Below are positions 1-64,000 of a stretch of DNA of 64,000 bases, piece after piece. Positions within the stretch are counted from its first letter, which is position 1. Every line of letters begins with the position of its first letter. A model generated the notes under the pieces. It was not told the DNA's origin, did no database searches, and saw only the letters and a program-made list of their open reading frames with translations. Source of the stretch: Arthrobacter sp. zg-Y769 (GTDB lineage: Bacteria > Actinomycetota > Actinomycetes > Actinomycetales > Micrococcaceae); contig NZ_JAJJOE010000003.1 of NCBI RefSeq assembly GCF_020907405.1, positions 186,001 to 250,000 on the forward strand, in the 5' to 3' direction. The position numbers and the translations under genes are program-made.

Positions 1-524
1 GGGTGGTCGAAGTACTGGCGCACCTTGTCCACGTGCAGCTTCTTGTCCAGCCCGGTCTTCAAGAGGTTCATGCCCAGGTCTTCGCGGTACTGGCGGCAGC
101 TGGAGTACGAGGAGTAGACACTGGTGGTGACCATGAGGATGCGGCGGTAGCCGTTGTCGTACGCCTCCTGGAGGACGTCCTTGATGTAGGGCGCCCAGTT
201 GCGGTTGCCCCAGAGGACGGGCAGTTCGACGCCGCGGCGTGCCAGCTCGGCTTCCAGGGCCGCCTTCAAGGCGCGGTTCTGCTCATTGATCGGGCTGATG
301 CCGCCGTTGGCGCGGTAGTGGGTGGCCACTTCCTCCAGCCGCTCATCGGGGATGCCGCGGCCGGCGGTGACGTTGCGCAGGAAGGGAATGACGTCTTCCT
401 GGCCTTCCGGGCCGCCGAAGGACGCCAGCAGGATGGCGTCGTAGTGCTTCGGGGCCATGCGGCCGTTTTCGTCGACGCCCTCAAACGGGTCGAACACGGG
501 CTCGTTGGAAACAGCGGATGTCAT
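1..524 (-). CDS. hemH: Coproporphyrin ferrochelatase, N-terminal part (partial)
   Basis: The gene reads off the left edge, so only the first 174 residues are visible. It inserts ferrous iron into coproporphyrin III (CpfC activity) in the actinobacterial haem route. The early stretch [16 protein letters not shown], the motif [11 protein letters not shown] and the segment [17 protein letters not shown] are typical of ferrochelatases. The ATG at 524 overlaps the TGA of the upstream chdC gene in an ATGA arrangement, which fixes the start and implies translational coupling. It is the last visible gene of the operon hemE-cgoX-chdC-hemH, transcribed leftwards. Confidence in the family is high; the C-terminal half cannot be checked here. 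Confidence 0.93.
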
Positions 525-1228
525 TTGAGTACCTCGGCAACTTCGGCGGCCGGAATACGCCGGCCGGTATAGAACGGGACTTCTTCACGGACGTGGTTGC
601 GGGCCTCGGTGGCACGCAGGTGGCGCATCATGTCGACCAGGTCAACCAGGTTGGGAGCTTCCAGGCCCAGGATCCATTCCCAGTCACCGAGGGCGAAGGA
701 AGCGACGGTGTTGGCCAGGACCTGCGGGAATTCGCGACCGAGCATGCCGTGGTCGCGCAGCATCTTGCCGCGTTCCTCGGCGGGCAGCTGGTACCACTCG
801 TAGGAACGGACAAACGGGTAGACGCAGATCCAGGCCTCCGGGTCGATGCCCCGGGCGAAGGACGGCCAGTGGTTCTTGGAGAACTCCGCATCGCGGTGCA
901 CGCCCATGGCGGACCAGGCGATTTCGGTGCCGGCGAACAGCTCCGTCCGGCGGATCCGGCGAAGGGCCGCCTGCAGCGCTTCCGGCGCACTGCCGTGCAA
1001 CCACACCATAACGTCGGCGTCCACGCGCATGGCGGAGACGTCGTAAAGCCCGCGGAGCGTGACGTTGCCGGCTGCCATCTCCTTGGCAAGGTCCTCGAAC
1101 GCGTCAACGGCGCCGGCTGAAACAGGCGCTTTCGGCATGGAGGACCGTTTGAAAACGGTCCAAAGGGTAAAGAACTGTTCGTCGTTGCCGGCCGCCCCGG
1201 CGGCGCTGCGGTCCATCGTCTCACTCAT
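521..1228 (-). CDS. chdC: Coproheme decarboxylase (HemQ/ChdC)
   Basis: This 235-residue chlorite-dismutase-fold protein performs the last step of the coproporphyrin-dependent haem pathway, decarboxylating two propionates of coproheme with hydrogen peroxide. The core segment [13 protein letters not shown] (residues 137-149) is followed by [12 protein letters not shown] with His160, which by family position is the proximal haem ligand. The length is normal for the actinobacterial family. Start ATG at 1228; the stop overlaps the hemH start by 4 bases. Its presence between cgoX and hemH shows that the organism uses the coproporphyrin route and not the protoporphyrin route. Confidence 0.95.
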
Positions 1229-1302
1229 GTTTAACAGTCTGCCCTTTGCGTATGGCTAAGTCGAAACACCGCACTTCTACGAACTGTAGAAAGTGCTGAA
1301 GA

Positions 1303-2838
1303 TCACAGCAGGGTGTTGGAGAGCGCTGCCATCCGGGTGCGGGTATCGGCAGTGACGGCGGCCAGACCGGTACCGGCCAGCCAGGCTCCCACCGCTTCAA
1401 GTCCGGGCGCTTCGGCCACCGCCGCGCGGACGGCACCCACCCGGTCCTTATGCCCTACAGCGGCCGAGGGCAGAGCACCCACCCACCGGACAACATCCCA
1501 GCCGACGACGTCGTCGGCCCTGATCCCCACCTGCAGCAGGCCGGATGCATCCGCCACGGCCTGCCGGAAGAGGTCATCGTCGGCGCGGTCCACGTGGGAA
1601 GGTTCGGCTGCGGAGTCCTCCGCGGACAGTGCCCGGCCGTACGAGAGGCGCAGCACGTGGGTTCCCGGTCCGGTGGAATCCGCGAGCCACTGCCATTTGG
1701 CCGTGGCATGGGTCATGGCCTTCGCATCGACGCCTTCCACCTCGCGCGCCACCAGGACGCCGGTGCCGCGCGGCATCGCATCCAGTTCCGGCAGGTCCAC
1801 CACCAGCGTCACCAGGGCCACTCCCGGTCCCGGCTGGGGCCGGTAAGCCGATACCTCGGGCAGCGCGGTCGCGATCAGGTCCGCGGCTGCCGGACCTTCC
1901 GCGGCAACCACCACGGCGTCCGCCGCCAGCTCCCGGCCGTTGCTGCAGCGGACCCGCCACCCTTCGGCTTCGCGGGCCAGGGACTCGGCACGGATGCCGG
2001 TACGCAGGCCTGCACCGGCGGTTTCCAGGTCCGAGACCAGCGCCTCGGCGAGCCGGCCCATTCCGCCCTCAAGCCCGGCAACCGCCGATCCGGCGGGCGC
2101 CGCTGCACGCATGGCGCCTACGGCGGCGGCAAGGGAGCCGTGCCGGGAGACGGCAGCGCGCAGTCCCGGTGCCACGGAATCGACGTCGAGCACGTCCGGA
2201 TCGGCGGAATAGACGCCGCCGACCACCGGGGTCACGAGCCGGCGAAGCACTGCCTCGCCCATCCGGGTCCGCACCAGCTCACCCAGGCTCATGGATCCAC
2301 GGCGGAACAGGTTACCCACCGGCAGGACCTTGTCCATGGCTGCCCGGGCCGCTCCTGCGCGGCCCAGGGCACGGGCGATATCCGGGTGCCGCGGATCGGC
2401 CGGGATGCCGAGCAGCCCGCTGGCCGGCATCCGCTGTGCCCCCGAGGGCAGGTCGTCCGCTGCCAGCTGCAGCCATGACCCGGCCGGGTTGGGCGCCGTC
2501 ACCGCGTCCGCCAGGCCCAGTTCCCCCACCAGTTCCGGAACTGCCGGTGACCGCGTGGCGAAGGACTCCGCGCCGCTGTCCAGCTCTATCCCGGCCACGG
2601 AGTGCCGGCCCACGCAGCCGCCGAACCGGTCCGAGGCTTCCAGCACCGTCACGCGGACGCCTGCCCGCTGCAGGTCACGGGCTGCGATCAGGCCGGAGAT
2701 GCCGCCGCCGACGACGATGGCCGAGGGGCCGGTCGGCGTTTCGGGCTGCGTGCCGGTTTTGGCTGCGGGCTTTTCCGGCTTCGCGGATTTTTCCGCTTTG
2801 GCAGGTTTTTCCGGCTTGGCGAGGAAACGGTTGGGCAT
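1303..2838 (-). CDS. hemY: Coproporphyrinogen III oxidase (CgoX, HemY-type)
   Basis: This flavoprotein of about 511 residues oxidises coproporphyrinogen III to coproporphyrin III. After a lysine/proline-rich N-terminal extension of about 40 residues containing PEKPAKAEK-like repeats comes the FAD-binding GGGISGLIAARDLQRAG motif, then ASDRFGGCVGRHS. The C-terminal FAD motif is near GAWLAGTGL. The ATG at 2838 lies two bases after the hemE stop; a longer frame continues upstream into hemE but is not needed. The KPEK-rich leader is not part of the usual fold and is probably a disordered or low-complexity extension. Position between hemE and chdC supports the CgoX assignment over classical protoporphyrinogen oxidase. 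Confidence 0.92.
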   Translation of the reverse strand: MPNRFLAKPEKPAKAEKSAKPEKPAAKTGTQPETPTGPSAIVVGGGISGLIAARDLQRAGVRVTVLEASDRFGGCVGRHSVAGIELDSGAESFATRSPAVPELVGELGLADAVTAPNPAGSWLQLAADDLPSGAQRMPASGLLGIPADPRHPDIARALGRAGAARAAMDKVLPVGNLFRRGSMSLGELVRTRMGEAVLRRLVTPVVGGVYSADPDVLDVDSVAPGLRAAVSRHGSLAAAVGAMRAAAPAGSAVAGLEGGMGRLAEALVSDLETAGAGLRTGIRAESLAREAEGWRVRCSNGRELAADAVVVAAEGPAAADLIATALPEVSAYRPQPGPGVALVTLVVDLPELDAMPRGTGVLVAREVEGVDAKAMTHATAKWQWLADSTGPGTHVLRLSYGRALSAEDSAAEPSHVDRADDDLFRQAVADASGLLQVGIRADDVVGWDVVRWVGALPSAAVGHKDRVGAVRAAVAEAPGLEAVGAWLAGTGLAAVTADTRTRMAALSNTLL

Positions 2839-2840
2839 GG

Positions 2841-3902
2841 TTACGGCTCCACCGAATGAATCAGTTCGACCACCCGCGTCAGGACGCCGGCGTCGGTTTC
2901 CGGCGGCACGCCGTGGCCCAGGTTGACCACATGCCCGGGCGCGGCTGCGCCTGCGGCGAGTACCTCGCGGACATGTGCTTCCAGGATTTCCCACGGTGCG
3001 CTCAACAGTGCGGGGTCAATGTTGCCCTGCAGCGGCGTCATACCGCCGAGGCGGCGGTTGGCCTCGTCCAGCGGGAGCCGGTAATCCACGCCCACCACGT
3101 CCACGCCGACGTCGCGCATGGCCACCAGCAGTTCGGAGGTGCCGGTGCCGAAATGCACCAGCGGGGCGCCGAGCCCGCGCACATGGTCCAGGGCCCGGGA
3201 AGAGGCAGGGGCCACGTGCTTGACGTAGTCCGCCAGGCCTAGGGAGCCCGCCCACGAATCGAAGAGCTGGCCGGCACTGGCACCGGCTTCCAGCTGCGCA
3301 CGCAGGAACATGCCGGACGCATCGGCCGCCCAGGCGGTCAGCGCCTGCCAGGCCTCCGGGTCGGCGTGCATCATGGTGCGCGGGCCGAGGTGGTCACGGG
3401 ATGGCTTGCCCTCGACCATGTAGGCGGCCAGGGTGAACGGCGCACCGGCGAAACCGATCAGCGGCTTGGAGCCGAGCTCGGCAACCGTCAGCCGGACGGC
3501 TTCCCGGATGGGTTCCAGCGCTTCCTCGGTCAGCCGCGGCAGGGCGGCGACGTCGGCGGCGGTCCGCACCGGGCGGCCCAGCACCGGCCCGATGCCGGGG
3601 ACAATGTCCACGTCCACGCCGGCCAGCTTCAGCGGAATAACGATGTCGGAGAAGAAAATCCCGGCATCCACATCGTGGCGGCGCACCGGCTGCAGGGTGA
3701 TCTCCGCAGCCAGTTCGGGACGGAGGCAGGATTCCAGCATGCCGATCCCTTCCCTGGCCTTGAGGTATTCCGGCAGGGAGCGGCCGGCCTGCCGCATAAA
3801 CCACACGGGACGGCGGGCGGGAGTGCCGCCGCGGTACGCGGTGATGAGGGGCGAATCGGCCGTACGGCCATCCAGCAGCGGATGAGTGGCGCTAAGAGTC
3901 AT
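2841..3902 (-). CDS. hemE: Uroporphyrinogen decarboxylase
   Basis: The 353-residue enzyme decarboxylates the four acetate side chains of uroporphyrinogen III to give coproporphyrinogen III. The family motif RPVWFMRQAGRSLPEY lies near residue 31, followed by the substrate-pocket segment GFAGAPFTLAAYMVEG. It is the first gene of the leftward haem operon and is divergent from hemA. The ATG at 3902 is preceded by purine-rich GGAGAGAATCAAGG. The stop at 2841 is two bases before the next start, so the two genes are tightly coupled. Confidence 0.96.
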   Translation of the reverse strand: MTLSATHPLLDGRTADSPLITAYRGGTPARRPVWFMRQAGRSLPEYLKAREGIGMLESCLRPELAAEITLQPVRRHDVDAGIFFSDIVIPLKLAGVDVDIVPGIGPVLGRPVRTAADVAALPRLTEEALEPIREAVRLTVAELGSKPLIGFAGAPFTLAAYMVEGKPSRDHLGPRTMMHADPEAWQALTAWAADASGMFLRAQLEAGASAGQLFDSWAGSLGLADYVKHVAPASSRALDHVRGLGAPLVHFGTGTSELLVAMRDVGVDVVGVDYRLPLDEANRRLGGMTPLQGNIDPALLSAPWEILEAHVREVLAAGAAAPGHVVNLGHGVPPETDAGVLTRVVELIHSVEP

Positions 3903-4005
3903 ACCTTGATTCTCTCCAAATTCCCGGGCAATCGATAACCGGGGCTCCCCCGGCGGGAACGGTGGCCCTTCTCACACGGTTAAACGGCGAAATCGGGGCA
4001 GCCGA

Positions 4006-4036
4006 TTGAAGGTATCCTCCGGGGCGTGGCTAGTAT
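4006..4036 (+). promoter_or_regulatory. Candidate hemA promoter (leaderless)
   Basis: TTGAAG at 4006-4011 and TAGTAT at 4031-4036 are separated by 19 bases. The -10 element ends nine bases before the GTG start of hemA at 4046, so a transcript would begin at or just before the start codon. No Shine-Dalgarno sequence precedes the GTG, which fits leaderless translation, common in actinobacteria. This is a pattern match only. Confidence 0.45.
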
Positions 4037-4045
4037 TGACCTACT

Positions 4046-5386
4046 GTGGTTCTACTTTCCCTCATTGCTACGCACACCGACGTAGACCTGGAGACTGTCG
4101 CCCGGCTCAGCGCCGGCGCATCCGAGGTCTCGTCTTCGCTGGTCGATTCCGGAACCGCCGTCGCCGGCTCCGTCGTCCTCGCCACCTGCAACCGGTTGGA
4201 GGTGTATTGCGAAACCAGCTCGGACGCGGACATTGAAGCCGCCCGTTCCGCCGTTGTGGCCGAGATCAGCCGGCACTCCGGGATGAGCGAAGACCTGGTC
4301 TCCCGCTCCTTTGCCACCAACACCGGTGAATCCGTTCCCCAGCACCTCTTCGCCGTCGGCGCAGGGCTGGACTCCGCCGTCGTCGGCGAACGTGAAATTG
4401 CCGGCCAGGTGCGCCGGGCCCTGATCGAGGCCCAGGAAAGCGGCACCGCCAGCGGCGGCCTCACCCGATTATTCCAAACCGCTTCCCGCACCGCCAAGGA
4501 CGTCGGTGCCCTTACAGCCCTCGGCAAACGGGGGCTTTCCATTGTTTCGGTTGCCCTGGGCCTGGCCGCTGACTTGTCCGAAAACCGCGACTGGTCACGA
4601 AAGTCCGTGGTGGTTTTCGGTACCGGTGCCTACGCCGGCGCCACCATGGCCCTGCTCAAGGAGCGCGGCTGCACCGACATCAGTGTCTATTCCTCCTCCA
4701 ACCGCGCAGAGTCCTTCGCCGCTTCCCGCGGCGGCAGGCCGCTGACCCGCGAATCGCTGCCCGCCGCCCTGACCCGCGCCGACGTCGTCATCGGCTGCAG
4801 CGGCAGCGACAGCCAGGTCAGCGCGGAAGATGTGCGCCGCGTCCGTGCGGCAGCGGGCAAGCCGCTGATCATTATCGACCTTGCCCTGACGCATGACTTC
4901 GATCCCGCGGTCCGCGAGATCGACAGCGTCGAGCTGATCACCCTGGAATCCGTCCGGCTGGCCGCGCCGGCCGAGCAGGCCGAATCGCTGAAGCAGGCCA
5001 GCACCATCGTGGCCGATGCCGCGAAGAACTTCTCGAAGCAGCAGCTCAGCCGTGAGATGGACTCCGCGATCGTTGCACTGCGCCGGCACACCCTGGACGT
5101 GCTCGAATCGGAGCTGGAGAAAGTCCGCGCCCAGCACGGGTGCACCGGCGCCGCGCAGGAAGTGGAGTTCGCCATGCGCCGCATGGTCAAGCAGCTGCTC
5201 CACGTTCCCACCGTCCGCGCCCGGGAGCTGGCCGCCAGCGGCCAGCAGGAGGATTACATCCGGGGACTCGAAGCCCTGTACGGGATCACGGTGGAGCGCG
5301 GCGACGCCGCCGCGCCCGCCAAGGGTGCCGGTTCGCCTGCGGACGACGGCGCCGATTCGGACGACGCGGAACCGAAGTCCGCGTAG
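4046..5386 (+). CDS. hemA: Glutamyl-tRNA reductase
   Basis: This 446-residue NADPH-dependent enzyme reduces glutamyl-tRNA to glutamate-1-semialdehyde, the first step of tetrapyrrole synthesis. The catalytic Cys lies in [13 protein letters not shown] (about residue 50). [14 protein letters not shown] follows, then the Rossmann segment [16 protein letters not shown]. The C-terminal 30 residues are Ala/Asp-rich and probably disordered. Start is GTG at 4046 (peptide [16 protein letters not shown]), as expected for the family. It is divergent from hemE, so early and late haem genes share one intergenic control region of about 140 bases. Confidence 0.96.
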
Positions 5387-5392
5387 GGCGTT

Positions 5393-6583
5393 TCAGTAGA
5401 CCGGTTTCTCCGGTTCCACCCGGCGCACCCACTCCAGGATCCCGCCGGTGACGTTGTAGACCTCCGGATAACCCGCACGCCGCAGGTAGGCCGCGACCTC
5501 GGCGGACCGTACCCCGGACTTGCAGTGCACGTAGACCGGCCGTCCCGGCTCCGGCCGGAACTCCCCCGCCAGCACGGCGCCCCGCGGCGCCAGCCGGGCA
5601 CCGTCGATGCGGACAATCTCATGTTCCCCGGGTTCCCGGACGTCCAGCAGTTCGAAGTCCCGGAATCCTGCCGAGCGTTCCGCCAGCAGCTCCCGCAGGG
5701 CTTCCACATCCACTTCCGCTCCGGCCGGGGCAGGTTCCGCAGGCGCAATGCCGCAGAAGGCCTGATAGTCGCTCAGCGCCGTCACGGGAACGGTCTCCGG
5801 ATCCCGCCGGACCCGGAGTTCGCGCCAGCTCATCTCCAGGGCATTGAAGACCAGGACCCGGCCCAGCAGGGTCCGGCCCGTGCCGGTAATGAGTTTGATG
5901 GCTTCGTTGACCATGACCGAGCCGATCTGGGCGCAGAGCACCCCGAGCACTCCCCCCTCCGCGCAGGAGGGGACGGAACCTGCCGGAGGTGCCTGCGGGA
6001 ACAGGTCGCGGTAGGTGGGGCCGTGTTTGCCCCAGAACACGCTGACCTGCCCGTCGTAGCGGAGGATCGAACCCCAGACGTACGGCTTGCCCAGGATTTC
6101 CGCGGCGTCGTTGACCAGATAGCGGGTGGCGAAATTGTCGGTGCCGTCCACAATCAGGTCATATCCGGAAAAGATGTCCAGCACGTTGGAATTGTCCAGC
6201 CGCTCCCGGTGCAGCACCACCTCGACCAGCGGATTCAGCTCCGCCACGGAGCGGGCCGCGGACTCCGCCTTGGGGGTACCGACGTCGGATACGCCGTGGA
6301 TGACCTGGCGCTGCAGGTTGGAAACGTCCACGACGTCGTCGTCGACAATACCCAGCGTGCCCACTCCCGCAGCGGCCAGGTAGAGCAGCGCCGGAGATCC
6401 CAGCCCTCCGGCTCCCACCACCAGCACCCTGGCGTTCTTCAGCCGGCGCTGCGCGGCGGACCCGAACCCGGGGATGATGAGGTGCCGGGAGTAGCGTTCG
6501 GTTTCGTCACGGGTAAGTTCCGCGCCGGGCGCCACCAAAGCTGGTAGCTCCCCGACCGGGACGGTATCGCTTGCTAAGGTCAT
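5393..6583 (-). CDS. MoeB/ThiF-type adenylyltransferase with rhodanese domain (MoeZ-like)
   Basis: An E1-like enzyme of about 396 residues that adenylates the C terminus of a small sulfur-carrier protein and passes sulfur to it, as in molybdopterin or thiamine/cysteine sulfur transfer. The ATP-binding motif GAGGLGS is followed by DDDVVDVSNLQRQ and SCAEGGVLGVL. The C-terminal third is a rhodanese domain whose active-site loop is YVHCKSGVRS. A TTG nine bases upstream is possible, but ATG at 6583 is preferred. It converges with hemA with a six-base gap between stops. The carrier partner is not in this window, so the pathway is not decided. Confidence 0.88.
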   Translation of the reverse strand: MTLASDTVPVGELPALVAPGAELTRDETERYSRHLIIPGFGSAAQRRLKNARVLVVGAGGLGSPALLYLAAAGVGTLGIVDDDVVDVSNLQRQVIHGVSDVGTPKAESAARSVAELNPLVEVVLHRERLDNSNVLDIFSGYDLIVDGTDNFATRYLVNDAAEILGKPYVWGSILRYDGQVSVFWGKHGPTYRDLFPQAPPAGSVPSCAEGGVLGVLCAQIGSVMVNEAIKLITGTGRTLLGRVLVFNALEMSWRELRVRRDPETVPVTALSDYQAFCGIAPAEPAPAGAEVDVEALRELLAERSAGFRDFELLDVREPGEHEIVRIDGARLAPRGAVLAGEFRPEPGRPVYVHCKSGVRSAEVAAYLRRAGYPEVYNVTGGILEWVRRVEPEKPVY

Positions 6584-6701
6584 GAAGTCCAATCTAAGCC
6601 ACGGGTATGGCGGTTGGACCTGTCGCTTCGAATACCCGCGGGTAAACTAAGGGTCATTGTCCGTGCAGCTCAGGGCTCCGGAACTGTTGAGAGGTCCACC
6701 A

Positions 6702-7316
6702 GTGAGTAACCAGGCAGCCGGTAAACCGGTTCGACTCCCGCGGGAGGAACGCCGCCGGCAGCTGCTAAGCGCAGCGCAGGAAGTGTTTGTCAGTAACGGC
6801 TTCCACGGTGCGGCCATGGACGAGATCGCCGAAGCGGCGCACGTCAGCAAACCCGTGCTCTACCAGCATTTCCCCGGCAAGCGGGAGCTGTACCTGGCCC
6901 TGCTGGACAACCACCTGAACACGCTGACGGAGTTCCTGCGTACCGCGTTGAACTCCACCACGGACAATAAGCTTCGGGTCCGCGAAACCATGCGGGCCTA
7001 TTTCCGCTTCGTGGCGCAGGACAGCCAGGGGCACCGGATGGTTTTTGAATCCGACCTCACCAATGACGCCGAGGTCAGCGCCCGTATTGAGGAATTCAAT
7101 GCCCGCTTCGCCAACAGCATTGCCGGCGTCATTGCCGAAGACACCAAGCTTTCCCATCTCGAGGCCACCCTGCTCGGCCGTGCCCTGGCCGGAATGGCGC
7201 AGGTGAGCGCCCGGTACTGGCTGGAAACCGACGGCGGCCTGGACATCGATGCGGCAAGCGAGCTGGTTTACCGTTTAGCTTGGCGCGGAATCAGCCGGTT
7301 CCCCAAGGAGATCTAG
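6702..7316 (+). CDS. TetR-family transcriptional regulator
   Basis: A 204-residue regulator with an N-terminal helix-turn-helix (LLSAAQEVFVSNGFHGAAMD, then IAEAAHVSKPVLYQHFPGK) and a C-terminal ligand/dimer domain. The start is GTG at 6702, chosen because GAGAGG lies seven bases upstream; the frame stays open to 6657 without a ribosome site. It precedes the DUF3107 gene and a small membrane protein on the same strand, so it may control them or the divergent MoeZ-like gene. The ligand is unknown. Confidence 0.88.
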   Translation: MSNQAAGKPVRLPREERRRQLLSAAQEVFVSNGFHGAAMDEIAEAAHVSKPVLYQHFPGKRELYLALLDNHLNTLTEFLRTALNSTTDNKLRVRETMRAYFRFVAQDSQGHRMVFESDLTNDAEVSARIEEFNARFANSIAGVIAEDTKLSHLEATLLGRALAGMAQVSARYWLETDGGLDIDAASELVYRLAWRGISRFPKEI

Positions 7317-7362
7317 AGTAGATTTCGATTAGTTCGTAAATCGTTAATCAGGAGGCACCACG

Positions 7363-7587
7363 GTGGAAGTAAAAATCGGCATTCAGAATGTAGCCCGCGA
7401 AATTGTCTTCGAATCCAGCCAGAGCGCTGAAGAGGTTGCCGACGCAGTGGAGCAGTCCCTCGCCAACGGCGCCCTGCTCCGTCTCAAGGACGTCAAGGGC
7501 CGGCTGATCGTTGTTCCCGGTGCTTCCATCGGCTACGTCGAGATCGGCGCCGAGGAAGTCCGCCGCGTTGGTTTCGGCGCCCTCTAA
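7363..7587 (+). CDS. DUF3107 small conserved actinobacterial protein
   Basis: A 74-residue protein starting MEVKIGIQNVAREIVFES and ending in RRVGFGAL, matching the actinobacterial DUF3107 family of unknown function. The GTG at 7363 follows CAGGAGGC, a strong ribosome site. The family often lies near a TetR regulator, a ferritin-like protein and a DEAD-box helicase, and all three are within 4 kb here. The role is unknown. Confidence 0.85.
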   Translation: MEVKIGIQNVAREIVFESSQSAEEVADAVEQSLANGALLRLKDVKGRLIVVPGASIGYVEIGAEEVRRVGFGAL

Positions 7588-7599
7588 CCCGACGCTTCC

Positions 7600-7899
7600 A
7601 TGCTTAGCCTGATCCTGGTCACGCTGACCGCCGTTGCCGCGGGGTTCGCCGTCTGGGCCGCTGACCGCCACCGGGCCTTATACGGCGCGCTGCTGCTCCC
7701 GGGTATCTCCGTGTGTGCTGCGCTCCTGACCTGGCTGGCGCTGCGGGCGGCCGGCGTGACCGGTTTTGAGGCGGACTGGATCGGCTGGGCCGTCCCGGCG
7801 GCAGTGTCCGTCCTGGCGCCGATAGTGGCGGCCGTTCCGATTGGCCGCAGCCGCGCCAAGGCGGACACGGCCGAGACGGAGCGCATCCTGCGCCTCTAG
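7600..7899 (+). CDS. Small three-helix membrane protein
   Basis: A 99-residue hydrophobic protein with three predicted membrane segments (about residues 2-20, 29-50 and 63-81) and a short charged tail. It starts 12 bases after the DUF3107 stop and is probably cotranscribed with it. I do not recognise a named family. A stem-loop terminator follows. Confidence 0.7.
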   Translation: MLSLILVTLTAVAAGFAVWAADRHRALYGALLLPGISVCAALLTWLALRAAGVTGFEADWIGWAVPAAVSVLAPIVAAVPIGRSRAKADTAETERILRL

Positions 7900-7954
7900 A
7901 TCCCGTGGTGCCGGGAACCGGCAACGGATCTGCCGGACCCGCACGAAACGTCGG

Positions 7955-7984
7955 AAGGGCGATGCTGCGGCACCGCCCTTTTTT
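7955..7984 (+). terminator. Rho-independent terminator after DUF3107/membrane-protein unit
   Basis: AAGGGCG at 7955-7961 pairs with CGCCCTT at 7974-7980, followed directly by TTTT. It ends the rightward TetR/DUF3107 unit. Confidence 0.75.
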
Positions 7985-8023
7985 CGTGTCCCGCTTGCTC
8001 CGTTCGCGTTACGGCGATGCGGA

Positions 8024-8884
8024 TTACGACACGGCGCGGTGCGGGATCGTCTGCGGGATGGCGGGCGGCGACATCCGGGCCAGTTCGTGTGCGAACACGC
8101 CGGCCGCTATCCGGTGTCCTTCCGGGCTCAGGTGCCTTCCGTCCGGACGCAGCCTGCCGTTCAGTCCATACCGTGCCCACCAGTTCCCCGGGGTGAGGAA
8201 ATCGATTCCCTGTTCGGCGGCCACGGCGGCGAGCACCCGGTCCACCTCGCTGCGGGGTCCGGTGCCGTCACCGATGACCCCCACCATGACAATCCGGACG
8301 GACGGGTAGCTTTGCCGCAGGCCGCGGATTAGCCGGAGCGCTTCGGCGCGGATGTCTGAGGCTGGATGGGTGATGTCATTGCCCCCGCCCTGAAGCAGGA
8401 TCAACCGCGGCGTACCCCACGGGAGCAGCCACTGGTGCGCTTCCAGCGCCCGGGCATATCCGGCCACTGAGCCGTTCCCCTCGACGTAGCCGGTTCCGAT
8501 GGCGCCCCGGATGATGGCAGGGTACCCGGCCTGTTCCAGCCCCAGTCCCACCCAGGTATCCGGACCGGCCTGCGAGTCGCCGATCACCAGGGCAGAGTCC
8601 TCCACTCCCGGAACTACGGACATCATCCGGCCGGTCCGGGGCAGATAAACCAGCGATCCGGCAGCCGGAGCCGCGGGGGCAGCCGTTTCGCCTTCCACAG
8701 GCCAGCTCACCGCCGGCGCGGGCAATGCTTCGACAGGAACGGCGCTGCCCGTCGCAAGCGCTCCCGCCGTCCCGCCCGCTCCGGGGTCCGGCCGGACAGC
8801 CGGTGCCGCGGCCAGCAGCAGGACCGCAAGAACCACTGCGGCGAGGGCGCGCACCGCCCACTTCCGTGTTGCTTTCCCCCGCAC
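8024..8884 (-). CDS. Exported SGNH/GDSL-type hydrolase
   Basis: A 286-residue protein with an N-terminal membrane or signal segment (AVRALAAVVLAVLLLAAAP) and an Ala/Pro-rich linker, then an SGNH hydrolase fold. VIGDSQAG carries the nucleophile Ser. QGGGNDITHP is the Gly/Asn block. DGRHLSPEGH carries the catalytic Asp-His pair. Such enzymes are esterases or lipases acting on cell-envelope or extracellular esters; the substrate cannot be inferred. The start is GTG at 8884. It lies downstream of the ferritin-like gene on the same strand with a 68-base gap. Confidence 0.85.
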   Translation of the reverse strand: MRGKATRKWAVRALAAVVLAVLLLAAAPAVRPDPGAGGTAGALATGSAVPVEALPAPAVSWPVEGETAAPAAPAAGSLVYLPRTGRMMSVVPGVEDSALVIGDSQAGPDTWVGLGLEQAGYPAIIRGAIGTGYVEGNGSVAGYARALEAHQWLLPWGTPRLILLQGGGNDITHPASDIRAEALRLIRGLRQSYPSVRIVMVGVIGDGTGPRSEVDRVLAAVAAEQGIDFLTPGNWWARYGLNGRLRPDGRHLSPEGHRIAAGVFAHELARMSPPAIPQTIPHRAVS

Positions 8885-8952
8885 TGGATTCCCCCTGCAG
8901 CCCGTGTCCGGCTGCAGCCGGCGCTTCCGTACGGGGGAAGCGTACCGTGAAG

Positions 8953-9663
8953 CTAGGCCGTCAGGCCGAGAAGGCTCATGCGTTTTGAATGGTTTCGGGT
9001 CAGCTGTGCCGTGAGCGCCTTGATTTCGGCGTCGACGGCCCCCTGGCCCCCGTCCTCAAGCAGCCCGCCCAGGAAAGCCCGTTCAATCAGGACCCGCTGG
9101 GCCTGGGTCAGCGCTTCGCCAACCAGCCGCCGGCCCCAGAGCGCCAGCCTCGAGGCAAGCCGGGGATCATCCGCGAGGGCTTCCCTCAGCCTGCCGAGCA
9201 GGATTTCCCCGGGCTGCTCGGTAGCCTTGAGACCCTGGAACAGGCTGTTCGTTTCCGCATCCAGCCGGGACGCCACCGCGGAGTAGAAATCATCGGAGAT
9301 GGCATCCGTGACATAGAACTTCATCAGCGATTCGTACCAGTCCGCCGGCCGGGTGCGGTCGTGGAACGCGTCCACCGAGGGTTGGAAGGGCCGCATGGCC
9401 TCTTCCGGGTCAACGCCCATGGCGCTGAGCCGGGCGCAGATCAACTCGAAATGCGCGTATTCATGCACCGCCAGGCGCCCCAGCGTGGCGCGGTCATGCA
9501 GCGTAGGGGAAAAGCGGGCATCGGACGACATCCGTTCAAACGCCGACAACTCGCCGTAAGCGATGGCCCCGAAAAGGTCCGTGAGGAACCGCTGATACGT
9601 CTCGGTGTGCTGTGAGGCCGTCCCGGAGGCGGCCGGATGATCCGAATGGTGCCCGTTAGTCAT
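8953..9663 (-). CDS. Ferritin-like fold protein
   Basis: A 236-residue helical protein with ferritin-like di-iron type motifs: YGELSAFERM in helix one and HEYAHFELICARL, an E-x2-H pattern, in helix two. It matches an actinobacterial family of ferritin-like proteins (sometimes compared with MiaE-type hydroxylases) found beside DUF3107 and DEAD-box helicase genes. The start is ATG at 9663; an upstream in-frame start at 9687 would add eight residues. It is divergent from the helicase. The reaction is unknown. Confidence 0.78.
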   Translation of the reverse strand: MTNGHHSDHPAASGTASQHTETYQRFLTDLFGAIAYGELSAFERMSSDARFSPTLHDRATLGRLAVHEYAHFELICARLSAMGVDPEEAMRPFQPSVDAFHDRTRPADWYESLMKFYVTDAISDDFYSAVASRLDAETNSLFQGLKATEQPGEILLGRLREALADDPRLASRLALWGRRLVGEALTQAQRVLIERAFLGGLLEDGGQGAVDAEIKALTAQLTRNHSKRMSLLGLTA

Positions 9664-10028
9664 ACCCGCCAGCGTACCTGCCGGCACCCCTGCGGACCGT
9701 GCCGCGGCCCTGGATGCGAGGTGTTCAGCGGCTGGCAGGTAGACTGGGAAAGTAGTAATTGGATGCCCGGTCGTCTGTCGTAAGAATTACATGTGATGTT
9801 CATATGGTGTTCATGTGAAGTCGTTGTATAGCCAGACCCGCAAACCCTACGCGATCTTGAATTTTCGGCCGCCGCCGTGGCCAATGGAGCACAGGCGGCC
9901 CGCAGTTGTTAGCCCGCGATCGGCTTCCGCTGGACGCACCGCGTGCGTGCCATCCGCTCCGGGATGGGCTGTAACAGCCACTCGTCGAGCCTGGCGCCCC
10001 CGCGCTGCCTAAACTGAACGGTATTTAA
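9664..10028 (+). promoter_or_regulatory. Long intergenic leader upstream of the DEAD-box helicase
   Basis: This 365-base gap between two divergent genes holds no convincing open frame. GGTAGACTGG near 9740 contains TAGACT, a plausible -10 element for rightward transcription. If it is used, the helicase mRNA has a 5' leader of more than 250 bases with several possible short hairpins. Long leaders are common on cold-responsive RNA helicase genes. No known riboswitch was recognised. Confidence 0.4.
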
Positions 10029-11735
10029 TTGAACACTGAATTTTCCCAGGTTGATGACAGTCGTCACCTCACTGCCGATGACAGCACCGAAGAACTGACG
10101 GTCGCGGACACCTTGGCCGTCAAGGCCCAGGCCGAGGAAATCCCCGAACTCACCTTCGCCGATTTCGGTGTCCGTGCGGACATCGTCGAGTCCCTGGCCG
10201 ACGCCGGCATCACGCACCCCTTCCCCATCCAGTCGATGACGCTGCCCGTTGCCCTCAGCGGCCACGACATCATTGGCCAGGCGAAGACGGGCACCGGCAA
10301 GACGCTCGGTTTCGGCATTCCCGCACTGCAGCGGGTGGTGGGCCCGGAGGACAAGGGCTACGCCGAACTCGCCGTCCCCGGCGCGCCGCAGGCCCTGATC
10401 GTGGTGCCGACCCGTGAACTGGCCGTCCAGGTGGCGGGCGACCTCACCACCGCTGCCCGCCGGCGCGGCGCCCGCATCGTCACCATTTACGGCGGCCGTG
10501 CCTACGAACCGCAGACGGAGGCCCTGGCCGCCGGCGTCGAAATCGTGGTCGGTACCCCGGGCCGCCTGATCGACCTCTACAACAAGAAGCACCTCTCGCT
10601 GAAGAACGTGCGGCTTGTCGTCCTCGACGAGGCCGACGAAATGCTGGACCTCGGTTTCCTGCCCGACGTCGAAACCCTGATGGCTGCCACGCCCGCCGTC
10701 CGCCAGACCCTGCTGTTCTCGGCCACCATGCCCGGCGCCGTCGTTTCCATGGCCCGCCGCTACATGACCAAGCCCACCCACATCCGCGCGGCTGATCCCG
10801 ACGATGAAGGCCTGACGAAGAAGGACATCCGCCAGGTGGTCTACCGGGCGCACAACCTGGACAAGAGCGAAGTGGTGGCCCGCATCCTGCAGTCCCGCGG
10901 CCGCGGCCGCACCATCATCTTCACCAAGACCAAGCGCACCGCCGCCAAGCTGTCCGAGGAACTCGTGGACCGCGGTTTCGCCGTGGCCGCGATGCACGGC
11001 GACCTGGGCCAGGGTGCCCGCGAGCAGGCCATGCGCGCCTTCCGCAATGAAAAGGTGGATGTGCTGGTAGCCACCGACGTCGCCGCACGCGGCATCGACG
11101 TCGACGACGTCACCCACGTGATCAACTACCAGTGCCCCGAAGACGAGAAGACCTACCTGCACCGCGTCGGCCGTACCGGCCGCGCCGGACACAAGGGCAC
11201 CGCAGTCACCTTCGTGGACTGGGACGATGTTCCCCGCTGGGGCCTGATCAACAAGGCCCTGGGCCTGGACCAGGCGGAGCCGGTGGAAACCTACTCCTCT
11301 TCCCCGCACCTGTACACCGACCTGGACATCCCCGAAGGCACCAAGGGACGCCTGCCCCGCAACAAGCGCACCCATGCGGGCATTGATGCAGAAAAGATCG
11401 AGGACCTCGGCGAGACCGGCAAGTCCGGCGGACGCAGCACCTCTTCGTCCTCCCGCGAGGGCGGCCGCTCCGGCCGGGGAACCGGCTCGCGCAGCGGCTC
11501 CGACAACGCCCGCAGCGGTTCACGCGACGGATCCCGGCGCAGCAGCACCCGTTCCGGCGAGGCCCGGACCGGTGAACGGCGAACCGCGGACGCGCGGACC
11601 GCGGAGTCCCGCCCGGCCGAGACCCCTGCCGCAGCGCCGGCCGTGGACGGTGCGGCTTCGGACCGGCCGCGCCGCAGCCGGACCCGCCGCCGCAACGGCG
11701 AGGTTGTCCCCAAGACCAGCCCGGCCGCCGAATAG
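10029..11735 (+). CDS. DEAD-box ATP-dependent RNA helicase
   Basis: A 568-residue RNA helicase for ribosome assembly, mRNA decay or cold adaptation. The motifs are in order: Q motif (FPIQSMTLPVAL), AKTGTGKT, PTRELAVQ, GTPGRLID, VLDEADEMLD, SATMPG, TDVAARGIDVDDV and HRVGRTGRAG. The last 150 residues form a basic Arg/Ser/Gly-rich disordered tail, probably for RNA binding. TTG at 10029 comes straight after an in-frame stop and is the only start upstream of the Q motif region, with no clear ribosome site. The DNA methyltransferase gene follows after 18 bases. Confidence 0.93.
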   Translation: MNTEFSQVDDSRHLTADDSTEELTVADTLAVKAQAEEIPELTFADFGVRADIVESLADAGITHPFPIQSMTLPVALSGHDIIGQAKTGTGKTLGFGIPALQRVVGPEDKGYAELAVPGAPQALIVVPTRELAVQVAGDLTTAARRRGARIVTIYGGRAYEPQTEALAAGVEIVVGTPGRLIDLYNKKHLSLKNVRLVVLDEADEMLDLGFLPDVETLMAATPAVRQTLLFSATMPGAVVSMARRYMTKPTHIRAADPDDEGLTKKDIRQVVYRAHNLDKSEVVARILQSRGRGRTIIFTKTKRTAAKLSEELVDRGFAVAAMHGDLGQGAREQAMRAFRNEKVDVLVATDVAARGIDVDDVTHVINYQCPEDEKTYLHRVGRTGRAGHKGTAVTFVDWDDVPRWGLINKALGLDQAEPVETYSSSPHLYTDLDIPEGTKGRLPRNKRTHAGIDAEKIEDLGETGKSGGRSTSSSSREGGRSGRGTGSRSGSDNARSGSRDGSRRSSTRSGEARTGERRTADARTAESRPAETPAAAPAVDGAASDRPRRSRTRRRNGEVVPKTSPAAE

Positions 11736-11753
11736 CGGCGACGTAGGCCGGCC

Positions 11754-12650
11754 ATGAGCACCCCTTTGTGGACGCCGGACGGCGGGTCGCTGGTGGTACA
11801 CGCGGATAACGCGGAGTTCCTCCCGACCCTGCCGGACGGCTCCTTCACCATGATTTACGTGGATCCGCCCTTCAACACGGGCAGGTCCCAGCGCCGGCAG
11901 CAGACCACCATGGTCCGCAGCGCCGACGGCAGCGGCGACCGGATCGGGTTCAAGGGCCGCAGCTACAGCACGGTCAAGGGTCTGCTCTCAAGTTACGACG
12001 ACGCCTTCGAGGATTACTGGGCGTTCCTGGAACCCCGGCTGGCGCAGGCCTGGCGGCTGCTGGCCGACGACGGCACCCTGTACGTGCACCTGGATTACCG
12101 CGAGGTGCACTACGCGAAAGTCATGCTGGACGCGTTGTTCGGCAGGGACTGCTTCCTGAACGAAATTATCTGGGCCTACGACTACGGCGGACGGGCGAAA
12201 AACCGGTGGCCGGCCAAGCACGACAACATTCTGGTCTATGTAAAGAACCCCGACGCGTACCACTTCGACAACGCCGAGGTGGACCGTGAACCGTACATGG
12301 CCCCGGGCCTGGTGACGCCCGAAAAGGTGGCGCTGGGCAAGCTGCCCACCGATGTCTGGTGGCACACCATCGTGTCCCCCACCGGCCGGGAGAAGACCGG
12401 CTATCCCACGCAGAAACCCGAAGGCCTGCTCCGGCGTGCCGTCGCGGCCAGCAGCCGCGAGGGCGACTGGGTCCTGGACTTCTTTGCCGGATCCGGCACA
12501 CTGGGCGCCGTTGCAGCCAAGCTGGGCCGGAAATTCGTCTGCGTGGATGCCAATCCCCAGGCCATCGAGGTTATGTCCCGGCGGCTCGGTTCCGCGGCAA
12601 CGGTGCTCTCCGCCGAAACAGGATCACCGCTTCCCGCCGCCGGCGCCTAG
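11754..12650 (+). CDS. Orphan site-specific DNA methyltransferase (beta class)
   Basis: A 298-residue amino-methyltransferase acting on adenine N6 or cytosine N4. The catalytic motif IV DPPFNTG is near residue 37 and the S-adenosylmethionine motif FFAGSGTLG is near residue 245. The order IV, target region, I marks the beta class. GYPTQKPEGLLRRAV is also typical. No restriction enzyme gene is nearby, so this is a solitary methylase, possibly regulatory. It is 18 bases behind the helicase and probably in the same transcript. The recognition sequence is unknown. Confidence 0.88.
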   Translation: MSTPLWTPDGGSLVVHADNAEFLPTLPDGSFTMIYVDPPFNTGRSQRRQQTTMVRSADGSGDRIGFKGRSYSTVKGLLSSYDDAFEDYWAFLEPRLAQAWRLLADDGTLYVHLDYREVHYAKVMLDALFGRDCFLNEIIWAYDYGGRAKNRWPAKHDNILVYVKNPDAYHFDNAEVDREPYMAPGLVTPEKVALGKLPTDVWWHTIVSPTGREKTGYPTQKPEGLLRRAVAASSREGDWVLDFFAGSGTLGAVAAKLGRKFVCVDANPQAIEVMSRRLGSAATVLSAETGSPLPAAGA

Positions 12651-12717
12651 GGTCCGCGCCGCGCCGTCGTCACCCTGCCCGCGAGGCAGGCCTGCGCCGG
12701 CGGGGTGCCTGCGCCGC

Positions 12718-13575
12718 CTAATGCGGCAACGGACCGACGACGGCGGTGCCGGTTCCCAGCTCGGCTATCCGTACCAGCACGGCCGGGTCTGTGGTGAACT
12801 CGCCCAGCAGGTTCGGTTTCCCCGTGCCGTGGTAGTCGCTGGAGCCGGTGACCAGCAGGTCATTGTCCTTCGCCAGCCTGCGCAGCCATTCCCTGCCCGG
12901 CCCGGGGTTGTCCCGGTGGTCGGCTTCCACCCCCAGCAGGCCGGCACCGATCATTTCGGCGAAGGTCTCCTCCCCCACCACCCGTCCCCGCGAGGAGGCC
13001 ACGGGGTGTGCGAAGACCGGTACTCCTCCGGCCTCCCGGATAAGCCCGGCTGCGCGTGCCGGATCAGGAGCGTAGTGCGCCACGAAGTACGGTGACCGGG
13101 CGGTCAGGATGCCGCTGAACGCCGCCGAGCGGTTCGGGACCACTCCCGCAGCCACCAGGGCATCGGCGATGTGGGGCCGCCCGATGGTTGCGCCCGGCGC
13201 CACCTGTTCCTGGACCGAATCCCAGTCGATGGGGAAATCCTCCGCGAGCCGCTGCACCATCAGTTCTGCCCGGGTGACGCGGGCTGCCCTCGACCGGGCT
13301 ATTTCCTCCAGGAGTCCCGGATGCGTCGGATCGTGCAGATAGGACAGCACATGGACGCTGATCCCCTCGCTGCTGCGGCAGGAAACCTCCATGCCGGGAA
13401 CAAACGTGATGCCGCGCGCCCGGGCGGCAGCAGCGGCGCCGGCCCAGCCCGCCGTCGTATCGTGGTCGGTCAGCGCAACGGCATCCAGCCCGGCCGCCGC
13501 AGCGGAGGCGATGACATCGGCCGGCTGCTCGGTACCGTCGGATACGCAGGAGTGGGTGTGCAGGTCAATTCTCAC
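12718..13575 (-). CDS. PHP-domain phosphoesterase
   Basis: A 285-residue PHP-family metal hydrolase. The metal ligands are visible in RIDLHTHSCVSDG, ALTDHDTT, GMEVSC, FAHPVAS and GSSDYHG. Close family members are 3',5'-nucleotide bisphosphate phosphatases or RNase AM-like exonucleases that trim RNA 5' ends. The substrate here is not proven. The ATG at 13575 sits in a short divergent region facing pepP. The gap of 67 bases after the methyltransferase stop separates convergent genes. Confidence 0.85.
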   Translation of the reverse strand: MRIDLHTHSCVSDGTEQPADVIASAAAAGLDAVALTDHDTTAGWAGAAAAARARGITFVPGMEVSCRSSEGISVHVLSYLHDPTHPGLLEEIARSRAARVTRAELMVQRLAEDFPIDWDSVQEQVAPGATIGRPHIADALVAAGVVPNRSAAFSGILTARSPYFVAHYAPDPARAAGLIREAGGVPVFAHPVASSRGRVVGEETFAEMIGAGLLGVEADHRDNPGPGREWLRRLAKDNDLLVTGSSDYHGTGKPNLLGEFTTDPAVLVRIAELGTGTAVVGPLPH

Positions 13576-13684
13576 GCTTTCAATCTACGCCCCCGGACAC
13601 TGTGCCCCGTTCCCCGCCGTCCCCCGGGGAAAATCCGCGTACCGCGGGGTGTTTTGCCCCTCCGGGCGGCAGTGAGACGATGGA

Positions 13685-15271
13685 GTGGTGACTACTGAAG
13701 CGAATTCGACGACATCCCTGCCCGAGCCCTCCGAAGGCCAGCCGCTCGAAGACCGGGTCAACAACCGGTCCCAGCGGCCCTCCTCGGAAGCCTTCAAGAA
13801 GTTCATGTCTTCCGGCTGGGCCTCGGAATCCGGCGGGCTGCCCGAGCCCGACGCCGTGGCGCCGTTCGCGGCCCGCCGCCGCCGCGCCCTCTCCGAGCGC
13901 TTCCCTGGCGAGCGGCTGGTCATCCCGGCCGGCCCGCTGAAGGTCCGCTCCAATGACACCGATTACCGCTTCCGCGCGCACTCCGGGTTTGCCCACATGA
14001 CCGGCCTCGGCGTGGACCGCGAGCCCGATGCCGTGTTGGTGATGGAACCCACCGAACCGGGTGCAGGCGACGACGGCGGCAACCACACCGCCGTGCTCTA
14101 CTTCCGTCCGCTTGCCGGTACGGACAGCGACGAGTTTTACTCGAACGCCCGCTACGGCTCCTTCTGGATCGGTGACCGGCTCGGGCTGGAGGAAATCAGC
14201 GCGCTGATCGGCCTGCCCACCCGGCACCTCAACGAAGCCGAGACCGCCATCACCAACAACGTCGGGGATCCGCAGTTCGGCGGTATCTCCGTCCGCCTGC
14301 TGCGCAGCGTCGACGAAATGGTTGATGCCCTGGTGGACACCGTCCGCTACAACACTGCCCTGGACCCGGAAAACGCGGACCTCAGCGCATTGGATGCCCT
14401 CGACGGCGAACTGACCGAAGCCCTGTCCGAACTCCGCCTCGTCAAGGACGAATGGGAGATCGAGCAGATGAAGGCGGCAGTCGCCGCCACGGTCAACGGC
14501 TTCACCGAAGTGGTCAAGGCACTCCCCCGGGCCATCTCCCACCCCCGCGGCGAACGCGTCGTCGAAGGCGCCTTCTTTGCCCGGGCACGGGAAGAAGGCA
14601 ATGACCTGGGCTACGACACCATTGCCGCCTCCGGCAACAACGCCACCGTCCTGCACTGGATCCGCAACAACGGTGCGGTGCACGCCGGCGACCTGCTGCT
14701 GCTCGACGGCGGCGTGGAGGCCGAGAGCCTCTACACTGCCGACATCACCCGCACCCTGCCCGTCAACGGCACGTACACCGAGGTCCAGCGCCGGGTCTAC
14801 CAGGCCGTGCTCGACGCCGCCGACGCCGGTTTCGAAGCAGCCAAGCCGGGTGCCAGGTTCCGCGACGTGCACGCCGCCTCCGTGAAGGTCCTGGCCGAAC
14901 GGCTGGATGCCTGGGGCCTGCTGCCCGTCGCGCTCGAGGAAGCACTCTCACCCGAAGGCCAGCAGCACCGCCGGTGGATGCCGCACGGCGTCAGCCACCA
15001 CCTGGGCATGGACGTGCATGACTGCGCCCAGGCCCGTGCCGAGCTGTACCTGGACGGAACCATCACCGAGGGCATGGTCTTCACCATCGAACCCGGCCTC
15101 TACTTCAAGGACACCGACCTCTCGGTGCCCGAGGAGTACCGCGGCATCGGCGTGCGGCTGGAAGACGACGTCCTTATCACCGCCGACGGGCCCGTCAACC
15201 TCAGCGATGCCCTGCCGCGCAACCCGGGCGACGTCGAGGACTGGATGGCCGGCATCTACGCCGCGGAGTAA
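13685..15271 (+). CDS. pepP: Xaa-Pro aminopeptidase (M24 family)
   Basis: A 528-residue aminopeptidase P that removes N-terminal residues next to proline. The first 230 residues form the creatinase-type N-terminal domain. The M24 metal ligands are visible in LLLLDGGVEAESLYTADITR (two Asp), HGVSHHLGMDVHD (His), FTIEPGLYF (Glu) and GVRLEDDVLIT (Glu). The start is one of two adjacent GTG codons at 13685 and 13688. A perfect 20-bp-arm hairpin follows the stop. Confidence 0.93.
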   Translation: MVTTEANSTTSLPEPSEGQPLEDRVNNRSQRPSSEAFKKFMSSGWASESGGLPEPDAVAPFAARRRRALSERFPGERLVIPAGPLKVRSNDTDYRFRAHSGFAHMTGLGVDREPDAVLVMEPTEPGAGDDGGNHTAVLYFRPLAGTDSDEFYSNARYGSFWIGDRLGLEEISALIGLPTRHLNEAETAITNNVGDPQFGGISVRLLRSVDEMVDALVDTVRYNTALDPENADLSALDALDGELTEALSELRLVKDEWEIEQMKAAVAATVNGFTEVVKALPRAISHPRGERVVEGAFFARAREEGNDLGYDTIAASGNNATVLHWIRNNGAVHAGDLLLLDGGVEAESLYTADITRTLPVNGTYTEVQRRVYQAVLDAADAGFEAAKPGARFRDVHAASVKVLAERLDAWGLLPVALEEALSPEGQQHRRWMPHGVSHHLGMDVHDCAQARAELYLDGTITEGMVFTIEPGLYFKDTDLSVPEEYRGIGVRLEDDVLITADGPVNLSDALPRNPGDVEDWMAGIYAAE

Positions 15272-15289
15272 CCTCTTAGTTTCCGGTTT

Positions 15290-15333
15290 AGGCAAAAGGT
15301 CCGCATCCTCCACAGGATGCGGACCTTTTGCCT
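15290..15333 (+). terminator. Perfect 20-bp-arm hairpin after pepP
   Basis: Arm 15290-15309 is exactly complementary to 15314-15333 around a CCAC loop. The right arm ends CCTTTTGCCT, so the T-run lies inside the stem. It probably terminates pepP transcripts. Confidence 0.8.
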
Positions 15334-15378
15334 ACCGGGAGGGAGCGCCCCTCCGCCGGACGGTGCGGACGGGCGGGG

Positions 15379-15456
15379 CCGGATCCCTGCGGTTTGCCCG
15401 GATCCCCGCAGTTTGTCCGGATCCCCGCTCCGCGCAGCGCAGGGAACCGGACAAAC
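15379..15456. repeat. Three 19-bp direct repeats plus inverted partner
   Basis: CCGGATCCCTGCGGTTTGC at 15379 is repeated with small changes at 15398 and partly at 15417. GTTTGTCCGG at 15411-15420 has an inverted partner at 15447-15456. The block lies between the pepP terminator and the terminator of the stress-protein gene. No function is known. Confidence 0.7.
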
Positions 15457-15493
15457 CGAGGGGCTTTGCCCGATCCGAAGCGAATGCACGAAA

Positions 15494-15525
15494 AAGGCCC
15501 GCACCCCCTTGGGGGTGCGGGCCTT
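15494..15525 (-). terminator. Terminator of the YflT-like gene
   Basis: Arms of 15 bp (15494-15508 and 15511-15525) pair perfectly around two bases. Read leftwards the right arm is followed by TTTTT, so it terminates the gene ending at 15545. Confidence 0.85.
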
Positions 15526-15544
15526 CTGCGATGGGCCGGGAGCC

Positions 15545-16429
15545 TTACTGGCGGGGCTGCTCCGGCTGGCCTGAACCCTGCGGAGCACCCGGATCCTGCT
15601 CCGGCGCGGCCGGCCGGGCAGAATCAGGCTGCGGCGCAACCGGCGCATCCGCGGCAGGCTCCGCAGGCCGGCGGACACCGTACTGCGGGCGGCCGTCCGG
15701 AAGGTCGGGGAACTGGCCGCGCGGCGTCGCGGGCTTGGAGCCGGAGTCAGCTCCGGCAGGTGCCTGCCGGCCGGCGTTGCCCGGAGCCTGTGCAGCGGCG
15801 GGATCGGAGTCCGGGGAGGGGTTTCCGTACGGGTTGGCCCAGCCGGAAGGGCGTTCCGGCGCCTGCTGGCCGCCCGCCGGCGGACGCAGTGCCTCGTGGC
15901 GGGGAGCAGACGTAGGGGCCTGCGGGTGTCCTGCCTGGCCGACCATGGGCAGCCGGTGCAGCAGCTGCCGGGCGTCATTGGCTGCTTCGGACGCCACAAT
16001 CACGTCGTAGCTGGTTGCAATGACCTGGCTTGTGGAGGTGAAGTCCCTTCGCCCCCGCTGCAGGGCGTAGGCCAGGACCCCGAAGAGCACCCAGAACACG
16101 GCGCCCAGGGCCATGGAGGGAAGCAGGGAAATAGCGGCGGCGCTGCCTCCGAAGAGCATCAGGGCAAGGCCGACAAACAGTCCGAACCAGGCACCCGTGG
16201 CTGCACTGGAGAACGCCACCCGCGGGTAGGTCAGGCGGCCGGTCACCCGTTCGACGGACTTGAGCTCGTTCCCGATAATCGAGACCAGCTGGACCGGGAA
16301 CTTGTTGTCGGCAAGGTAGTCCACGGCTTTCTGGGCGTCGAGGTAGGCCGTGTACCGGCCCACCGTTTCTCCCTGGGGCAGGCTGCGGCCCGCGTCACGC
16401 GGAGGGGCGGCACCAAATAGGTTCGACAT
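15545..16429 (-). CDS. General-stress (YflT-like) membrane protein with Pro-rich tail
   Basis: A 294-residue protein. Residues 20-60 (GRYTAYLDAQKAVDYLAD onward) resemble the YflT/general stress domain. Two membrane segments follow (about 75-97 and 100-122). After residue 160 comes a long Pro/Ala/Gln/Gly-rich, probably cytoplasmic and disordered tail. ATG at 16429 gives MSNLFGAAPP; an upstream ATG at 16447 would add six residues. It is divergent from the MgtE-N/CBS gene. The molecular function is unknown. Confidence 0.75.
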   Translation of the reverse strand: MSNLFGAAPPRDAGRSLPQGETVGRYTAYLDAQKAVDYLADNKFPVQLVSIIGNELKSVERVTGRLTYPRVAFSSAATGAWFGLFVGLALMLFGGSAAAISLLPSMALGAVFWVLFGVLAYALQRGRRDFTSTSQVIATSYDVIVASEAANDARQLLHRLPMVGQAGHPQAPTSAPRHEALRPPAGGQQAPERPSGWANPYGNPSPDSDPAAAQAPGNAGRQAPAGADSGSKPATPRGQFPDLPDGRPQYGVRRPAEPAADAPVAPQPDSARPAAPEQDPGAPQGSGQPEQPRQ

Positions 16430-16547
16430 TGCTCCATTCTCGCGCATGCCCGCCGAAAGCGGTGAACGTATCGCTGGCAGTGAACGGACTGACCTCCGCG
16501 TACTCCTTAATACGGCGTTAGCGGCGGGCACAAAGTAGCCTAAGAAC

Positions 16548-17834
16548 GTGAGCACAAATCCTACCCGTGTCTTTATTGCGCGCCTGCTCGGCCTTGATGT
16601 CTTCGACCCGCTGGGCGACCGTCTTGGTCGGCTGCGCGATGCGGTCGTGCTTGACCGCGGTCCGGGCCTCCCGCCCCAGGCCGTGGGCATTGTGGTGGAG
16701 GTTCCCGGCAAGAAGCGGGTTTTCGTCCCCCTCACCCGAATCACCTCCATGGACCCCGGGCAGATCATCTGCACCGGCCTCGTCAACCTGCGCCGCTTCG
16801 AACAGCGCGGCGCCGAAATGCTGGTGGTCGCGGAACTCTTCGACCGCCGGGTACAGCTGCGCGACGGCAGCGGCGAAGCGACGATTGAAGACATTGCCAT
16901 TGAGCAGAACCGCGCCGGGGACTGGTACGTTTCCAACCTCTTCGTCCGCCGGGGCGGCGCTGCCTCCCGCCTGCGTTCCCTGCGCCGGCGGGGCGAACAG
17001 ATCATCCTGGACTGGAAGGACATTGCGCACTGGGACGCCACGGGCCCGCAGGCCGCCACGTCCTTCGTCGCCCAGAATGACGACCTCAAGGCCGCGGACT
17101 TCGCCGACGCGCTGCACGAGATGAGCGGCAAGCGCCGGATCGAAGTGGCCAGCGAACTGCAGGACGAACGCCTGGCGGACGTCCTGCAGGAACTGCCCGA
17201 CGACGACCAGGTCCAGATCCTGCAGTCCCTGGACGTGGAACGCGCCGCCGACGTGCTGGAGGAAATGGACCCCGACGACGCCGCGGACCTCCTCAACGAA
17301 CTGCCCGAGGAGCAGAAGGAAGAGCTCCTGGCCCTGATGGAGCCTGAGGACGCCCGGGACGTCCGGCGCCTGCTGAACTACGAGGAAGACACCGCCGGGT
17401 CGCTGATGACCCCCGTGCCGGTCATCCTGCCGCCCGAGGCCGCTGTGGCCGAGGCACTGGCACATGTGCGCCGGGAAGAGCTCACCCCGGCCCTGGCCTC
17501 CTCCATCTATGTCTGCCGGCCGCCGCTGGAGACGCCCACGGGCAAATACCTCGGCGTGGTGCACATCCAGCAGCTGCTGCGCTCGGCACCGCCTGAGGCA
17601 CTGGGCAACATCCTGGACACGGACCTGGAACCGGTCCGGGACCACGCCACCATCAGCGAAGTATCGAGGATGCTGGCCACCTACAACTTGAACTCGCTGC
17701 CGGTTGTCAACGACGCCGGACGCCTGGTGGGTGCGGTAACAGTGGACGACGTACTGGACCACCTGTTGCCGGACGACTGGCGCGTCTCCGACGAAACCGG
17801 CCCCCTACCGCAGCAGGGAAGGACAAATGGCTGA
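16548..17834 (+). CDS. MgtE N-domain/CBS protein without transporter domain
   Basis: A 428-residue cytoplasmic protein. The N-terminal 150 residues look like a PRC-barrel-type region (VFDPLGDRLGRLRDAVV). Next come a MgtE intracellular N domain made of acidic helical repeats (ELQDERLADVLQELPDDD) and two CBS domains (SLMTPVPVI near 285 and TYNLNSLPVVNDAGRLVG near 385). The membrane part of the MgtE magnesium channel is missing, so it may be a magnesium or nucleotide sensor. The GTG start is at 16548; the stop overlaps the DUF1003 start by eight bases. A homologue lies near sigE in mycobacteria. Confidence 0.87.
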   Translation: MSTNPTRVFIARLLGLDVFDPLGDRLGRLRDAVVLDRGPGLPPQAVGIVVEVPGKKRVFVPLTRITSMDPGQIICTGLVNLRRFEQRGAEMLVVAELFDRRVQLRDGSGEATIEDIAIEQNRAGDWYVSNLFVRRGGAASRLRSLRRRGEQIILDWKDIAHWDATGPQAATSFVAQNDDLKAADFADALHEMSGKRRIEVASELQDERLADVLQELPDDDQVQILQSLDVERAADVLEEMDPDDAADLLNELPEEQKEELLALMEPEDARDVRRLLNYEEDTAGSLMTPVPVILPPEAAVAEALAHVRREELTPALASSIYVCRPPLETPTGKYLGVVHIQQLLRSAPPEALGNILDTDLEPVRDHATISEVSRMLATYNLNSLPVVNDAGRLVGAVTVDDVLDHLLPDDWRVSDETGPLPQQGRTNG

Positions 17835-18414
17835 AAAAATCAAGTCAACAACCACCGGCCTCGACACTCCCCGCTCTGCACGGACCCGATGGCTGCCGCG
17901 GCTCTCCCCGAACCCGGACGCATTCGGCCATGCCACGGAGAACTTCGCCCGGTTTATGGGCACCCCGCAGTTCCTGGTCTATATGACGGTCTTCTGCCTC
18001 GTGTGGCTTGCCTGGAATACCTGGGGACCGGAGTCCGCCCGCTTTGACAGTGCCGCCCTGGGCTTCACCGTCCTGACGCTTATGCTCTCGCTGCAGGCCT
18101 CCTATGCCGCTCCCCTGCTGCTGCTGGCGCAGAACCGGCAGGATGACCGGGACCGCGTCTCCGTCCGCCAGGACCGCGAACGCGCCGAACGCAACCTCAT
18201 GGACACCGAATACCTCACCCGGGAAATCGCCGAACTGCGGATCGCTCTCCGTGAGGTTGCCACCCGCGACTATGTCCGGTCCGAAATCCGCGGCCTGCTG
18301 GAGGAACTCCTCGAAGCCAATGACGGCGAGGACGGCGGGACGCGGCGCCGCCGCCGCAGCCCCGAGGGAACCGACAGCATGCCGAAACTGAATCCCGGCG
18401 GGAGGGAACGCTAG
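17827..18414 (+). CDS. DUF1003 membrane protein
   Basis: A 195-residue protein with two membrane segments (about residues 50-67 and 79-98, ending LLLAQNRQDDRDR) followed by a charged coiled-coil-like region and a basic C terminus, as in DUF1003. The ATG at 17827 lies inside the end of the preceding gene (ATGGCTGA overlap), so translation is coupled. The partnership with the MgtE-N/CBS protein is conserved, suggesting a complex at the membrane. The function is unknown. Confidence 0.85.
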   Translation: MAEKIKSTTTGLDTPRSARTRWLPRLSPNPDAFGHATENFARFMGTPQFLVYMTVFCLVWLAWNTWGPESARFDSAALGFTVLTLMLSLQASYAAPLLLLAQNRQDDRDRVSVRQDRERAERNLMDTEYLTREIAELRIALREVATRDYVRSEIRGLLEELLEANDGEDGGTRRRRRSPEGTDSMPKLNPGGRER

Positions 18415-18418
18415 AGCC

Positions 18419-19609
18419 GTGCCAGTATCCGAACCGGCTTCCCCCCTGGAAGCGCAGGTGCTCCGCGCCCTGGACACTGTCCAGGACCCCGAACTGCGCC
18501 GCCCCATCACCGAACTCGGGATGCTCAAGGACGTGCGCGTAGATGCCGGCGGCGGGGTGGCAGTGGATGTGCTGCTGACTATCGCCGGCTGTCCGCTGCG
18601 CGACACCATCACCGCCGACGTCGAGCGTGCGCTTGCCGCGGTGCCGGGAGTAAACGCCGTCAGCGTGTTCCTTGACGTGATGACCCCGGAGCAGCGCAAT
18701 GCGCTCAAGGACCGGCTGCGCGGCGGGGACCCGGTGCGGACCATCCCCTTCAACCGCCCCGATTCGCTGACCCGCGTGTATGCCGTGGCCAGCGGCAAGG
18801 GCGGCGTCGGCAAGTCCAGCGTCACCGTCAACCTCGCAGCGGCCATGGCATCGCTTGGACTGCGCGTGGGCATTGTCGACGCCGATGTGCACGGGTTCTC
18901 CGTCCCCGGACTCCTGGGCATCACCCGGCCGCCCACCCGCGTGGACGAGATGATCCTGCCGCCGGTGGCCTACGGCATCAAGACCATCTCGATCGGCATG
19001 TTCGTGGACGGCAACCAGCCGGTGGCCTGGCGCGGACCCATGCTCCACCGCGCGCTGGAGCAGTTCCTGACCGACGTGTACTTCGGGGACCTGGACGTCC
19101 TGTTCCTGGACCTTCCTCCCGGCACCGGGGATATCGCCATTTCCGTAGGGCAGCTCCTGCCGGGGTCCGAGATCCTGCTCGTCACCACTCCGCAGAGCGC
19201 CGCAGCGGACGTTGCCGAACGCGCCGGCAGCGTTGCCCGGCAGACCGGGCAGAAAGTCACCGGCGTGATTGAGAATATGTCCTGGCTGGTACTGCCCGGC
19301 GGGGAACGCCTGGAGGTGTTCGGTTCCGGCGGAGGCGCTGCGGTGTCCGGCCGGCTCGGCGACACCCTGGGCTATCCGGTTCCGCTGCTGGGCAGCATCC
19401 CGCTCGATGTCGCCCTCCGCGAAGGCGGCGACGGCGGCCTTCCGGTCGTCCTCGCCGACGCGGCCGGGGCGGCAGCTATTGACGGCGCTGCGGAAAACAC
19501 GGGGGAAGCCGGAGATACGGCCGCTGCCGAACTACGCCGGATTGCCCGGGAGCTGGCACACCGGCCGCGTGGCCTTGCCGGACGCAGCCTCGGGGTCAGC
19601 CCGGTCTAA
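18419..19609 (+). CDS. mrp: Mrp/NBP35-type Fe-S cluster carrier ATPase
   Basis: A 396-residue P-loop protein. The N-terminal 90 residues form a MIP18/DUF59 domain (VLRALDTVQDPELRRPI). The ATPase domain has the deviant Walker A motif SGKGGVGKSS near residue 125, then DADVHGFSVPGLLG and LDLPPGTGD. Family members carry Fe-S clusters to apoproteins. GTG start at 18419, four bases after the DUF1003 stop. It converges with tatB. Confidence 0.92.
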   Translation: MPVSEPASPLEAQVLRALDTVQDPELRRPITELGMLKDVRVDAGGGVAVDVLLTIAGCPLRDTITADVERALAAVPGVNAVSVFLDVMTPEQRNALKDRLRGGDPVRTIPFNRPDSLTRVYAVASGKGGVGKSSVTVNLAAAMASLGLRVGIVDADVHGFSVPGLLGITRPPTRVDEMILPPVAYGIKTISIGMFVDGNQPVAWRGPMLHRALEQFLTDVYFGDLDVLFLDLPPGTGDIAISVGQLLPGSEILLVTTPQSAAADVAERAGSVARQTGQKVTGVIENMSWLVLPGGERLEVFGSGGGAAVSGRLGDTLGYPVPLLGSIPLDVALREGGDGGLPVVLADAAGAAAIDGAAENTGEAGDTAAAELRRIARELAHRPRGLAGRSLGVSPV

Positions 19610-19618
19610 GGCGCCCTG

Positions 19619-20068
19619 CTAGGTGGCTTCGACGTCGAACGGGGCCGGCTGGCCCGCGGCGAGGCGTTCCAGCGGTTTCACCGCAGGCGGCCGGGACGCG
19701 GGTGCCGCCCCCGGCGACGGCGCAGTGGAGGATGCAGTGGAAGACTGGGCGGCCTGAACCCGGGGAGCGGGCGCCGTTGCGGGCCGTCCGCTCGCGGCCT
19801 TGGCGGCGTCGTCGAAATCGTCCACCAGCGCTTCCTTGATGATCCGCCGCGGGTCATACTGCCGTGGATCCAGCTTCCGCCAGTCCACCTCGTCGATCTC
19901 CGGGCCTACTTCTTCGCGCAGTTGCTCACGCGCCCCGGAGGCCATCCGCCGCACTTCCCGCACGAGGCGGGCCAGCTGCGAAGCGTATTCGGGCAGGCGT
20001 TCGGGACCCAGTATCACCACGGCGATTATTGCCAGAAGGATGAACTCGTAACCGTTGATTCCTACCAC
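19619..20068 (-). CDS. tatB: Sec-independent translocase subunit TatB
   Basis: A 149-residue protein with one N-terminal membrane helix (YEFILLAIIAVVILGPERLP), the GPERLPEY hinge, an amphipathic helix and a Pro/Ala-rich tail: the normal TatB layout. It helps recognise twin-arginine substrates. GTG start at 20068. In many actinobacteria tatB follows sigE, its anti-sigma gene and htrA; htrA is absent here. Confidence 0.92.
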   Translation of the reverse strand: MVGINGYEFILLAIIAVVILGPERLPEYASQLARLVREVRRMASGAREQLREEVGPEIDEVDWRKLDPRQYDPRRIIKEALVDDFDDAAKAASGRPATAPAPRVQAAQSSTASSTAPSPGAAPASRPPAVKPLERLAAGQPAPFDVEAT

Positions 20069-20116
20069 TCTTGAAGACTACCTTTTCCCGGGAGCGGGGA
20101 GCCACTTGCGGGCACC

Positions 20117-21043
20117 CTAGAGGCTCCAGCCGGTGCGCGTGAACATGGCAAGACCGCGGACGATACGCTCCATCGGCTCCGGATCGGCGCCGACGCGGGC
20201 AAGGCGGGCCGATTCGAGCAGGGAAAGCTCCTCGACTGCCCGCGGCAACGACTTCTCCGGCAGGCTGGATTCAAAGGTGTACGTGACGCTGCCTGCGGCC
20301 ACGACCTGCTGGCCGGGGTGCTCGTCCGAACCGAACACCGCGGGCCCGGTCTGCGGCCCCGCCACGGAGAACCCGTCTTCCGATACGGGCCGGCCGGTGA
20401 CGGCGTTAATCACGGGCTGGTTGTCCTCTCCCGGGAGCGGATGCTGTTCCACGAGCCGGATGCGTTCCCCGTCTGCGGTGAAGGTCATTTCCACGGCGGG
20501 ACGCCCCTGCACCCGGAGGGAACGGGCGGACTCCAGCTTCAATCCCAGGTCAGCCAGTTCCGGGCAGGTCCACCCGTGCGCACGCAGCAGCTGCAGCTGA
20601 TCCGCTCCGAGGCTGCCGCCTCCGGCAACTTCGTCCCACCCGGCAGCCATGGCAGCACGCGCGCCCGTCTGCGCCGGAACCTCCAGGATGCTTCCCGCGT
20701 AATAGGCGCCGCCGAGCAGCACGGCACCCGCCGCGGCGACCGCTCCGGCTGCGGCAAGGGCGTGGCTGCGCCGGTCAAGGACCTTTTGCGGCTGCTCGGG
20801 CAGAGGGCCGCCGGATTCCGGGCAGCCGGACTGCGCGGCCGCCACGTACCGCAGCCGTGCGGACAGTTCCGGGCCGGCGTCGGGTACCCGGGCCGAACGC
20901 AGGCGGCTGCGCAGCCGGCGCTCTTCGGCTACGGCAGCACGGCAGCAGGCACAGCGGGAAAGATGCGCCTCGATGGCCTGCCGGCGCCGGGGGGTCGTTT
21001 CGCCGTCGATGTAGTCGTGCAGATGCCGGGTGGGGTGTCGCAC
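20117..21043 (-). CDS. Zinc-finger anti-sigma factor (RseA-like)
   Basis: A 308-residue membrane anti-sigma factor for the adjacent SigE. The N-terminal zinc anti-sigma motif HLSRCACC (H-x3-C-x2-C) lies near residue 28. One membrane helix follows at about residues 94-116, and about 190 residues are extracytoplasmic. GTG start at 21043, three bases after the sigE stop. It is longer than mycobacterial RseA because of the external domain, which may sense envelope stress. The partner is inferred from position and the zinc motif. Confidence 0.87.
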   Translation of the reverse strand: MRHPTRHLHDYIDGETTPRRRQAIEAHLSRCACCRAAVAEERRLRSRLRSARVPDAGPELSARLRYVAAAQSGCPESGGPLPEQPQKVLDRRSHALAAAGAVAAAGAVLLGGAYYAGSILEVPAQTGARAAMAAGWDEVAGGGSLGADQLQLLRAHGWTCPELADLGLKLESARSLRVQGRPAVEMTFTADGERIRLVEQHPLPGEDNQPVINAVTGRPVSEDGFSVAGPQTGPAVFGSDEHPGQQVVAAGSVTYTFESSLPEKSLPRAVEELSLLESARLARVGADPEPMERIVRGLAMFTRTGWSL

Positions 21044-21046
21044 TAT

Positions 21047-21655
21047 TCAGCTGGCTCCCGCGACTCGGGGCAGTTTGAGCCGGGGGCGGGCAGCCGGTTG
21101 CTGCTGCGGATCCCGGTGTGCGAGCTTCTCCTTCAGCATTGCCCGGCCACGGTGGATCCGGGAGCGGACGGTGCCCAGCTTGACGTCCAATACGCGGGCA
21201 ACTTCATCGTAGGAGAGACCTTCCAGGTCACAGAGGACGACGGCGGCGCGGAAGTCCGGCGGCAGCTCTTCCAAGGCGCGGGCAATGTCCACGTCGAGAT
21301 TGTTGAATTCGAAGCTCCGCTCCGGGCCGGGACCGTTGCTGGGCAGCTTGCTCGAGGCTTCCTCGGTCATGCCGTCAAAACGGATCCGGCTGCGGCGTCG
21401 AGCCTGGTCCAGGAAAAGGTTGGTCGTGATGCGGTGCAGCCAGCCGTCGAGGGTGCCCGGCTGGAAATTGGCCAGTGAGCGGAAGACCCGGACGAAGACT
21501 TCCTGGGTCAGGTCCTCGGCGTCGTGCTTGTTGCCGGTCAGCCGATAGGCCAGCCGGTATACCTTCGCCGAGTGCGCCTGGACTACTTCCTCCCAAGTGG
21601 GACGCACCCACTCCGCACCCATGTCCGGGGCTGCTGTGTCCGGCGTCGTTGCCAT
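21047..21655 (-). CDS. sigE: ECF sigma factor SigE
   Basis: A 202-residue extracytoplasmic-function sigma factor. Region 2 has [20 protein letters not shown] and [11 protein letters not shown]. Region 4 has [20 protein letters not shown] and [11 protein letters not shown]. The ATG at 21655 is preceded by GGAGGAAGACT, so the longer upstream frame to 21799 is not used. It heads a leftward operon with its anti-sigma gene. Synteny (O-methyltransferase, sigE, anti-sigma, tatB, mrp) matches the mycobacterial sigE locus, supporting the name. Confidence 0.92.
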
Positions 21656-21983
21656 AGTCTTCCTCCTTCCTTCCAACCTGCGCGCCATTCGAATTTTCCA
21701 GGGGTCCCCTTTCCCGCATTGGAAGCGGAAGCCGGGGGACGTCGGCAAATACCGGGACTGCACTGACGGGCCCGGAATGCGGCGGTGGGGGCCGTGCATT
21801 ACTGATTAACAATGGTCACGCACCAATCTGGGAGTTGGCTGTTAGCACCCCATCAATAGCACCCCTTAAGCGGTGCCCCTTTAGTTCCGGAACCAGGTAC
21901 CGCGGCAGTGCGTACCCGGTTATGCCTTCCGTGGCCTTAAGCTTGTCAAAGCAGGAATTCCTCCGGACCGAAAGTGAAAACGC
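21656..21983. promoter_or_regulatory. Divergent control region between sigE and O-methyltransferase
   Basis: This 328-base gap has no gene. GTTCCGGAAC, a 10-bp palindrome, lies near 21876. Its right half gives GGAACC, which with CGTACC about 16-17 bases downstream loosely resembles an ECF-type promoter reading towards the methyltransferase. GCACC and GGTGC near 21858-21874 form a small hairpin. These are weak matches. Confidence 0.35.
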
Positions 21984-22619
21984 ATGCGCGCCGACAAGCA
22001 GACCAGTTGGTCCTACACGGAGGCCCTGCCTACCGAGGATGAGGTGCTGATCCGCGCGCGTGAACGGTCCTATGAATTGGGCGTCAGCGCCGTCTCCAGC
22101 GGCGTAGGCGCGGCGTTGACCGTCCTGGCCGCAGCCAGCAAGGCCACCACGGTGGTGGAGGTCGGCACCGGCGCGGGGGTTTCGGGTGTCTGCCTGCTGC
22201 GCGGCCTCGGCCGCAACGCGGTCCTGACCACCATCGATTCCGACGTCGACCACCTCCGGGCGGCCCGCGAGGCCTATGCGGAAGCCGGCATACCGGGCAA
22301 CCGCACCCGCACCATCTCCGGACGCGCCGCCGAGGTGCTCCCGCGCCTCACGGACGCCGCCTACGACATGGTGTTCATCGATGCTGACAAACCGTCCTTC
22401 CCGCTCTACGTGAACCAGGCGGTACGCCTGCTCAAGCGCGGCGGGCTGCTGGTGGTCAATGACGCACTTGACCACGGCAAGGTTGCGGACCCGGCCGTCC
22501 GCGAAGCAACCACCAACACCATGCGCAAGGTGGGCAAGGCCATCCGGGACAACGAAGACCTCGCGTCCGCACTGCTGCCCACCGGTGACGGCCTGCTGCT
22601 GGCTGTGAAGACCGCTTAG
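21984..22619 (+). CDS. O-methyltransferase (family 3)
   Basis: A 211-residue S-adenosylmethionine-dependent O-methyltransferase. Motif I is VVEVGTGAGVSGVCL (about residue 58), followed by TTIDSD and the metal/catalytic motif MVFIDADKPS. It resembles the actinobacterial homologue encoded divergently from sigE. The natural substrate is unknown. ATG at 21984 has no strong ribosome site nearby, while methionine aminopeptidase follows after 50 bases. Confidence 0.88.
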   Translation: MRADKQTSWSYTEALPTEDEVLIRARERSYELGVSAVSSGVGAALTVLAAASKATTVVEVGTGAGVSGVCLLRGLGRNAVLTTIDSDVDHLRAAREAYAEAGIPGNRTRTISGRAAEVLPRLTDAAYDMVFIDADKPSFPLYVNQAVRLLKRGGLLVVNDALDHGKVADPAVREATTNTMRKVGKAIRDNEDLASALLPTGDGLLLAVKTA

Positions 22620-22669
22620 CCAACCTCACCAGAGCGGGCCGCACCCAGGGCTCCCAGGAAAGGCGCCAC

Positions 22670-23455
22670 ATGATCGAGATCCTCAGCCCCGCCGAGCTGT
22701 CCCGGGCCAGGAAAACAGGCGCCCTGGTCGCAGACATCCTGCAGACCATAAAGGGCCGCAGCACGGTGGGAACCAACCTGCTGGACATCGACCGGTGGGC
22801 CAGGACCCTGATCCTCGAGGCCGGCGCCAAGTCCTGTTACGTCGACTATGCGCCGTCCTTCGGCCGGGGGCCGTTCGGCCACTACATCTGCACATCCGTG
22901 AACGACGCCGTGCTTCACGGACTGCCGCACGACTACGCACTGGCCGACGGCGACCTGCTGACACTGGACCTCGCCGTATCCCTCGGCGGAATGGTTGCCG
23001 ACTCGGCCATCAGCTTCACCGTGGGTAACAATGCCTCCCCGGAGAGCACCGCGATGATCACCGCAACCGAGCGCGCGCTGGCCGCCGGAATAGCCGCGGC
23101 CCGTCCCGGAGCCAGGATCGGTGACATTTCCGCCGCCATCGGGTCGGTCCTCACCGACGCCGGGTATCCGGTCAACACCGAGTTCGGCGGGCACGGCGTC
23201 GGCTCTACGATGCACCAGGACCCCCATATTGCGAACAGCGGCCGGCCGGGCCGCGGCTATAAGCTGCAGCCCGGGCTCCTGCTGGCCCTGGAACCATGGG
23301 TCATGGCCGACACCGCAAAGCTGGTGACCGACGCCGACGGCTGGACCCTGCGCAGCGCCACAGGCTGCCGAACGGCGCACAGCGAGCACACGATCGCCGT
23401 CACGGCCGACGGCGCTGAAATCCTCACCCTGCCTAAGCAGGGCCCGCGTCCCTAG
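22670..23455 (+). CDS. map: Methionine aminopeptidase, type I
   Basis: A 261-residue enzyme that removes initiator methionine. The five metal ligands are visible: Asp in LTLDLAVSLGG, Asp in VADSAISF, His in GGHGVGSTMH, Glu in LEPWVM and Glu in HSEHTIAV. Its TAG stop shares the bases CTAG with the stop of pepA on the opposite strand. Confidence 0.93.
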   Translation: MIEILSPAELSRARKTGALVADILQTIKGRSTVGTNLLDIDRWARTLILEAGAKSCYVDYAPSFGRGPFGHYICTSVNDAVLHGLPHDYALADGDLLTLDLAVSLGGMVADSAISFTVGNNASPESTAMITATERALAAGIAAARPGARIGDISAAIGSVLTDAGYPVNTEFGGHGVGSTMHQDPHIANSGRPGRGYKLQPGLLLALEPWVMADTAKLVTDADGWTLRSATGCRTAHSEHTIAVTADGAEILTLPKQGPRP

Positions 23456-25089
23456 TCGGCGGTCCGCCCCAGACCGGCAAGATAGGACAGCAACAGCCGC
23501 ACCCCGAAACCGGTGGCTCCCTTGGTGAGTTCGCCGTTGTCCTTGTTGGCGCGTGCGGGTCCGGCAATATCGACATGCGCCCACGGGACGCCGCCGGTGA
23601 ATTTCTCCAGGAACAGGGCGGCAACAACCGCTCCGGCACCGAACTTCGCCTTGACCGGCGCAATATGGGAAACATCGGCAATGTCGGAGTCCAGCACAAA
23701 GCCGTACTCTTCCACCAGCGGCAGCTGCCACACGGCGTCGCCGGAGCTCTCCCCCGCTGCCTCCAGCCGGGCGAGCAGCCCCGGGGCGTTGCTGAACAGT
23801 GCCGCGTGGTGCATTCCCAGTCCCAGGGCCGCGGCACCGGTGAGGGTGGCGACGTCCACGAGCACATCCGGAGCGAGCTCAGCGGCGGCATAGGCCAGCG
23901 CGTCGGCAAGGACCATCCGGCCCTCCGCATCGGTATTGCCCACTTCCACCGTGGTCCCGTTATAGGTGGTCACGACGTCGGCCGGCCGGTATGAGGCGCC
24001 GCCGATGGCGTTTTCAGCCAACGCGAGCACGGCAGTGACCCTTACGGGAAGCTTCAACACGGCTGCAGCTTCAGCCACGGCCAGGACGGCCGCCGCGCCG
24101 GCCATGTCCGTCTTCATGGTCATCATGGCGTCCCGCGGCTTGAGCGAGATTCCGCCGGAGTCAAACGTGATGCCCTTGCCCACGAGGACCACGTGCGGCA
24201 GGTCCCCGCCGTCGGGCCGGTAGCCGACTTCGACCAGACGCGGCGGATGCTCGGAGCCGGAGCCGACGGCGAGCAGTCCGCCGAACCCTTCGGCGCGCAG
24301 CTCGTCCCCGGCACGGACCCGCACCTCGAGTCCGCTGCGGGCGGCGACGCCCCGGGCCTGTTCCGCCATCCACTCCGGCGTGGCCGTCTCGGCAGGTGTA
24401 TTGGTCAGGTCGCGGGCCATCCACACGGCAGCCGCGGTCGCCGTGGCACGGGCTGCTGCACCGGCGTCCAGACCGGTCAATTCAAGGTGTGCCGCAATCG
24501 GGGCCGGGGCTGCGGTGACGCCTGCCCGCGGCGGCCGGTAGCCGCCGAGCAGGAAGCCTTCCAGGAAGGCCTCCTGGACTGCCGGTTCCAGCCCGTCCAC
24601 CACGCTGCCGCGGACCCGGTTTGCGCCCATGGTGGCCCGGGCCAGTGCAGCACCGGCACGCCGCAGCGCGGCGCCGGATTCATCGCCGGCACCCACGTAA
24701 ATCAGTTTTCCGGGCAGATCCGCAGCGTCGCGGGGCGGCTCGATCACAAGGATCTCACCCGCCTTGCCCGAAACCTTGGCGCTGCGGGCACGCAGAGCGA
24801 CGTCGACGCCGTAGCGCAGCGCTGCGTCAACGGCACCGCGCCGCGGCTGAGGAACCGGATGTGCTGCCTCGTCGGCGTCTTCGCGCCCGGAACCGTCCGG
24901 CGCCGGGGTCATGGCCACGGCCAGGACATCCACGCCTTCAGCCGGGTCGGGCTGCAGCCCGGTTCCGGACTCCGCCTTTCCGGTCCGTGCATTCAACGCG
25001 GCCAGGGCAGTGACTCCCGGCAGCGAAGCGGTGACGTATGGCGATGCCGGAACGGATCCGGTCCGGACTGTTGGCTTCGGAGGCTGCAT
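23452..25089 (-). CDS. pepA: Leucyl aminopeptidase (M17)
   Basis: A 545-residue cytosolic aminopeptidase. The C-terminal catalytic domain shows GKGITFDSGGISLKP and NTDAEGRMVLADAL, with the two-metal ligands and the family signature. The N-terminal domain is more variable and has an Ala/Gly-rich segment. ATG at 25089 comes ten bases after the DUF3117 stop, so the two may be cotranscribed. Its stop overlaps that of map by four bases. Confidence 0.93.
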   Translation of the reverse strand: MQPPKPTVRTGSVPASPYVTASLPGVTALAALNARTGKAESGTGLQPDPAEGVDVLAVAMTPAPDGSGREDADEAAHPVPQPRRGAVDAALRYGVDVALRARSAKVSGKAGEILVIEPPRDAADLPGKLIYVGAGDESGAALRRAGAALARATMGANRVRGSVVDGLEPAVQEAFLEGFLLGGYRPPRAGVTAAPAPIAAHLELTGLDAGAAARATATAAAVWMARDLTNTPAETATPEWMAEQARGVAARSGLEVRVRAGDELRAEGFGGLLAVGSGSEHPPRLVEVGYRPDGGDLPHVVLVGKGITFDSGGISLKPRDAMMTMKTDMAGAAAVLAVAEAAAVLKLPVRVTAVLALAENAIGGASYRPADVVTTYNGTTVEVGNTDAEGRMVLADALAYAAAELAPDVLVDVATLTGAAALGLGMHHAALFSNAPGLLARLEAAGESSGDAVWQLPLVEEYGFVLDSDIADVSHIAPVKAKFGAGAVVAALFLEKFTGGVPWAHVDIAGPARANKDNGELTKGATGFGVRLLLSYLAGLGRTAD

Positions 25090-25099
25090 AAATTAAAGG

Positions 25100-25267
25100 C
25101 TAGCCCGTAACGCCCAGAAGGCAGTCCTTCAGCTTGCCGGCTTCCTCCACATTAAGCTCAACCACCAGGCGGCCGCCGCCGTCTATCGGCACCCGCAAAA
25201 TGAGGCTGCGCCCCTCCTTTGTAACCTCCATGGGCCCATCACCCGTACGTGGTTTCATCGCAGCCAT
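25100..25267 (-). CDS. DUF3117 small conserved protein
   Basis: A 55-residue protein starting MAAMKPRTGDGPMEVTKEGR and ending GKLKDCLLGVTG, found by reading the minus strand. It matches the DUF3117 family, widespread and very conserved in actinobacteria. AAAGGGGAAT precedes the ATG at 25267. It lies just upstream of pepA on the same strand. The function is unknown. Confidence 0.88.
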   Translation of the reverse strand: MAAMKPRTGDGPMEVTKEGRSLILRVPIDGGGRLVVELNVEEAGKLKDCLLGVTG

Positions 25268-25413
25268 TTCGAGATTCCCCTTTCACAGCGCCCGGTTTAC
25301 CCGGATCACCTGTAATCCGCTGCCGGTGGAAGTAAAATATCCGCCCGGCAATTGCTGTCATTATTCCGCACAAGTACCGGGCAAACGAAATTTCGTGTGT
25401 TCCGGGCCACAAA

Positions 25414-26649
25414 CTAGGGTGGATAGTCCCCTCCGCCGGGCAATTCCGTCCACCGCCAGAGCCAAACCACCCAGACAATCTGCAATACTGCGAACCCTGC
25501 TGCGACGGTCCCCCGGTAGGCCCTGGAGCGGCTGAGCCACGCGGTGGAAAGTGCCAGCGGAAAAAGCGGCAATAGGAGCCGGAACGTACTGGTCTGCGGA
25601 TTCAGGAACACCAGCAGGTAAAGCAGATAGCTTGCACACCACAGCTGCAGTTCCAGCCCCAGCCGCCGGACGGGGCCGGACGCCAGGTAGAACCCGGCCC
25701 CCAGAACCAGTATCAGCAGCGCCGCCGGGCCGAACAGCGGCCCGAAGAGGTGCTCCGACATGGTGAGCCAGGGTTTGAAGGGGACCAGGTTCCCGAAGCG
25801 CCAGGCGCTCTCCGTATCCGTGTAGGCACGCAGCTCTCCGGTGGAGGCCCACGCAATGGCCGGCCAGGCCAGCGCGGAGATGCCGGCCGCCGCTGTGAGC
25901 ACGGCGAGCCGCCACGCCTCACCGGCGGGGAAATCCACCCGGCCCCTGCGCAGGAACCGTACGGCCAGCACCAGCCCGACCGCGAGCGCGAAGGGAACAC
26001 CCACCGGCCGGGAGAGGCACATCAGGGCCACCACCGGGACCGCGGTGAGGTAGCGCCCGGCCAGGAAGAGATAAAGGGCCCCTGCGAGCAGCAGCAGGTT
26101 CAGCGACTCGGCGTACGGGACCTGCAGGATCGGGGAGACGGGGAAGACCGCTACGAAGAGCAGCCCCCACATCGCGGTCCCCTGCCCTGCCCGCAGCCGG
26201 AACAGCCGGTAAATGACGGGAGCAGCGGCAAAACCGGCAACCGTGGCGACCACCGGGGCCAGGACGTTCCAGCCCAGGCCCGTAACGGCGTCGAGCCCGC
26301 GCACCAGCAGCGGAAACAGGGCGTAGAAGGCCCATTCGTTCTCCACGGCGTTGCCGGCTGCGTCGCGCGGCACGGTATCGGGGTAGCCGTCGGCAAAGAT
26401 CCGGTAATACCACTCGGCGTCCCAGATGTTGATGAAGTTCCAGTACGACGGCGAAGCATCCCACCACGGACCTGCGGGCTGGAAACGGGCTGCTGCCGCA
26501 AAGACGGCGAAGGAGAAGAGGCGGGCGGCCAGCCACAGGGCAAGGACCTGGAGATACCACGGCCACCGCTTCACTGCCGCGCAGATACGGTTCACTGCCG
26601 TCCTTGCCGGCCGGTTTCCGGAAGCGCTTTCCACTGCTTCAGTTTCCAT
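25414..26649 (-). CDS. PIG-V-like mannosyltransferase (multi-pass membrane protein)
   Basis: A 411-residue membrane protein with about ten hydrophobic segments. The sequence FINIWDAEWYYRIFADGYP near residue 72 resembles the catalytic acidic loop of polyprenol-linked GT-C mannosyltransferases such as PIG-V and actinobacterial homologues, and NEWAFYALFPLLVR follows. It would transfer mannose from a lipid donor outside the membrane; the acceptor is unknown. ATG at 26649 overlaps the tag stop by 11 bases. A longer frame to 26730 is not needed. Confidence 0.78.
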   Translation of the reverse strand: METEAVESASGNRPARTAVNRICAAVKRWPWYLQVLALWLAARLFSFAVFAAAARFQPAGPWWDASPSYWNFINIWDAEWYYRIFADGYPDTVPRDAAGNAVENEWAFYALFPLLVRGLDAVTGLGWNVLAPVVATVAGFAAAPVIYRLFRLRAGQGTAMWGLLFVAVFPVSPILQVPYAESLNLLLLAGALYLFLAGRYLTAVPVVALMCLSRPVGVPFALAVGLVLAVRFLRRGRVDFPAGEAWRLAVLTAAAGISALAWPAIAWASTGELRAYTDTESAWRFGNLVPFKPWLTMSEHLFGPLFGPAALLILVLGAGFYLASGPVRRLGLELQLWCASYLLYLLVFLNPQTSTFRLLLPLFPLALSTAWLSRSRAYRGTVAAGFAVLQIVWVVWLWRWTELPGGGDYPP

Positions 26650-27217
26650 GGCGCACCCAGCAGGAAGCGAGGTGGTCGTTGACGTAGCCGGTTGCCTGCA
26701 GCATCGCGTAGGCGGTGATCGGTCCGACAAACCGGAAGCCGCGTTTTTTCAGTTCCCCGGCCAGGGCAGTGGATTCAGCCGTCGAAGCCGGAACCTCGTC
26801 GAGGGTCTGCGGCGCGGGCCGGTCCGCCGGGGCACGGTACCGGGCCAGCAGGCTGCCGAGGCTTTCATGCTCCGGCAGCTCCATCAGTGCACGGGCATTG
26901 TTGATCACGGCATCGATTTTGGCGGCGTTGCGCACTATTGCCGCGTCGGACAACAGCCGCGCCCGGTCCGCATCGTCAAAGGCAGCCACCGCCTGCGGGT
27001 CGAACCCGGCGAACGCCGCGCGGAACGCCTCGCGTTTGCGGAGGATGGTGATCCAGCTGAGGCCGGACTGGAAAGCTTCCAGGCTCAGGCGTTCGAAGAG
27101 TGCTGCCTCGCCCTGGACCGGACGCCCCCACTCCGTATCGTGATAGTGCCGGTAGTCGGCACTGGCCAGTGCCCAGCCGCAGCGCAGCCGTCCGTCGGGG
27201 CCCGGCACCGCACTCAA
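26639..27217 (-). CDS. tag: 3-methyladenine DNA glycosylase I
   Basis: A 192-residue base-excision-repair enzyme. LRCGWALAS...YHDTEWGRP at the N terminus and the C-terminal [11 protein letters not shown] carry the Cys and His zinc ligands of the family; [15 protein letters not shown] lies in the base pocket. TTG at 27217 overlaps the TGA of the DivIVA-like gene (TTGA). It is translationally coupled to both neighbours. Confidence 0.92.
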
Positions 27218-27558
27218 CTCCCGTCTCCGCCGGGCAGGATCTCCCCGTCCGCCGCGGTTTCGAGTTGGCGGATCCGGGCATCGCGTTCAGCGAGGGCTTC
27301 GGCCAGCCGGTCCAGCACCGCGTCCACCTGGCCCATGCGGTAGCCGCGGAGGGCCACCGAGAACCGGAGCCGCGAAATATCGCCGGGCTCCGGGTGCTCG
27401 GGCAGCAGCACGGGCGGCAGCCGGGGATCCGGCTCGGGCAGGCCCTGGACCGTGGTCCGGACACCGGCGTCGACGGGAGCCGGGCGCAGCCGCCCGATGC
27501 CGAGCACGGCAGCCAGGCCCAGCACGGCGATGGCGAGGAAGACCAGGAGGAGTGTCAC
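27214..27558 (-). CDS. Membrane-anchored DivIVA-domain protein
   Basis: A 114-residue protein with an N-terminal membrane helix ([19 protein letters not shown]) and a short DivIVA-type segment ([20 protein letters not shown]), followed by a coiled-coil-like stretch. It may localise to curved membrane or septum. It overlaps tag by four bases, an unusual coupling of a polarity-type protein with a repair enzyme. The role is unknown. Confidence 0.75.
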
Positions 27559-27605
27559 AGGACCATGGTGCCAGATGCCGCGGGTCCGGGCCCGGGGTCC
27601 GCCGG

Positions 27606-28376
27606 CTAGGGGGAAACGTGTCCTGCGCTGTCCGCAATCATCAACCGCACTGCGTCCGCCGGATCGTCCACCAGGTGCAGCAGCTTGAGGTCCGCTTCGC
27701 CCACCATTCCCTCGGCGAGAAGCGTCTCGCGGATCCAGCCCAGCAGCGGTGTCCAGAATTCGGTGCCGATCAGCACGATCGGGAACGAGGTGACCTTCTG
27801 CGTCTGCACCAGGGTCATGGCTTCGAACAGCTCATCCAGGGTCCCGAACCCGCCCGGGAGGACGATGAATCCCTGGGCGTACTTGACGAACATGGTCTTG
27901 CGGACGAAGAAGTACCGGAAGTTGACCCCCAGATCCACCCATTCGTTCAGGCCGGTCTCGAAGGGAAGTTCTATGCCGAGGCCCACGGACAGGCCGTCTG
28001 CTCCCACTGCCCCCTTGTTGGCGGCTTCCATGGAGCCGGGCCCTCCCCCGGTGATGACTGCCAGGCCCGCTTCGGCCAGCAGCCGCCCGACCTCTTCCCC
28101 GAGCTTGTAATAGCGCGACCCGGGAACGCTGCGGGCCGAGCCGAACACGCTCACGGCCGGCCCCAGCTCGGACAGGGTGCCGAACCCTTCCACGAACTCG
28201 CTCTGGATCCGCAGGACCCGCCAGGGGTCGGTATGCGTGAAGTGGGTGGCGTCCGCCGAATCCAGCAGGAAACGGTCCGACTGCGGGGTCAGGGCAGCGC
28301 CCCGCCGCAGCTCCACCGGGCCCCGCTTGCGCGGAAGGTCGGAGGGCATGGGACGGGGCTCTTCACTGATAGGCAT
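27606..28376 (-). CDS. LOG-family Rossmann protein (TIGR00730 type)
   Basis: A 256-residue protein with [14 protein letters not shown] and [13 protein letters not shown], the two signatures of LOG (lonely guy) enzymes, which cleave cytokinin riboside monophosphates or act as nucleotide phosphoribohydrolases. Many bacterial members have an uncertain substrate. It is divergent from the glutamate transporter operon. Confidence 0.85.
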
Positions 28377-28523
28377 GCCTCTAGGCTATCCGCGATGGAG
28401 CCGGTGGCAACGCGGTCGGCTGCTTCCCCGGGGATTACGCAGGACAGGTTGCGCTTAAGTCACAATTACCCGCCCCGATGGCCCCTGACACACGCCGGTA
28501 ACAATCAATGGTTAGATTTCCCT

Positions 28524-29303
28524 ATGACCAGTGACACATCCCCAGGTACATCCGTGCCTGATTCCGCTGCACCGCTTGTTTCGCTGAAGAACGTAAACAA
28601 GCATTTCGGGGACCTCCATGTCCTGCAGAACATCAATCTCGACATCGCCCGCGGCGAGGTAGTGGTGGTAATCGGACCGTCCGGGTCCGGCAAGTCGACC
28701 CTGTGCCGTGCAATCAACCGCCTCGAAACCATCGACGACGGCGAAATCACCGTTGACGGCGCCGTCCTGCCGTCCGAAGGCAAGGCTCTTGCCAAGCTGC
28801 GCGCCGACGTCGGCATGGTCTTCCAGTCCTTCAACCTTTTCGCACACAAGTCCATCGTGGACAACGTTTCCCTCGGCCCGGTCAAGGTCCGCAAGTCCAA
28901 GCCGGCCGAAGCCAAGAAACTGGCCATGGAACTGCTTGAGCGCGTGGGCGTTGCCAACCAGGCCAACAAGCTTCCGGCGCAGCTCTCGGGCGGCCAGCAG
29001 CAGCGCGTAGCCATTGCCCGCGCGCTGGCGATGAAGCCGAAGGTCATGCTCTTCGATGAGCCCACCTCCGCCCTCGATCCGGAAATGATCAACGAGGTGC
29101 TGGACACCATGGTGGGCCTGGCCAAGGACGGCATGACCATGGTGGTGGTCACGCACGAAATGGGCTTCGCCCGCAAGGCTGCGGACCGGGTGATCTTTAT
29201 GGCCGACGGCCAGATTGTCGAAGAAGCCACTCCCGAGGAGTTCTTCACGAACCCGAAGAGCGACCGCGCCAAGGACTTCCTGGGCAAGATCCTCTCGCAC
29301 TAG
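28524..29303 (+). CDS. gluA: Glutamate-type ABC importer, ATP-binding subunit
   Basis: A 259-residue ABC ATPase of the polar amino acid family. Walker A is GPSGSGKST, the signature is LSGGQQQR, and Walker B is VMLFDEPTS followed by [12 protein letters not shown] at 28524; TTAGATTT just upstream is a candidate -10, suggesting a short leader. It starts an operon ordered ATPase, binding protein, two permeases, as in corynebacterial gluABCD. The substrate is inferred from this order and similarity. Confidence 0.9.
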
Positions 29304-29381
29304 AACCGTTCCAGGCACTACCGGCTCCACCAGCAGTACCGGGGTTTCACCAGTAGGCAGCAACCCTTATGAGGCTAGGAA

Positions 29382-29397
29382 CTCCGCTTTTGCGGAG
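29382..29397 (+). promoter_or_regulatory. Hairpin between gluA and gluB
   Basis: CTCCGC and GCGGAG pair around TTTT in the 117-base gluA-gluB gap, just before the gluB ribosome site (AAGGAG). Such hairpins often set a higher level for the binding protein by protecting or processing the mRNA. Confidence 0.5.
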
Positions 29398-29420
29398 GAC
29401 CGCAATGCAAGGAGAAAAAC

Positions 29421-30266
29421 ATGCGCAAGACCCGTTATGCCGCAGCGGCCATCGCCGCCGTGGCAGCACTGACCCTGTCCGCCTGCGGCGGCGATTCCGG
29501 TTCCGATTCCGGCAGCACCGAAGGCTCCGGCGAGAAGATCCGCATCGGCATCAAGTTCGACCAGCCGGGCGTGGGCTTCAAGGACGGCAACGCCTACACC
29601 GGCTTCGACGTCGACGTCGCCAAGTACGTGGCCAATGAGCTCGGCTACCCGGAGGACCGGATCGAGTTCATCTCGACGCCCTCCCAGCAGCGCGAAAACA
29701 TGCTCGAGAATGACCAGGTTGACATGATCTTCGCGAGCTACTCCATTACGGACACCCGCAAGGAGACGATTGCCTTCGCCGGTCCGTACTTCGTGGCCGG
29801 GCAGGACCTCCTGGTTCCTTCCGACAGCGACATCAGCGGCCCCGACGACCTGGACGGCAAGACCCTTTGCTCAGTCAGCAGCTCCACCTCCGCCCAGAAA
29901 ATCAAGGACAACTACGCCGCCGGCGTGAACCTGCTGGAGCAGCCCAGCTACGCGGAGTGCGTGACCGCCATGCAGGGCGGCTCCATTGACGCCGTCACCA
30001 CCGACGACATCATCCTCGCCGGCCTGGCCTCCACCGACGCCAACAAGGGCAAGTTCAAGGTTCTCGGCAACACCTTCTCCGAGGAACGGTACGGCGTCGG
30101 CCTGCCGAAGGAAGAAGGACTCGTCACGTGTGAAGACATCAACACCGCCATCGCGAAGATGGTCGATGAGGGTGCCTGGGACGAAGCCATCAAGAAGAAC
30201 ACCGAGGGCGTCGACTACACCTTCAACGCAGAGCTGAACCCGCCCAAGACGGATGCCTGCGCCTAG
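29421..30266 (+). CDS. gluB: Glutamate-type ABC importer, substrate-binding lipoprotein
   Basis: A 281-residue lipoprotein. The signal peptide ends in the lipobox LSAC (Cys22), followed by a Gly/Ser/Asp linker. The periplasmic-binding fold shows KIRIGIKFDQPGVGFK, TGFDVDVAKYVA and SITDTRKETIAFAGPY, typical of family 3 amino acid binding proteins. GAAGGAG-type ribosome site precedes ATG at 29421. Confidence 0.92.
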   Translation: MRKTRYAAAAIAAVAALTLSACGGDSGSDSGSTEGSGEKIRIGIKFDQPGVGFKDGNAYTGFDVDVAKYVANELGYPEDRIEFISTPSQQRENMLENDQVDMIFASYSITDTRKETIAFAGPYFVAGQDLLVPSDSDISGPDDLDGKTLCSVSSSTSAQKIKDNYAAGVNLLEQPSYAECVTAMQGGSIDAVTTDDIILAGLASTDANKGKFKVLGNTFSEERYGVGLPKEEGLVTCEDINTAIAKMVDEGAWDEAIKKNTEGVDYTFNAELNPPKTDACA

Positions 30267-30286
30267 TTCATTCCGTTCCACCCTGC

Positions 30287-30319
30287 GCGGGGAAGCCGGC
30301 ACTCTGCCGGCTTCCCCGC
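30287..30319 (+). promoter_or_regulatory. Strong 14-bp-arm hairpin between gluB and gluC
   Basis: 30287-30300 pairs perfectly with 30306-30319 around ACTCT. No T-run follows, so it is more likely a 3'-end stabiliser or attenuator for gluB mRNA than a full terminator, which fits the need for more binding protein than permease. Confidence 0.6.
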
Positions 30320-30351
30320 TGCGGGCGTCTCCCACCATAAAGAGGTGAAAC

Positions 30352-31029
30352 ATGGAGGGTTTTACTGCCCTCTTCGAGCAGTACGACGTCGTCGGCGCTT
30401 TCTGGGTTAATATCCAGCTCGCGTTCTGGGCGGCGCTCTGGTCGCTGATTCTCGGTACCGTCCTGGCACTGATGCGGATCTCCCCGATCCCCAGCCTGCA
30501 GTGGTTCGGTGCCGCCTACGTGAACATCTTCCGCAACACGCCGCTGACCATCATCATGGTGTTCGGTTCGCTGGCCCTGTGGTCGCAGTTGAACGTCAAC
30601 CTGTCCAGCGACTTCAACACGAATTTCTTCCGTCTGGCCGTCCTGTCGCTGACCATCTACCACGCGGCGTTCTTCTGCGAGGCGATCCGCAGCGGCGTTA
30701 ACACCGTTCCGCTGGGACAGGCCGAGGCCGCCCGGGCCATCGGGCTGGGCTTCCTGCCGGCGGCCGGCCTGGTCATCATGCCGCAGGCCTTCCGCGGTGC
30801 CATTGCCCCGATGGGCAACGTACTGATCGCCCTGGTCAAGAACACCACCGTGGCCGCAACGGCGGGCGTTGCCGTGGAAACCTCCAGCACGATGAAAACA
30901 ATGATCGAGTTCTACCCCAACCTGATGACCCAGATCTTCCTGACCTTTGCCCTTGGCTACGTCATCATCGTTATTCCCATTGGCCTGCTCACCACCTGGG
31001 CCTCGAAGAAACTGGCGGTCGCACGATGA
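30352..31029 (+). CDS. gluC: Glutamate-type ABC importer, permease
   Basis: A 225-residue membrane protein with five segments and the permease loop EAIRSGVNTVPLGQAEAARA (EAA-type motif). AGAGGTGAAAC precedes ATG at 30352. The stop overlaps the gluD start (ATGA). Confidence 0.92.
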   Translation: MEGFTALFEQYDVVGAFWVNIQLAFWAALWSLILGTVLALMRISPIPSLQWFGAAYVNIFRNTPLTIIMVFGSLALWSQLNVNLSSDFNTNFFRLAVLSLTIYHAAFFCEAIRSGVNTVPLGQAEAARAIGLGFLPAAGLVIMPQAFRGAIAPMGNVLIALVKNTTVAATAGVAVETSSTMKTMIEFYPNLMTQIFLTFALGYVIIVIPIGLLTTWASKKLAVAR

Positions 31030-31931
31030 GCGCACAGAACGTCCTGTTTGACGCTCCCGGACCCAAGACCCGCCGGAACATCAGAATCGGTAACATCCTG
31101 GGTGTGCTGCTGATCGCAGCGCTGCTCTGGGTGGCAGTCTCCGGGCTGGCCGAGAAGGGCCAGTTCGAGGCAGCCATGTGGACGCCGTTCCTGGAGTGGG
31201 GAACGTGGGAGTTCTATATCCTCCCGGGGCTGCTCTCCACCTTGAAGGCCGCCGCGGTGGCAGTGGTGACCTCGATCCTGTTCGGCCTGATTTTCGGTAT
31301 CGGCCGGCTCTCCGGCTTCAAGCCGATCAGCTGGGCCTGCGGGATCGTGGTGGAATTCTTCCGCGCGGTTCCCGTGCTGCTGATGATGGTGTTCTTCTAC
31401 CAGTTCCTCTCCAAGTCCACTTCGGTGGAACCGGGGCAGGTGCCCTTCTTCGCGGTGGTCATATCCCTCACCCTGTACAACGGTTCCGTCATCGCGGAAC
31501 TGGTCCGCTCCGGCGTCTTCGGGCTGCCGAAGGGCCAGCGCGAGGCCGGCCTGGCCATCGGCCTGACCCCGGGACAGTCGCTGCGCAGCATCGAGATGCC
31601 GCAGGCCCTGGTAGCCATGCTGCCGGCCCTGCTGAGCCAGTTCGTGGTGATCCTCAAGGACTCGGCCCTGGGCACCTTCATCGGCTACACGGAACTGCTG
31701 GAGTACGCCCGCCGCCTGGCCTCGGGCGAGGGCAACATCCTGCCCGCCCTGCTGGTCACCGCCGCGATCTTCATCGCCATCAACTGGATGCTCACCTTCG
31801 CCGCCCAGCGCCTCTCCCGGCGCCTGGGGGCCCGTGCGGGCAAGGTGCTGAAGATCGAGGACACGATCGAGCCCGAGGGTATCGAAGCTCCGGTTCCGGC
31901 TGCTGCACCGGCAAAGGGCGCAGCCACGTAG
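31026..31931 (+). CDS. gluD: Glutamate-type ABC importer, permease
   Basis: A 301-residue permease with the motif ELVRSGVFGLPKGQREAGLA. The first 60 residues form a cytoplasmic start and an extra helix; the C-terminal 30 residues are charged and Ala/Pro-rich. It overlaps gluC by four bases. A strong terminator follows. Confidence 0.92.
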   Translation: MSAQNVLFDAPGPKTRRNIRIGNILGVLLIAALLWVAVSGLAEKGQFEAAMWTPFLEWGTWEFYILPGLLSTLKAAAVAVVTSILFGLIFGIGRLSGFKPISWACGIVVEFFRAVPVLLMMVFFYQFLSKSTSVEPGQVPFFAVVISLTLYNGSVIAELVRSGVFGLPKGQREAGLAIGLTPGQSLRSIEMPQALVAMLPALLSQFVVILKDSALGTFIGYTELLEYARRLASGEGNILPALLVTAAIFIAINWMLTFAAQRLSRRLGARAGKVLKIEDTIEPEGIEAPVPAAAPAKGAAT

Positions 31932-31963
31932 CCGCTCCCGGAACCAAGACGGACAGCTAACCA

Positions 31964-32000
31964 AAAAGGAGGGGACCGGCACCGCCGGTCCCCTCCTTTT
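31964..32000. terminator. Bidirectional terminator between gluD and dapE
   Basis: 17-bp arms 31964-31980 and 31984-32000 pair perfectly. The stem ends in A-runs and T-runs, so it serves gluD and the convergent dapE. Confidence 0.88.
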
Positions 32001-32024
32001 CTGCTGCTTCCCTGCTGACCGTAG

Positions 32025-33116
32025 CTAGCCCAGCCAGGACTTCAACGCAGCGAGGCACTCCCGGATGGCGCCGGCAGACACGTGTTCGTCATCGGTATGG
32101 GCCAGCAGGGCATCCCCCGGGCCGAAGTTCACCGCGGGAATCCCCAGCGCACTGAACCGTGCGACGTCGGTCCAGCCGTATTTCGGCTTCGGCTCCGCGC
32201 CCACGGCGGCCACGAAGGACGCGGCAGCCGGCAGGTTCAGTCCCGGGCGTGCCCCCGCCGCAGCGTCGGTACGGACGACGTCGAACCCTGCCAGCAGATC
32301 CCGGACGTAGGCTTCCGCTTCCTCAATGTTCTTGTCCGGAGCAAAGCGGTAATTGATTTCGACGGCGGCGGCGTCGGGAATTACGTTGCCGGCCGTTCCT
32401 CCCCAGATCCGGACGGCGTTCAGGGATTCACGGAAATCCAGCCCCTCCACGTTCACCGTGGCGGGTGAGTGGTCCCGCAGCCGCACCAGGATTTCCGCCG
32501 CCGAATGGATGGCGTTCTCCCCCATCCAGGCGCGGGCGGAGTGCGCGGCGCGGCCGGTGGTGGTGGCGTGGAAGCGCATGGTGCCGTTGCAGCCGCCCTC
32601 CACCGTGCCGTTGGTCGGTTCCAGCAGGACCGCGAAGTCCGCTTTCAACCAGTCGGCGTGGCTTTCGGCCAGCCGCCCAAGCCCGCTCAGCGAGGCGTCC
32701 ACTTCTTCATGGTCGTAGAAAACGTAGGTGACGTCCCGGGCAGGATCCGTGAGCGATGCCGCCAGGGCCAGCTGGACCGCTACACCGCCCTTCATATCCG
32801 TGGCACCGCGGCCGTAGAGGACATCGCCGTCCCACGCCGAGGGCACGGTTCCACGCGCCCCCGGCGCCGTCGGCAGCGGCACGGTGTCCAGGTGTCCGGC
32901 GAGGATGACCCGCTCGTGGCGTCCGAGCCGGGTCCGGGCCACCACGGAGTCCCCGTCCCGGGACACCTCAAGGTGCGGGTAGGCACGGAGGGCCGCTTCG
33001 ACGGCGTCGGCGAGGGCGGTTTCGTTACCGGAAACGCTCTCGAAGTCCATCAGGGCAGCAGTCAGGTCCGCTACGTCGCCGGCAAGGTCCAGGGAGGGCG
33101 CAGGTGCATCAGTCAC
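32025..33116 (-). CDS. dapE: Succinyl-diaminopimelate desuccinylase
   Basis: A 363-residue M20-family metallohydrolase of the lysine/diaminopimelate pathway. Metal-binding motifs are [21 protein letters not shown] and [13 protein letters not shown] at 33116 (MTDAPAPS) directly follows GGGAGG. A long frame that continues upstream to 34436 is antisense to dapD and is rejected. It is divergent from dapD with 33 bases between the start codons. Confidence 0.93.
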
Positions 33117-33149
33117 CCTCCCACAGTACCGCTCGGTAGACTGGGGACC

Positions 33150-34127
33150 ATGACTGTTAGCGCTGCCCCCACACCCGCTGAAACCACCGACATCCGTACT
33201 GCCTCGGGCCTCGGCCTGGCCACCGTTACGTCCGACGGCGTCGTGCTCGATGTCTGGTTCCCCCGCCCCCTGCTGGGCGACGCCGCTCCCGACGCCGCGC
33301 TGCAAAGCGACCTCGACGCGGCCGCCGAAGCTATGGCCGACGGTATCCGCGGCACCCACGGCCAGGTTCTCGACACCCGGATCGACCTCGATGCAGCCCC
33401 GGCCGACACCGCCGACGCCTACCTCCGCCTGCACCTGCTTTCCGCCCGCCTGGTCCAGCCAAACACCATCAACCTTGACGGCATCTTCGCCGCGCTGCCC
33501 AACGTGGTCTGGACCAACCACGGCCCGTGCGCCGTGGCGGACTTCGAGGCCGTCCGCCTGCGGCTGCGCAGCCGCGGCACCGTGACCGTCTACGGCGTGG
33601 ACAAGTTCCCCCGCATGACCGACTATGTGCTGCCCTCCGGAGTCCGCATCGCCGACGCCGGACGGGTCCGCCTGGGCGCCCACCTTGCCGAGGGCACCAC
33701 GGTCATGCATGAAGGCTTCGTCAACTTCAATGCCGGCACCCTTGGCACCTCCATGGTCGAAGGCCGCATCTCCGCCGGGGTAGTGGTGGGCGACGGGACC
33801 GACGTCGGCGGCGGCGCCTCCATCATGGGCACCCTCTCCGGCGGCGGCAAGGAAAAAATCACGCTGGGCGAACGCGTCCTGCTGGGTGCGAACTCGGGGG
33901 TCGGCATCAGCATCGGTGACGACAGCGTGGTGGAGGCCGGCCTGTACGTAACGGCCGGAACCCGGGTCAGCGTGCTCGACAGCGGCGAGCCCCGGCTGGT
34001 GAAGGCCGCTGAGCTCTCCGGCGTGCCCAACCTGCTGTTCCGCCGCAATTCCACCACCGGCGCGGTGGAGGCCCTGCCCCGCAACGGACGCACCGTGGAA
34101 CTGAATTCCGCGCTGCACGCGAACTAG
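33150..34127 (+). CDS. dapD: Tetrahydrodipicolinate N-succinyltransferase (actinobacterial type)
   Basis: A 325-residue acyltransferase that adds succinyl to tetrahydrodipicolinate. The C-terminal half is a left-handed beta helix with hexapeptide repeats ([35 protein letters not shown]). TAGACT seven bases before ATG 33150 is a good -10, so the mRNA is probably leaderless. It shares a 33-base divergent region with dapE. Confidence 0.92.
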
Positions 34128-34140
34128 CGGCCCCGTCCCC

Positions 34141-35010
34141 GTGCAACTGCTCCAGCAGCATGAAACCCGCAGCTTCCGGGTGCTGGTCCTGCTGCTGGTG
34201 CTGTGCCTGGCCGCGTTCGCCGCGTTGTTCGCAGTGTCCGCACTCACGGGAAAGAAACAGGCACCGGTGATCACTGAACGCTGTGTGGCCGCCGTGGGCG
34301 GCGCGGAGTACTGGCTGACGCTTGAACAGGCGGGGAACGCCTCGATCATCTCCGGCGTGGCGGTGGCCCGCGGGCTGCCGCCGCGCGCCGTCTCCATCGC
34401 CCTTGCCACGGCCCTGCAGGAATCCGGGCTGCGCAACGTGGACTACGGCGACGACGCCGGCCCGGACTCCCGCGGCCTCTTCCAGCAGCGCCCCTCGCAG
34501 GGGTGGGGCAGCGAAGAGCAGGTCATGGACCCCGCCTACGCCGCAACGGCCTTCTACAACGGCCTGGAGCAGGTTCCCGGGTATCTGGAGCTCCCGATCA
34601 CTGAGGCGGCGCAGACCGTCCAGCGCAGTGCCTTCCCCGATGCCTACGCGAAGCACGAAGGTCCGGCCCGGGCCTTCGCGTCCGCCCTGACCGGGCAGAC
34701 CCCCGCGGCCCTGTCCTGCACCCTGCGGGCGCCGGCCGAATCCGCCGATCCCGCGTTGAGCGCTGCGGCCGTCGAGGAAATCTACGGGCCGCTCAACGGG
34801 TCCGTGATGGGGCCGCTCTACCTCGCCGACGTCGAGGGTGCCTACGGCTGGTCCGTGGCCCAGTGGTTCGTTGCCAACGCCAAGACGCTCGGCATCGAGT
34901 CGGTGGCCTTCGACGGGCGGACCTGGCATCGGGGCAGCGCCGTCTGGGAGGAATCCGACGCCGTTCCCGGACAGGTAGCCGTCACGGCCTTTACCCTGCC
35001 GGCGGATTAA
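34141..35010 (+). CDS. Membrane-anchored protein with lysozyme/transglycosylase-like motif
   Basis: A 289-residue protein with one N-terminal membrane helix (VLVLLLVLCLAAFAALFAV). The outer domain has ALATALQESGLRNVDYGDD and SRGLFQQRPSQGWG, resembling the catalytic-Glu region of lytic transglycosylase-like folds (E in LQESGLRN). The C-terminal part (GPLNGSVMGPLYLADVEGAY) is unassigned. GTG start 13 bases after dapD. It is probably a cell-wall enzyme; activity is not proven. Confidence 0.65.
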   Translation: MQLLQQHETRSFRVLVLLLVLCLAAFAALFAVSALTGKKQAPVITERCVAAVGGAEYWLTLEQAGNASIISGVAVARGLPPRAVSIALATALQESGLRNVDYGDDAGPDSRGLFQQRPSQGWGSEEQVMDPAYAATAFYNGLEQVPGYLELPITEAAQTVQRSAFPDAYAKHEGPARAFASALTGQTPAALSCTLRAPAESADPALSAAAVEEIYGPLNGSVMGPLYLADVEGAYGWSVAQWFVANAKTLGIESVAFDGRTWHRGSAVWEESDAVPGQVAVTAFTLPAD

Positions 35011-35071
35011 TCCGCAGGTCAGGTACCCGTCCGCTGCGGATCCCGCGGCGTAAGCGTTTAGGCTTAGGAGC

Positions 35072-36088
35072 ATGCGCATACTAGTCACCGGTGGCACCGG
35101 TTATATCGGATCCCACACCACGCTCGCCCTGCTGGAAGCAGGCCATGACGTAGTGGTCCTGGACAACCTGATTAATTCGAGCGAGGAATCCCTGCGGCGG
35201 GTCCAGGAACTGGCCGGCCGGAAAGCGGAGTTCGTTCGGGCGGATCTGCTGGACGAGGCAGCCCTTGAAACAGTCTTCGGCGCCCACTCCATCGACGCCG
35301 TGATCCACTTCGCCGGCTTGAAAGCGGTGGGTGAGTCCGTAGCGAAGCCGCTGTACTACTACACCAACAACGTGGTCGGCACGCTCAACCTGCTGCACGC
35401 GATGGACCGGCACAATGTCCGGACCATTGTCTTCAGCTCGTCAGCGACCGTCTACGGCGCGTCCGAGGAGGTTCCCCTGACCGAGGACTCCCCCATGGAT
35501 GCCGTGAACCCGTACGGACGGACCAAGGAACAGATCGAGGACATCCTCAGCGATCTCGGGGCTGCCGATGAACGCTGGAACGTTGCCCTGCTGCGCTACT
35601 TCAACCCCGCCGGCGCCCACGTGTCCGGCCGGATCGGCGAGGACCCGAACGGCATTCCGAACAACCTGCTGCCGTTCGTCGCCCAGGTTGCCGTAGGCCG
35701 CCGGGAAAAGGTCATGGTGTTCGGCAATGACTACCCCACACCGGACGGCACCGGCGTCCGCGATTACATCCACGTGCTGGACCTTGCCGCCGGCCACCTG
35801 GCAGCCCTGAATTACGTGGGCGAGCACCCCGGCGTGCACCGCTGGAACCTGGGCACGGGCAACGGCTCGTCCGTCCTGGAGGTCCTGTCCGCTTTCTCGG
35901 CCGCCGCCGGCAAGGAGATCCCGTACGAGTTCACCGCCCGCCGCCCGGGTGACGCCGCCGTCAGCTACGCCGACCCGGCCGCAGCGCACGCGGACCTGGG
36001 CTGGCGTGCCGAACGCACGCTGGAAAGCATGTGCGAGGACCACTGGCGCTGGCAGAAGAACAACCCCGAGGGCTACGCCGCCCAGTAG
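35072..36088 (+). CDS. galE: UDP-glucose 4-epimerase
   Basis: A 338-residue short-chain-dehydrogenase-type epimerase that interconverts UDP-glucose and UDP-galactose. NAD motif GGTGYIGSH is at residue 7. The catalytic Ser/Thr lies in FSSSATVYG and the Tyr-Lys pair in NPYGRTKEQ. Start ATG at 35072, two bases after GGAGC. Confidence 0.94.
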   Translation: MRILVTGGTGYIGSHTTLALLEAGHDVVVLDNLINSSEESLRRVQELAGRKAEFVRADLLDEAALETVFGAHSIDAVIHFAGLKAVGESVAKPLYYYTNNVVGTLNLLHAMDRHNVRTIVFSSSATVYGASEEVPLTEDSPMDAVNPYGRTKEQIEDILSDLGAADERWNVALLRYFNPAGAHVSGRIGEDPNGIPNNLLPFVAQVAVGRREKVMVFGNDYPTPDGTGVRDYIHVLDLAAGHLAALNYVGEHPGVHRWNLGTGNGSSVLEVLSAFSAAAGKEIPYEFTARRPGDAAVSYADPAAAHADLGWRAERTLESMCEDHWRWQKNNPEGYAAQ

Positions 36089-36102
36089 GCATTACTGTCC
36101 TA

Positions 36103-36173
36103 CCTGCCCGGCAGATAACCTGCCGGGCAGGAAAAAAGGGAAGGTCCCCGGAATTTTCCGGGGACCTTCCCTT
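36103..36173. terminator. Tandem hairpins between galE and citrate synthase
   Basis: Hairpin one: 36103-36114 with 36120-36131. Hairpin two: 18-bp arms 36136-36153 and 36156-36173. On the minus strand a run of T follows hairpin two, so it terminates gltA. Hairpin one follows galE without a T-run on that side. Confidence 0.8.
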
Positions 36174-36185
36174 GTGAAAAACAGA

Positions 36186-37478
36186 TCAGCGCTGCGGGTA
36201 ATTGCGCTCCGGCGCACCCGTGTAAAGCTGGCGGGGGCGGCCGATCTTCGTCTGCGGATCCTGCATCATTTCGCGCCACTGGGCAATCCAGCCCGGCAGG
36301 CGGCCAATGGCAAACAGGACCGTGAACATCTTCTCCGGGAAGCCCATGGCCTTGTAGATCAGGCCGGTGTAGAAGTCCACGTTCGGGTACAGCTTGCGCT
36401 CAATGAAGTAGTCGTCGGCCAGGGCCTTCTCTTCCAGGCGCATGGCGATGTCCAGCAGCTCGTCGTTGCCGCCGAGCTTGGCAAGGATGTCGTGGGCGGT
36501 GGCCTTGACGATCTTGGCACGCGGGTCGTAGTTCTTGTAGACGCGGTGCCCGAAGCCCATGAGCTTCACGCCGTCTTCCTTGTTCTTGACCTTCTCCATG
36601 AAGGTTTCCGGCTGCATGCCGGTGGCCTGGATGTCGCGGAGCATGTTCAGCACCGCTTCATTGGCTCCGCCGTGCAGCGGGCCGAAGAGGGCGCTGATGC
36701 CGGCCGAAACCGAGGCGAACATGTTGGCGTTGGAGCTGCCCACGAGGCGGACCGTGGAGGTGGAGCAGTTCTGTTCGTGGTCTGCGTGCAGGATGAGCAG
36801 CAGATCCAGGGCCTTCACCAGGTCCGGATCGATTTCGTACGGCTCGGCCGGCAGGCCGAAGGAGAGCCGCATGAAGTTCTCCACCAGGTTCATGGAGTTG
36901 TCCGGGTAGAGCATCGGCTGGCCGATGGACTTCTTGTGCGCGTAGGCGGCAATCACGGGCAGCTTCGCCATCAGGCGGACCGTGGAGAGCTCCACCTGTT
37001 CGTCGTCGAACGGGTCCAGGGAGTCCTGGTAGAAGGTGGACAGTGCACTGACCGCCGAGGAGAGCACCGGCATCGGGTGCGCGTCGCGCGGGAAGCCGCC
37101 GAAGAAGCCCTTGAGGTCCTCATGGAGCAGGGTGTGGCGGCGGATCCGCTGGTCGAAGTTCTCCAGCTCGGTGGGCGTCGGCAGTTCCCCGTAGATCAGC
37201 AGGTAAGAGGTCTCGAGGAAACTCGAGTGCTTTGCCAGCTGCTCAATCGGGTAGCCGCGGTAACGCAGGATGCCCTCTTCGCCGTCGATGTAGGTGATCG
37301 CGGAGGTGGTGGCCGCCGTGTTCATGAAGCCGGGGTCAAAAGTGACGGTGCCGGTCTGTTTCAGCAGCTTGGAAACGTCGTAGCCGTTGTTTCCCTCAGC
37401 TGCGGCAACGCGCGGCAGTACAAGCTCGTCTTCCGGGTTTGGCCCGTACTGGAGCTTGGCACTGGGTTGCTCAGTCAT
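36186..37478 (-). CDS. gltA: Citrate synthase
   Basis: A 430-residue type II citrate synthase that condenses oxaloacetate and acetyl-CoA. Catalytic His lies in FGPLHGGANEAV; GHRVYKNYDPRAKI carries the second active-site His and Asp-binding region. AAAGGAGAATTA precedes ATG at 37478; the frame continues to 37544 but that start is less likely. Confidence 0.95.
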   Translation of the reverse strand: MTEQPSAKLQYGPNPEDELVLPRVAAAEGNNGYDVSKLLKQTGTVTFDPGFMNTAATTSAITYIDGEEGILRYRGYPIEQLAKHSSFLETSYLLIYGELPTPTELENFDQRIRRHTLLHEDLKGFFGGFPRDAHPMPVLSSAVSALSTFYQDSLDPFDDEQVELSTVRLMAKLPVIAAYAHKKSIGQPMLYPDNSMNLVENFMRLSFGLPAEPYEIDPDLVKALDLLLILHADHEQNCSTSTVRLVGSSNANMFASVSAGISALFGPLHGGANEAVLNMLRDIQATGMQPETFMEKVKNKEDGVKLMGFGHRVYKNYDPRAKIVKATAHDILAKLGGNDELLDIAMRLEEKALADDYFIERKLYPNVDFYTGLIYKAMGFPEKMFTVLFAIGRLPGWIAQWREMMQDPQTKIGRPRQLYTGAPERNYPQR

Positions 37479-37684
37479 TAATTCTCCTTTAGGAGTTTTC
37501 GAAACCGCCGCTATGTACATCCGCTTCCGGCGGACATAGTGCATTCCACTAAACTATTTCGCTAAAACGCTACCGGTTTCAGTGCCCTTACCACTAATCG
37601 GGGCGGGGACTGTTGTACAAGCGCAACATGGGAAGCACCGATTTCCGGTGCAGAGCCCAATACTATTCCTCCGCAGCGCGGGGC

Positions 37685-37746
37685 CGTCCCGGCGGGTATC
37701 AGCCCGTCCCGGGCGGGTATCAGCCCGTCCCGGGCGGGTATCAGCC
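37685..37746. repeat. Three tandem 21-bp repeats across the dapC stop codon
   Basis: Units at 37685-37704 (one base short), 37705-37725 and 37726-37746 are otherwise identical. The dapC TGA (37741-37743) lies in the last unit. The unit is seven codons long, so each full copy carries the same in-frame TGA on the minus strand. Confidence 0.88.
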
Positions 37747-38910
37747 CCGCCCCGCTCCGTCCGGCGCCCCGTGCAGGCGGCCGGCAGCGGCCCGGATGGC
37801 CGCGTCCGTACCGGTAAGCGCAATCCGGACGAAGCCGGCACCTGCCTCGCCGTAGAAGACCCCCGGGCCCACCACTATGCCAAGCTCTGCGAAGCGCGCC
37901 ACGGTAGTCCAGGTGTCCTCCCCCGCACTCGCCCACAGGTACAGCCCGGCTTCGGAATGCTCGATTTTCAATCCAAAGGACTCAAGCGCCGGGACAAGCA
38001 GGGCTCGGCGGGAGCGGTAAAGATCCTTCTGCGCGGCCACATGCGTATCGTCGCGCAGGGCTGCGGCCATGGCGGCCTGCACCGGCGCGGGGACGATCAT
38101 TCCGGCATGCTTGCGGCTGTTGACCAGGTTGGCGATGAGCGCAGGGTCCCCGGCCGTGAACGCGGCCCGGTAACCGGCCAGATTGGACTGCTTGCTCAGG
38201 GAGTACACCGCAAGCAGGGAGTCGGTGCTGCCGCCGCTGACCCGGGGATCCAGGATGCTCGGGACGGGTTCGCCGCCCCGGGCCGGATCCCAGGAGCCCC
38301 AGCCGAGTTCGGCGTAGCATTCGTCGGAAGCCACCACGGCGCCCACGGCGCGGGCCTCTTCCACGAGGGTGCGCAGGGATTCGGCGGAACGCACGATGCC
38401 GGTGGGGTTGCCCGGGGAATTCACCCAGACCAGCCGCACACGCGAACGCGTCTGCTCATCGAGGTCCGACAGGGAATCCGCGGCGACCGCCGTCGCGCCG
38501 GCAAAGACGGCACCCATGTCGTAGGTGGGGTACGCCACCACGGGACGGACAACGACGTCGCCCTCCCCCAGTCCGAGCAGCAGCGGCAGCCAGGCCACGA
38601 GTTCCTTGGAACCCACCGTGGGCAGCACCGCTGCCGGATCCAGGCCGGGCACGTTCCGCCGCCGGGCAAACCATTCAACGACGGCGGCACGCAGGTCCGC
38701 GGTGCCGTGGGTGGTGGGATAGCCGGGGGCATCGGAAGCAGCTGCAAGCGCTTCACGGACGACGGCGGGGGTAGGGTCCACCGGTGTGCCGATGGACAGG
38801 TTCACCGCCCCGTCCGGATGCTCTGCCGCCCGGCGCTGGTACGGCGCCATGGCGTCCCAGGGATATTCCGGCAGGTCCAGGCCGAAAGCCCGGGACGCCG
38901 GCGCGCTCAT
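37741..38910 (-). CDS. dapC: Succinyldiaminopimelate transaminase
   Basis: A 389-residue PLP-dependent class I aminotransferase of the lysine/DAP pathway. The PLP lysine is in YSLSKQSNLAGYR, with NSPGNPTG earlier. Its start overlaps the fdxA stop by four bases; the fdxA-dapC pair is conserved in actinobacteria, which supports the name. The last codons fall in a tandem repeat. Confidence 0.9.
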   Translation of the reverse strand: MSAPASRAFGLDLPEYPWDAMAPYQRRAAEHPDGAVNLSIGTPVDPTPAVVREALAAASDAPGYPTTHGTADLRAAVVEWFARRRNVPGLDPAAVLPTVGSKELVAWLPLLLGLGEGDVVVRPVVAYPTYDMGAVFAGATAVAADSLSDLDEQTRSRVRLVWVNSPGNPTGIVRSAESLRTLVEEARAVGAVVASDECYAELGWGSWDPARGGEPVPSILDPRVSGGSTDSLLAVYSLSKQSNLAGYRAAFTAGDPALIANLVNSRKHAGMIVPAPVQAAMAAALRDDTHVAAQKDLYRSRRALLVPALESFGLKIEHSEAGLYLWASAGEDTWTTVARFAELGIVVGPGVFYGEAGAGFVRIALTGTDAAIRAAAGRLHGAPDGAGRG

Positions 38911-39230
38911 GCCTGGTTCTGCGGCGGCAGGGCCGCGATGATCGGGTGGTCGGTGTGCGTGTTGCCTACCTTGGCAGCGCCGCCGGGCGAACCCAGCACG
39001 TCGAAGAATTCAACGTTGGCCTTGTAGTAGTCGGCCCATTCCTCGGGAGTGTCGTCCTCGTAGTAGATGGCCTCCACCGGGCAGACAGGTTCGCAGGCGC
39101 CGCAGTCGACGCATTCGTCCGGATGGATGTAGAGGGAGCGTTCGCCTTCATAGATGCAGTCCACGGGGCATTCTTCAATACATGCCTTGTCTTTTACATC
39201 TACGCACGGCTGCGCAATTACGTACGTCAC
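38907..39230 (-). CDS. fdxA: Seven-iron ferredoxin
   Basis: A 107-residue ferredoxin with two cluster motifs: CIEECPVDCIYEG and CVDCGACEPVCPVEAI. The Cys pattern fits one [3Fe-4S] and one [4Fe-4S] cluster. GTG or ATG start at 39230 (MTYVIAQPCVDVKD). It is coupled to dapC by an overlap of four bases. Confidence 0.92.
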   Translation of the reverse strand: MTYVIAQPCVDVKDKACIEECPVDCIYEGERSLYIHPDECVDCGACEPVCPVEAIYYEDDTPEEWADYYKANVEFFDVLGSPGGAAKVGNTHTDHPIIAALPPQNQA

Positions 39231-39371
39231 GTCCCTTGCCTTCCTGATCTGCGGACCGTCGGCCCCAAGGGGTCGGCGGGTCGCTGGGTGTTGGTTCCAC
39301 GTTAGTAGCCTTGTCCATTATCTCCCAGTCGGAGCGTCCCCGTGACTACGGCTCCGCCGTAGGATGGGAGG

Positions 39372-39614
39372 ATGACGCCAGAAGAACCTGCCGCACTGCT
39401 GCGCGGCCTGCAGGCCGGCGTGCGCGTGGTGGTCCGCTACCGGATCGACGGGGGCTTCACGGATGCGCTCGGCACGCTCAGCGACGTCGGCGCAGACGGA
39501 TGTACGGTAGCCACCCGGCGCGGCGACGTCGTTATCCCGTATCCGCTGGTGACCGCCGCCAAGACCGTCCCGCCCGCTCCCCCTCGCCGTCCCGCCCGGA
39601 CGCGGCAGCTGTGA
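39372..39614 (+). CDS. Small conserved protein (DUF6725-like)
   Basis: An 80-residue protein with LRGLQAGVRVVVRYRIDGGF and TDALGTLSDVGADGCTV, then a Pro/Arg-rich tail. The first 60 residues look like a small beta-barrel related to the actinobacterial DUF6725/N-terminal acetyltransferase-linked domain. Its place next to fdxA-dapC is common in the group. The function is unknown and the family call is tentative. Confidence 0.65.
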   Translation: MTPEEPAALLRGLQAGVRVVVRYRIDGGFTDALGTLSDVGADGCTVATRRGDVVIPYPLVTAAKTVPPAPPRRPARTRQL

Positions 39615-39632
39615 ACCCCTAAAAATCCCACG

Positions 39633-39671
39633 CAAAAGGCCGCCGGAACGTCATGTTCCGGCGGCCTTTTG
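39633..39671. terminator. 17-bp-arm bidirectional terminator
   Basis: 39633-39649 pairs with 39655-39671 around GTCAT; A-run and T-run are within the stem base. It separates two convergent genes. Confidence 0.88.
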
Positions 39672-39696
39672 GCTGCCATTTGAGTTCTGCGGATGC

Positions 39697-40140
39697 CTAG
39701 GCGGTGGTCCGGGCTGCCCGGTCCCGGCCGAGCACGCGTGCACACACCAGGACGGCCGCTACCGTGGCCACGGCCTGCCCGAACAGCCAGACAAGTCCGG
39801 CGGTAACCACCGGGGGCTGCTCCGGTGCGGACGAACCGGTCACGATCAGCGGCACTTCGCTGACGAGGTCCAGGGAGAAAAGGCCCAGCACCACGTAGGT
39901 AATCACACCGGTGGCGGCGCTCAGCAGCGGGCTGCGCTGCCAAAGCCCGACCAGCAGGGCCACGGCGCCGCTGAACACCACCGCCAGCAGCGCACCGACG
40001 GGCAGTCCGTTGTCTCCGGCGTAAACCACGTGGCCGTGCAGGGAGGTGCCCAGCAGTGCCGCCAGGATCCCGCCGATCACGGCGGCAAGAGGCCCCCGCC
40101 AGCGCGGGGACCTCTTCCCGGTTTCAGCCGTGGTGGTAAT
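39697..40140 (-). CDS. Four-helix membrane protein (DUF6113-like)
   Basis: About 147 residues with four membrane segments and a Pro-rich external loop (TGSSAPEQPPVV). It follows typA. The frame has no ATG, GTG or TTG near the expected start: the choices are ATT at 40140 (MTTTAETGK-like start, overlapping nothing and three bases after the typA stop), ATG at 40239 inside typA, or an internal GTG near 40077 that would cut the first helix. ATT with AAGG eight bases upstream fits best. Confidence 0.6.
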   Translation of the reverse strand: MTTTAETGKRSPRWRGPLAAVIGGILAALLGTSLHGHVVYAGDNGLPVGALLAVVFSGAVALLVGLWQRSPLLSAATGVITYVVLGLFSLDLVSEVPLIVTGSSAPEQPPVVTAGLVWLFGQAVATVAAVLVCARVLGRDRAARTTA

Positions 40141-40142
40141 GA

Positions 40143-42065
<1,923 letters not shown>

Positions 42066-42279
42066 GCGTGAGGACTCAATTCATAGGAGATCAGTTCGGG
42101 GTGTATCTTTTTCGTCCGGATTGGTACCGGCGTTTCCGGCTGTTCTGTACGAATGCTGATTCAATCGCTTGCTCAATCACCAGTCAGAATCCACCGAAGG
42201 CCCCGCCGTCAGCGGGCACGCTAACATTCTAGTCGCAAGACCATACGATCCCTAATGCGGACGGCGGGGGGAAGCAGTA

Positions 42280-42309
42280 AAGGCGGGGAACCGGTGGGTT
42301 CCCCGCCTT
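42280..42309 (-). terminator. Stem-loop after the dpp operon
   Basis: 13-bp arms 42280-42292 and 42297-42309 around GGTG. The T-run on the minus strand is weak (TTACTGC), so efficiency is uncertain. Confidence 0.6.
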
Positions 42310-42331
42310 CAGTGCGCGTGCTGCTTAGCTG

Positions 42332-44026
42332 CTAGGCAACTTCCGGCGGAAGTTCCAGCCGGGACCCGGGGATGGCAGCGAGCAGGGCCTGCGTGTAGGC
42401 CTGCTGCGGGGCGTCGAATACCTCGTCAGTAGTACCTGTCTCCACGAGCTTGCCCTTTTCCATGACGCAGACGAAGTCCGCAATCTGGCGGACCACGGCC
42501 AGGTCATGGGTGATGAACAGGTAGCTCAGTCCCAGCTCCGACTGCAGGTCCGCCAGCAGGTTCAGGATCTGGGCCTGGACCAGCACGTCCAGCGCGGAAA
42601 CCGCTTCGTCACAGATGACAACCTCGGGATCCAGTGCCAGGGCCCGTGCAATGGCGACGCGCTGGCGCTGTCCGCCGGAGAGCTCGTTCGGGAAGCGGCG
42701 CATCACCGAGGCCGGCAAAGCCACCTGGTCCAGGAGCTCGCGCACCTTGGCCTCGCGGCTCTTGGGTGTGCCGATCTTGTGCACCCGAAGAGGCTCTTCG
42801 ATGGTGCGGAAGATGTTGTACATCGGGTCCAGGGAACCATAGGGATCCTGGAAGATCGGCTGGACCCGGCGGCGGAACTCGAACAGGCGCTTACTGTTCA
42901 GCGTGGTCATATCCACCCCGTCGAACAGGATGGATCCGCTGGTGGGCGCTTCCAGGTTCAGCACCATGCGTGCCACCGTGGACTTGCCCGAACCGGACTC
43001 CCCCACGACGGCAGTGGTGGTGCCGCGCTTGATAGTGAAGGACACGTTGTCCACGGCAGTGAAATCGGTGGACTTGCCGAGACCGTTGCGGAGCTTGAAG
43101 ACCTTCGTCAGGTCCTTCACCTCAATGACGTTATCCGCGCTCTTCAGCTTGGCATCATCTTCGGAGGTCAGCAGATCCGTGCTTTCCAAACCGCGGCTCT
43201 TCGCAGAGTCGATCCGCTTGGAGGCCAGCGACGGCGCCGATTCCACCAGTTTCCGCGTGTAGGGGTGGCGCGGATTGGTCAGGATTTCCAGGGCCGGCCC
43301 GGATTCCACCACCCGTCCCTTGTACATCACCACGACCTTCTGCGCCCGTTCCGCGGCGAGGCCGAGGTCGTGCGTGATCAGCAGCACCGCGGTGCCCAGT
43401 TCATCGGTCAGGGTGTCCAGGTGGTCCAGGATCTGCCGCTGGACGGTGACGTCCAGCGCCGATGTCGGCTCGTCGGCGATCAGCAGCCGCGGCCGGCAGG
43501 ACAGGCCAATGGCGATCAGCGCGCGCTGGCGCATGCCGCCGGAGAACTCGTGCGGATACTGCTTGGCACGGCGTTCCGCGTCCGGCAGCCCGGCCTGCTC
43601 CAGGACCTTGGCGATGTCCGCCGCGGAGTGGGGCAGCCCGTTGGCGCGCAGGGTTTCCTTGACCTGGAAACCGATCTTCCACACCGGGTTCAGGTTGGAC
43701 ATCGGGTCCTGCGGAACCATGCCGATCGAGTTGCCGCGCAGCTCCTGGATCCGCTTGGCGCTGGCATTGGAAATGTCCTCGCCGTCAAAGAGGATCCGGC
43801 CCGAGCTGACCCTGCCGTTGCCGGGCAGCAGGCCGATGGCCGCCAGCGCCGTCGTCGACTTGCCGGAGCCGGACTCACCCACGATGGCCACGGTTTCGCC
43901 GGGCATGATCGTCAGGTGTGCGTTTCGGACTGCTTCCACGTCACCGTTGGCGGTGGCGAAGGTGATCGCCAGGTCGCGTATTTCCAGCAGTGGCTGGACG
44001 GCCGTGTTTTGTGTATTGATGGTCAT
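42332..44026 (-). CDS. Dipeptide/oligopeptide ABC importer, fused double ATPase
   Basis: A 564-residue protein with two ABC ATPase domains: first Walker A GESGSGKSTT near residue 54 with FSGGMRQRA, second GESGSGKSTV near residue 342 with LSGGQRQRV. It corresponds to DppD and DppF in one chain. It overlaps the dppC stop (ATGA). Both domains keep their catalytic motifs. Confidence 0.92.
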   Translation of the reverse strand: MTINTQNTAVQPLLEIRDLAITFATANGDVEAVRNAHLTIMPGETVAIVGESGSGKSTTALAAIGLLPGNGRVSSGRILFDGEDISNASAKRIQELRGNSIGMVPQDPMSNLNPVWKIGFQVKETLRANGLPHSAADIAKVLEQAGLPDAERRAKQYPHEFSGGMRQRALIAIGLSCRPRLLIADEPTSALDVTVQRQILDHLDTLTDELGTAVLLITHDLGLAAERAQKVVVMYKGRVVESGPALEILTNPRHPYTRKLVESAPSLASKRIDSAKSRGLESTDLLTSEDDAKLKSADNVIEVKDLTKVFKLRNGLGKSTDFTAVDNVSFTIKRGTTTAVVGESGSGKSTVARMVLNLEAPTSGSILFDGVDMTTLNSKRLFEFRRRVQPIFQDPYGSLDPMYNIFRTIEEPLRVHKIGTPKSREAKVRELLDQVALPASVMRRFPNELSGGQRQRVAIARALALDPEVVICDEAVSALDVLVQAQILNLLADLQSELGLSYLFITHDLAVVRQIADFVCVMEKGKLVETGTTDEVFDAPQQAYTQALLAAIPGSRLELPPEVA

Positions 44027-44976
44027 CGTTTGCGCGCCTTCGGATCAAGAGCATCACGGACCGCGTCGCCGAGCATGATGAAGCTCAGCACGGTGATGGA
44101 GAGGGCGGCCGCAGGCCAGAGCAGCGTTGAGGGGTTGGACCGCAACGAAGACTGGGCAGCCGAGATGTCATTTCCCCAGGACATGATGCCCGGCGGCAGC
44201 CCGATGCCCAGGAAGGACAGCGTGGCTTCCGCAACGATGAACGTTCCCAGCGAGATCGTGGCGATCACGATCACTGGAGCGGTGGAGTTGGGAATAACGT
44301 GCTTCACCAGCGCCGAGAACCGCGAAACGCCGAGGGAGCGGGACGCCACCACGAAGTCCGAGTTACGGACCGATATCACTGCGCTGCGGGTAATGCGGGC
44401 TACCTGGGGCCACCCGAAGATCAGCAGCGTAAAGACCACCGTGATGACCGTGCGGTTCTCCCGGAAGGTCGGCAGCTGCATGATGATGATGGCGCCGAGG
44501 ATCAGCGGCAGGGCGAAGAAGACATCGCCGACCCGGGCGAGGACGGCGTCGAGCCATCCGCCGTAGTATCCGGCCAGGGCGCCCAGGACGCCGCCGATGA
44601 TCACGACGGCGATGGTGGTCAGCAGACCCACCAGGACCGACGCGCGTGTGCCGTAGATGACCCGGGCGTAAACGTCGCAGCCCTGGAAGGTGAAGCCCAG
44701 CGGGTGCCCCGCGGAGGGTGCCCCGTTGGAGTTGGCCAGCAGGCAGTTTTCATCCGGCGACGCATTCGTGAACAGTCCCGGGAAAGCCGCGACCGTGAGG
44801 ATCAGCAGGATAAGCAATGCGGAAATGATGAACAGCGGCTGCCGGCGCAGGTTGCGCCAGGCCTCCCCCCAGAGGCTCAGCGGCTGGACATCTTCCTTAA
44901 CGCTGTCGGTCGCCGCCAGAGGGGTTTCCTCCAGCGGGGCGACGTAGTGCTCGATGTGTGTGGTGTCTTTATGCAT
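44023..44976 (-). CDS. dppC: Dipeptide/oligopeptide ABC importer, permease C
   Basis: A 317-residue permease with a cytoplasmic N terminus and six membrane segments. The motif RSLGVSRFSALVKHVIPN is the family ATPase-contact loop. ATG at 44976 after GAGGATCCGTT; it overlaps dppB by eight bases. Confidence 0.9.
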   Translation of the reverse strand: MHKDTTHIEHYVAPLEETPLAATDSVKEDVQPLSLWGEAWRNLRRQPLFIISALLILLILTVAAFPGLFTNASPDENCLLANSNGAPSAGHPLGFTFQGCDVYARVIYGTRASVLVGLLTTIAVVIIGGVLGALAGYYGGWLDAVLARVGDVFFALPLILGAIIIMQLPTFRENRTVITVVFTLLIFGWPQVARITRSAVISVRNSDFVVASRSLGVSRFSALVKHVIPNSTAPVIVIATISLGTFIVAEATLSFLGIGLPPGIMSWGNDISAAQSSLRSNPSTLLWPAAALSITVLSFIMLGDAVRDALDPKARKR

Positions 44977-45895
44977 AACGGATCCTCGGATCAAGCCAGG
45001 CGTACAGGAGGTCTACCAGGAGGTTGGCGATGACGTAAACGAAGACGAGGACACTCACGATCGACACGATCGTCGGCCCCTCTCCCCTGATGACTGACTG
45101 GTAAAGTCGCTGTCCCACTCCGGGGACGTTAAAGATGCCTTCGGTGACGATGGCGCCGCCCATCAGGGCACCCAGGTCCGCCCCGAGGAAGGTCACCACG
45201 GGAATCAGCGAGTTGCGCAGGATGTGCACGGTGACCACGCGCGGACGGGAAAGCCCCTTGGCGGTGGCGGTGCGGACGTAATCGGCGTTCATGTTCTCGA
45301 TGACCGAGGTACGCGTCAGGCGCAGGACGTAGGCAAAGGACGCCAGGCCCAGGACCACTGCCGGCAGTATCAGGTCCGACCAGCCGGCGTCGCCGCCGAC
45401 GGTGGGACTGGTCCATTGGAGCTTGACGCCCACCAGGAACTGCAGCAGGAAGCCGAGCACGAACACCGGGATCGCGATCACGATCAGGGAGACAACCAGG
45501 ACAGTGCTGTCGAAGATCCTGCCCTTCTTCAGCCCGGCCATGAGGCCGAAGGCAATACCGAAGACCGCTTCGAAGAGCAGGGCAAGCAGGGCGAGGCGGA
45601 TGGTCACCGGAAAGGCCTGAGCCAGCACGGCCGAAACCTCGCGGCCGGAGAAGTCGACACCCAGGTCAAAGGTGACCAGGTTCTGCAGGTACAGCAGGTA
45701 CTGGATGATGAAGGGCTGATCCAGGTTGTACTGGCTGCGCAGCTGTGCGGCGACTGCCTCGTTAACCGGCTTATCGCCGAAGAGCGCGGCGATGGGGTCT
45801 CCCGGCAGCGAGAACACGAGGAAGTAAACGAGGAAGGTGGCCCCGAAGAAAACGGGGATCATTTGGAGGAAGCGTCGAATGACGTAGCCGGCCAT
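44969..45895 (-). CDS. dppB: Dipeptide/oligopeptide ABC importer, permease B
   Basis: A 308-residue permease beginning MAGYVIRRFLQMIPVFFGAT, typical of DppB/OppB. The contact loop is ATAKGLSRPRVVTVHILRN. It is followed tightly by dppC. Confidence 0.91.
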   Translation of the reverse strand: MAGYVIRRFLQMIPVFFGATFLVYFLVFSLPGDPIAALFGDKPVNEAVAAQLRSQYNLDQPFIIQYLLYLQNLVTFDLGVDFSGREVSAVLAQAFPVTIRLALLALLFEAVFGIAFGLMAGLKKGRIFDSTVLVVSLIVIAIPVFVLGFLLQFLVGVKLQWTSPTVGGDAGWSDLILPAVVLGLASFAYVLRLTRTSVIENMNADYVRTATAKGLSRPRVVTVHILRNSLIPVVTFLGADLGALMGGAIVTEGIFNVPGVGQRLYQSVIRGEGPTIVSIVSVLVFVYVIANLLVDLLYAWLDPRIRYA

Positions 45896-45978
45896 TAGGG
45901 GTGGCCTCCTGCCAGCTGTGGGGGATTGAAGTCTCGCATTTTTTTGTATGCCTGTTCTTGGTATAGAACCCGAACAAG

Positions 45979-46008
45979 CCGGGGCCCGGCCTTCTGGCCG
46001 GGCCCCGG
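45979..46008 (-). promoter_or_regulatory. GC-rich hairpin between dppA and dppB
   Basis: 13-bp arms 45979-45991 and 45996-46008 around TTCT. The following bases on the minus strand are CTTGTTCGGG, without a clean T-run, so it may partly terminate or stabilise dppA mRNA and lower permease expression. Confidence 0.6.
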
Positions 46009-46028
46009 AGTGGTCGGTCTAGATACTG

Positions 46029-47678
46029 CTACTTGGCCGTGATGTTGTAGTACACCGGGACGCCGTTCCAGCCGGTTTCAACGTTGTCCACGTTTTCACT
46101 CCAGCCGGACTGTGCCACCTGGTACCACAGCGGGATGTTCGGGAGGTCCTTAAGCAGGACTTCCTGCGCCTTGTTGAGGGTTTCAGCGCCCTCTTCCGGC
46201 GTGGAAGCTCCGAGGCCGTCGTCCAGGAGCGTGTCGAACTCTTCGCTCGAGTAGCCGCCGTCGTTGGAGCCGCCGCCGGTGCCGTAGTTCGGACCCAGGA
46301 AGTTGGCGAGCGACGGGTAATCCGCCTGCCAGCCGGTGCGGATGGCACCGGTCAGGGTCTTGGCAGTGGCGTCCGCGCGCAGTTCCTTGAACGTTGCGTA
46401 GGGCTTGCCTTCGGCCTCGATACCAAGGTTGTTCTTGAGGCCGTTTGCGACGGCGTCAATCCATTCCTTGTGGTTCGCGTCGGCGTTGTAGCCGATCGTG
46501 AAGGTCTGGTCGGCGGGCCACGGTGAAAGCTTCTCGGCTTCGTCCCAGAGTTCCTTGGCCTTTTCGGGGTTGAATTCGAGCACCTCGTTGCCGGGGATGC
46601 TGTCGTTGTAGCCGTCGATTACCGGAGCGGTGAATTCGGTGGCCGGTTCGCGGGATCCCGAGAAGACAACCTCGGTGATTTCGTCCCGGTTGATGGCCAT
46701 GGAGATGGCCTGGCGGCGGAGCTGGCCCGCTTCGCCGGAGAACTCCGGAAGGTAGCCGGGGATGGTGATGGTCTGGTTACCGGCGTAGGCCTTCTCGTCG
46801 TACCGGCCCTCGCCCAGATCGGTCTTGAACGTCTTCAGCGCCATATTGGGAATGGTGTCGAGGATGTCCAGCTCGTTGGACTGCAGGTCTGCATAGGCTG
46901 CGTCGAAGGAGGAGTAGAACTTGAAGGTCACTCCGCCGTTCTGCGGTACACGGGTTCCGGTGTAGTCCGGGTTGGCGACGAGGTCGATCTGGACCTCGTG
47001 CTGCCAGGCGTCGTCGCCGTCGAGCTTGTACGGGCCGTTGCCGATGGGGTTCTCACCGAACGCGGCGGGGTCCGCAAGGGCCTCGGCGGGCAGCGGGAAG
47101 TAGGCCGTGTAGCCGAGCCGCTGCGGGAAGTCGGACTCCGGCTGGCTGAGCTTGACGGTGAACGTGCTGTCATCCACCACGGTCAGGCCGCTCATCGTCT
47201 CAGCCGTGGCGCCTTCGGCGCTGACTTCGTCGTAGCCTTCGATGCTCTCGAAGAAGTACGAGTTGAGCTGGGCGTTCTTGGCGGCTGCACCGAAGTTCCA
47301 GGCGTCAACGAAGGACTTGGCCGTGATGGCCTCGCCGTTGGTGAACTTCTGGTCCGCCTTCACCTTGATGGTGTAGGTCTGGGAATCTTCGGTTTCGATG
47401 GACTCGGCGAGTTCGTTGACCGTGTTGCCGTCAGCGTCGTAGCTGACCAGGCCTTCGAAGAGCAGGTCCATGATGCGTCCGCCGCCAACTTCGTTGGTGT
47501 TGACCGGCATCAGCGGGTTCTGCGGTTCGGTGCCGTTAGCGGTGATGATGGCGGTCTTGTTAGCTTCGCCTTCACCCGAGCCTTCGGCCGATTCGTCGGA
47601 TCCTCCACCGCAGGCGCTCAGCGTAAGTGCGGCAAGTGCCGCTACGCTCAGCATTTTGGAAGTGCGTGTGACGCGCAT
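46029..47678 (-). CDS. dppA: Dipeptide/oligopeptide ABC importer, substrate-binding lipoprotein
   Basis: A 549-residue family 5 binding protein. The signal peptide ends LSACGG (lipobox Cys). TANGTEPQNPLMPVNTNEVGG and the internal AISMAINRDEITEVVFSGS are typical of OppA-like proteins. GGAGGCGGA precedes ATG at 47678. It is the first gene of the leftward importer operon. Confidence 0.92.
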   Translation of the reverse strand: MRVTRTSKMLSVAALAALTLSACGGGSDESAEGSGEGEANKTAIITANGTEPQNPLMPVNTNEVGGGRIMDLLFEGLVSYDADGNTVNELAESIETEDSQTYTIKVKADQKFTNGEAITAKSFVDAWNFGAAAKNAQLNSYFFESIEGYDEVSAEGATAETMSGLTVVDDSTFTVKLSQPESDFPQRLGYTAYFPLPAEALADPAAFGENPIGNGPYKLDGDDAWQHEVQIDLVANPDYTGTRVPQNGGVTFKFYSSFDAAYADLQSNELDILDTIPNMALKTFKTDLGEGRYDEKAYAGNQTITIPGYLPEFSGEAGQLRRQAISMAINRDEITEVVFSGSREPATEFTAPVIDGYNDSIPGNEVLEFNPEKAKELWDEAEKLSPWPADQTFTIGYNADANHKEWIDAVANGLKNNLGIEAEGKPYATFKELRADATAKTLTGAIRTGWQADYPSLANFLGPNYGTGGGSNDGGYSSEEFDTLLDDGLGASTPEEGAETLNKAQEVLLKDLPNIPLWYQVAQSGWSENVDNVETGWNGVPVYYNITAK

Positions 47679-47998
47679 TCCGCCTCCTAGTTCTGTTCGG
47701 TTCCGGCGTTGATAACGCCGGTGTTGCGGCTCTGCCAAATGGTGAACCGACTCACAAAGCCAAAAGCATAAGCCCACTTTGTTGCCGTCAGGTAACTATG
47801 TCCGGCATGTGGTCCCGGCGTGCAGACCGTGCCGTGGCTTACGTTGCGCAAAAGGGCGGGATGACGTGGGCAAAGGCCGGTTAGTACCGTCCGGTAACGA
47901 TTTGGCATACGGCGGCTGTATTACATGCAATGACATGTCATATTCGCCGTTCAACGTTGAGAATCGGCGCTGTCCGCACGCATAACCCGATCGGCACC
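47679..47998. promoter_or_regulatory. Control region upstream of dppA
   Basis: This 320-base gap has no gene. It contains a hairpin CCGGCGTT/AACGCCGG at 47703-47721 in the dppA leader and a 12-bp perfect palindrome ATGACATGTCAT at 47930-47941 that could be an operator. I see no clear promoter pair. Confidence 0.4.
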
Positions 47999-48601
47999 TT
48001 ATTGATACTGGCGCGCGTCCCGTCCGTCCAGCATCGCCAGCAGTCCGTCCAGCTGGTCCATGGCGCCTTGGCGGTTGCCATGCGAGACGCTGACGTGGTG
48101 GTTAATGTACCCGCGGACCTCCGGGGAAAACTCTCCCTTGGCTGCGGAAGCGACGGCGGCGTTTGCCTGGTTGCGCAGGCTGATAAGGACGGGCTTGTTC
48201 TGCATAGTGCGGTCAACCCAGTCCGAATGCCCGAAGACGCGGCCCATCTGAATGGTGCCGTCGTCAAGGTATGAGGCGGCGTAGACCGCTGCGGCACCGA
48301 ATGCAGCCTGCTTGCCCAGGTCGTTCTCCATCTCGGTTGCGAAATAGGAGCGGACCTCGCGTGCGAGGTACCCGGCGACCGGGGTCACGGCGTCGACGTC
48401 GGCCTCGCTGACTGCTTTGGTTTCGCTCGCCCGCTGGCTGGTCTCCCCCACCAGGTCGAGGCGCGTAGTGAGCTCTTCGCGTAGGTCCGGATCCAGCTCC
48501 CTTCCTTCGCTCAGCGCGAGGGCGTTATGGAACACCATGAGTCGCTGGAGGTTGGCAAACATGAGGACAAGGGCATTGAAGCGGTGTTCTTCCGGAGTCA
48601 T
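47999..48601 (-). CDS. Hypothetical helical protein
   Basis: A 200-residue, mostly helical, soluble protein (MTPEEHRFNALVLMFANLQR at the start). I do not recognise a family. Its ATG overlaps the stop of the upstream acetyltransferase remnant in ATGA form, so it was once translationally coupled to an intact GNAT gene. It marks the chromosomal edge before the accessory region. Confidence 0.7.
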   Translation of the reverse strand: MTPEEHRFNALVLMFANLQRLMVFHNALALSEGRELDPDLREELTTRLDLVGETSQRASETKAVSEADVDAVTPVAGYLAREVRSYFATEMENDLGKQAAFGAAAVYAASYLDDGTIQMGRVFGHSDWVDRTMQNKPVLISLRNQANAAVASAAKGEFSPEVRGYINHHVSVSHGNRQGAMDQLDGLLAMLDGRDARQYQ

Positions 48602-48784
48602 CGGGCCAATCTAGCGGGGCCGTTTGCGGGGAGTTCGACGGCGCGCCGGGCTATCGGCTTCACCATGATCAGGCACGGCGTAGCTTCTCCCCAGAGGTCC
48701 GTCTCCTCCAGGGGAAGGAATCCCCGCTTCTCGTAGAAATGCCGCGTTCGCCCGTATCCGGGCGCGCCTGCGGTACCTGAAACA
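48598..48784 (-). pseudogene. GNAT acetyltransferase remnant (C-terminal end)
   Basis: Only the end of a GNAT-type acetyltransferase remains: GYGRTRHFYEKRGFLPLEET, then WGEATPCLIMVKPI, which is the last strand and helix of the fold. The acetyl-CoA-binding loop region is missing. The break is near 48770, next to a 9-bp inverted repeat. The original stop and the ATGA overlap with the next gene remain. Confidence 0.75.
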
Positions 48785-48785
48785 T

Positions 48786-48821
48786 GCCACTTTCTTGCCC
48801 GTGCTTTCAGTTGAAAGTGGC
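48786..48821. repeat. Inverted repeat at the GNAT break
   Basis: GCCACTTTC at 48786-48794 pairs with GAAAGTGGC at 48813-48821. It lies at the end of similarity of the acetyltransferase remnant and may mark a recombination junction. Confidence 0.5.
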
Positions 48822-48870
48822 TTCGGATGGTGCTCGGCTCTGGTACGGTCGTTGACCGAAATCCGGGCAT

Positions 48871-49112
48871 CGGTGACGCGCTTCTACATGCCGTCGTTTA
48901 TTTAGTGCCGCGGACCGCGGTGAAGTACCAATCCCCTATGTCCCTCTCGGCAATTCCAAAGTGCACGTCGGCTTGCCCTAACCTCCGGCTTCCGGCCCCA
49001 GCGGGCGGCTGTCTCGTCTCAGGTCGCCCAGGCTTCGAGCGCGTTGCAGTGCGGTGCCGGGTGACAGAATGCGGGTCGAGTGCACGAGTGTTGCTCCTGC
49101 GGGTTTACTGAG
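48871..49112. other. Non-coding stretch
   Basis: No credible gene, repeat or terminator was recognised in these 242 bases between two remnants. Confidence 0.5.
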
Positions 49113-49760
49113 CTATCGGGGGACGACTCGATCCATGAGGCGGGCAGGCAGGAGCCGCGCCATTGGCAGGGTGAAGGCAGCATCCGTGCCGAGGCCGTAT
49201 CTGGTTCGAGGACGCTTGGTGGTGGCGATCTTCGTGATCTTTTTCGCGGCCTGGTCTGCCGTCATCGCCCGCTGCAGGAACGAGGACAGGAAGCTCACGG
49301 TTGAAGAGATCAAGGCCCCGTAGAGGCGGGTATGCTCCCTGTTCATACCCAGTGCGAGTTTGAGGGAGAGCGGCCCGCTCTTGGCCGCCATCGGGGTCTT
49401 CACTCCGCCGGACTGGACGATCACGACTTGGATGCCCTGCGAAGCGGGCAGCAACGCCTGGATGACCCGTATGTGTCCGAAGAGGTTGACCTCGAACTGC
49501 TCCCGCCATGTGTCGAGCGGGAGGACCTCGATGGGAGCGTTGATCTCGATCCCGGCGTTGTTGATCACCGCTCGCAGCAGTCGCGCCTGAGGATCAAGGG
49601 CGACTCGGGCGGCGAGCGCCTCGACGTGTTTGCCAATGGTGATGTCCAGCATCACCGGTTCGATGCGCTCAGCGCGGATCGCGTCAGCGTCCTCGTCCCG
49701 TCTGACGCCGGCGAGGACGTGGTAACCGCGAGCAGCGAGCTCACGCGCGGATCTAGGCAC
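49113..49760 (-). pseudogene. Short-chain dehydrogenase remnant
   Basis: The frame (215 residues) keeps ELAARGYHVLAGVRRDED, the NNAG motif (AVINNAGIEINAP) and the C-terminal part of an SDR. The N-terminal TGxxxGIG cofactor motif is missing. About 30-40 residues with the catalytic Ser and Tyr-x3-Lys are deleted near 49430, where QALLPA joins QVVIVQSGGVKTP. It cannot be an active dehydrogenase. Its 5' cut lies about 40 bases from att-like copy E. Confidence 0.8.
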
Positions 49761-49798
49761 TGCCTATCAATGTTGTCCCGATCGAGGGCGAAGACAGA

Positions 49799-49902
49799 AA
49801 GGCCCGGAATGCGCTGAGCATCCCGGGCCTTCCTCGAGCAATCCGTTGAGAGCTGGACGTTGAACCTAAACTCCACCACGGTCCGTAGCCAGGCAACCTC
49901 TT
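49799..49902 (-). repeat. ychF-end att-like site, copy E (outermost)
   Basis: On the minus strand it reads GAGGTTGCCTGGCTACGGAC then GTGGTGGAGTTTAGG, encoding EVAWLRTVVEFRFNV, but the stop TAG has become CAG. A hairpin terminator (49799-49807 with 49823-49831) follows about 25 bases later. It is the most diverged copy, as expected for the oldest or original outer junction. Confidence 0.85.
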
Positions 49903-50150
49903 GATGAGTCCCGCCGAAGGCCGACCAGACCCGCCGACCCTGCCTACGTCCCCGCCTGATCCCCTCTCAGCGGATCGTTGCTCATCGTCCGCTCGGTCTC
50001 CTCGAAGAGCAGACTCGGTCCCCGTAGGAACACCAAAAACGCGAAGCTCAGGTCCGAGATTTCAGGCAACACTGAATGGGGGCGTTTCTTGATCTTTAAC
50101 ACATGCCCCAAACGCGGCCGGTAACGGCAAGGCCCGCCAACAGCTAGTTC
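49903..50150. other. Non-coding stretch in cassette 4
   Basis: About 250 bases without a convincing open frame. Together with the palindrome that follows, it fills the space between copy E and the small membrane protein gene. Confidence 0.5.
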
Positions 50151-50211
50151 GGCTGCCCGTATAAGCAACGCCCCGGCCAGAAGGCCCTGGGCGTTGCTTA
50201 TACGGGCAGCC
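50151..50211. repeat. Large palindrome with 22-23-bp perfect arms
   Basis: 50151-50172 is exactly complementary to 50190-50211, and one more C-G pair extends the stem inward. The 15-base loop itself contains GGCC/GGCC. No T-run follows on either side. It is a cassette-internal structure of unknown function, possibly a recombination, replication or RNA element. Confidence 0.85.
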
Positions 50212-50291
50212 CTGTGAATCAAAACGGACGGGTGCGCTGGGTCGTCTGCCCACCAGTCTCTGGGAGGCAGAACACCTAGACTTCAGCTGAG

Positions 50292-50765
50292 TCAGTCGAC
50301 TTTTTCGTATGACGAAACCACGGGTGTCATACCGATGACGTCAAAGAAACCCATCAAGGTGCGCGTCGCCTGGCCCAGTTCGAACTCGAACCTACCTCCC
50401 TGCGCCAGCTCAGCGGCCATCACCTCGTTGGCCGCCTGGTCAAATTCATGAATCAAGGACAATGTCCCGCAGTCAGACGTCCTGATGATTAGCTCCGTCC
50501 TTGATCCGACATTACGACCGGCACCACTGTAGGTGCCTCCCTCAGCATCTGTGACAGTGCATTCCATTCGAACCCGGTGGTCGTCGTCATAGGAGTTGAT
50601 AACCCACGGTCCAACCGTTAGCGCTAGGACGAGCACCCCAAAGGTGGGCAAAATTCCCCAAAAGGCCAAATTACTCTTCAAAGACCGTGACTGCTTCTTC
50701 GGCGGATCCGCTGAGACGTTGCCCTCGGCTTGTGGGTTCAATTCATCCTCCTCTCCTTTACCCAA
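50292..50765 (-). CDS. Small membrane protein of cassette 4, unknown
   Basis: A 157-residue protein with a charged N terminus, one membrane helix (AFWGILPTFGVLVLALTVGP, about residues 34-56) and an external domain of about 100 residues (TVTDAEGGTYSGAGRNVGSR). I recognise no family. It is the only gene of the cassette between copies D and E and points the same way as ychF. Confidence 0.65.
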   Translation of the reverse strand: MGKGEEDELNPQAEGNVSADPPKKQSRSLKSNLAFWGILPTFGVLVLALTVGPWVINSYDDDHRVRMECTVTDAEGGTYSGAGRNVGSRTELIIRTSDCGTLSLIHEFDQAANEVMAAELAQGGRFEFELGQATRTLMGFFDVIGMTPVVSSYEKVD

Positions 50766-51022
50766 TTAAACCTGTTCCCCCTTGATACTAATTTGATAAC
50801 TCATGGTGCCGAACGATGGGTCCACCGGAGCCGTTGAGCCCACCGCTGATAACGGCCGGAACCAACGGATGCGGCACCAATCAGCGCCACGCCCACCGGA
50901 CCGCCAACACCGGATCCACCGTAAGAAATGAACCATCTGTCGACCGGAGATTCCTTCCGTTTACGACCGTCCAAAGCACTTCTGGACCAGGAACCCCACT
51001 AGGATATTTACTTCTCGAAAAA
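50766..51022. other. Non-coding stretch in cassette 4
   Basis: About 260 bases between the membrane-protein gene and copy D. A short Pro/Thr-rich rightward frame (50816-51067) runs into the att terminator and lacks a ribosome site, so it is not called. Confidence 0.5.
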
Positions 51023-51147
51023 CTATCGATTCGGGTACAAGAAAAGCCGCCCTCGACGTTTCCGTGAGGGCGGCTTTCTCAATGCTTCAGGCGAAGAATC
51101 TAGACATTGAATCTAAACTCAACCACATTCCGTAGCCGAATACCCTC
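51023..51147 (-). repeat. ychF-end att-like site, copy D
   Basis: On the minus strand GAGGGTATTCGGCTACGG leads into AATGTGGTTGAGTTTAG, encoding EGIRLRNVVEFRFNV and TAG. A terminator follows (51043-51054 with 51066-51077). A 115-base stretch (51023-51137) matches copy B (54642-54756) with six mismatches. Confidence 0.9.
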
Positions 51148-51385
51148 TGGAAGCTGCCAGTCGACCCCGAGGCAAGGGAACCGCCCACCTCCGGCTTCAG
51201 GGCGCCCGACACGTCCGCATCGGCTGGCAGCCGCATATCTAGGTCGGAAGGCGCGCCATAATCGGCCAACTCCCAATTGCGTATATGGTTCGAGGTGACT
51301 TGACGCGGCGATCTGTTGTGACCATTCAACACCGCGGAATTCCGAAGGCGTTTCGACGTCGAACGAAACTGGAGACTTAATCGTA
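51148..51385. other. Leader of the DUF4230-like gene
   Basis: About 240 bases with no gene seen. It should hold the promoter of the rightward gene starting at 51386; no clear elements were recognised. Confidence 0.45.
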
Positions 51386-52003
51386 ATGAACTTTTTCAAA
51401 GCACGGGTTCTGCTTTGGCCGCTCCTGCTGATCACCTTCTTGGTTCTCGCGGGAATGGGCGCCGCTTTAGCGTTCGGTGGACTCACTTTCAATTCGCTGT
51501 TCACCAGCAGTTCGAGCGAACGCGATTCCCAGGTGGTTCAGTCCGTCACGCGCATCCAAGAGGTCGCCCTGCTGAGCCTTTACATCGAGGGTGTCGCGAG
51601 AGCCGAAAGCAATCGCGAGATACTCGGCGTGGCCATACCCGCGAGCGAGACAACGACGCTGATCCAGTACAAGTTCGACGCAAAATTAGGCATCGATGGG
51701 TCACAGGTGAAGATCGAACCCACCGGCCCAGAGTCGTTTCTCGTGACTATCCCTGAATTCATCGGCATCGGCTTTGACGAGCCCGTGTTCGAGGACGCCG
51801 TCGAGGACAAAAACGCGCTTAGCTGGCTGGCACCGCCAGCCGTTCAAACCCGCATGATCAACAACATTCTCAGCGACGAGAACAAGCAGAAGTACATCAG
51901 CCAAAACGAAGCAGAATTGAAAGAGCAGGCCAAAGTGTTCTACTCCGGGATCATCGCAGGCGTCGATCCCGAGGTCACCGTCGCCTTTGAGTTCGCAGGG
52001 TAG
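51386..52003 (+). CDS. DUF4230-like membrane protein of cassette 3
   Basis: A 205-residue protein with one N-terminal membrane helix (LLWPLLLITFLVLAGMGAAL) and an outer or cytosolic domain. VTRIQEVALLSLYIEGVARA and the later IQYKFDAKLGIDGSQVKIEP fit the DUF4230 pattern. The function is unknown. It is the only complete cassette gene on the plus strand. The stop is at 52001-52003. Confidence 0.72.
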   Translation: MNFFKARVLLWPLLLITFLVLAGMGAALAFGGLTFNSLFTSSSSERDSQVVQSVTRIQEVALLSLYIEGVARAESNREILGVAIPASETTTLIQYKFDAKLGIDGSQVKIEPTGPESFLVTIPEFIGIGFDEPVFEDAVEDKNALSWLAPPAVQTRMINNILSDENKQKYISQNEAELKEQAKVFYSGIIAGVDPEVTVAFEFAG

Positions 52004-52156
52004 ATGCCCGCAGCGCCGCGTCCTTGTTTAGACTAGGTATTTCGGGCGCCTGCGGGCGAGAAATCCTGATTGGTGGTGTAAGCATCGTCGGCAAGCAGTC
52101 GGAGGTAACCGACTGGCGCCTGCCGGAATAGACACTTATCAAAGCTTGCCCCCGAT

Positions 52157-52267
52157 ATAGAAATGCCGCCCTCTTACGTTTTCGCGGAGGGCGGCATTTC
52201 TATTGATTCAGAAGAGAAATCTAGACATTAAACCTAAACTCCACCACATTCCGTAGCCGAATAACCT
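52157..52267 (-). repeat. ychF-end att-like site, copy C
   Basis: On the minus strand GAGGTTATTCGGCTACGG leads into AATGTGGTGGAGTTTAG, encoding EVIRLRNVVEFRFNV and TAG. The terminator (52159-52173 with 52187-52201) has the same stem as the native ychF terminator (AGAAATGCCGCCCTC). Confidence 0.9.
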
Positions 52268-52319
52268 CACAACCAGGAGTTTCAGAGACATAATCGAGGC
52301 TAGCCTCACGGCCCGATCA

Positions 52320-52548
52320 CAGCACGTTCCCAGACCTCTCCCCCGCGCAGGTAGTCGCGCTACAGGACGCCTAGCTCACCAATTCCGACAGACTGCTGCG
52401 GGCAGCACTGGCAATGCTCGAGAACGAGAACGTGCCGCTCGCGTGATCCTGGCTGCCGGCGCTTGACGCCGTGCGACAGAAATATCGGGGTCTGCTGCAG
52501 GAACCATCGTCGGCGTCTCAAATCGCTGACATCCGCGCCTCTGCCTAA
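52320..52548 (+). pseudogene. Decayed coding remnant
   Basis: A plus-strand frame reads VVALQDA, stop (TAG 52372), LTNSDRLLRAALAMLENENV, PLA, stop (TGA 52444), SWLPALDAVRQKYRGLLQEP and ends at TAA 52546. The amino-acid sequence is plausible for a helical protein tail, but two in-frame stops show decay. The family is unknown. Confidence 0.5.
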
Positions 52549-52577
52549 GCGGAAACGCAGTCGTTGGACGAGTCGGG

Positions 52578-53702
52578 CTACAGCCCCATGATCTCCCGCT
52601 TTTTCGCTGCGAACTCCCCCTCCGAGAGAAGCCCTGCGTCCATCAGTTCTTTCATCTTCTTCACAGCCTCGATCTGCTCATCGAAGGACAGCATGGTTGT
52701 CTGACCTGCCTGCGCCCCTGTCTGAGTGTTCATGCCATGTGCGAGACTCATGCCAAAGATCGTCCCGCCGCCATCACCGAGTCCGTGTGCCAGCACACCC
52801 TGAGCGATTGTCTGCTGTGCAGAAATGTTCGAGGACTGCTGTGAGACATTTTCGTAGGCCTTGAGGTTCATCACGTTTGTGGAGTACTGCTTGACCAGGG
52901 TCCGCGCTTCGGGAGTGAATTCGATGTTCTCGATGCCCACATTGACCACTTCGATGCCGAAGCGCTCAGCCCAGCTCCGCGCACCAATGCTGCCAGCCGA
53001 GATCTGGGCGGCGATCGTGTGAGCCTGAGAGGGTAGCTGTGAAATGCGGAACATCGATGACAGCGAGTTCAGCGCTACCGTGAAGGACTGGATGAACTCG
53101 GAGACGAGCTGCTGACGGGCCTCCTGGGTGTTGAAGCTGTAGTGGAAAACGTTGGCAGGCACGAAGCTCCTGATGAACGTTTCCACGTTGACGATCCGCA
53201 GTGAGAAGGTACCGAATGCCCTGATCTCCAAATCCGTGCCATAGAACAGGTCGTTATAAACGAGCGGTCCTCGAGTGCCGAACTTGATACCTCGAATCTC
53301 CCGGAGGTTAACGAAGGCAATATGCTTCTGGTCTGAGGCCTGTCCGCCAAAGCCAACGCGGCCGGCTATCTGCTCAACAAACGACTCCATGACACCTTCG
53401 CCGTTAAAGACGCTGCTCTGGCCGTTCTGGTACTCATAGCCCCCACTCTGAGTAATAATGGCCTCGATGCCGGCCTGACTGAAAATGACGGCGGCAGTAT
53501 TTTCGGGCACGAATATTTTGGAACCGTTGGAGATGACCCCCATTGACCCCTTGTAATTCGTGCCTCGACCATTGTTTGTCTGCTTAAGGACGCCCGGAAC
53601 TATTGCCGTACCCTCGTCGAAGTGGCCAGCTGTGATGATGTCCTTCCACTGGTCAGCAAAGGTGCCAGTTAGTGCGCCTGTAAATGCTTGAATGATGCCC
53701 AT
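52578..53702 (-). CDS. SPFH-domain protein with C-terminal SHOCT motif
   Basis: A 374-residue protein. The SPFH/virion-core-type domain covers about residues 30-270 (FVPENTAAVIFSQAGIEAII, FGTFSLRIVNVETFIRSF). A Gln/Gly-rich hinge follows, and the C terminus is a SHOCT module (SFDEQIEAVKKMKELMDAG). The family resembles YdjI, a partner of PspA-type membrane-stress proteins in Bacillus. ATG at 53702 follows GAGG; the frame upstream to 53864 overlaps the neighbour and is not used. Confidence 0.82.
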   Translation of the reverse strand: MGIIQAFTGALTGTFADQWKDIITAGHFDEGTAIVPGVLKQTNNGRGTNYKGSMGVISNGSKIFVPENTAAVIFSQAGIEAIITQSGGYEYQNGQSSVFNGEGVMESFVEQIAGRVGFGGQASDQKHIAFVNLREIRGIKFGTRGPLVYNDLFYGTDLEIRAFGTFSLRIVNVETFIRSFVPANVFHYSFNTQEARQQLVSEFIQSFTVALNSLSSMFRISQLPSQAHTIAAQISAGSIGARSWAERFGIEVVNVGIENIEFTPEARTLVKQYSTNVMNLKAYENVSQQSSNISAQQTIAQGVLAHGLGDGGGTIFGMSLAHGMNTQTGAQAGQTTMLSFDEQIEAVKKMKELMDAGLLSEGEFAAKKREIMGL

Positions 53703-53718
53703 TGCAGTGTCGCCTCGG

Positions 53719-54288
53719 TCAGAGTCGGATAGGAGTGTCGCAGTAGCCACAGACGATGGCTTGCCCCCGGACGCCTGAGACTGGGGCGCCGCAGGAACCG
53801 CAATCACTCGCGACAGGCACCGCTGCGGCAGCGGCGGCGATCTCACCCTTGGACTTGAATCCAAAGGTATCTTTGAAGGCGTCCACCGTGTCTTTCACGG
53901 CCCCTGCAACCTTCTCCGCTCCTGAAGAGTTGAGCGAGGCAGCCGGGGCGCCAGTAATAACCTCGTTGATCTTCTTAGACCAGAAGGTGGCTTCTTTCTT
54001 GTTCGGGAAGCCGAAGTGTTCCGTGCCATTGTGGAAATACACGTCCAGGGCTGGTGAGCCGTTCCGCTTGCCGAGAAGCGCCTGAGCTTGACCTTGGAAA
54101 ATCTTGATCTCGCGAAGTGGGAAGACCTTAAATCCCTTTTTGTTGCCGAAAGCGCCCTTCTTGATGAGCACAAGGTTCTGACTGGTGAGGATCAACTCGT
54201 CAGTGTAAACCGCTAAGAATCCACCGTGGAGCACCCCCTCATACCTATGCACAAACGACTCGTTGGGCTGAAGATTGTATCCCGCCAC
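53719..54288 (-). CDS. PH-like domain and zinc-ribbon protein
   Basis: A 189-residue protein. The first 110 residues look like a bacterial PH/GRAM domain (YTDELILTSQNLVLIKKGAF). After a linker comes a zinc ribbon, CGSCGAP...CGYCDTPIRL, with four Cys. The GTG at 54288 is preceded by AGGAGAGATCA, so the longer frame to 54357 is not needed. It ends 16 bases before the SPFH gene, and the two surely form a unit. Confidence 0.75.
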   Translation of the reverse strand: MAGYNLQPNESFVHRYEGVLHGGFLAVYTDELILTSQNLVLIKKGAFGNKKGFKVFPLREIKIFQGQAQALLGKRNGSPALDVYFHNGTEHFGFPNKKEATFWSKKINEVITGAPAASLNSSGAEKVAGAVKDTVDAFKDTFGFKSKGEIAAAAAAVPVASDCGSCGAPVSGVRGQAIVCGYCDTPIRL

Positions 54289-54641
54289 TGATCTCTCCTG
54301 TATGGGCCGTAAACAATGATGCTGTTGGCCCACCCTGGCAAGCTGGCAGTCCTCCACCCCAGCATAGAGTCACCCGAGGGACAGTTCGTGCATTACCTCT
54401 TTCTGCTTCATCGCACTGTCACCAATCGGGAGGCCGCCGGACGGCGGGCTCATACCCCGGGACCTCTTTCGGCACGTTGCCTCCTCTGAAATGTCGTCCT
54501 CGACTCACTCATCGCCGGACCAATTCCCTGGTTGGGGCGCCAGCCATCCTCGATGACCCGGCTCCCCAAGCCAGACGCGGACGACTCAGCAATAGACTGC
54601 ACTGCTCCGGTTCTGTTCCAAAGGGTCATATGGCTATATAG
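54289..54641. other. Non-coding stretch in cassette 2
   Basis: About 350 bases upstream of the PH/zinc-ribbon gene. It should contain its promoter; no gene, repeat or clear promoter pair was recognised. Confidence 0.5.
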
Positions 54642-54768
54642 CTATCGATTCGGGTACAAGAAAAGCCGCCCTCGGCGTTTCCGTGAGGGCGGCTTTTTCA
54701 ATGCTTTAGGCGAAGAATCTAGACATTAAATCTAAACTCCACCACGTTCCGTAGCCAATCAACCTCTT
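54642..54768 (-). repeat. ychF-end att-like site, copy B
   Basis: On the minus strand GAGGTTGATTGGCTACGG leads into AACGTGGTGGAGTTTAG, encoding EVDWLRNVVEFRFNV and TAG. The terminator arms are 54661-54673 and 54685-54697. Similarity to copy D continues 20 bases past the terminator and then stops abruptly. Confidence 0.9.
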
Positions 54769-54965
54769 ACATTCGCAGTCAGATTACCTTCGAGGTAGGG
54801 GAAGCCGAGCGTTACGTCCCGGTTGATCTGAGGAATGTCTCCGGCGGCGGCAGCATGGGCCGCTGACGGAACCCCGCTCCCGCGCCGGAGGTCCTGCCGC
54901 CGGCGCGCGGCACCGGACCCTGCCAGCGGCGCCGCCGTCCTTTGCCACCTGGGCGCTTCTTGGTA
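54769..54965. other. Non-coding stretch in cassette 1
   Basis: About 200 bases, with a GC-rich patch near 54830-54950 that differs from its surroundings. A short Arg-rich frame crosses it but has no ribosome site and is not called. Confidence 0.45.
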
Positions 54966-55577
54966 TCAGCGACTGGTTTGGAGTGCCTCAGTGTAGAGTT
55001 TCGGGTCGTTCCTGGTTTCAGCTGAGATGACAAGATGACTGCCGTTGAGACGCTGCGCAAAGTACCCCAAATAGGGCAGTACGATGATCGTCGTGAGCCC
55101 GTCTTGCCATGCCTTAACCAGCGCCGGAAGGCTATCTTGTTCGGACCGGGAAGGAAAGTTCGGCGTTGTCTGTTTATCCCACGTATTGAAGGCCACCAGA
55201 TCTACCCCATCCTCGCCGTATTCGACGGGCCAGAACGGTGGCACAATCGGGTGGAGTTCCTGTCCAGGGCTCGAGAGTTTTTGCATCTCTTCCTGTGAGA
55301 TCGGTTCGTTTTGAACTGTGCTTACGTTGAACCAGTCCCAGCTGCGGTCCCATTGCTGCTTCCAGCGTTCATCCCATACCTCACGGCTTGCTGACGCCGG
55401 GATCTTCGATGCACCCGTCGCAGGCACAGGGCTGAGTTCCGGAATTTCGATGTCCTGGGCGATCATCCATGCCTGTCGGATAAAGAGAAGCATCTTCAGG
55501 TTCTGCGCGTGGTCATCAATCCGGATGGTCATTTCCTTTGGCCAAACAGCCCGCCGTCTAAGCCCCATTCCCCACAT
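54966..55577 (-). CDS. Unknown 203-aa protein of cassette 1
   Basis: A soluble, Trp-rich protein (DERWKQQWDRSWDWFNVS near residue 70; MLLFIRQAWMIAQDIEIPEL near 30). I recognise no family and no catalytic motif. AAGGAGTCACT precedes ATG at 55577, an excellent ribosome site. It is the only gene of the cassette next to ychF and has the same orientation. Confidence 0.72.
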   Translation of the reverse strand: MWGMGLRRRAVWPKEMTIRIDDHAQNLKMLLFIRQAWMIAQDIEIPELSPVPATGASKIPASASREVWDERWKQQWDRSWDWFNVSTVQNEPISQEEMQKLSSPGQELHPIVPPFWPVEYGEDGVDLVAFNTWDKQTTPNFPSRSEQDSLPALVKAWQDGLTTIIVLPYLGYFAQRLNGSHLVISAETRNDPKLYTEALQTSR

Positions 55578-55823
55578 AGTGACTCCTTGATTTGTCGGCC
55601 GGACGGAGAACAGCCGTTGGTGCCAAGCATCGCATTCGACCTGCCTTCAGTAAATGGTTCGCTCAAAGCTACAGGCCCCGATCGGAAATGTCCGCTGGGA
55701 TCGGGGCCTCCGGAGGCGAACTAAGTCGTGACCCGTGTTGGCTATTCCTCTTCAAAGGCTCGTGGGCGGTACCGCACGAGATCCGCGAAGGCTGGTGACG
55801 ATACAACCCTCGATCCGTAAACA
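55578..55823. other. Leader region of cassette 1
   Basis: About 250 bases between the ychF terminator and the cassette gene. Because a terminator precedes it, the cassette gene must have its own promoter here; none was identified with confidence. Confidence 0.45.
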
Positions 55824-55911
55824 AGAAATGCCGCCCTCAATGTTTCCGGTGAGGGCGGCATTTCTATTGAATCAGACGAAGAATCTATACATTAAACCTA
55901 AACTCAACCAC
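55824..55911 (-). repeat. Native ychF 3' end and terminator, att-like site copy A
   Basis: The last codons of ychF (GTGGTTGAGTTTAGG, VVEFRFNV and TAG) are followed by a 16-bp-arm terminator (55824-55839 with 55850-55865). Upstream of GTGGTTGAG the sequence is ychF coding DNA and differs from copies B-E, which locates the likely crossover in or near this core. Confidence 0.9.
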
Positions 55912-56970
55912 GTCGCCGTCGACCATGACGTAGTCCTTGCCTTCGATGCGGACCTTGCCGCGGGACTTGGCCTCGGCCATGGAGCCGGCGTCGACCAGAT
56001 CGTCGAAGGACACAACTTCGGCCTTGATGAAGCCGCGCTGGAAGTCGGAGTGGATGACGCCGGCGGCCTGGGGCGCGGTGTCTCCCTTGCGGATGGTCCA
56101 GGCGCGGGTTTCCTTGGGGCCGGCAGTCAGGTAGGTCTGCAGGCCGAGGGTGTGGAAGCCGACGCGGGCCAGCTGGTCCAGGCCGGATTCTTCCTGGCCG
56201 TTCATTTCCAGCATCTCGCGGGCTTCTTCTTCGTCCAGCTCCACCAGGTCGGCTTCGAGCTTGGCGTCGAGGAAGATCGCGTCTGCCGGTGCCACCAGTT
56301 CGCGCAGTTCGGCCTGGCGGTCCGGGTTGCCCAGCACGGCGTCGTCGACGTTGAACACGTAGATGAACGGCTTGGCGGTGAGCAGGCTCAGTTCGCGCAG
56401 GTGTTCCATGTCCAGCTTGTCGCTGGCGACGGAGGAGAAGATCGTGTCGCCGCGTTCGAGGACGGTGCGGGCGGCCTCCATGGCGGCCAGCTGCGCGGCG
56501 TCGCGCTTCTTGATCTTGACTTCCTTCTCCACCCGCGGGATCGCCTTTTCCAGCGTCTGCAGGTCAGCCAGGATCAGCTCGGTGTTGATGGTTTCCATGT
56601 CCGAACGCGGGTCCACCTTGCCGTCCACGTGGATGACGTCGGGGTCATCGAACACGCGGATGACCTGGGCAATGGCTTCGGCTTCGCGGATGTTGGCGAG
56701 GAACTGGTTACCCAGACCCTCACCCTCCGAAGCGCCCTTGACGATCCCGGCGATGTCCACGAAGGACACGGTTGCGGGCAGGATGCGCGCCGAACCGTGG
56801 ATTTCGGCCAGCTTGGCCAGCCGCGGGTCGGGAAGGGACACGACGCCGACGTTCGGTTCGATGGTGGCGAACGGATAGTTCGCCGCCAGCACGTTGTTGC
56901 GGGTCAGCGCATTGAACAGGGTTGATTTGCCGACGTTGGGCAGGCCGACGATGCCAATAGTAAGAGCCAC
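55885..56970 (-). CDS. ychF: YchF/OLA1-family P-loop ATPase
   Basis: A 361-residue redox- and ribosome-linked NTPase. G1 is GLPNVGKST, G3 lies in FVDIAGIVKGASEGEG, and the G4 position reads FNVDDA in place of NKxD, fitting the family's ATP preference. A C-terminal TGS domain ends GDVVEFRFNV. GTG start at 56970. Its 3' end is the site around which the cassette array is built, but the protein is complete. Confidence 0.96.
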   Translation of the reverse strand: MALTIGIVGLPNVGKSTLFNALTRNNVLAANYPFATIEPNVGVVSLPDPRLAKLAEIHGSARILPATVSFVDIAGIVKGASEGEGLGNQFLANIREAEAIAQVIRVFDDPDVIHVDGKVDPRSDMETINTELILADLQTLEKAIPRVEKEVKIKKRDAAQLAAMEAARTVLERGDTIFSSVASDKLDMEHLRELSLLTAKPFIYVFNVDDAVLGNPDRQAELRELVAPADAIFLDAKLEADLVELDEEEAREMLEMNGQEESGLDQLARVGFHTLGLQTYLTAGPKETRAWTIRKGDTAPQAAGVIHSDFQRGFIKAEVVSFDDLVDAGSMAEAKSRGKVRIEGKDYVMVDGDVVEFRFNV

Positions 56971-57132
56971 GTTAGTAAATGATACCGGGCGCAGGCTGCA
57001 CCTCTAGCAGCGACGGAAATTCGGCCCGCACACGCACGGTCCCTCCACAGGGATGCTGCCGTCTAATGCAGGCCAGCACCTTTCCCCAGGTGCCAATATC
57101 CCCGGTGCCGGTGCTAAGGGCAGCCCATATTC

Positions 57133-57148
57133 TCGAACACATGTTCGA
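57133..57148. promoter_or_regulatory. LexA (SOS) box overlapping the HNH start codon
   Basis: TCGAAC, four bases (ACAT), GTTCGA is a perfect match to the mycobacterial/actinobacterial LexA consensus TCGAAC-N4-GTTCGA. The ATG of the HNH gene (57141-57143) lies inside it, so LexA would cover the start site. Confidence 0.85.
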
Positions 57149-58814
57149 ATCATTACAAGGGGCGCAGAGCGTAAGTCCCGCCTCCGCCGGCAGGAAAATA
57201 CCTGCGGCCGGGGCAGCTGCTGCTGCTTCCGTTTCCGCTTCTCAACCGGCGCCGACGGCGTTGGTCGCCGCAACCGGGTCCGTCACCGCAATCACGTCCT
57301 GGCTCCGGGAACTTTCGTCCGCGGAAGCTCTGGCGGGTATCGCGGCAGACTCAGATGCCGTGCTTATTGACCGGTTGCGCTGTCTCGAGGAGCTGAAGGC
57401 TGCCGCGAGTGCGGCGCAGGCCCGTGCTGCTGCCGCGTTTGATGCGTCGACCCGTGCTGCACATGCGCGGGCAGGAATCCCGGCAGAACAGCAGGGCAAG
57501 GGTGCGGCGGCACAGGTGGCGCTGGCCAGACGTGAATCCCCGGCACGCGGCGGCCGGATTCTGGGTTTCGCCAAGGCCCTGACCCATGAAATGCCCGACA
57601 CGCTCCGTGCCTTGTCGGAGGGGCGCATCAGTGAATGGCGCGCGACCCTTCTCGTACGCGAGACCGCATGCCTGTCCATGGAAAACCGGCGGCTCGTGGA
57701 TCAGGAAATCGCCGGCGACCCTGAAAAGCTGGAAGGACTCGGTGACGGCCGCCTGCTCGGTGAGATCCGCAGACTTACCTACCGCATTGACCAGGAAGCG
57801 CTGGTCCGCCGTGCGGCCAAGGCCCAGGCGGACCGTTATGTCTCCTGCCGCCCGGCCCCGGACACCATGACGTATCTCACCGGCCTCCTGCCGGTGGCGC
57901 AGGGCGTAGCGGTCTTCGCGGCCCTGAGCCGGGAAGCGGATTCGCTGCGGTCCCGGGGCGATTCGCGCGGCCGGGGACAGATCATGGCAGACACCATGGT
58001 CGAACGCATCACCGGGCAGGCCCACGCCGGGAACGTTCCCGTCGAAGTGCAACTGGTCATGACCGACCGGACGCTCCTGGCGGGATCTGCTGAACCCGCC
58101 TATCTCAGCGGCTACGGCGTTGTCCCCTCCGGCTGGGCGCGGGCCGTGGTGCGAAACGGAGCAGGGCTCGAAGATCCAGGCGGATCGACGCCGGCGGATT
58201 CCGCTGCCGATTCAACCAACGGCACCGGCCCTGCCAGTCGTTCCACCGGCCCTGACGGGTTCACCGACGGCGCCGGCGTTGCTAGTGGTTCCGCCGGCCC
58301 TGCCGGATCCACCGGACCCGGCGGCTCTCCAGCGGCAGCCGGCATCTGGCTGCGGCGGCTCTACACGGCCCCGTCGTCCGGGCAACTAATCGCGATGGAC
58401 TCCAGGGCGCGCTTCGTACCGGCTTCCCTGGCACGGTTCATCACGGCCAGGGACCAGACCTGTCGAACGCCGTGGTGCAGCGCACCGGTCAGGCATCAAG
58501 ACCATATCCGGCCGCACCGAAACGGAGGAACGACCAATGCAGCGAACATCCAGGGCCTCTGTGAAGCCTGCAACCACGCGAAGGAAGCCCCGGGCTGGAG
58601 TGCGCAGGCCATCGGGCCTGCTGGAAAGGTCCCGGGCCCGCAAGGCAAAAACAATGAACTCGCTGCGGGCATGCACCAAGCCGAAGCTTCTCCGGACCGC
58701 AGGGATCACCACCGGCAGGACGTCCACTCGCGGGTGTGGGAGCGGCACACCGTGGAAATCACTACGCCGTCCGGTCACCGCTATCTGTCGACGGCTCCGC
58801 CCCAGCCGGGCTAA
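57141..58814 (+). CDS. DUF222/HNH nuclease of the 13E12 type
   Basis: A 557-residue protein. The N-terminal DUF222 region (about residues 50-330) is followed by a Ser/Thr/Gly/Pro repeat-rich linker (about 350-410) and an HNH nuclease domain: [30 protein letters not shown], then [14 protein letters not shown]. Mycobacterial 13E12 relatives are DNA-damage inducible through LexA. ATG at 57141 sits in a LexA box; frames upstream to 56979 are not used. Its stop overlaps the ispH stop. The target is unknown. Confidence 0.87.
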
Positions 58815-59896
58815 GCTTCGTCGGCGCGGCGGCGTCCGCCCAGGCCGTAGGAGGAGTCCCCCATGGCCTTCAGCGTGGCGCGGATTTCCTTGGGCAGGGA
58901 GAAGATGATGTCCTCTTCGGCAGTCACTACCTCTTCGACGTCGCCGTAGCCGTACTGGGACAAGAGGTGCAGCACGTCCTGGACCAGGTTTTCCGGCACG
59001 GAGGCGCCGGAGGTGACACCCACCGTGGCCACGCCTTCGAACCAGCTTTCGTCCACCTCGTTGGCGAAGTCCACGCGGTAGGAGGCCTTGGCACCGTACT
59101 CCAGCGCCACCTCGACCAGCCGGACGGAGTTGGAGGAGTTCGCCGACCCGACCACCAGCACCAGGTCTGCTTCCGGGGCAATCTTCTTGATGGCTGCCTG
59201 CCGGTTGGAGGTGGCGTAGCAAATGTCGTCGCTGGGCGGATCCTGCAGGGACGGGAAGCGTTCGCGCAGCAGATTGACGGTGTGCATGGCTTCATCGACG
59301 CTCAGCGTGGTCTGGGAGAGCCAGATGACCTTGTCCGGGTCGCGGACGGTGACCTTGTCCACGTCTTCGGGGCCGTTGACAATCTGCATGTGCTCCGGCG
59401 CTTCGCCGTAGGTACCCTCGACCTCTTCGTGGCCTTCGTGGCCGATCAGCAGGATGTCGAAGTCGTCGCGCGCAAACCGGACGGCTTCGCGGTGCACCTT
59501 GGTGACCAGCGGGCAGGTGGCATCAATGGTCTGCAGGTTCCGGTCCTTGGCGGACTGGACGACGGCGGGTGAAACGCCGTGCGCGGAGAAAATCAGCCGG
59601 GCTCCCTCGGGGACCTCATCGGTCTCGTCCACGAAGATGGCACCCTTTTCCTCCAGGGTGGTGACCACGTGCAGGTTGTGGACAATCTGCTTCCGGACGT
59701 AAACGGGCGGCCCGTAGGCTTCCAGCGCCTTTTCGACGGCGATAACCGCGCGGTCCACTCCGGCGCAGTAGCCGCGCGGTGCCGCAAGCATCACGCGCCG
59801 CGGACCGAAAACGGGAGCGGCAGCTGCCACTTCCTCGGGGGTGCGGCGCCGCCGGGGCACGGTGGGCATAGGCACGGAGATAACTGTGCTGGTCAT
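58811..59896 (-). CDS. ispH: 4-hydroxy-3-methylbut-2-enyl diphosphate reductase
   Basis: A 361-residue Fe-S enzyme making IPP and DMAPP in the MEP isoprenoid pathway. The three cluster Cys are in [20 protein letters not shown] and ICYATSNRQ. An N-terminal extension of about 30 residues precedes the fold. ATG at 59896. Confidence 0.95.
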
Positions 59897-59963
59897 GCAC
59901 CTATGCTATCGGCTGGGGCCTGCGATCCCGTCCCCGCGGGCCGTGGGTACGCTCACAGCAGAC

Positions 59964-60791
59964 CTACCGCCGGGAACCCGCCAGGACCCGCGCCAGCATC
60001 CCGGCCACGAACGCGGCGGCCCCGGCCAGCATCAGGCCGATGGTCCAGGTACGCAGGCTGGCTGCCGCCTGGCCGGCAAAGGCCTCGGCGAACGCAGATG
60101 CCACCGGACTGCCGAACTGCTGTGCGGATACCTGTCCCGGCACCATCCCGGCCGCCAGCCACAGCACTCCCCCGGCGAGCGCCGCCCCCAGACCCATTAG
60201 CGCGAACGCGGTGGTCCGGCGTCGTGCGGCGAGCAGTGCAAGGAGACCGGCGACGGCGGCCGCGAGCGCCAGCATGGGCCAGGCCTCGCCCGCCCGCTCG
60301 GCGTTTCGGATCAGCTCCGCGTGGCCGGCTCCGCCGATTTCCACGGGCACCTGCTCCGCTGCCGGCACGGTCACGCCCAGTTCGCCTCCCACACTCCCGG
60401 TGACCAGCCCCACCAGCGGCGCGACGTCGAGGGTCAGTGCCGCCGCGGTCCCGCCGGCGGCATCCCCGAAGGTGAGTGCATGCGAGCGGCGCAGGGTTTC
60501 ATTCCACGCCTCGGGATACTCCGGCAGCGTCTGGACCTGCTCCACGGCGGAGGTGATCAGCGGCTCCACCAGTCCGGCCAACGGTGCGGGCACGTCCACG
60601 GACCCGGCGGCCTCCGCGGACAGGGAAGACGCGAGTTCGCGCTGGAAGCCCTCATCTTGTGCCAGTGGTTCGCCCAGGGAAACGAAGCCGCTTTCCGAGA
60701 CCACGTTCGTGTTCAGCCACGCTCCGCAGAAAGCCGCCACGGCAAGCAGGACGGCGAGCAGGCCGAGAACGGCTGAGACGAATGTGCGCAT
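59964..60791 (-). CDS. Membrane protein of unknown function
   Basis: A 275-residue protein with an N-terminal membrane helix, an external domain of about 140 residues (ELASSLSAEAAGSVDVPAPL) and three C-terminal helices. I do not recognise a specific family. AAGGAATTTTCTCT precedes ATG at 60791. It is divergent from xseA. The much longer frame to 62306 is antisense to xseA and is rejected. Confidence 0.72.
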   Translation of the reverse strand: MRTFVSAVLGLLAVLLAVAAFCGAWLNTNVVSESGFVSLGEPLAQDEGFQRELASSLSAEAAGSVDVPAPLAGLVEPLITSAVEQVQTLPEYPEAWNETLRRSHALTFGDAAGGTAAALTLDVAPLVGLVTGSVGGELGVTVPAAEQVPVEIGGAGHAELIRNAERAGEAWPMLALAAAVAGLLALLAARRRTTAFALMGLGAALAGGVLWLAAGMVPGQVSAQQFGSPVASAFAEAFAGQAAASLRTWTIGLMLAGAAAFVAGMLARVLAGSRR

Positions 60792-60938
60792 AGAGAAAAT
60801 TCCTTGTCCGTGGGGTCCGGCAGGCCCTGAGGGCGGCCGGCGGAACCGGACCGGGGGAAGCACCTGATAGACATTAAGCCTGGGCCGGTTCCTCCACCGG
60901 CCCGAGAGCCAGTTCCAATCCACTGCGGGAGCATCAAC

Positions 60939-62207
60939 ATGCAAGACGACAGCGGACCGTTGAGTCCCGAGAATACCCCGGAGCAGACCACCCTGCCCGC
61001 GACTGCCGCGCAGACGACCCCGGAGAACCCCTGGCCGCTGGCGCTGCTCTCGAAGAACCTCAAGAGCTACATCGACCGCGCCCCGGCCACCTGGGTGGAG
61101 GGCCAGGTGATCGAGTTGAACCGCCGCGCCAATGCCTCGTACATCACCCTGCGGGACGTCGACGCGGAGGTCTCGCTCTCGCTGACGGCGTGGAGCACGG
61201 TCATGAACCGGCTGGAGCTGCCGCTGGAACGCGGCGCGCGGGTGGTGGCCCTGGTGAAGCCCGATTTCTGGGTCAAGACGGGCCGCCTGTCCATGCAGAC
61301 CCGCGACATCCGGCCGGTGGGGCTGGGAGACCTGCTGGCCCGGATTGAACGGCTGCGGCATGCCCTGGCCGCCGAAGGCCTCTTCCGGGAGGACCGCAAG
61401 CTGCCGCTGCCGCTGCTGCCGGGGAGGATCGGGCTGATCACCGGCCGGAACTCCGATGCCATGAAGGACGTGATGCGCAACGCCGCGCTGCGCTGGCCCG
61501 CCGTCGAGTTCGAGGTCAGGGAGGTGGCCGTGCAGGGCGTCAACGCCGTGGCTGAGGTGAGCCGCGCCCTGGCGGAACTCGACGCCATGCCCGAAGTGGA
61601 TGTCATCATCATTGCCCGCGGCGGCGGCTCGCTGGAGGACCTGCTGGCGTTCAGCCATGAGGACCTGGTCCGGGCGGTGTCGGCCGCATCCACGCCGGTG
61701 GTCAGCGCCATCGGCCACGAGGCCGACCGGCCCCTGCTCGATGACGTCGCCGACCTGCGTGCCTCGACACCCACCGATGCCGCCAAGCGGGTGGTACCTG
61801 ACGTCGGCGAGGAGCTGGCACGGATCCGCCAGTCCCGCGCGCAGCTGCGTCGGATCCTCACCACCGTGCTGGGCCGGGAAACGGACCGGCTGGACCACAT
61901 CCGCTCCCGTCCCGCCCTGGCCGCACCGCTGTCCATGGTAGAACGGCGCGGGGAAGAGATCTCCCGCCTCCGCTCCCGGGCGATGTCCGCCGTCAGCGCC
62001 GAAGTTCGGCGCGACGCGGACCGGATAGGGCACCTGCGTGCCCAGGTCCGCGCGCTTTCCCCGCAGAACACCCTGGACCGCGGATACGCAGTGGTCCAGT
62101 TGCAGGACGGCTCCGTGGTGCGCGACGCCGGTACGGTCCCTTCCGCCGCACAGCTGCGGATCCGCGTGGCCGTCGGTGAGCTCACGGCCACCGAAGGCAC
62201 CCGCTAG
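60939..62207 (+). CDS. xseA: Exodeoxyribonuclease VII large subunit
   Basis: A 422-residue nuclease subunit. The N-terminal OB fold (YIDRAPATWVEGQVIELNRR) is followed by the catalytic region with ITGRNSDAMKD, IARGGGSLEDLLAF and SAIGHEADRPLLD. It forms ExoVII with XseB, encoded 58 bases downstream. Confidence 0.94.
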   Translation: MQDDSGPLSPENTPEQTTLPATAAQTTPENPWPLALLSKNLKSYIDRAPATWVEGQVIELNRRANASYITLRDVDAEVSLSLTAWSTVMNRLELPLERGARVVALVKPDFWVKTGRLSMQTRDIRPVGLGDLLARIERLRHALAAEGLFREDRKLPLPLLPGRIGLITGRNSDAMKDVMRNAALRWPAVEFEVREVAVQGVNAVAEVSRALAELDAMPEVDVIIIARGGGSLEDLLAFSHEDLVRAVSAASTPVVSAIGHEADRPLLDDVADLRASTPTDAAKRVVPDVGEELARIRQSRAQLRRILTTVLGRETDRLDHIRSRPALAAPLSMVERRGEEISRLRSRAMSAVSAEVRRDADRIGHLRAQVRALSPQNTLDRGYAVVQLQDGSVVRDAGTVPSAAQLRIRVAVGELTATEGTR

Positions 62208-62265
62208 CCTGCACCCCGCTGCTCTGATCATCGAAAACATCACCGAAGACCGAAAAGGACAAGCC

Positions 62266-62493
62266 ATGAGTGAAACACCAGCAGTACCCGCAGACATCGA
62301 GGCCATGAGCTACGAGCAGGCCCGCGACGAACTCCTGACCGTAGTGTGCCGGCTCGAAACCGGCGGCGCCAGCCTCGAGGAATCCCTGGCCCTGTGGGAG
62401 CGCGGCGAGCACCTGGCCAACCGCTGCGAATCCTGGCTCGAAGGCGCCCGCCAGCGCCTGGACGCGGCGCGCGGCCAGGCAACCGGCGAGTAA
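62266..62493 (+). CDS. xseB: Exodeoxyribonuclease VII small subunit
   Basis: A 75-residue helical protein with MSYEQARDELLTVVCRLETG and SLALWERGEHLANRCESWL, typical of XseB. AAAGGACA precedes ATG at 62266. Confidence 0.93.
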   Translation: MSETPAVPADIEAMSYEQARDELLTVVCRLETGGASLEESLALWERGEHLANRCESWLEGARQRLDAARGQATGE

Positions 62494-62502
62494 GGCGGGG
62501 CT

Positions 62503-62626
62503 GGGACAGCCCGTGAGCCCCGCATCGCCGAGCGAGGAACGAGCGGGGAAGCAGCGAACCAGGGTCCCTGACCGAGCCTGCGAGGCCAGGGGCGGTTCGC
62601 TGCGCTAAGGGGCGGCGGGCTGTCCC
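62503..62626. repeat. Nested palindromes after xseB
   Basis: Outer arms GGGACAGCCCG (62503-62513) and its complement (62616-62626), inner arms GCAGCGAACC (62551-62560) and complement (62594-62603), plus smaller repeats, form a branched structure of about 124 bases between convergent genes. It could be a terminator, a small RNA or a REP-like element. Confidence 0.7.
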
Positions 62627-62638
62627 CTGCCCTGCCCC

Positions 62639-63856
62639 CTACGGCTTGTAGCTGCTCAGGAACTCGCCCAGCCGGGTCATGGCGTCTTCGATGTCCTCCA
62701 CATTGGGCAGCGTCACCATCCGGAAGTGGTCCGGGCGCACCCAGTTGAAGGCCGTACCCACTGACACCAGGATCTTCTGCTGCTTCAGCAGGTCCAGGGC
62801 AAACTGTTCGTCGTCCTTGATCGGATAGACCTCAGGGTCCAGGCGCGGGAACAGATACAGGGCGCCCTGGGCCAGCTCGCAGCTGACACCGGGAATGTCG
62901 TTGAGCATCTGGTGTGCCTTGTCGCGCTGGGCACGCAGCCGTCCGCCGGGCAGGATCAGGTCATTGATGCTCTGGTACCCGCCGAGGGCGGTCTGGATGG
63001 CGTGCTGGGCGGGAACATTCGCGCACAGGCGCATGTTCGCCAGCAGGTTGATGCCTTCGATGTAGTCCGCCGCATCCTGTTTCGGACCGGAGATGGCCAT
63101 CCAGCCGCTGCGGTAGCCGGCTATCCGGTACGCCTTGGACAGGCCGCTGAACGTCAGGCAGAGGACGTCGTCGCCGGTGACCGTTGCGGCGTTGACGTGC
63201 ACGGCGTCGTCGTAAAGGATCTTTTCGTAAATTTCGTCCGAGAAAATGATCAGGCCGTGCTTGCGGGCCAGATCCACGATCGACTTCACCACGTGCTCCG
63301 GGTAGACGGCACCGGTGGGGTTGTTCGGGTTGATCAGGACAATGCCCTTGGTACGGTCGGTGATCTTCGAAGCGAGATCGTCCACGTCCGGCCACCAGTG
63401 CTCGGATTCGTCGCACATGTAGTGCACCGCCGTGCCGCCGGCCAGGGAAACCGAGGCGGTCCACAGCGGGTAGTCCGGGGCGGGGACGAGGATTTCGTCG
63501 CCGTTGTTCAGCAGCGCCTGCAGGGACAGGGTGATCAGTTCGCTGACGCCGTTGCCCAGGTACACGTCGTCGACGTCGATGTTGTTGATGCCGCGGCCCT
63601 GGTAGTACTGCACCACGGCGGTGCGGGCGGAGAAAATGCCGCGCGAATCGCTGTAGCCCTGCGCCTTGGGCAGGTGCCGCATCATGTCCACCAGGATGGC
63701 CTCGGGCGCTTCAAATCCGAACGGCGCGGGATTGCCGATGTTCAGCTTGAGGATCCGGTGACCTGCTGCTTCCATCCGCTGCGCGTGTTCGAGCAACGGT
63801 CCACGGATGTCATACAGGACGTTGTGGAGTTTATGCGACTGCTTGAATTCTGCCAT
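62639..63856 (-). CDS. PLP-dependent aminotransferase (AlaA/AspC-like)
   Basis: A 405-residue class I aminotransferase. NPNNPTGAVYP, DEIYEKILYD and the PLP lysine in FSGLSKAYRIAGYR are visible. The start MAEFKQSHKLHNVLYDIRG resembles alanine-synthesising transaminases. ATG at 63856. The substrate is probably alanine or another small amino acid. Confidence 0.88.
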   Translation of the reverse strand: MAEFKQSHKLHNVLYDIRGPLLEHAQRMEAAGHRILKLNIGNPAPFGFEAPEAILVDMMRHLPKAQGYSDSRGIFSARTAVVQYYQGRGINNIDVDDVYLGNGVSELITLSLQALLNNGDEILVPAPDYPLWTASVSLAGGTAVHYMCDESEHWWPDVDDLASKITDRTKGIVLINPNNPTGAVYPEHVVKSIVDLARKHGLIIFSDEIYEKILYDDAVHVNAATVTGDDVLCLTFSGLSKAYRIAGYRSGWMAISGPKQDAADYIEGINLLANMRLCANVPAQHAIQTALGGYQSINDLILPGGRLRAQRDKAHQMLNDIPGVSCELAQGALYLFPRLDPEVYPIKDDEQFALDLLKQQKILVSVGTAFNWVRPDHFRMVTLPNVEDIEDAMTRLGEFLSSYKP

Positions 63857-63939
63857 TTCCTTAGGATGCCACAGGGCGGCGTCCCCACAGCGTATGTTTC
63901 GCTGTAGAGGACGCCGCCGTCAGCCGGGAAAGGTGCAGC

Positions 63940-64000
63940 TCAGGCCAGCCCCTTTTCCTCCAGCCAGTCCTGGGCAGCGTCTGCCGGGTCGAGCTTCTGG
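63940..64000 (-). CDS. C-terminal tail of a gene running off the right edge
   Basis: Only the last 19 residues and stop are visible: QKLDPADAAQDWLEEKGLA. This tail resembles the end of osmoprotectant (glycine betaine-type) ABC substrate-binding proteins, which often end in a DPA..A.xWLxENGL pattern. The identification is tentative. Confidence 0.45.
   Translation of the reverse strand, partial: QKLDPADAAQDWLEEKGLA

Follow-up and report, generated by a model that had tools for sequence, protein, structure and literature searches.

The locus and its cassettes

We analysed a 64,000-nucleotide stretch of the Arthrobacter sp. zg-Y769 genome (the window), in which ychF is followed on the minus strand by a row of short cassettes. 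The original prediction, made from the letters alone, had described five direct copies of the ychF 3′ end separating four cassettes. All five copies (S4, S3, S2, S1 and the ychF end itself) were recovered at the predicted places, all on the minus strand. The features are as follows, with B and P denoting the bacterial and element halves of an attachment (att) site.

55885–56970 (−): ychF, 361 aa, YchF-GTPase_C (Pfam PF06071, E 8.9e-39)
Core 55889–55911 (−): inferred attB (B-B′), the ychF 3′ end, encoding the end VVEFRFNV* (site alignment)
54742–55907 (−): cassette 1, 1166 bp when measured from the presumed crossover at GT, recurring in relatives; B′ end with terminator, a 203-aa protein without known family (54966–55577, −) and P arm
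54723–54756, core 54723–54745 (−): P-B′ site S4, arm plus core (alignment and pattern search)
52244–54741 (−): cassette 2, 2498 bp (Pfam scan)
53719–54357 (−): cassette 2 protein without known family
52578–53705 (−): cassette 2 protein with SPFH/Band7 and weak SHOCT matches (Pfam)
52225–52258, core 52225–52247 (−): P-B′ site S3 (alignment and pattern search)
51123–52243 (−): cassette 3, 1121 bp, recurring in relatives
51386–52003 (+): cassette 3 protein, 205 aa, weak DUF4230 match (24.2 bits against a cut-off of 27)
51104–51137, core 51104–51126 (−): P-B′ site S2 (alignment and pattern search)
49876–51122 (−): cassette 4, 1247 bp, related to a cassette in G027
50292–50765 (−): cassette 4 protein, 157 aa, without known family
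49857–49890, core 49857–49879 (−): P-B′ site S1, diverged, without stop codon (alignment and pattern search)
49092–49875 (−): decayed cassette 5, right-hand site unrecognisable, aligned to an intact cassette of G022 (7075–8133)
49113–49760 (−): SDR remnant of cassette 5, with SDR matches for both the window protein and the G022 protein

Searching the window with a 34-bp pattern of arm plus core returned four matches, three of them exact, against none in 100 shuffled controls, in agreement with the prediction that four copies carry a foreign upstream half. This arm reads GAGGTTATTCGGCTACGGAAC (written GAGGTTATTCsGTnACGGAAC). The match at 49.86 kb has two mismatches (GGCTACGGACC). The VVEFRFNV end and a terminator had been described for every copy; four copies share a GCCGCCCTC..GAGGGCGGC hairpin, but in the 49.86-kb copy the TAG stop has become CAG and the hairpin differs.

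Four cassettes of 1.1–2.5 kb were found as described, but the row extends beyond 49.8 kb: a decayed fifth cassette, intact in the relative G022, carries it on to ~49.09 kb. The array is GC-poor (0.565, compared with 0.669 for 56–64 kb). Comparison of the cargos bore out that they are unrelated, and searches with the Phage_integrase and Resolvase profiles found no tyrosine or serine recombinase domain in the cassettes, as expected of integrase-less units. With NCBIfam, two of the 10 cargo proteins gave matches (SDR and a weak bleomycin-binding-like match), and all those shown fell below cut-off. The larger cargo proteins were often defence-like, and cassettes with GmrSD, NACHT or PifA-like genes occur; the Pfam scan covered part of the cargo proteins. 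When the window was compared with itself, repeats were confined to end segments no longer than ~126 bp, and left ends recurred before different cargo (51023–51148 and 54642–54767 are 92% alike).

Cassette rows in related genomes

Among the 27 genus genomes in which ychF could be oriented, our detection rule found between 0 and 4 array sites per genome, for a total of 40 sites in 19 genomes and none in the other eight. Five of the 40 entered the count through arm similarity, and a shifted site in G018 (at 2126) was missed by the rule and lies outside the count. Single-cassette rows occur as well (e.g., G019 and G025). An empty site is also represented: the G006 sequence that starts at its core aligns with the part of G004 that starts at the last core there.

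Individual cassettes are shared between species, in which they stand next to different neighbours. Copies of cassette 1 in G009, G010 and G020 are 99.7–99.9% identical, and the next cassette is different in each. In G009 and G010, two other species, the identity is 99.9% while that of ychF is 96.5% and 97.2%; it is 98.5% in G025 (ychF 92.6%) and 95.6% in G015 (ychF 90.3%). Core index 5 and 14 vary among near-identical copies of cassette 1. Cassette 3 is 97.5% identical to a G017 cassette over 1083 bp and 88% identical to one in G010, and cassette 4 is 90–95% identical to a G027 cassette.

These variable and empty sites support the proposal of serial site-specific insertion at the ychF 3′ end, each insert carrying a replacement end. 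The prediction had named two observations that would speak against it, a fixed gene order in relatives and a single segmental duplication. Because empty and alternative sites both exist, gene order varies, only short end segments repeat and the cargos are unrelated, neither was observed.

A large serine recombinase at the same site

The prediction had also suggested looking for the core beside recombinase genes. A large serine recombinase (LSR) was found near ychF, or beside a ychF core, in two genus genomes (G002 and G011), 10 other genomes of the family and four virus contigs. Among 29 genus genomes, PF00239 matched near ychF only in G002 and G011. The 10 further genomes are among 15 that were retrieved from 26 with matches; the other five of the 15 had no ychF within the stretch, and G214 had no ychF-type site either. 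Both Resolvase and Recombinase domains were present in the LSRs of L182 (PF00239, 8e-29; PF07508, 1.2e-20) and G172 (2.6e-27 and 2.6e-13). In a tree, the 16 LSRs that have ychF or its core in their vicinity formed one group with five others (90/87), apart from 12 other LSRs, though a clade of just these 16 was rejected (p-AU 5.6e-05). A distal att site was not found in G011, a plasmid search with the LSR gave no match at 1e-40, and phage LSRs 35–48% identical to that of L182 (Microbacterium and Mycobacterium phages; 11 records matched, 6 fetched) had no ychF core in the stretches fetched.

The attP of these elements is an imperfect inverted repeat around GTSGTSGA. It shares a short core with attB and lies upstream of the LSR in two virus contigs (L202 and L204; arm symmetry 18/22 and 15/22), and an attR-type site adjoins the LSR in two more. 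One attP half is the cassette arm, closely resembling the right-end arm of 38 of the 40 cassettes, and the other half replaces VVEFRFNV with a short basic tail. From this we infer that the ychF end is attB (B-B′), that LSR elements are bounded by B-P′ and P-B′, and that cassettes carry P-B′. The arrangement read at ychF is B-P′[element with LSR]..P-B′ for the LSR elements of relatives and B-B′[cassette]P-B′ for cassettes. The ychF tail was replaced in 11 of 12 LSR-adjacent genes, eight of these 11 with the arm motif TAACsTC/TTACGTC. Counting against this pattern are three replaced tails without the motif (G324, G305 and G043) and an LSR beside a ychF that retains VVEFRFNV (G332).

The inverted-repeat relation held when the 40 array arms were compared with the reverse complement of P′ (mean 16.3/22; native B arms, 9.0; 10,000 shuffles, mean 5.7 and maximum 13). 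Because five sites had been admitted by arm similarity, we repeated the test with the 35 sites admitted without arm inspection (28 distinct arms), and the mean was 16.1. Twenty-six of the 28 distinct arms scored ≥14, against a shuffle maximum of 14, and two array arms scored just 5 and 11. Within the core, the letters at positions 11, 12, 17 and 20 go with the right-hand flank, which is what a crossover near GT demands. Index 5 tracks neither side, and the link to the right flank is weak at index 8, 14 and 23 (22 non-independent pairs).

Probable accretion by a visiting serine integrase

The best evidence points to a serine integrase of phage- or plasmid-like type, with the ychF end as its target, as the agent that brings in and moves the cassettes. 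Judging from the sequences, we put at roughly 80% the probability that the array is a cis-mobilizable cassette row laid down at the ychF 3′ end by a visiting LSR. An LSR element would enter attB at ychF. On excising, it could use any attR (P-B′) lying downstream as the partner of its attL (B-P′), and its circle may in this way carry one or more cassettes as hitch-hikers. In a new host, the element would enter and later depart alone, leaving the cassettes behind and restoring ychF to VVEFRFNV. G172 shows an LSR mobilizable element, with a relaxase and a NikA-like protein, heading a row of seven P-B′-type sites; it is the one genome in which a related autonomous element with the same att sites was found adjoining such cassettes. 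The draft genome that holds the window yielded no LSR of this clade, so at present the row is probably a passive store, one whose movement would depend on an incoming LSR.

Cassettes could instead travel as their own circles, with an LSR acting in trans to recombine a single P-B′ site directly with attB. Each cassette has one P-B′ site, B-B′[cassette]P-B′ is the expected product, and rows of one cassette exist. However, known serine integrases act on attP × attB, or on attL × attR with a directionality factor, and to our knowledge P-B′ × B-B′ is no standard pair. G172, moreover, has the configuration that hitch-hiking predicts, and we consider independent circles unlikely. Somewhat less likely still is that, after an older site-specific origin, homologous recombination through the ~100-bp shared ends and ychF has become the main mover. 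The recurrence of left ends before different cargo and the behaviour of core index 5 would fit, but an entire cassette is 99.9% identical across species whose adjoining ychF differs by 2.8–3.5%, and the empty site is precise.

A tyrosine integrase is a very improbable driver. Members of one family are encoded immediately downstream of ychF in loci from Amycolatopsis, Myceligenerans and Blastococcus (L089, L104 and L112; Pfam for the first two), and in virus contig L201 the end of a similar protein was seen by eye next to an attR-type site of an LSR. Yet in the 10 kb covered for each of the three loci no second core was found on the ychF strand, and relatives at E 1e-30 occur in only three of 29 genus genomes (G007, G011 and G027), about 162, 189 and 170 kb from ychF; such distances, all >160 kb, led us to reject L104-type enzymes. 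Two other candidates were also set aside: the L060 "integrase" (E 0.001) appeared by eye to be a false match, and the Gordonia integrase (L115) had no phage or plasmid match at E 1e-5. Host XerC/XerD or an integron integrase is barely credible, for although 14 of 29 genus genomes have just two Phage_integrase matches, taken for XerC/XerD, inspection revealed no attC-like or dif-like site, and the array site matches the LSR attP half to half. With no Phage_integrase (PF00589) match near ychF in the 29 genus genomes and a site that matches an LSR attachment site, the integron-like mechanism first suggested is not supported.

Comparison with known systems

Integron arrays and CALINs likewise consist of small cassettes with a shared site and an integrase elsewhere. 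Here, by contrast, no IntI-type integrase was found near the array, and the recipient site is the end of a coding gene. Known CIMEs of the ICE type use tyrosine integrases, whereas the accretion proposed here involves a serine integrase and P-B′ sites only. CIMEs are described as keeping att sites, encoding neither integration nor transfer and moving with a neighbour (PMC3146451); our cassettes are also flanked by att sites, with no tyrosine or serine recombinase domain found.

Although the prediction could put no name to the arrangement, one is available, tandem accretion of cis-mobilizable elements, a process already put forward for SCC-like islands and for those at ssrA in Dehalococcoides. 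The same source describes the Dehalococcoides islands (DsiB serine recombinase) as lying in tandem, with direct repeats of the 3′ end of a single gene; 15 of them lack an integration module and, it is suggested, could be mobilized in cis through accretion (PMC3146451). The gene described there is for tmRNA rather than a protein, and cargo and bacteria differ; here, attP and both half-sites could be read, and a protein end is restored or replaced. SCC and ECC elements (CcrAB/CcrC) share LSR insertion at a conserved gene 3′ end, att repeats and several attR sites in one island, with multiple attR sites given for 16 of 32 ECCs (PMC6222049). However, insertion is at ychF instead of rlmH, the site that marks SCC, and in another phylum; the pieces are mostly cassettes of one to few genes, and the LSR element swaps a host protein tail. 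A pneumococcal prophage is also reported next to ychF, but it lies between dnaN and ychF instead of at the ychF 3′ end; it has direct repeats of 14 bp and alters the ychF promoter, and the account of its integration describes no array (PMC6375853).

Implications

On the best reading, ychF is a new site for such accretion, which occurs in many Actinobacteria. More speculatively, and less likely than not, the ychF 3′ end may be an Actinobacteria-wide dock. Phages with serine integrases, together with mobilizable elements, would there trade a library of cassettes of one to a few genes, often for defence, by way of P-B′ sites and in doing so switch the YchF C-terminus between the native FNV and an element-encoded basic tail (..GKK). 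Mobile DNA would then control both a defence array and the end of a core protein. If the serine-integrase explanation of the array is right, an enzyme (the LSR clade) could be named together with its attP and attB, and the question arises of whether the replaced tail alters YchF function. The natural attB of this clade is the end of a coding gene, and the clade may serve as an integration tool. A swappable cassette array would be possible without an integron, and the region downstream of ychF would be a predictable hotspot for defence-like genes in Actinobacteria.

A row of cassettes behind ychF

The original prediction placed five ychF-end sites in the window, and all five are present there. 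The window ychF lies on the minus strand and its protein ends in VVEFRFNV (the native FNV end). Downstream of it are four complete cassettes of 1166, 2498, 1121 and 1247 bp. Each cassette opens with a ychF-type end and closes with an arm resembling GAGGTTATTCGGCTACGGAAC, and four of the five copies of the ychF-type end have both a stop and the GCCGCCCTC hairpin. The row continues past the last site into a fifth cassette, which is decayed and retains an SDR remnant; its intact counterpart is found in genome G022. The G+C content of the array is lower than in its surroundings.

Related rows were common in the genus. The core pattern matched in 28 of 29 genus genomes, one to five times each, with multiple matches always on the same contig within a span of ~15 kb, and the reversed pattern, our control, matched in none of the 29. 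We read ychF and ~18 kb downstream in 27 of these genomes; the remaining two, G002 and G011, have a large serine recombinase (LSR) downstream of ychF. By our detection rule, 19 of the 27 contained at least one array site, giving 40 sites spaced 528-11,632 bp apart, and G018 held one additional, shifted site beyond those 40. A precise empty site was seen when G006 was compared with G004. One distal flank, beginning ~100 bp behind the last core, was common to G010, G019, G020 and G021, which carry 4, 1, 3 and 2 cassettes before it, respectively. We also noted that cassettes in G007, G008, G009, G010 and G014 (loci L040, L041, L042, L043 and L046) are related through a ~190-220 aa gene of unknown family, forming ~670-bp units that vary in copy number.

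Spread of a single cassette

Cassette 1 of the window also stands directly behind ychF in six relatives (G009, G010, G020, G025, G016 and G019) and is the second cassette of the row in G015. The cassette that follows it differs among the window, G009, G010, G020, G016 and G015; in G019 and G025 it is the last in the row.

Identity to the window in genomes carrying cassette 1
Genome, cassette 1, ychF
G009, 99.9%, 96.5%
G010, 99.9%, 97.2%
G020, 99.7%, 96.6%
G025, 98.5%, 92.6%
G016, 97.7%, 92.7%
G019, 97.2%, 97.1%
G015, 95.6%, 90.3%

Judged from these identities, cassette 1 in G009, G010 and G020 is an exact unit that was recently exchanged. In G019, its identity shows no excess over that of ychF. 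Among near-identical copies (the first site of locus L061 against L042, L043 and L052), there are two synonymous differences inside the ychF core, and the copies differ very little elsewhere.

A serine recombinase and its probable attachment sites

No Phage_integrase match was found near ychF in the genus genomes. The arm plus core was found in one IMG/VR contig, adjoining an LSR. In G002 and G011, ychF ends not in FNV but in GTGGTGGAGTTCCG-TCACGGAATAACCTCT.., and the replaced tails read HGITSAAQGKK and HGITSASQGKK, each followed by a stop. Because this replaced end is the reverse complement of a cassette-type arm, we expect the attP of the element to be the inverted repeat P-GTGGTGGA-P'. Such an attP lies directly upstream of the LSR of a 37.8 kb virus contig (L202/L217), and a second, around GTCGTCGA, is found in a 58 kb virus contig (L204).

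Against the reverse complement of the replaced-tail arm, rc(P'), of G002/G011, the 40 array arms had a mean identity of 16.3/22, compared with 5.7 for shuffles (maximum 13 in 10,000) and 9.0 for native B arms. Arm similarity had been the ground for admitting five of these sites; when the test was rerun without them, on 35 sites with 28 distinct arms, the mean was 16.1, with 26 of the 28 scoring at least 14 (shuffle maximum 14) and two just 5 and 11. The YchF tails encoded by elements vary in sequence, and nearly all finish in KK or KR (L248:2540-2620 and other LSR attL sites), as in HGITSAGQGKK, SGLTSGGKK, TGLTSGGKK, HGGASGSGKK and SGSASKR, with HAPTR in L204 as an exception. These endings suggest a constraint on the replaced YchF C-terminus.

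Across the family, this LSR was detected at E 1e-40 in 28 of 395 genomes and 14 of 32 genera. Surroundings were fetched for 15 of the 26 LSR genomes other than G002 and G011, mostly the better matches. The fetched stretch included ychF in 10 and a ychF-type site in four more (G123, G150, G193 and G262); that of G214 contained neither. The tail was replaced in 11 of 12 LSR-adjacent ychF genes (G002 and G011 included), with the arm motif in 8 and absent from G324, G305 and G043; in G332, ychF keeps FNV with an LSR nearby. Among named genomes, Kocuria rhizophila (L080) and a Schaalia (L138, where the LSR frame is split) have an LSR at ychF with a replaced tail. The 16 LSRs beside ychF or its core grouped with 5 others (support 90/87), separate from 12 further LSRs, of which some have long branches; by themselves, the 16 were not a clade.

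Breadth and cargo

At least two core matches (up to 2 mismatches) occurred at 21 of 80 ychF loci of named genomes, though a few of the 21 look like chance. Rows were clear in Pseudarthrobacter, Psychromicrobium, Kocuria, Nesterenkonia, Demequina, Microbacterium, Janibacter and Brevibacterium. By eye, ~23 of 366 family genomes outside the genus have at least two exact sites, not always on the same contig. In other genera, the ychF core is followed at once by a second, partial copy in tandem (L072:12162-12208, L076:19024-19070 and L121:12260-12306).

Three other actinobacterial genera have, immediately behind ychF, tyrosine integrases of one family (phmmer ~394-485 bits to each other; L089:11115-12392, L104:11195-12478 and L112 ~11100-12247), and a protein end resembling this family adjoins an LSR attR-type site in virus contig L201. 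Two kinds of recombinase may thus share the ychF dock. Gordonia spumicola encodes a divergent 572-aa integrase (L115:18970-20685, PF00589 below cut-off) adjoining the distal of two ychF-type sites, at 11053 and 20787; it had no match in phages or plasmids.

The cassettes contain 95 open frames of at least 80 aa (greedy rule). Several of 20 cargo proteins scanned with Pfam, mostly large and picked for size, were defence-like; 10 proteins were run through PADLOC. The defence-like cargo comprised GmrSD restriction, NACHT, two PIN-domain proteins, a KAP NTPase (PifA-like in PADLOC), a DrmD-like helicase with a sacsin/TmtA-like partner, and an AAA/OLD-like ATPase. Within the window's four complete cassettes, only a Band7 protein has a family above cut-off, with DUF4230 below it. 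A HigBA-like cassette recurs in other families: a HigB-like toxin with an HTH protein lies at ychF in Brevibacterium (L137:11120-11696) and Microbacterium (L096:11108-11684), with 86% DNA identity over 627 bp between cassettes whose ychF genes are 72% alike.

Crossover and proposed mechanism

The kind of arrangement is already known, SCC/ECC and the Dehalococcoides islands being examples. Among the titles and abstract openings listed from open-licence PMC papers, we found no comparable serine-integrase system at ychF, and a term search of the main text of PMC12884075 returned no mention of ychF.

We compared core agreement between pairs of sites with the same right flank (n=22, not independent), the same left flank (n=258, all except 32 including a ychF end) or neither. 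At core index 11, 12, 17 and 20, agreement was 0.91, 0.95, 0.77 and 0.86 in right-flank pairs, lower in left-flank pairs (0.55, 0.55, 0.47 and 0.43), and 0.42, 0.43, 0.43 and 0.42 with neither flank in common. The right-flank effect was weak at index 8 (0.86 vs 0.72 and 0.76), 14 and 23, and there was none at index 5. Because index 11, 12, 17 and 20 track the right flank, we place the crossover left of ~index 11, in keeping with the GT at index 3-4.

VVEFRFNV was kept in 27 of 27 ychF genes vs 27 of 40 array copies (p 9e-4), as would be expected from protein-level selection on the first copy only. A hairpin followed within 100 bp of the site in 25 of 27 ychF genes, 25 of 40 array copies and 62 of 2000 random stretches.

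With the ychF end as B-B', the layout at an LSR element is B-P'[..]P-B', and at a cassette B-B'[..]P-B'. In G172, an LSR element lies behind a P'-tailed ychF and is followed by seven P-B' type sites; the five arms compared agree with rc(P') at 16-20 of 22. The element encodes a relaxase, a NikA-like protein, McrBC, methyltransferases and a Fic protein. An OrfB/TnpB-like gene (IS605, Cas12f1-like TNB domain) also lies inside it (L248:15004-16533). Were attL to pair with any of the attR sites that lie behind it, the element would exit with zero or more cassettes and drop them elsewhere, and we infer that departing LSR elements could carry and deposit cassettes in this way.
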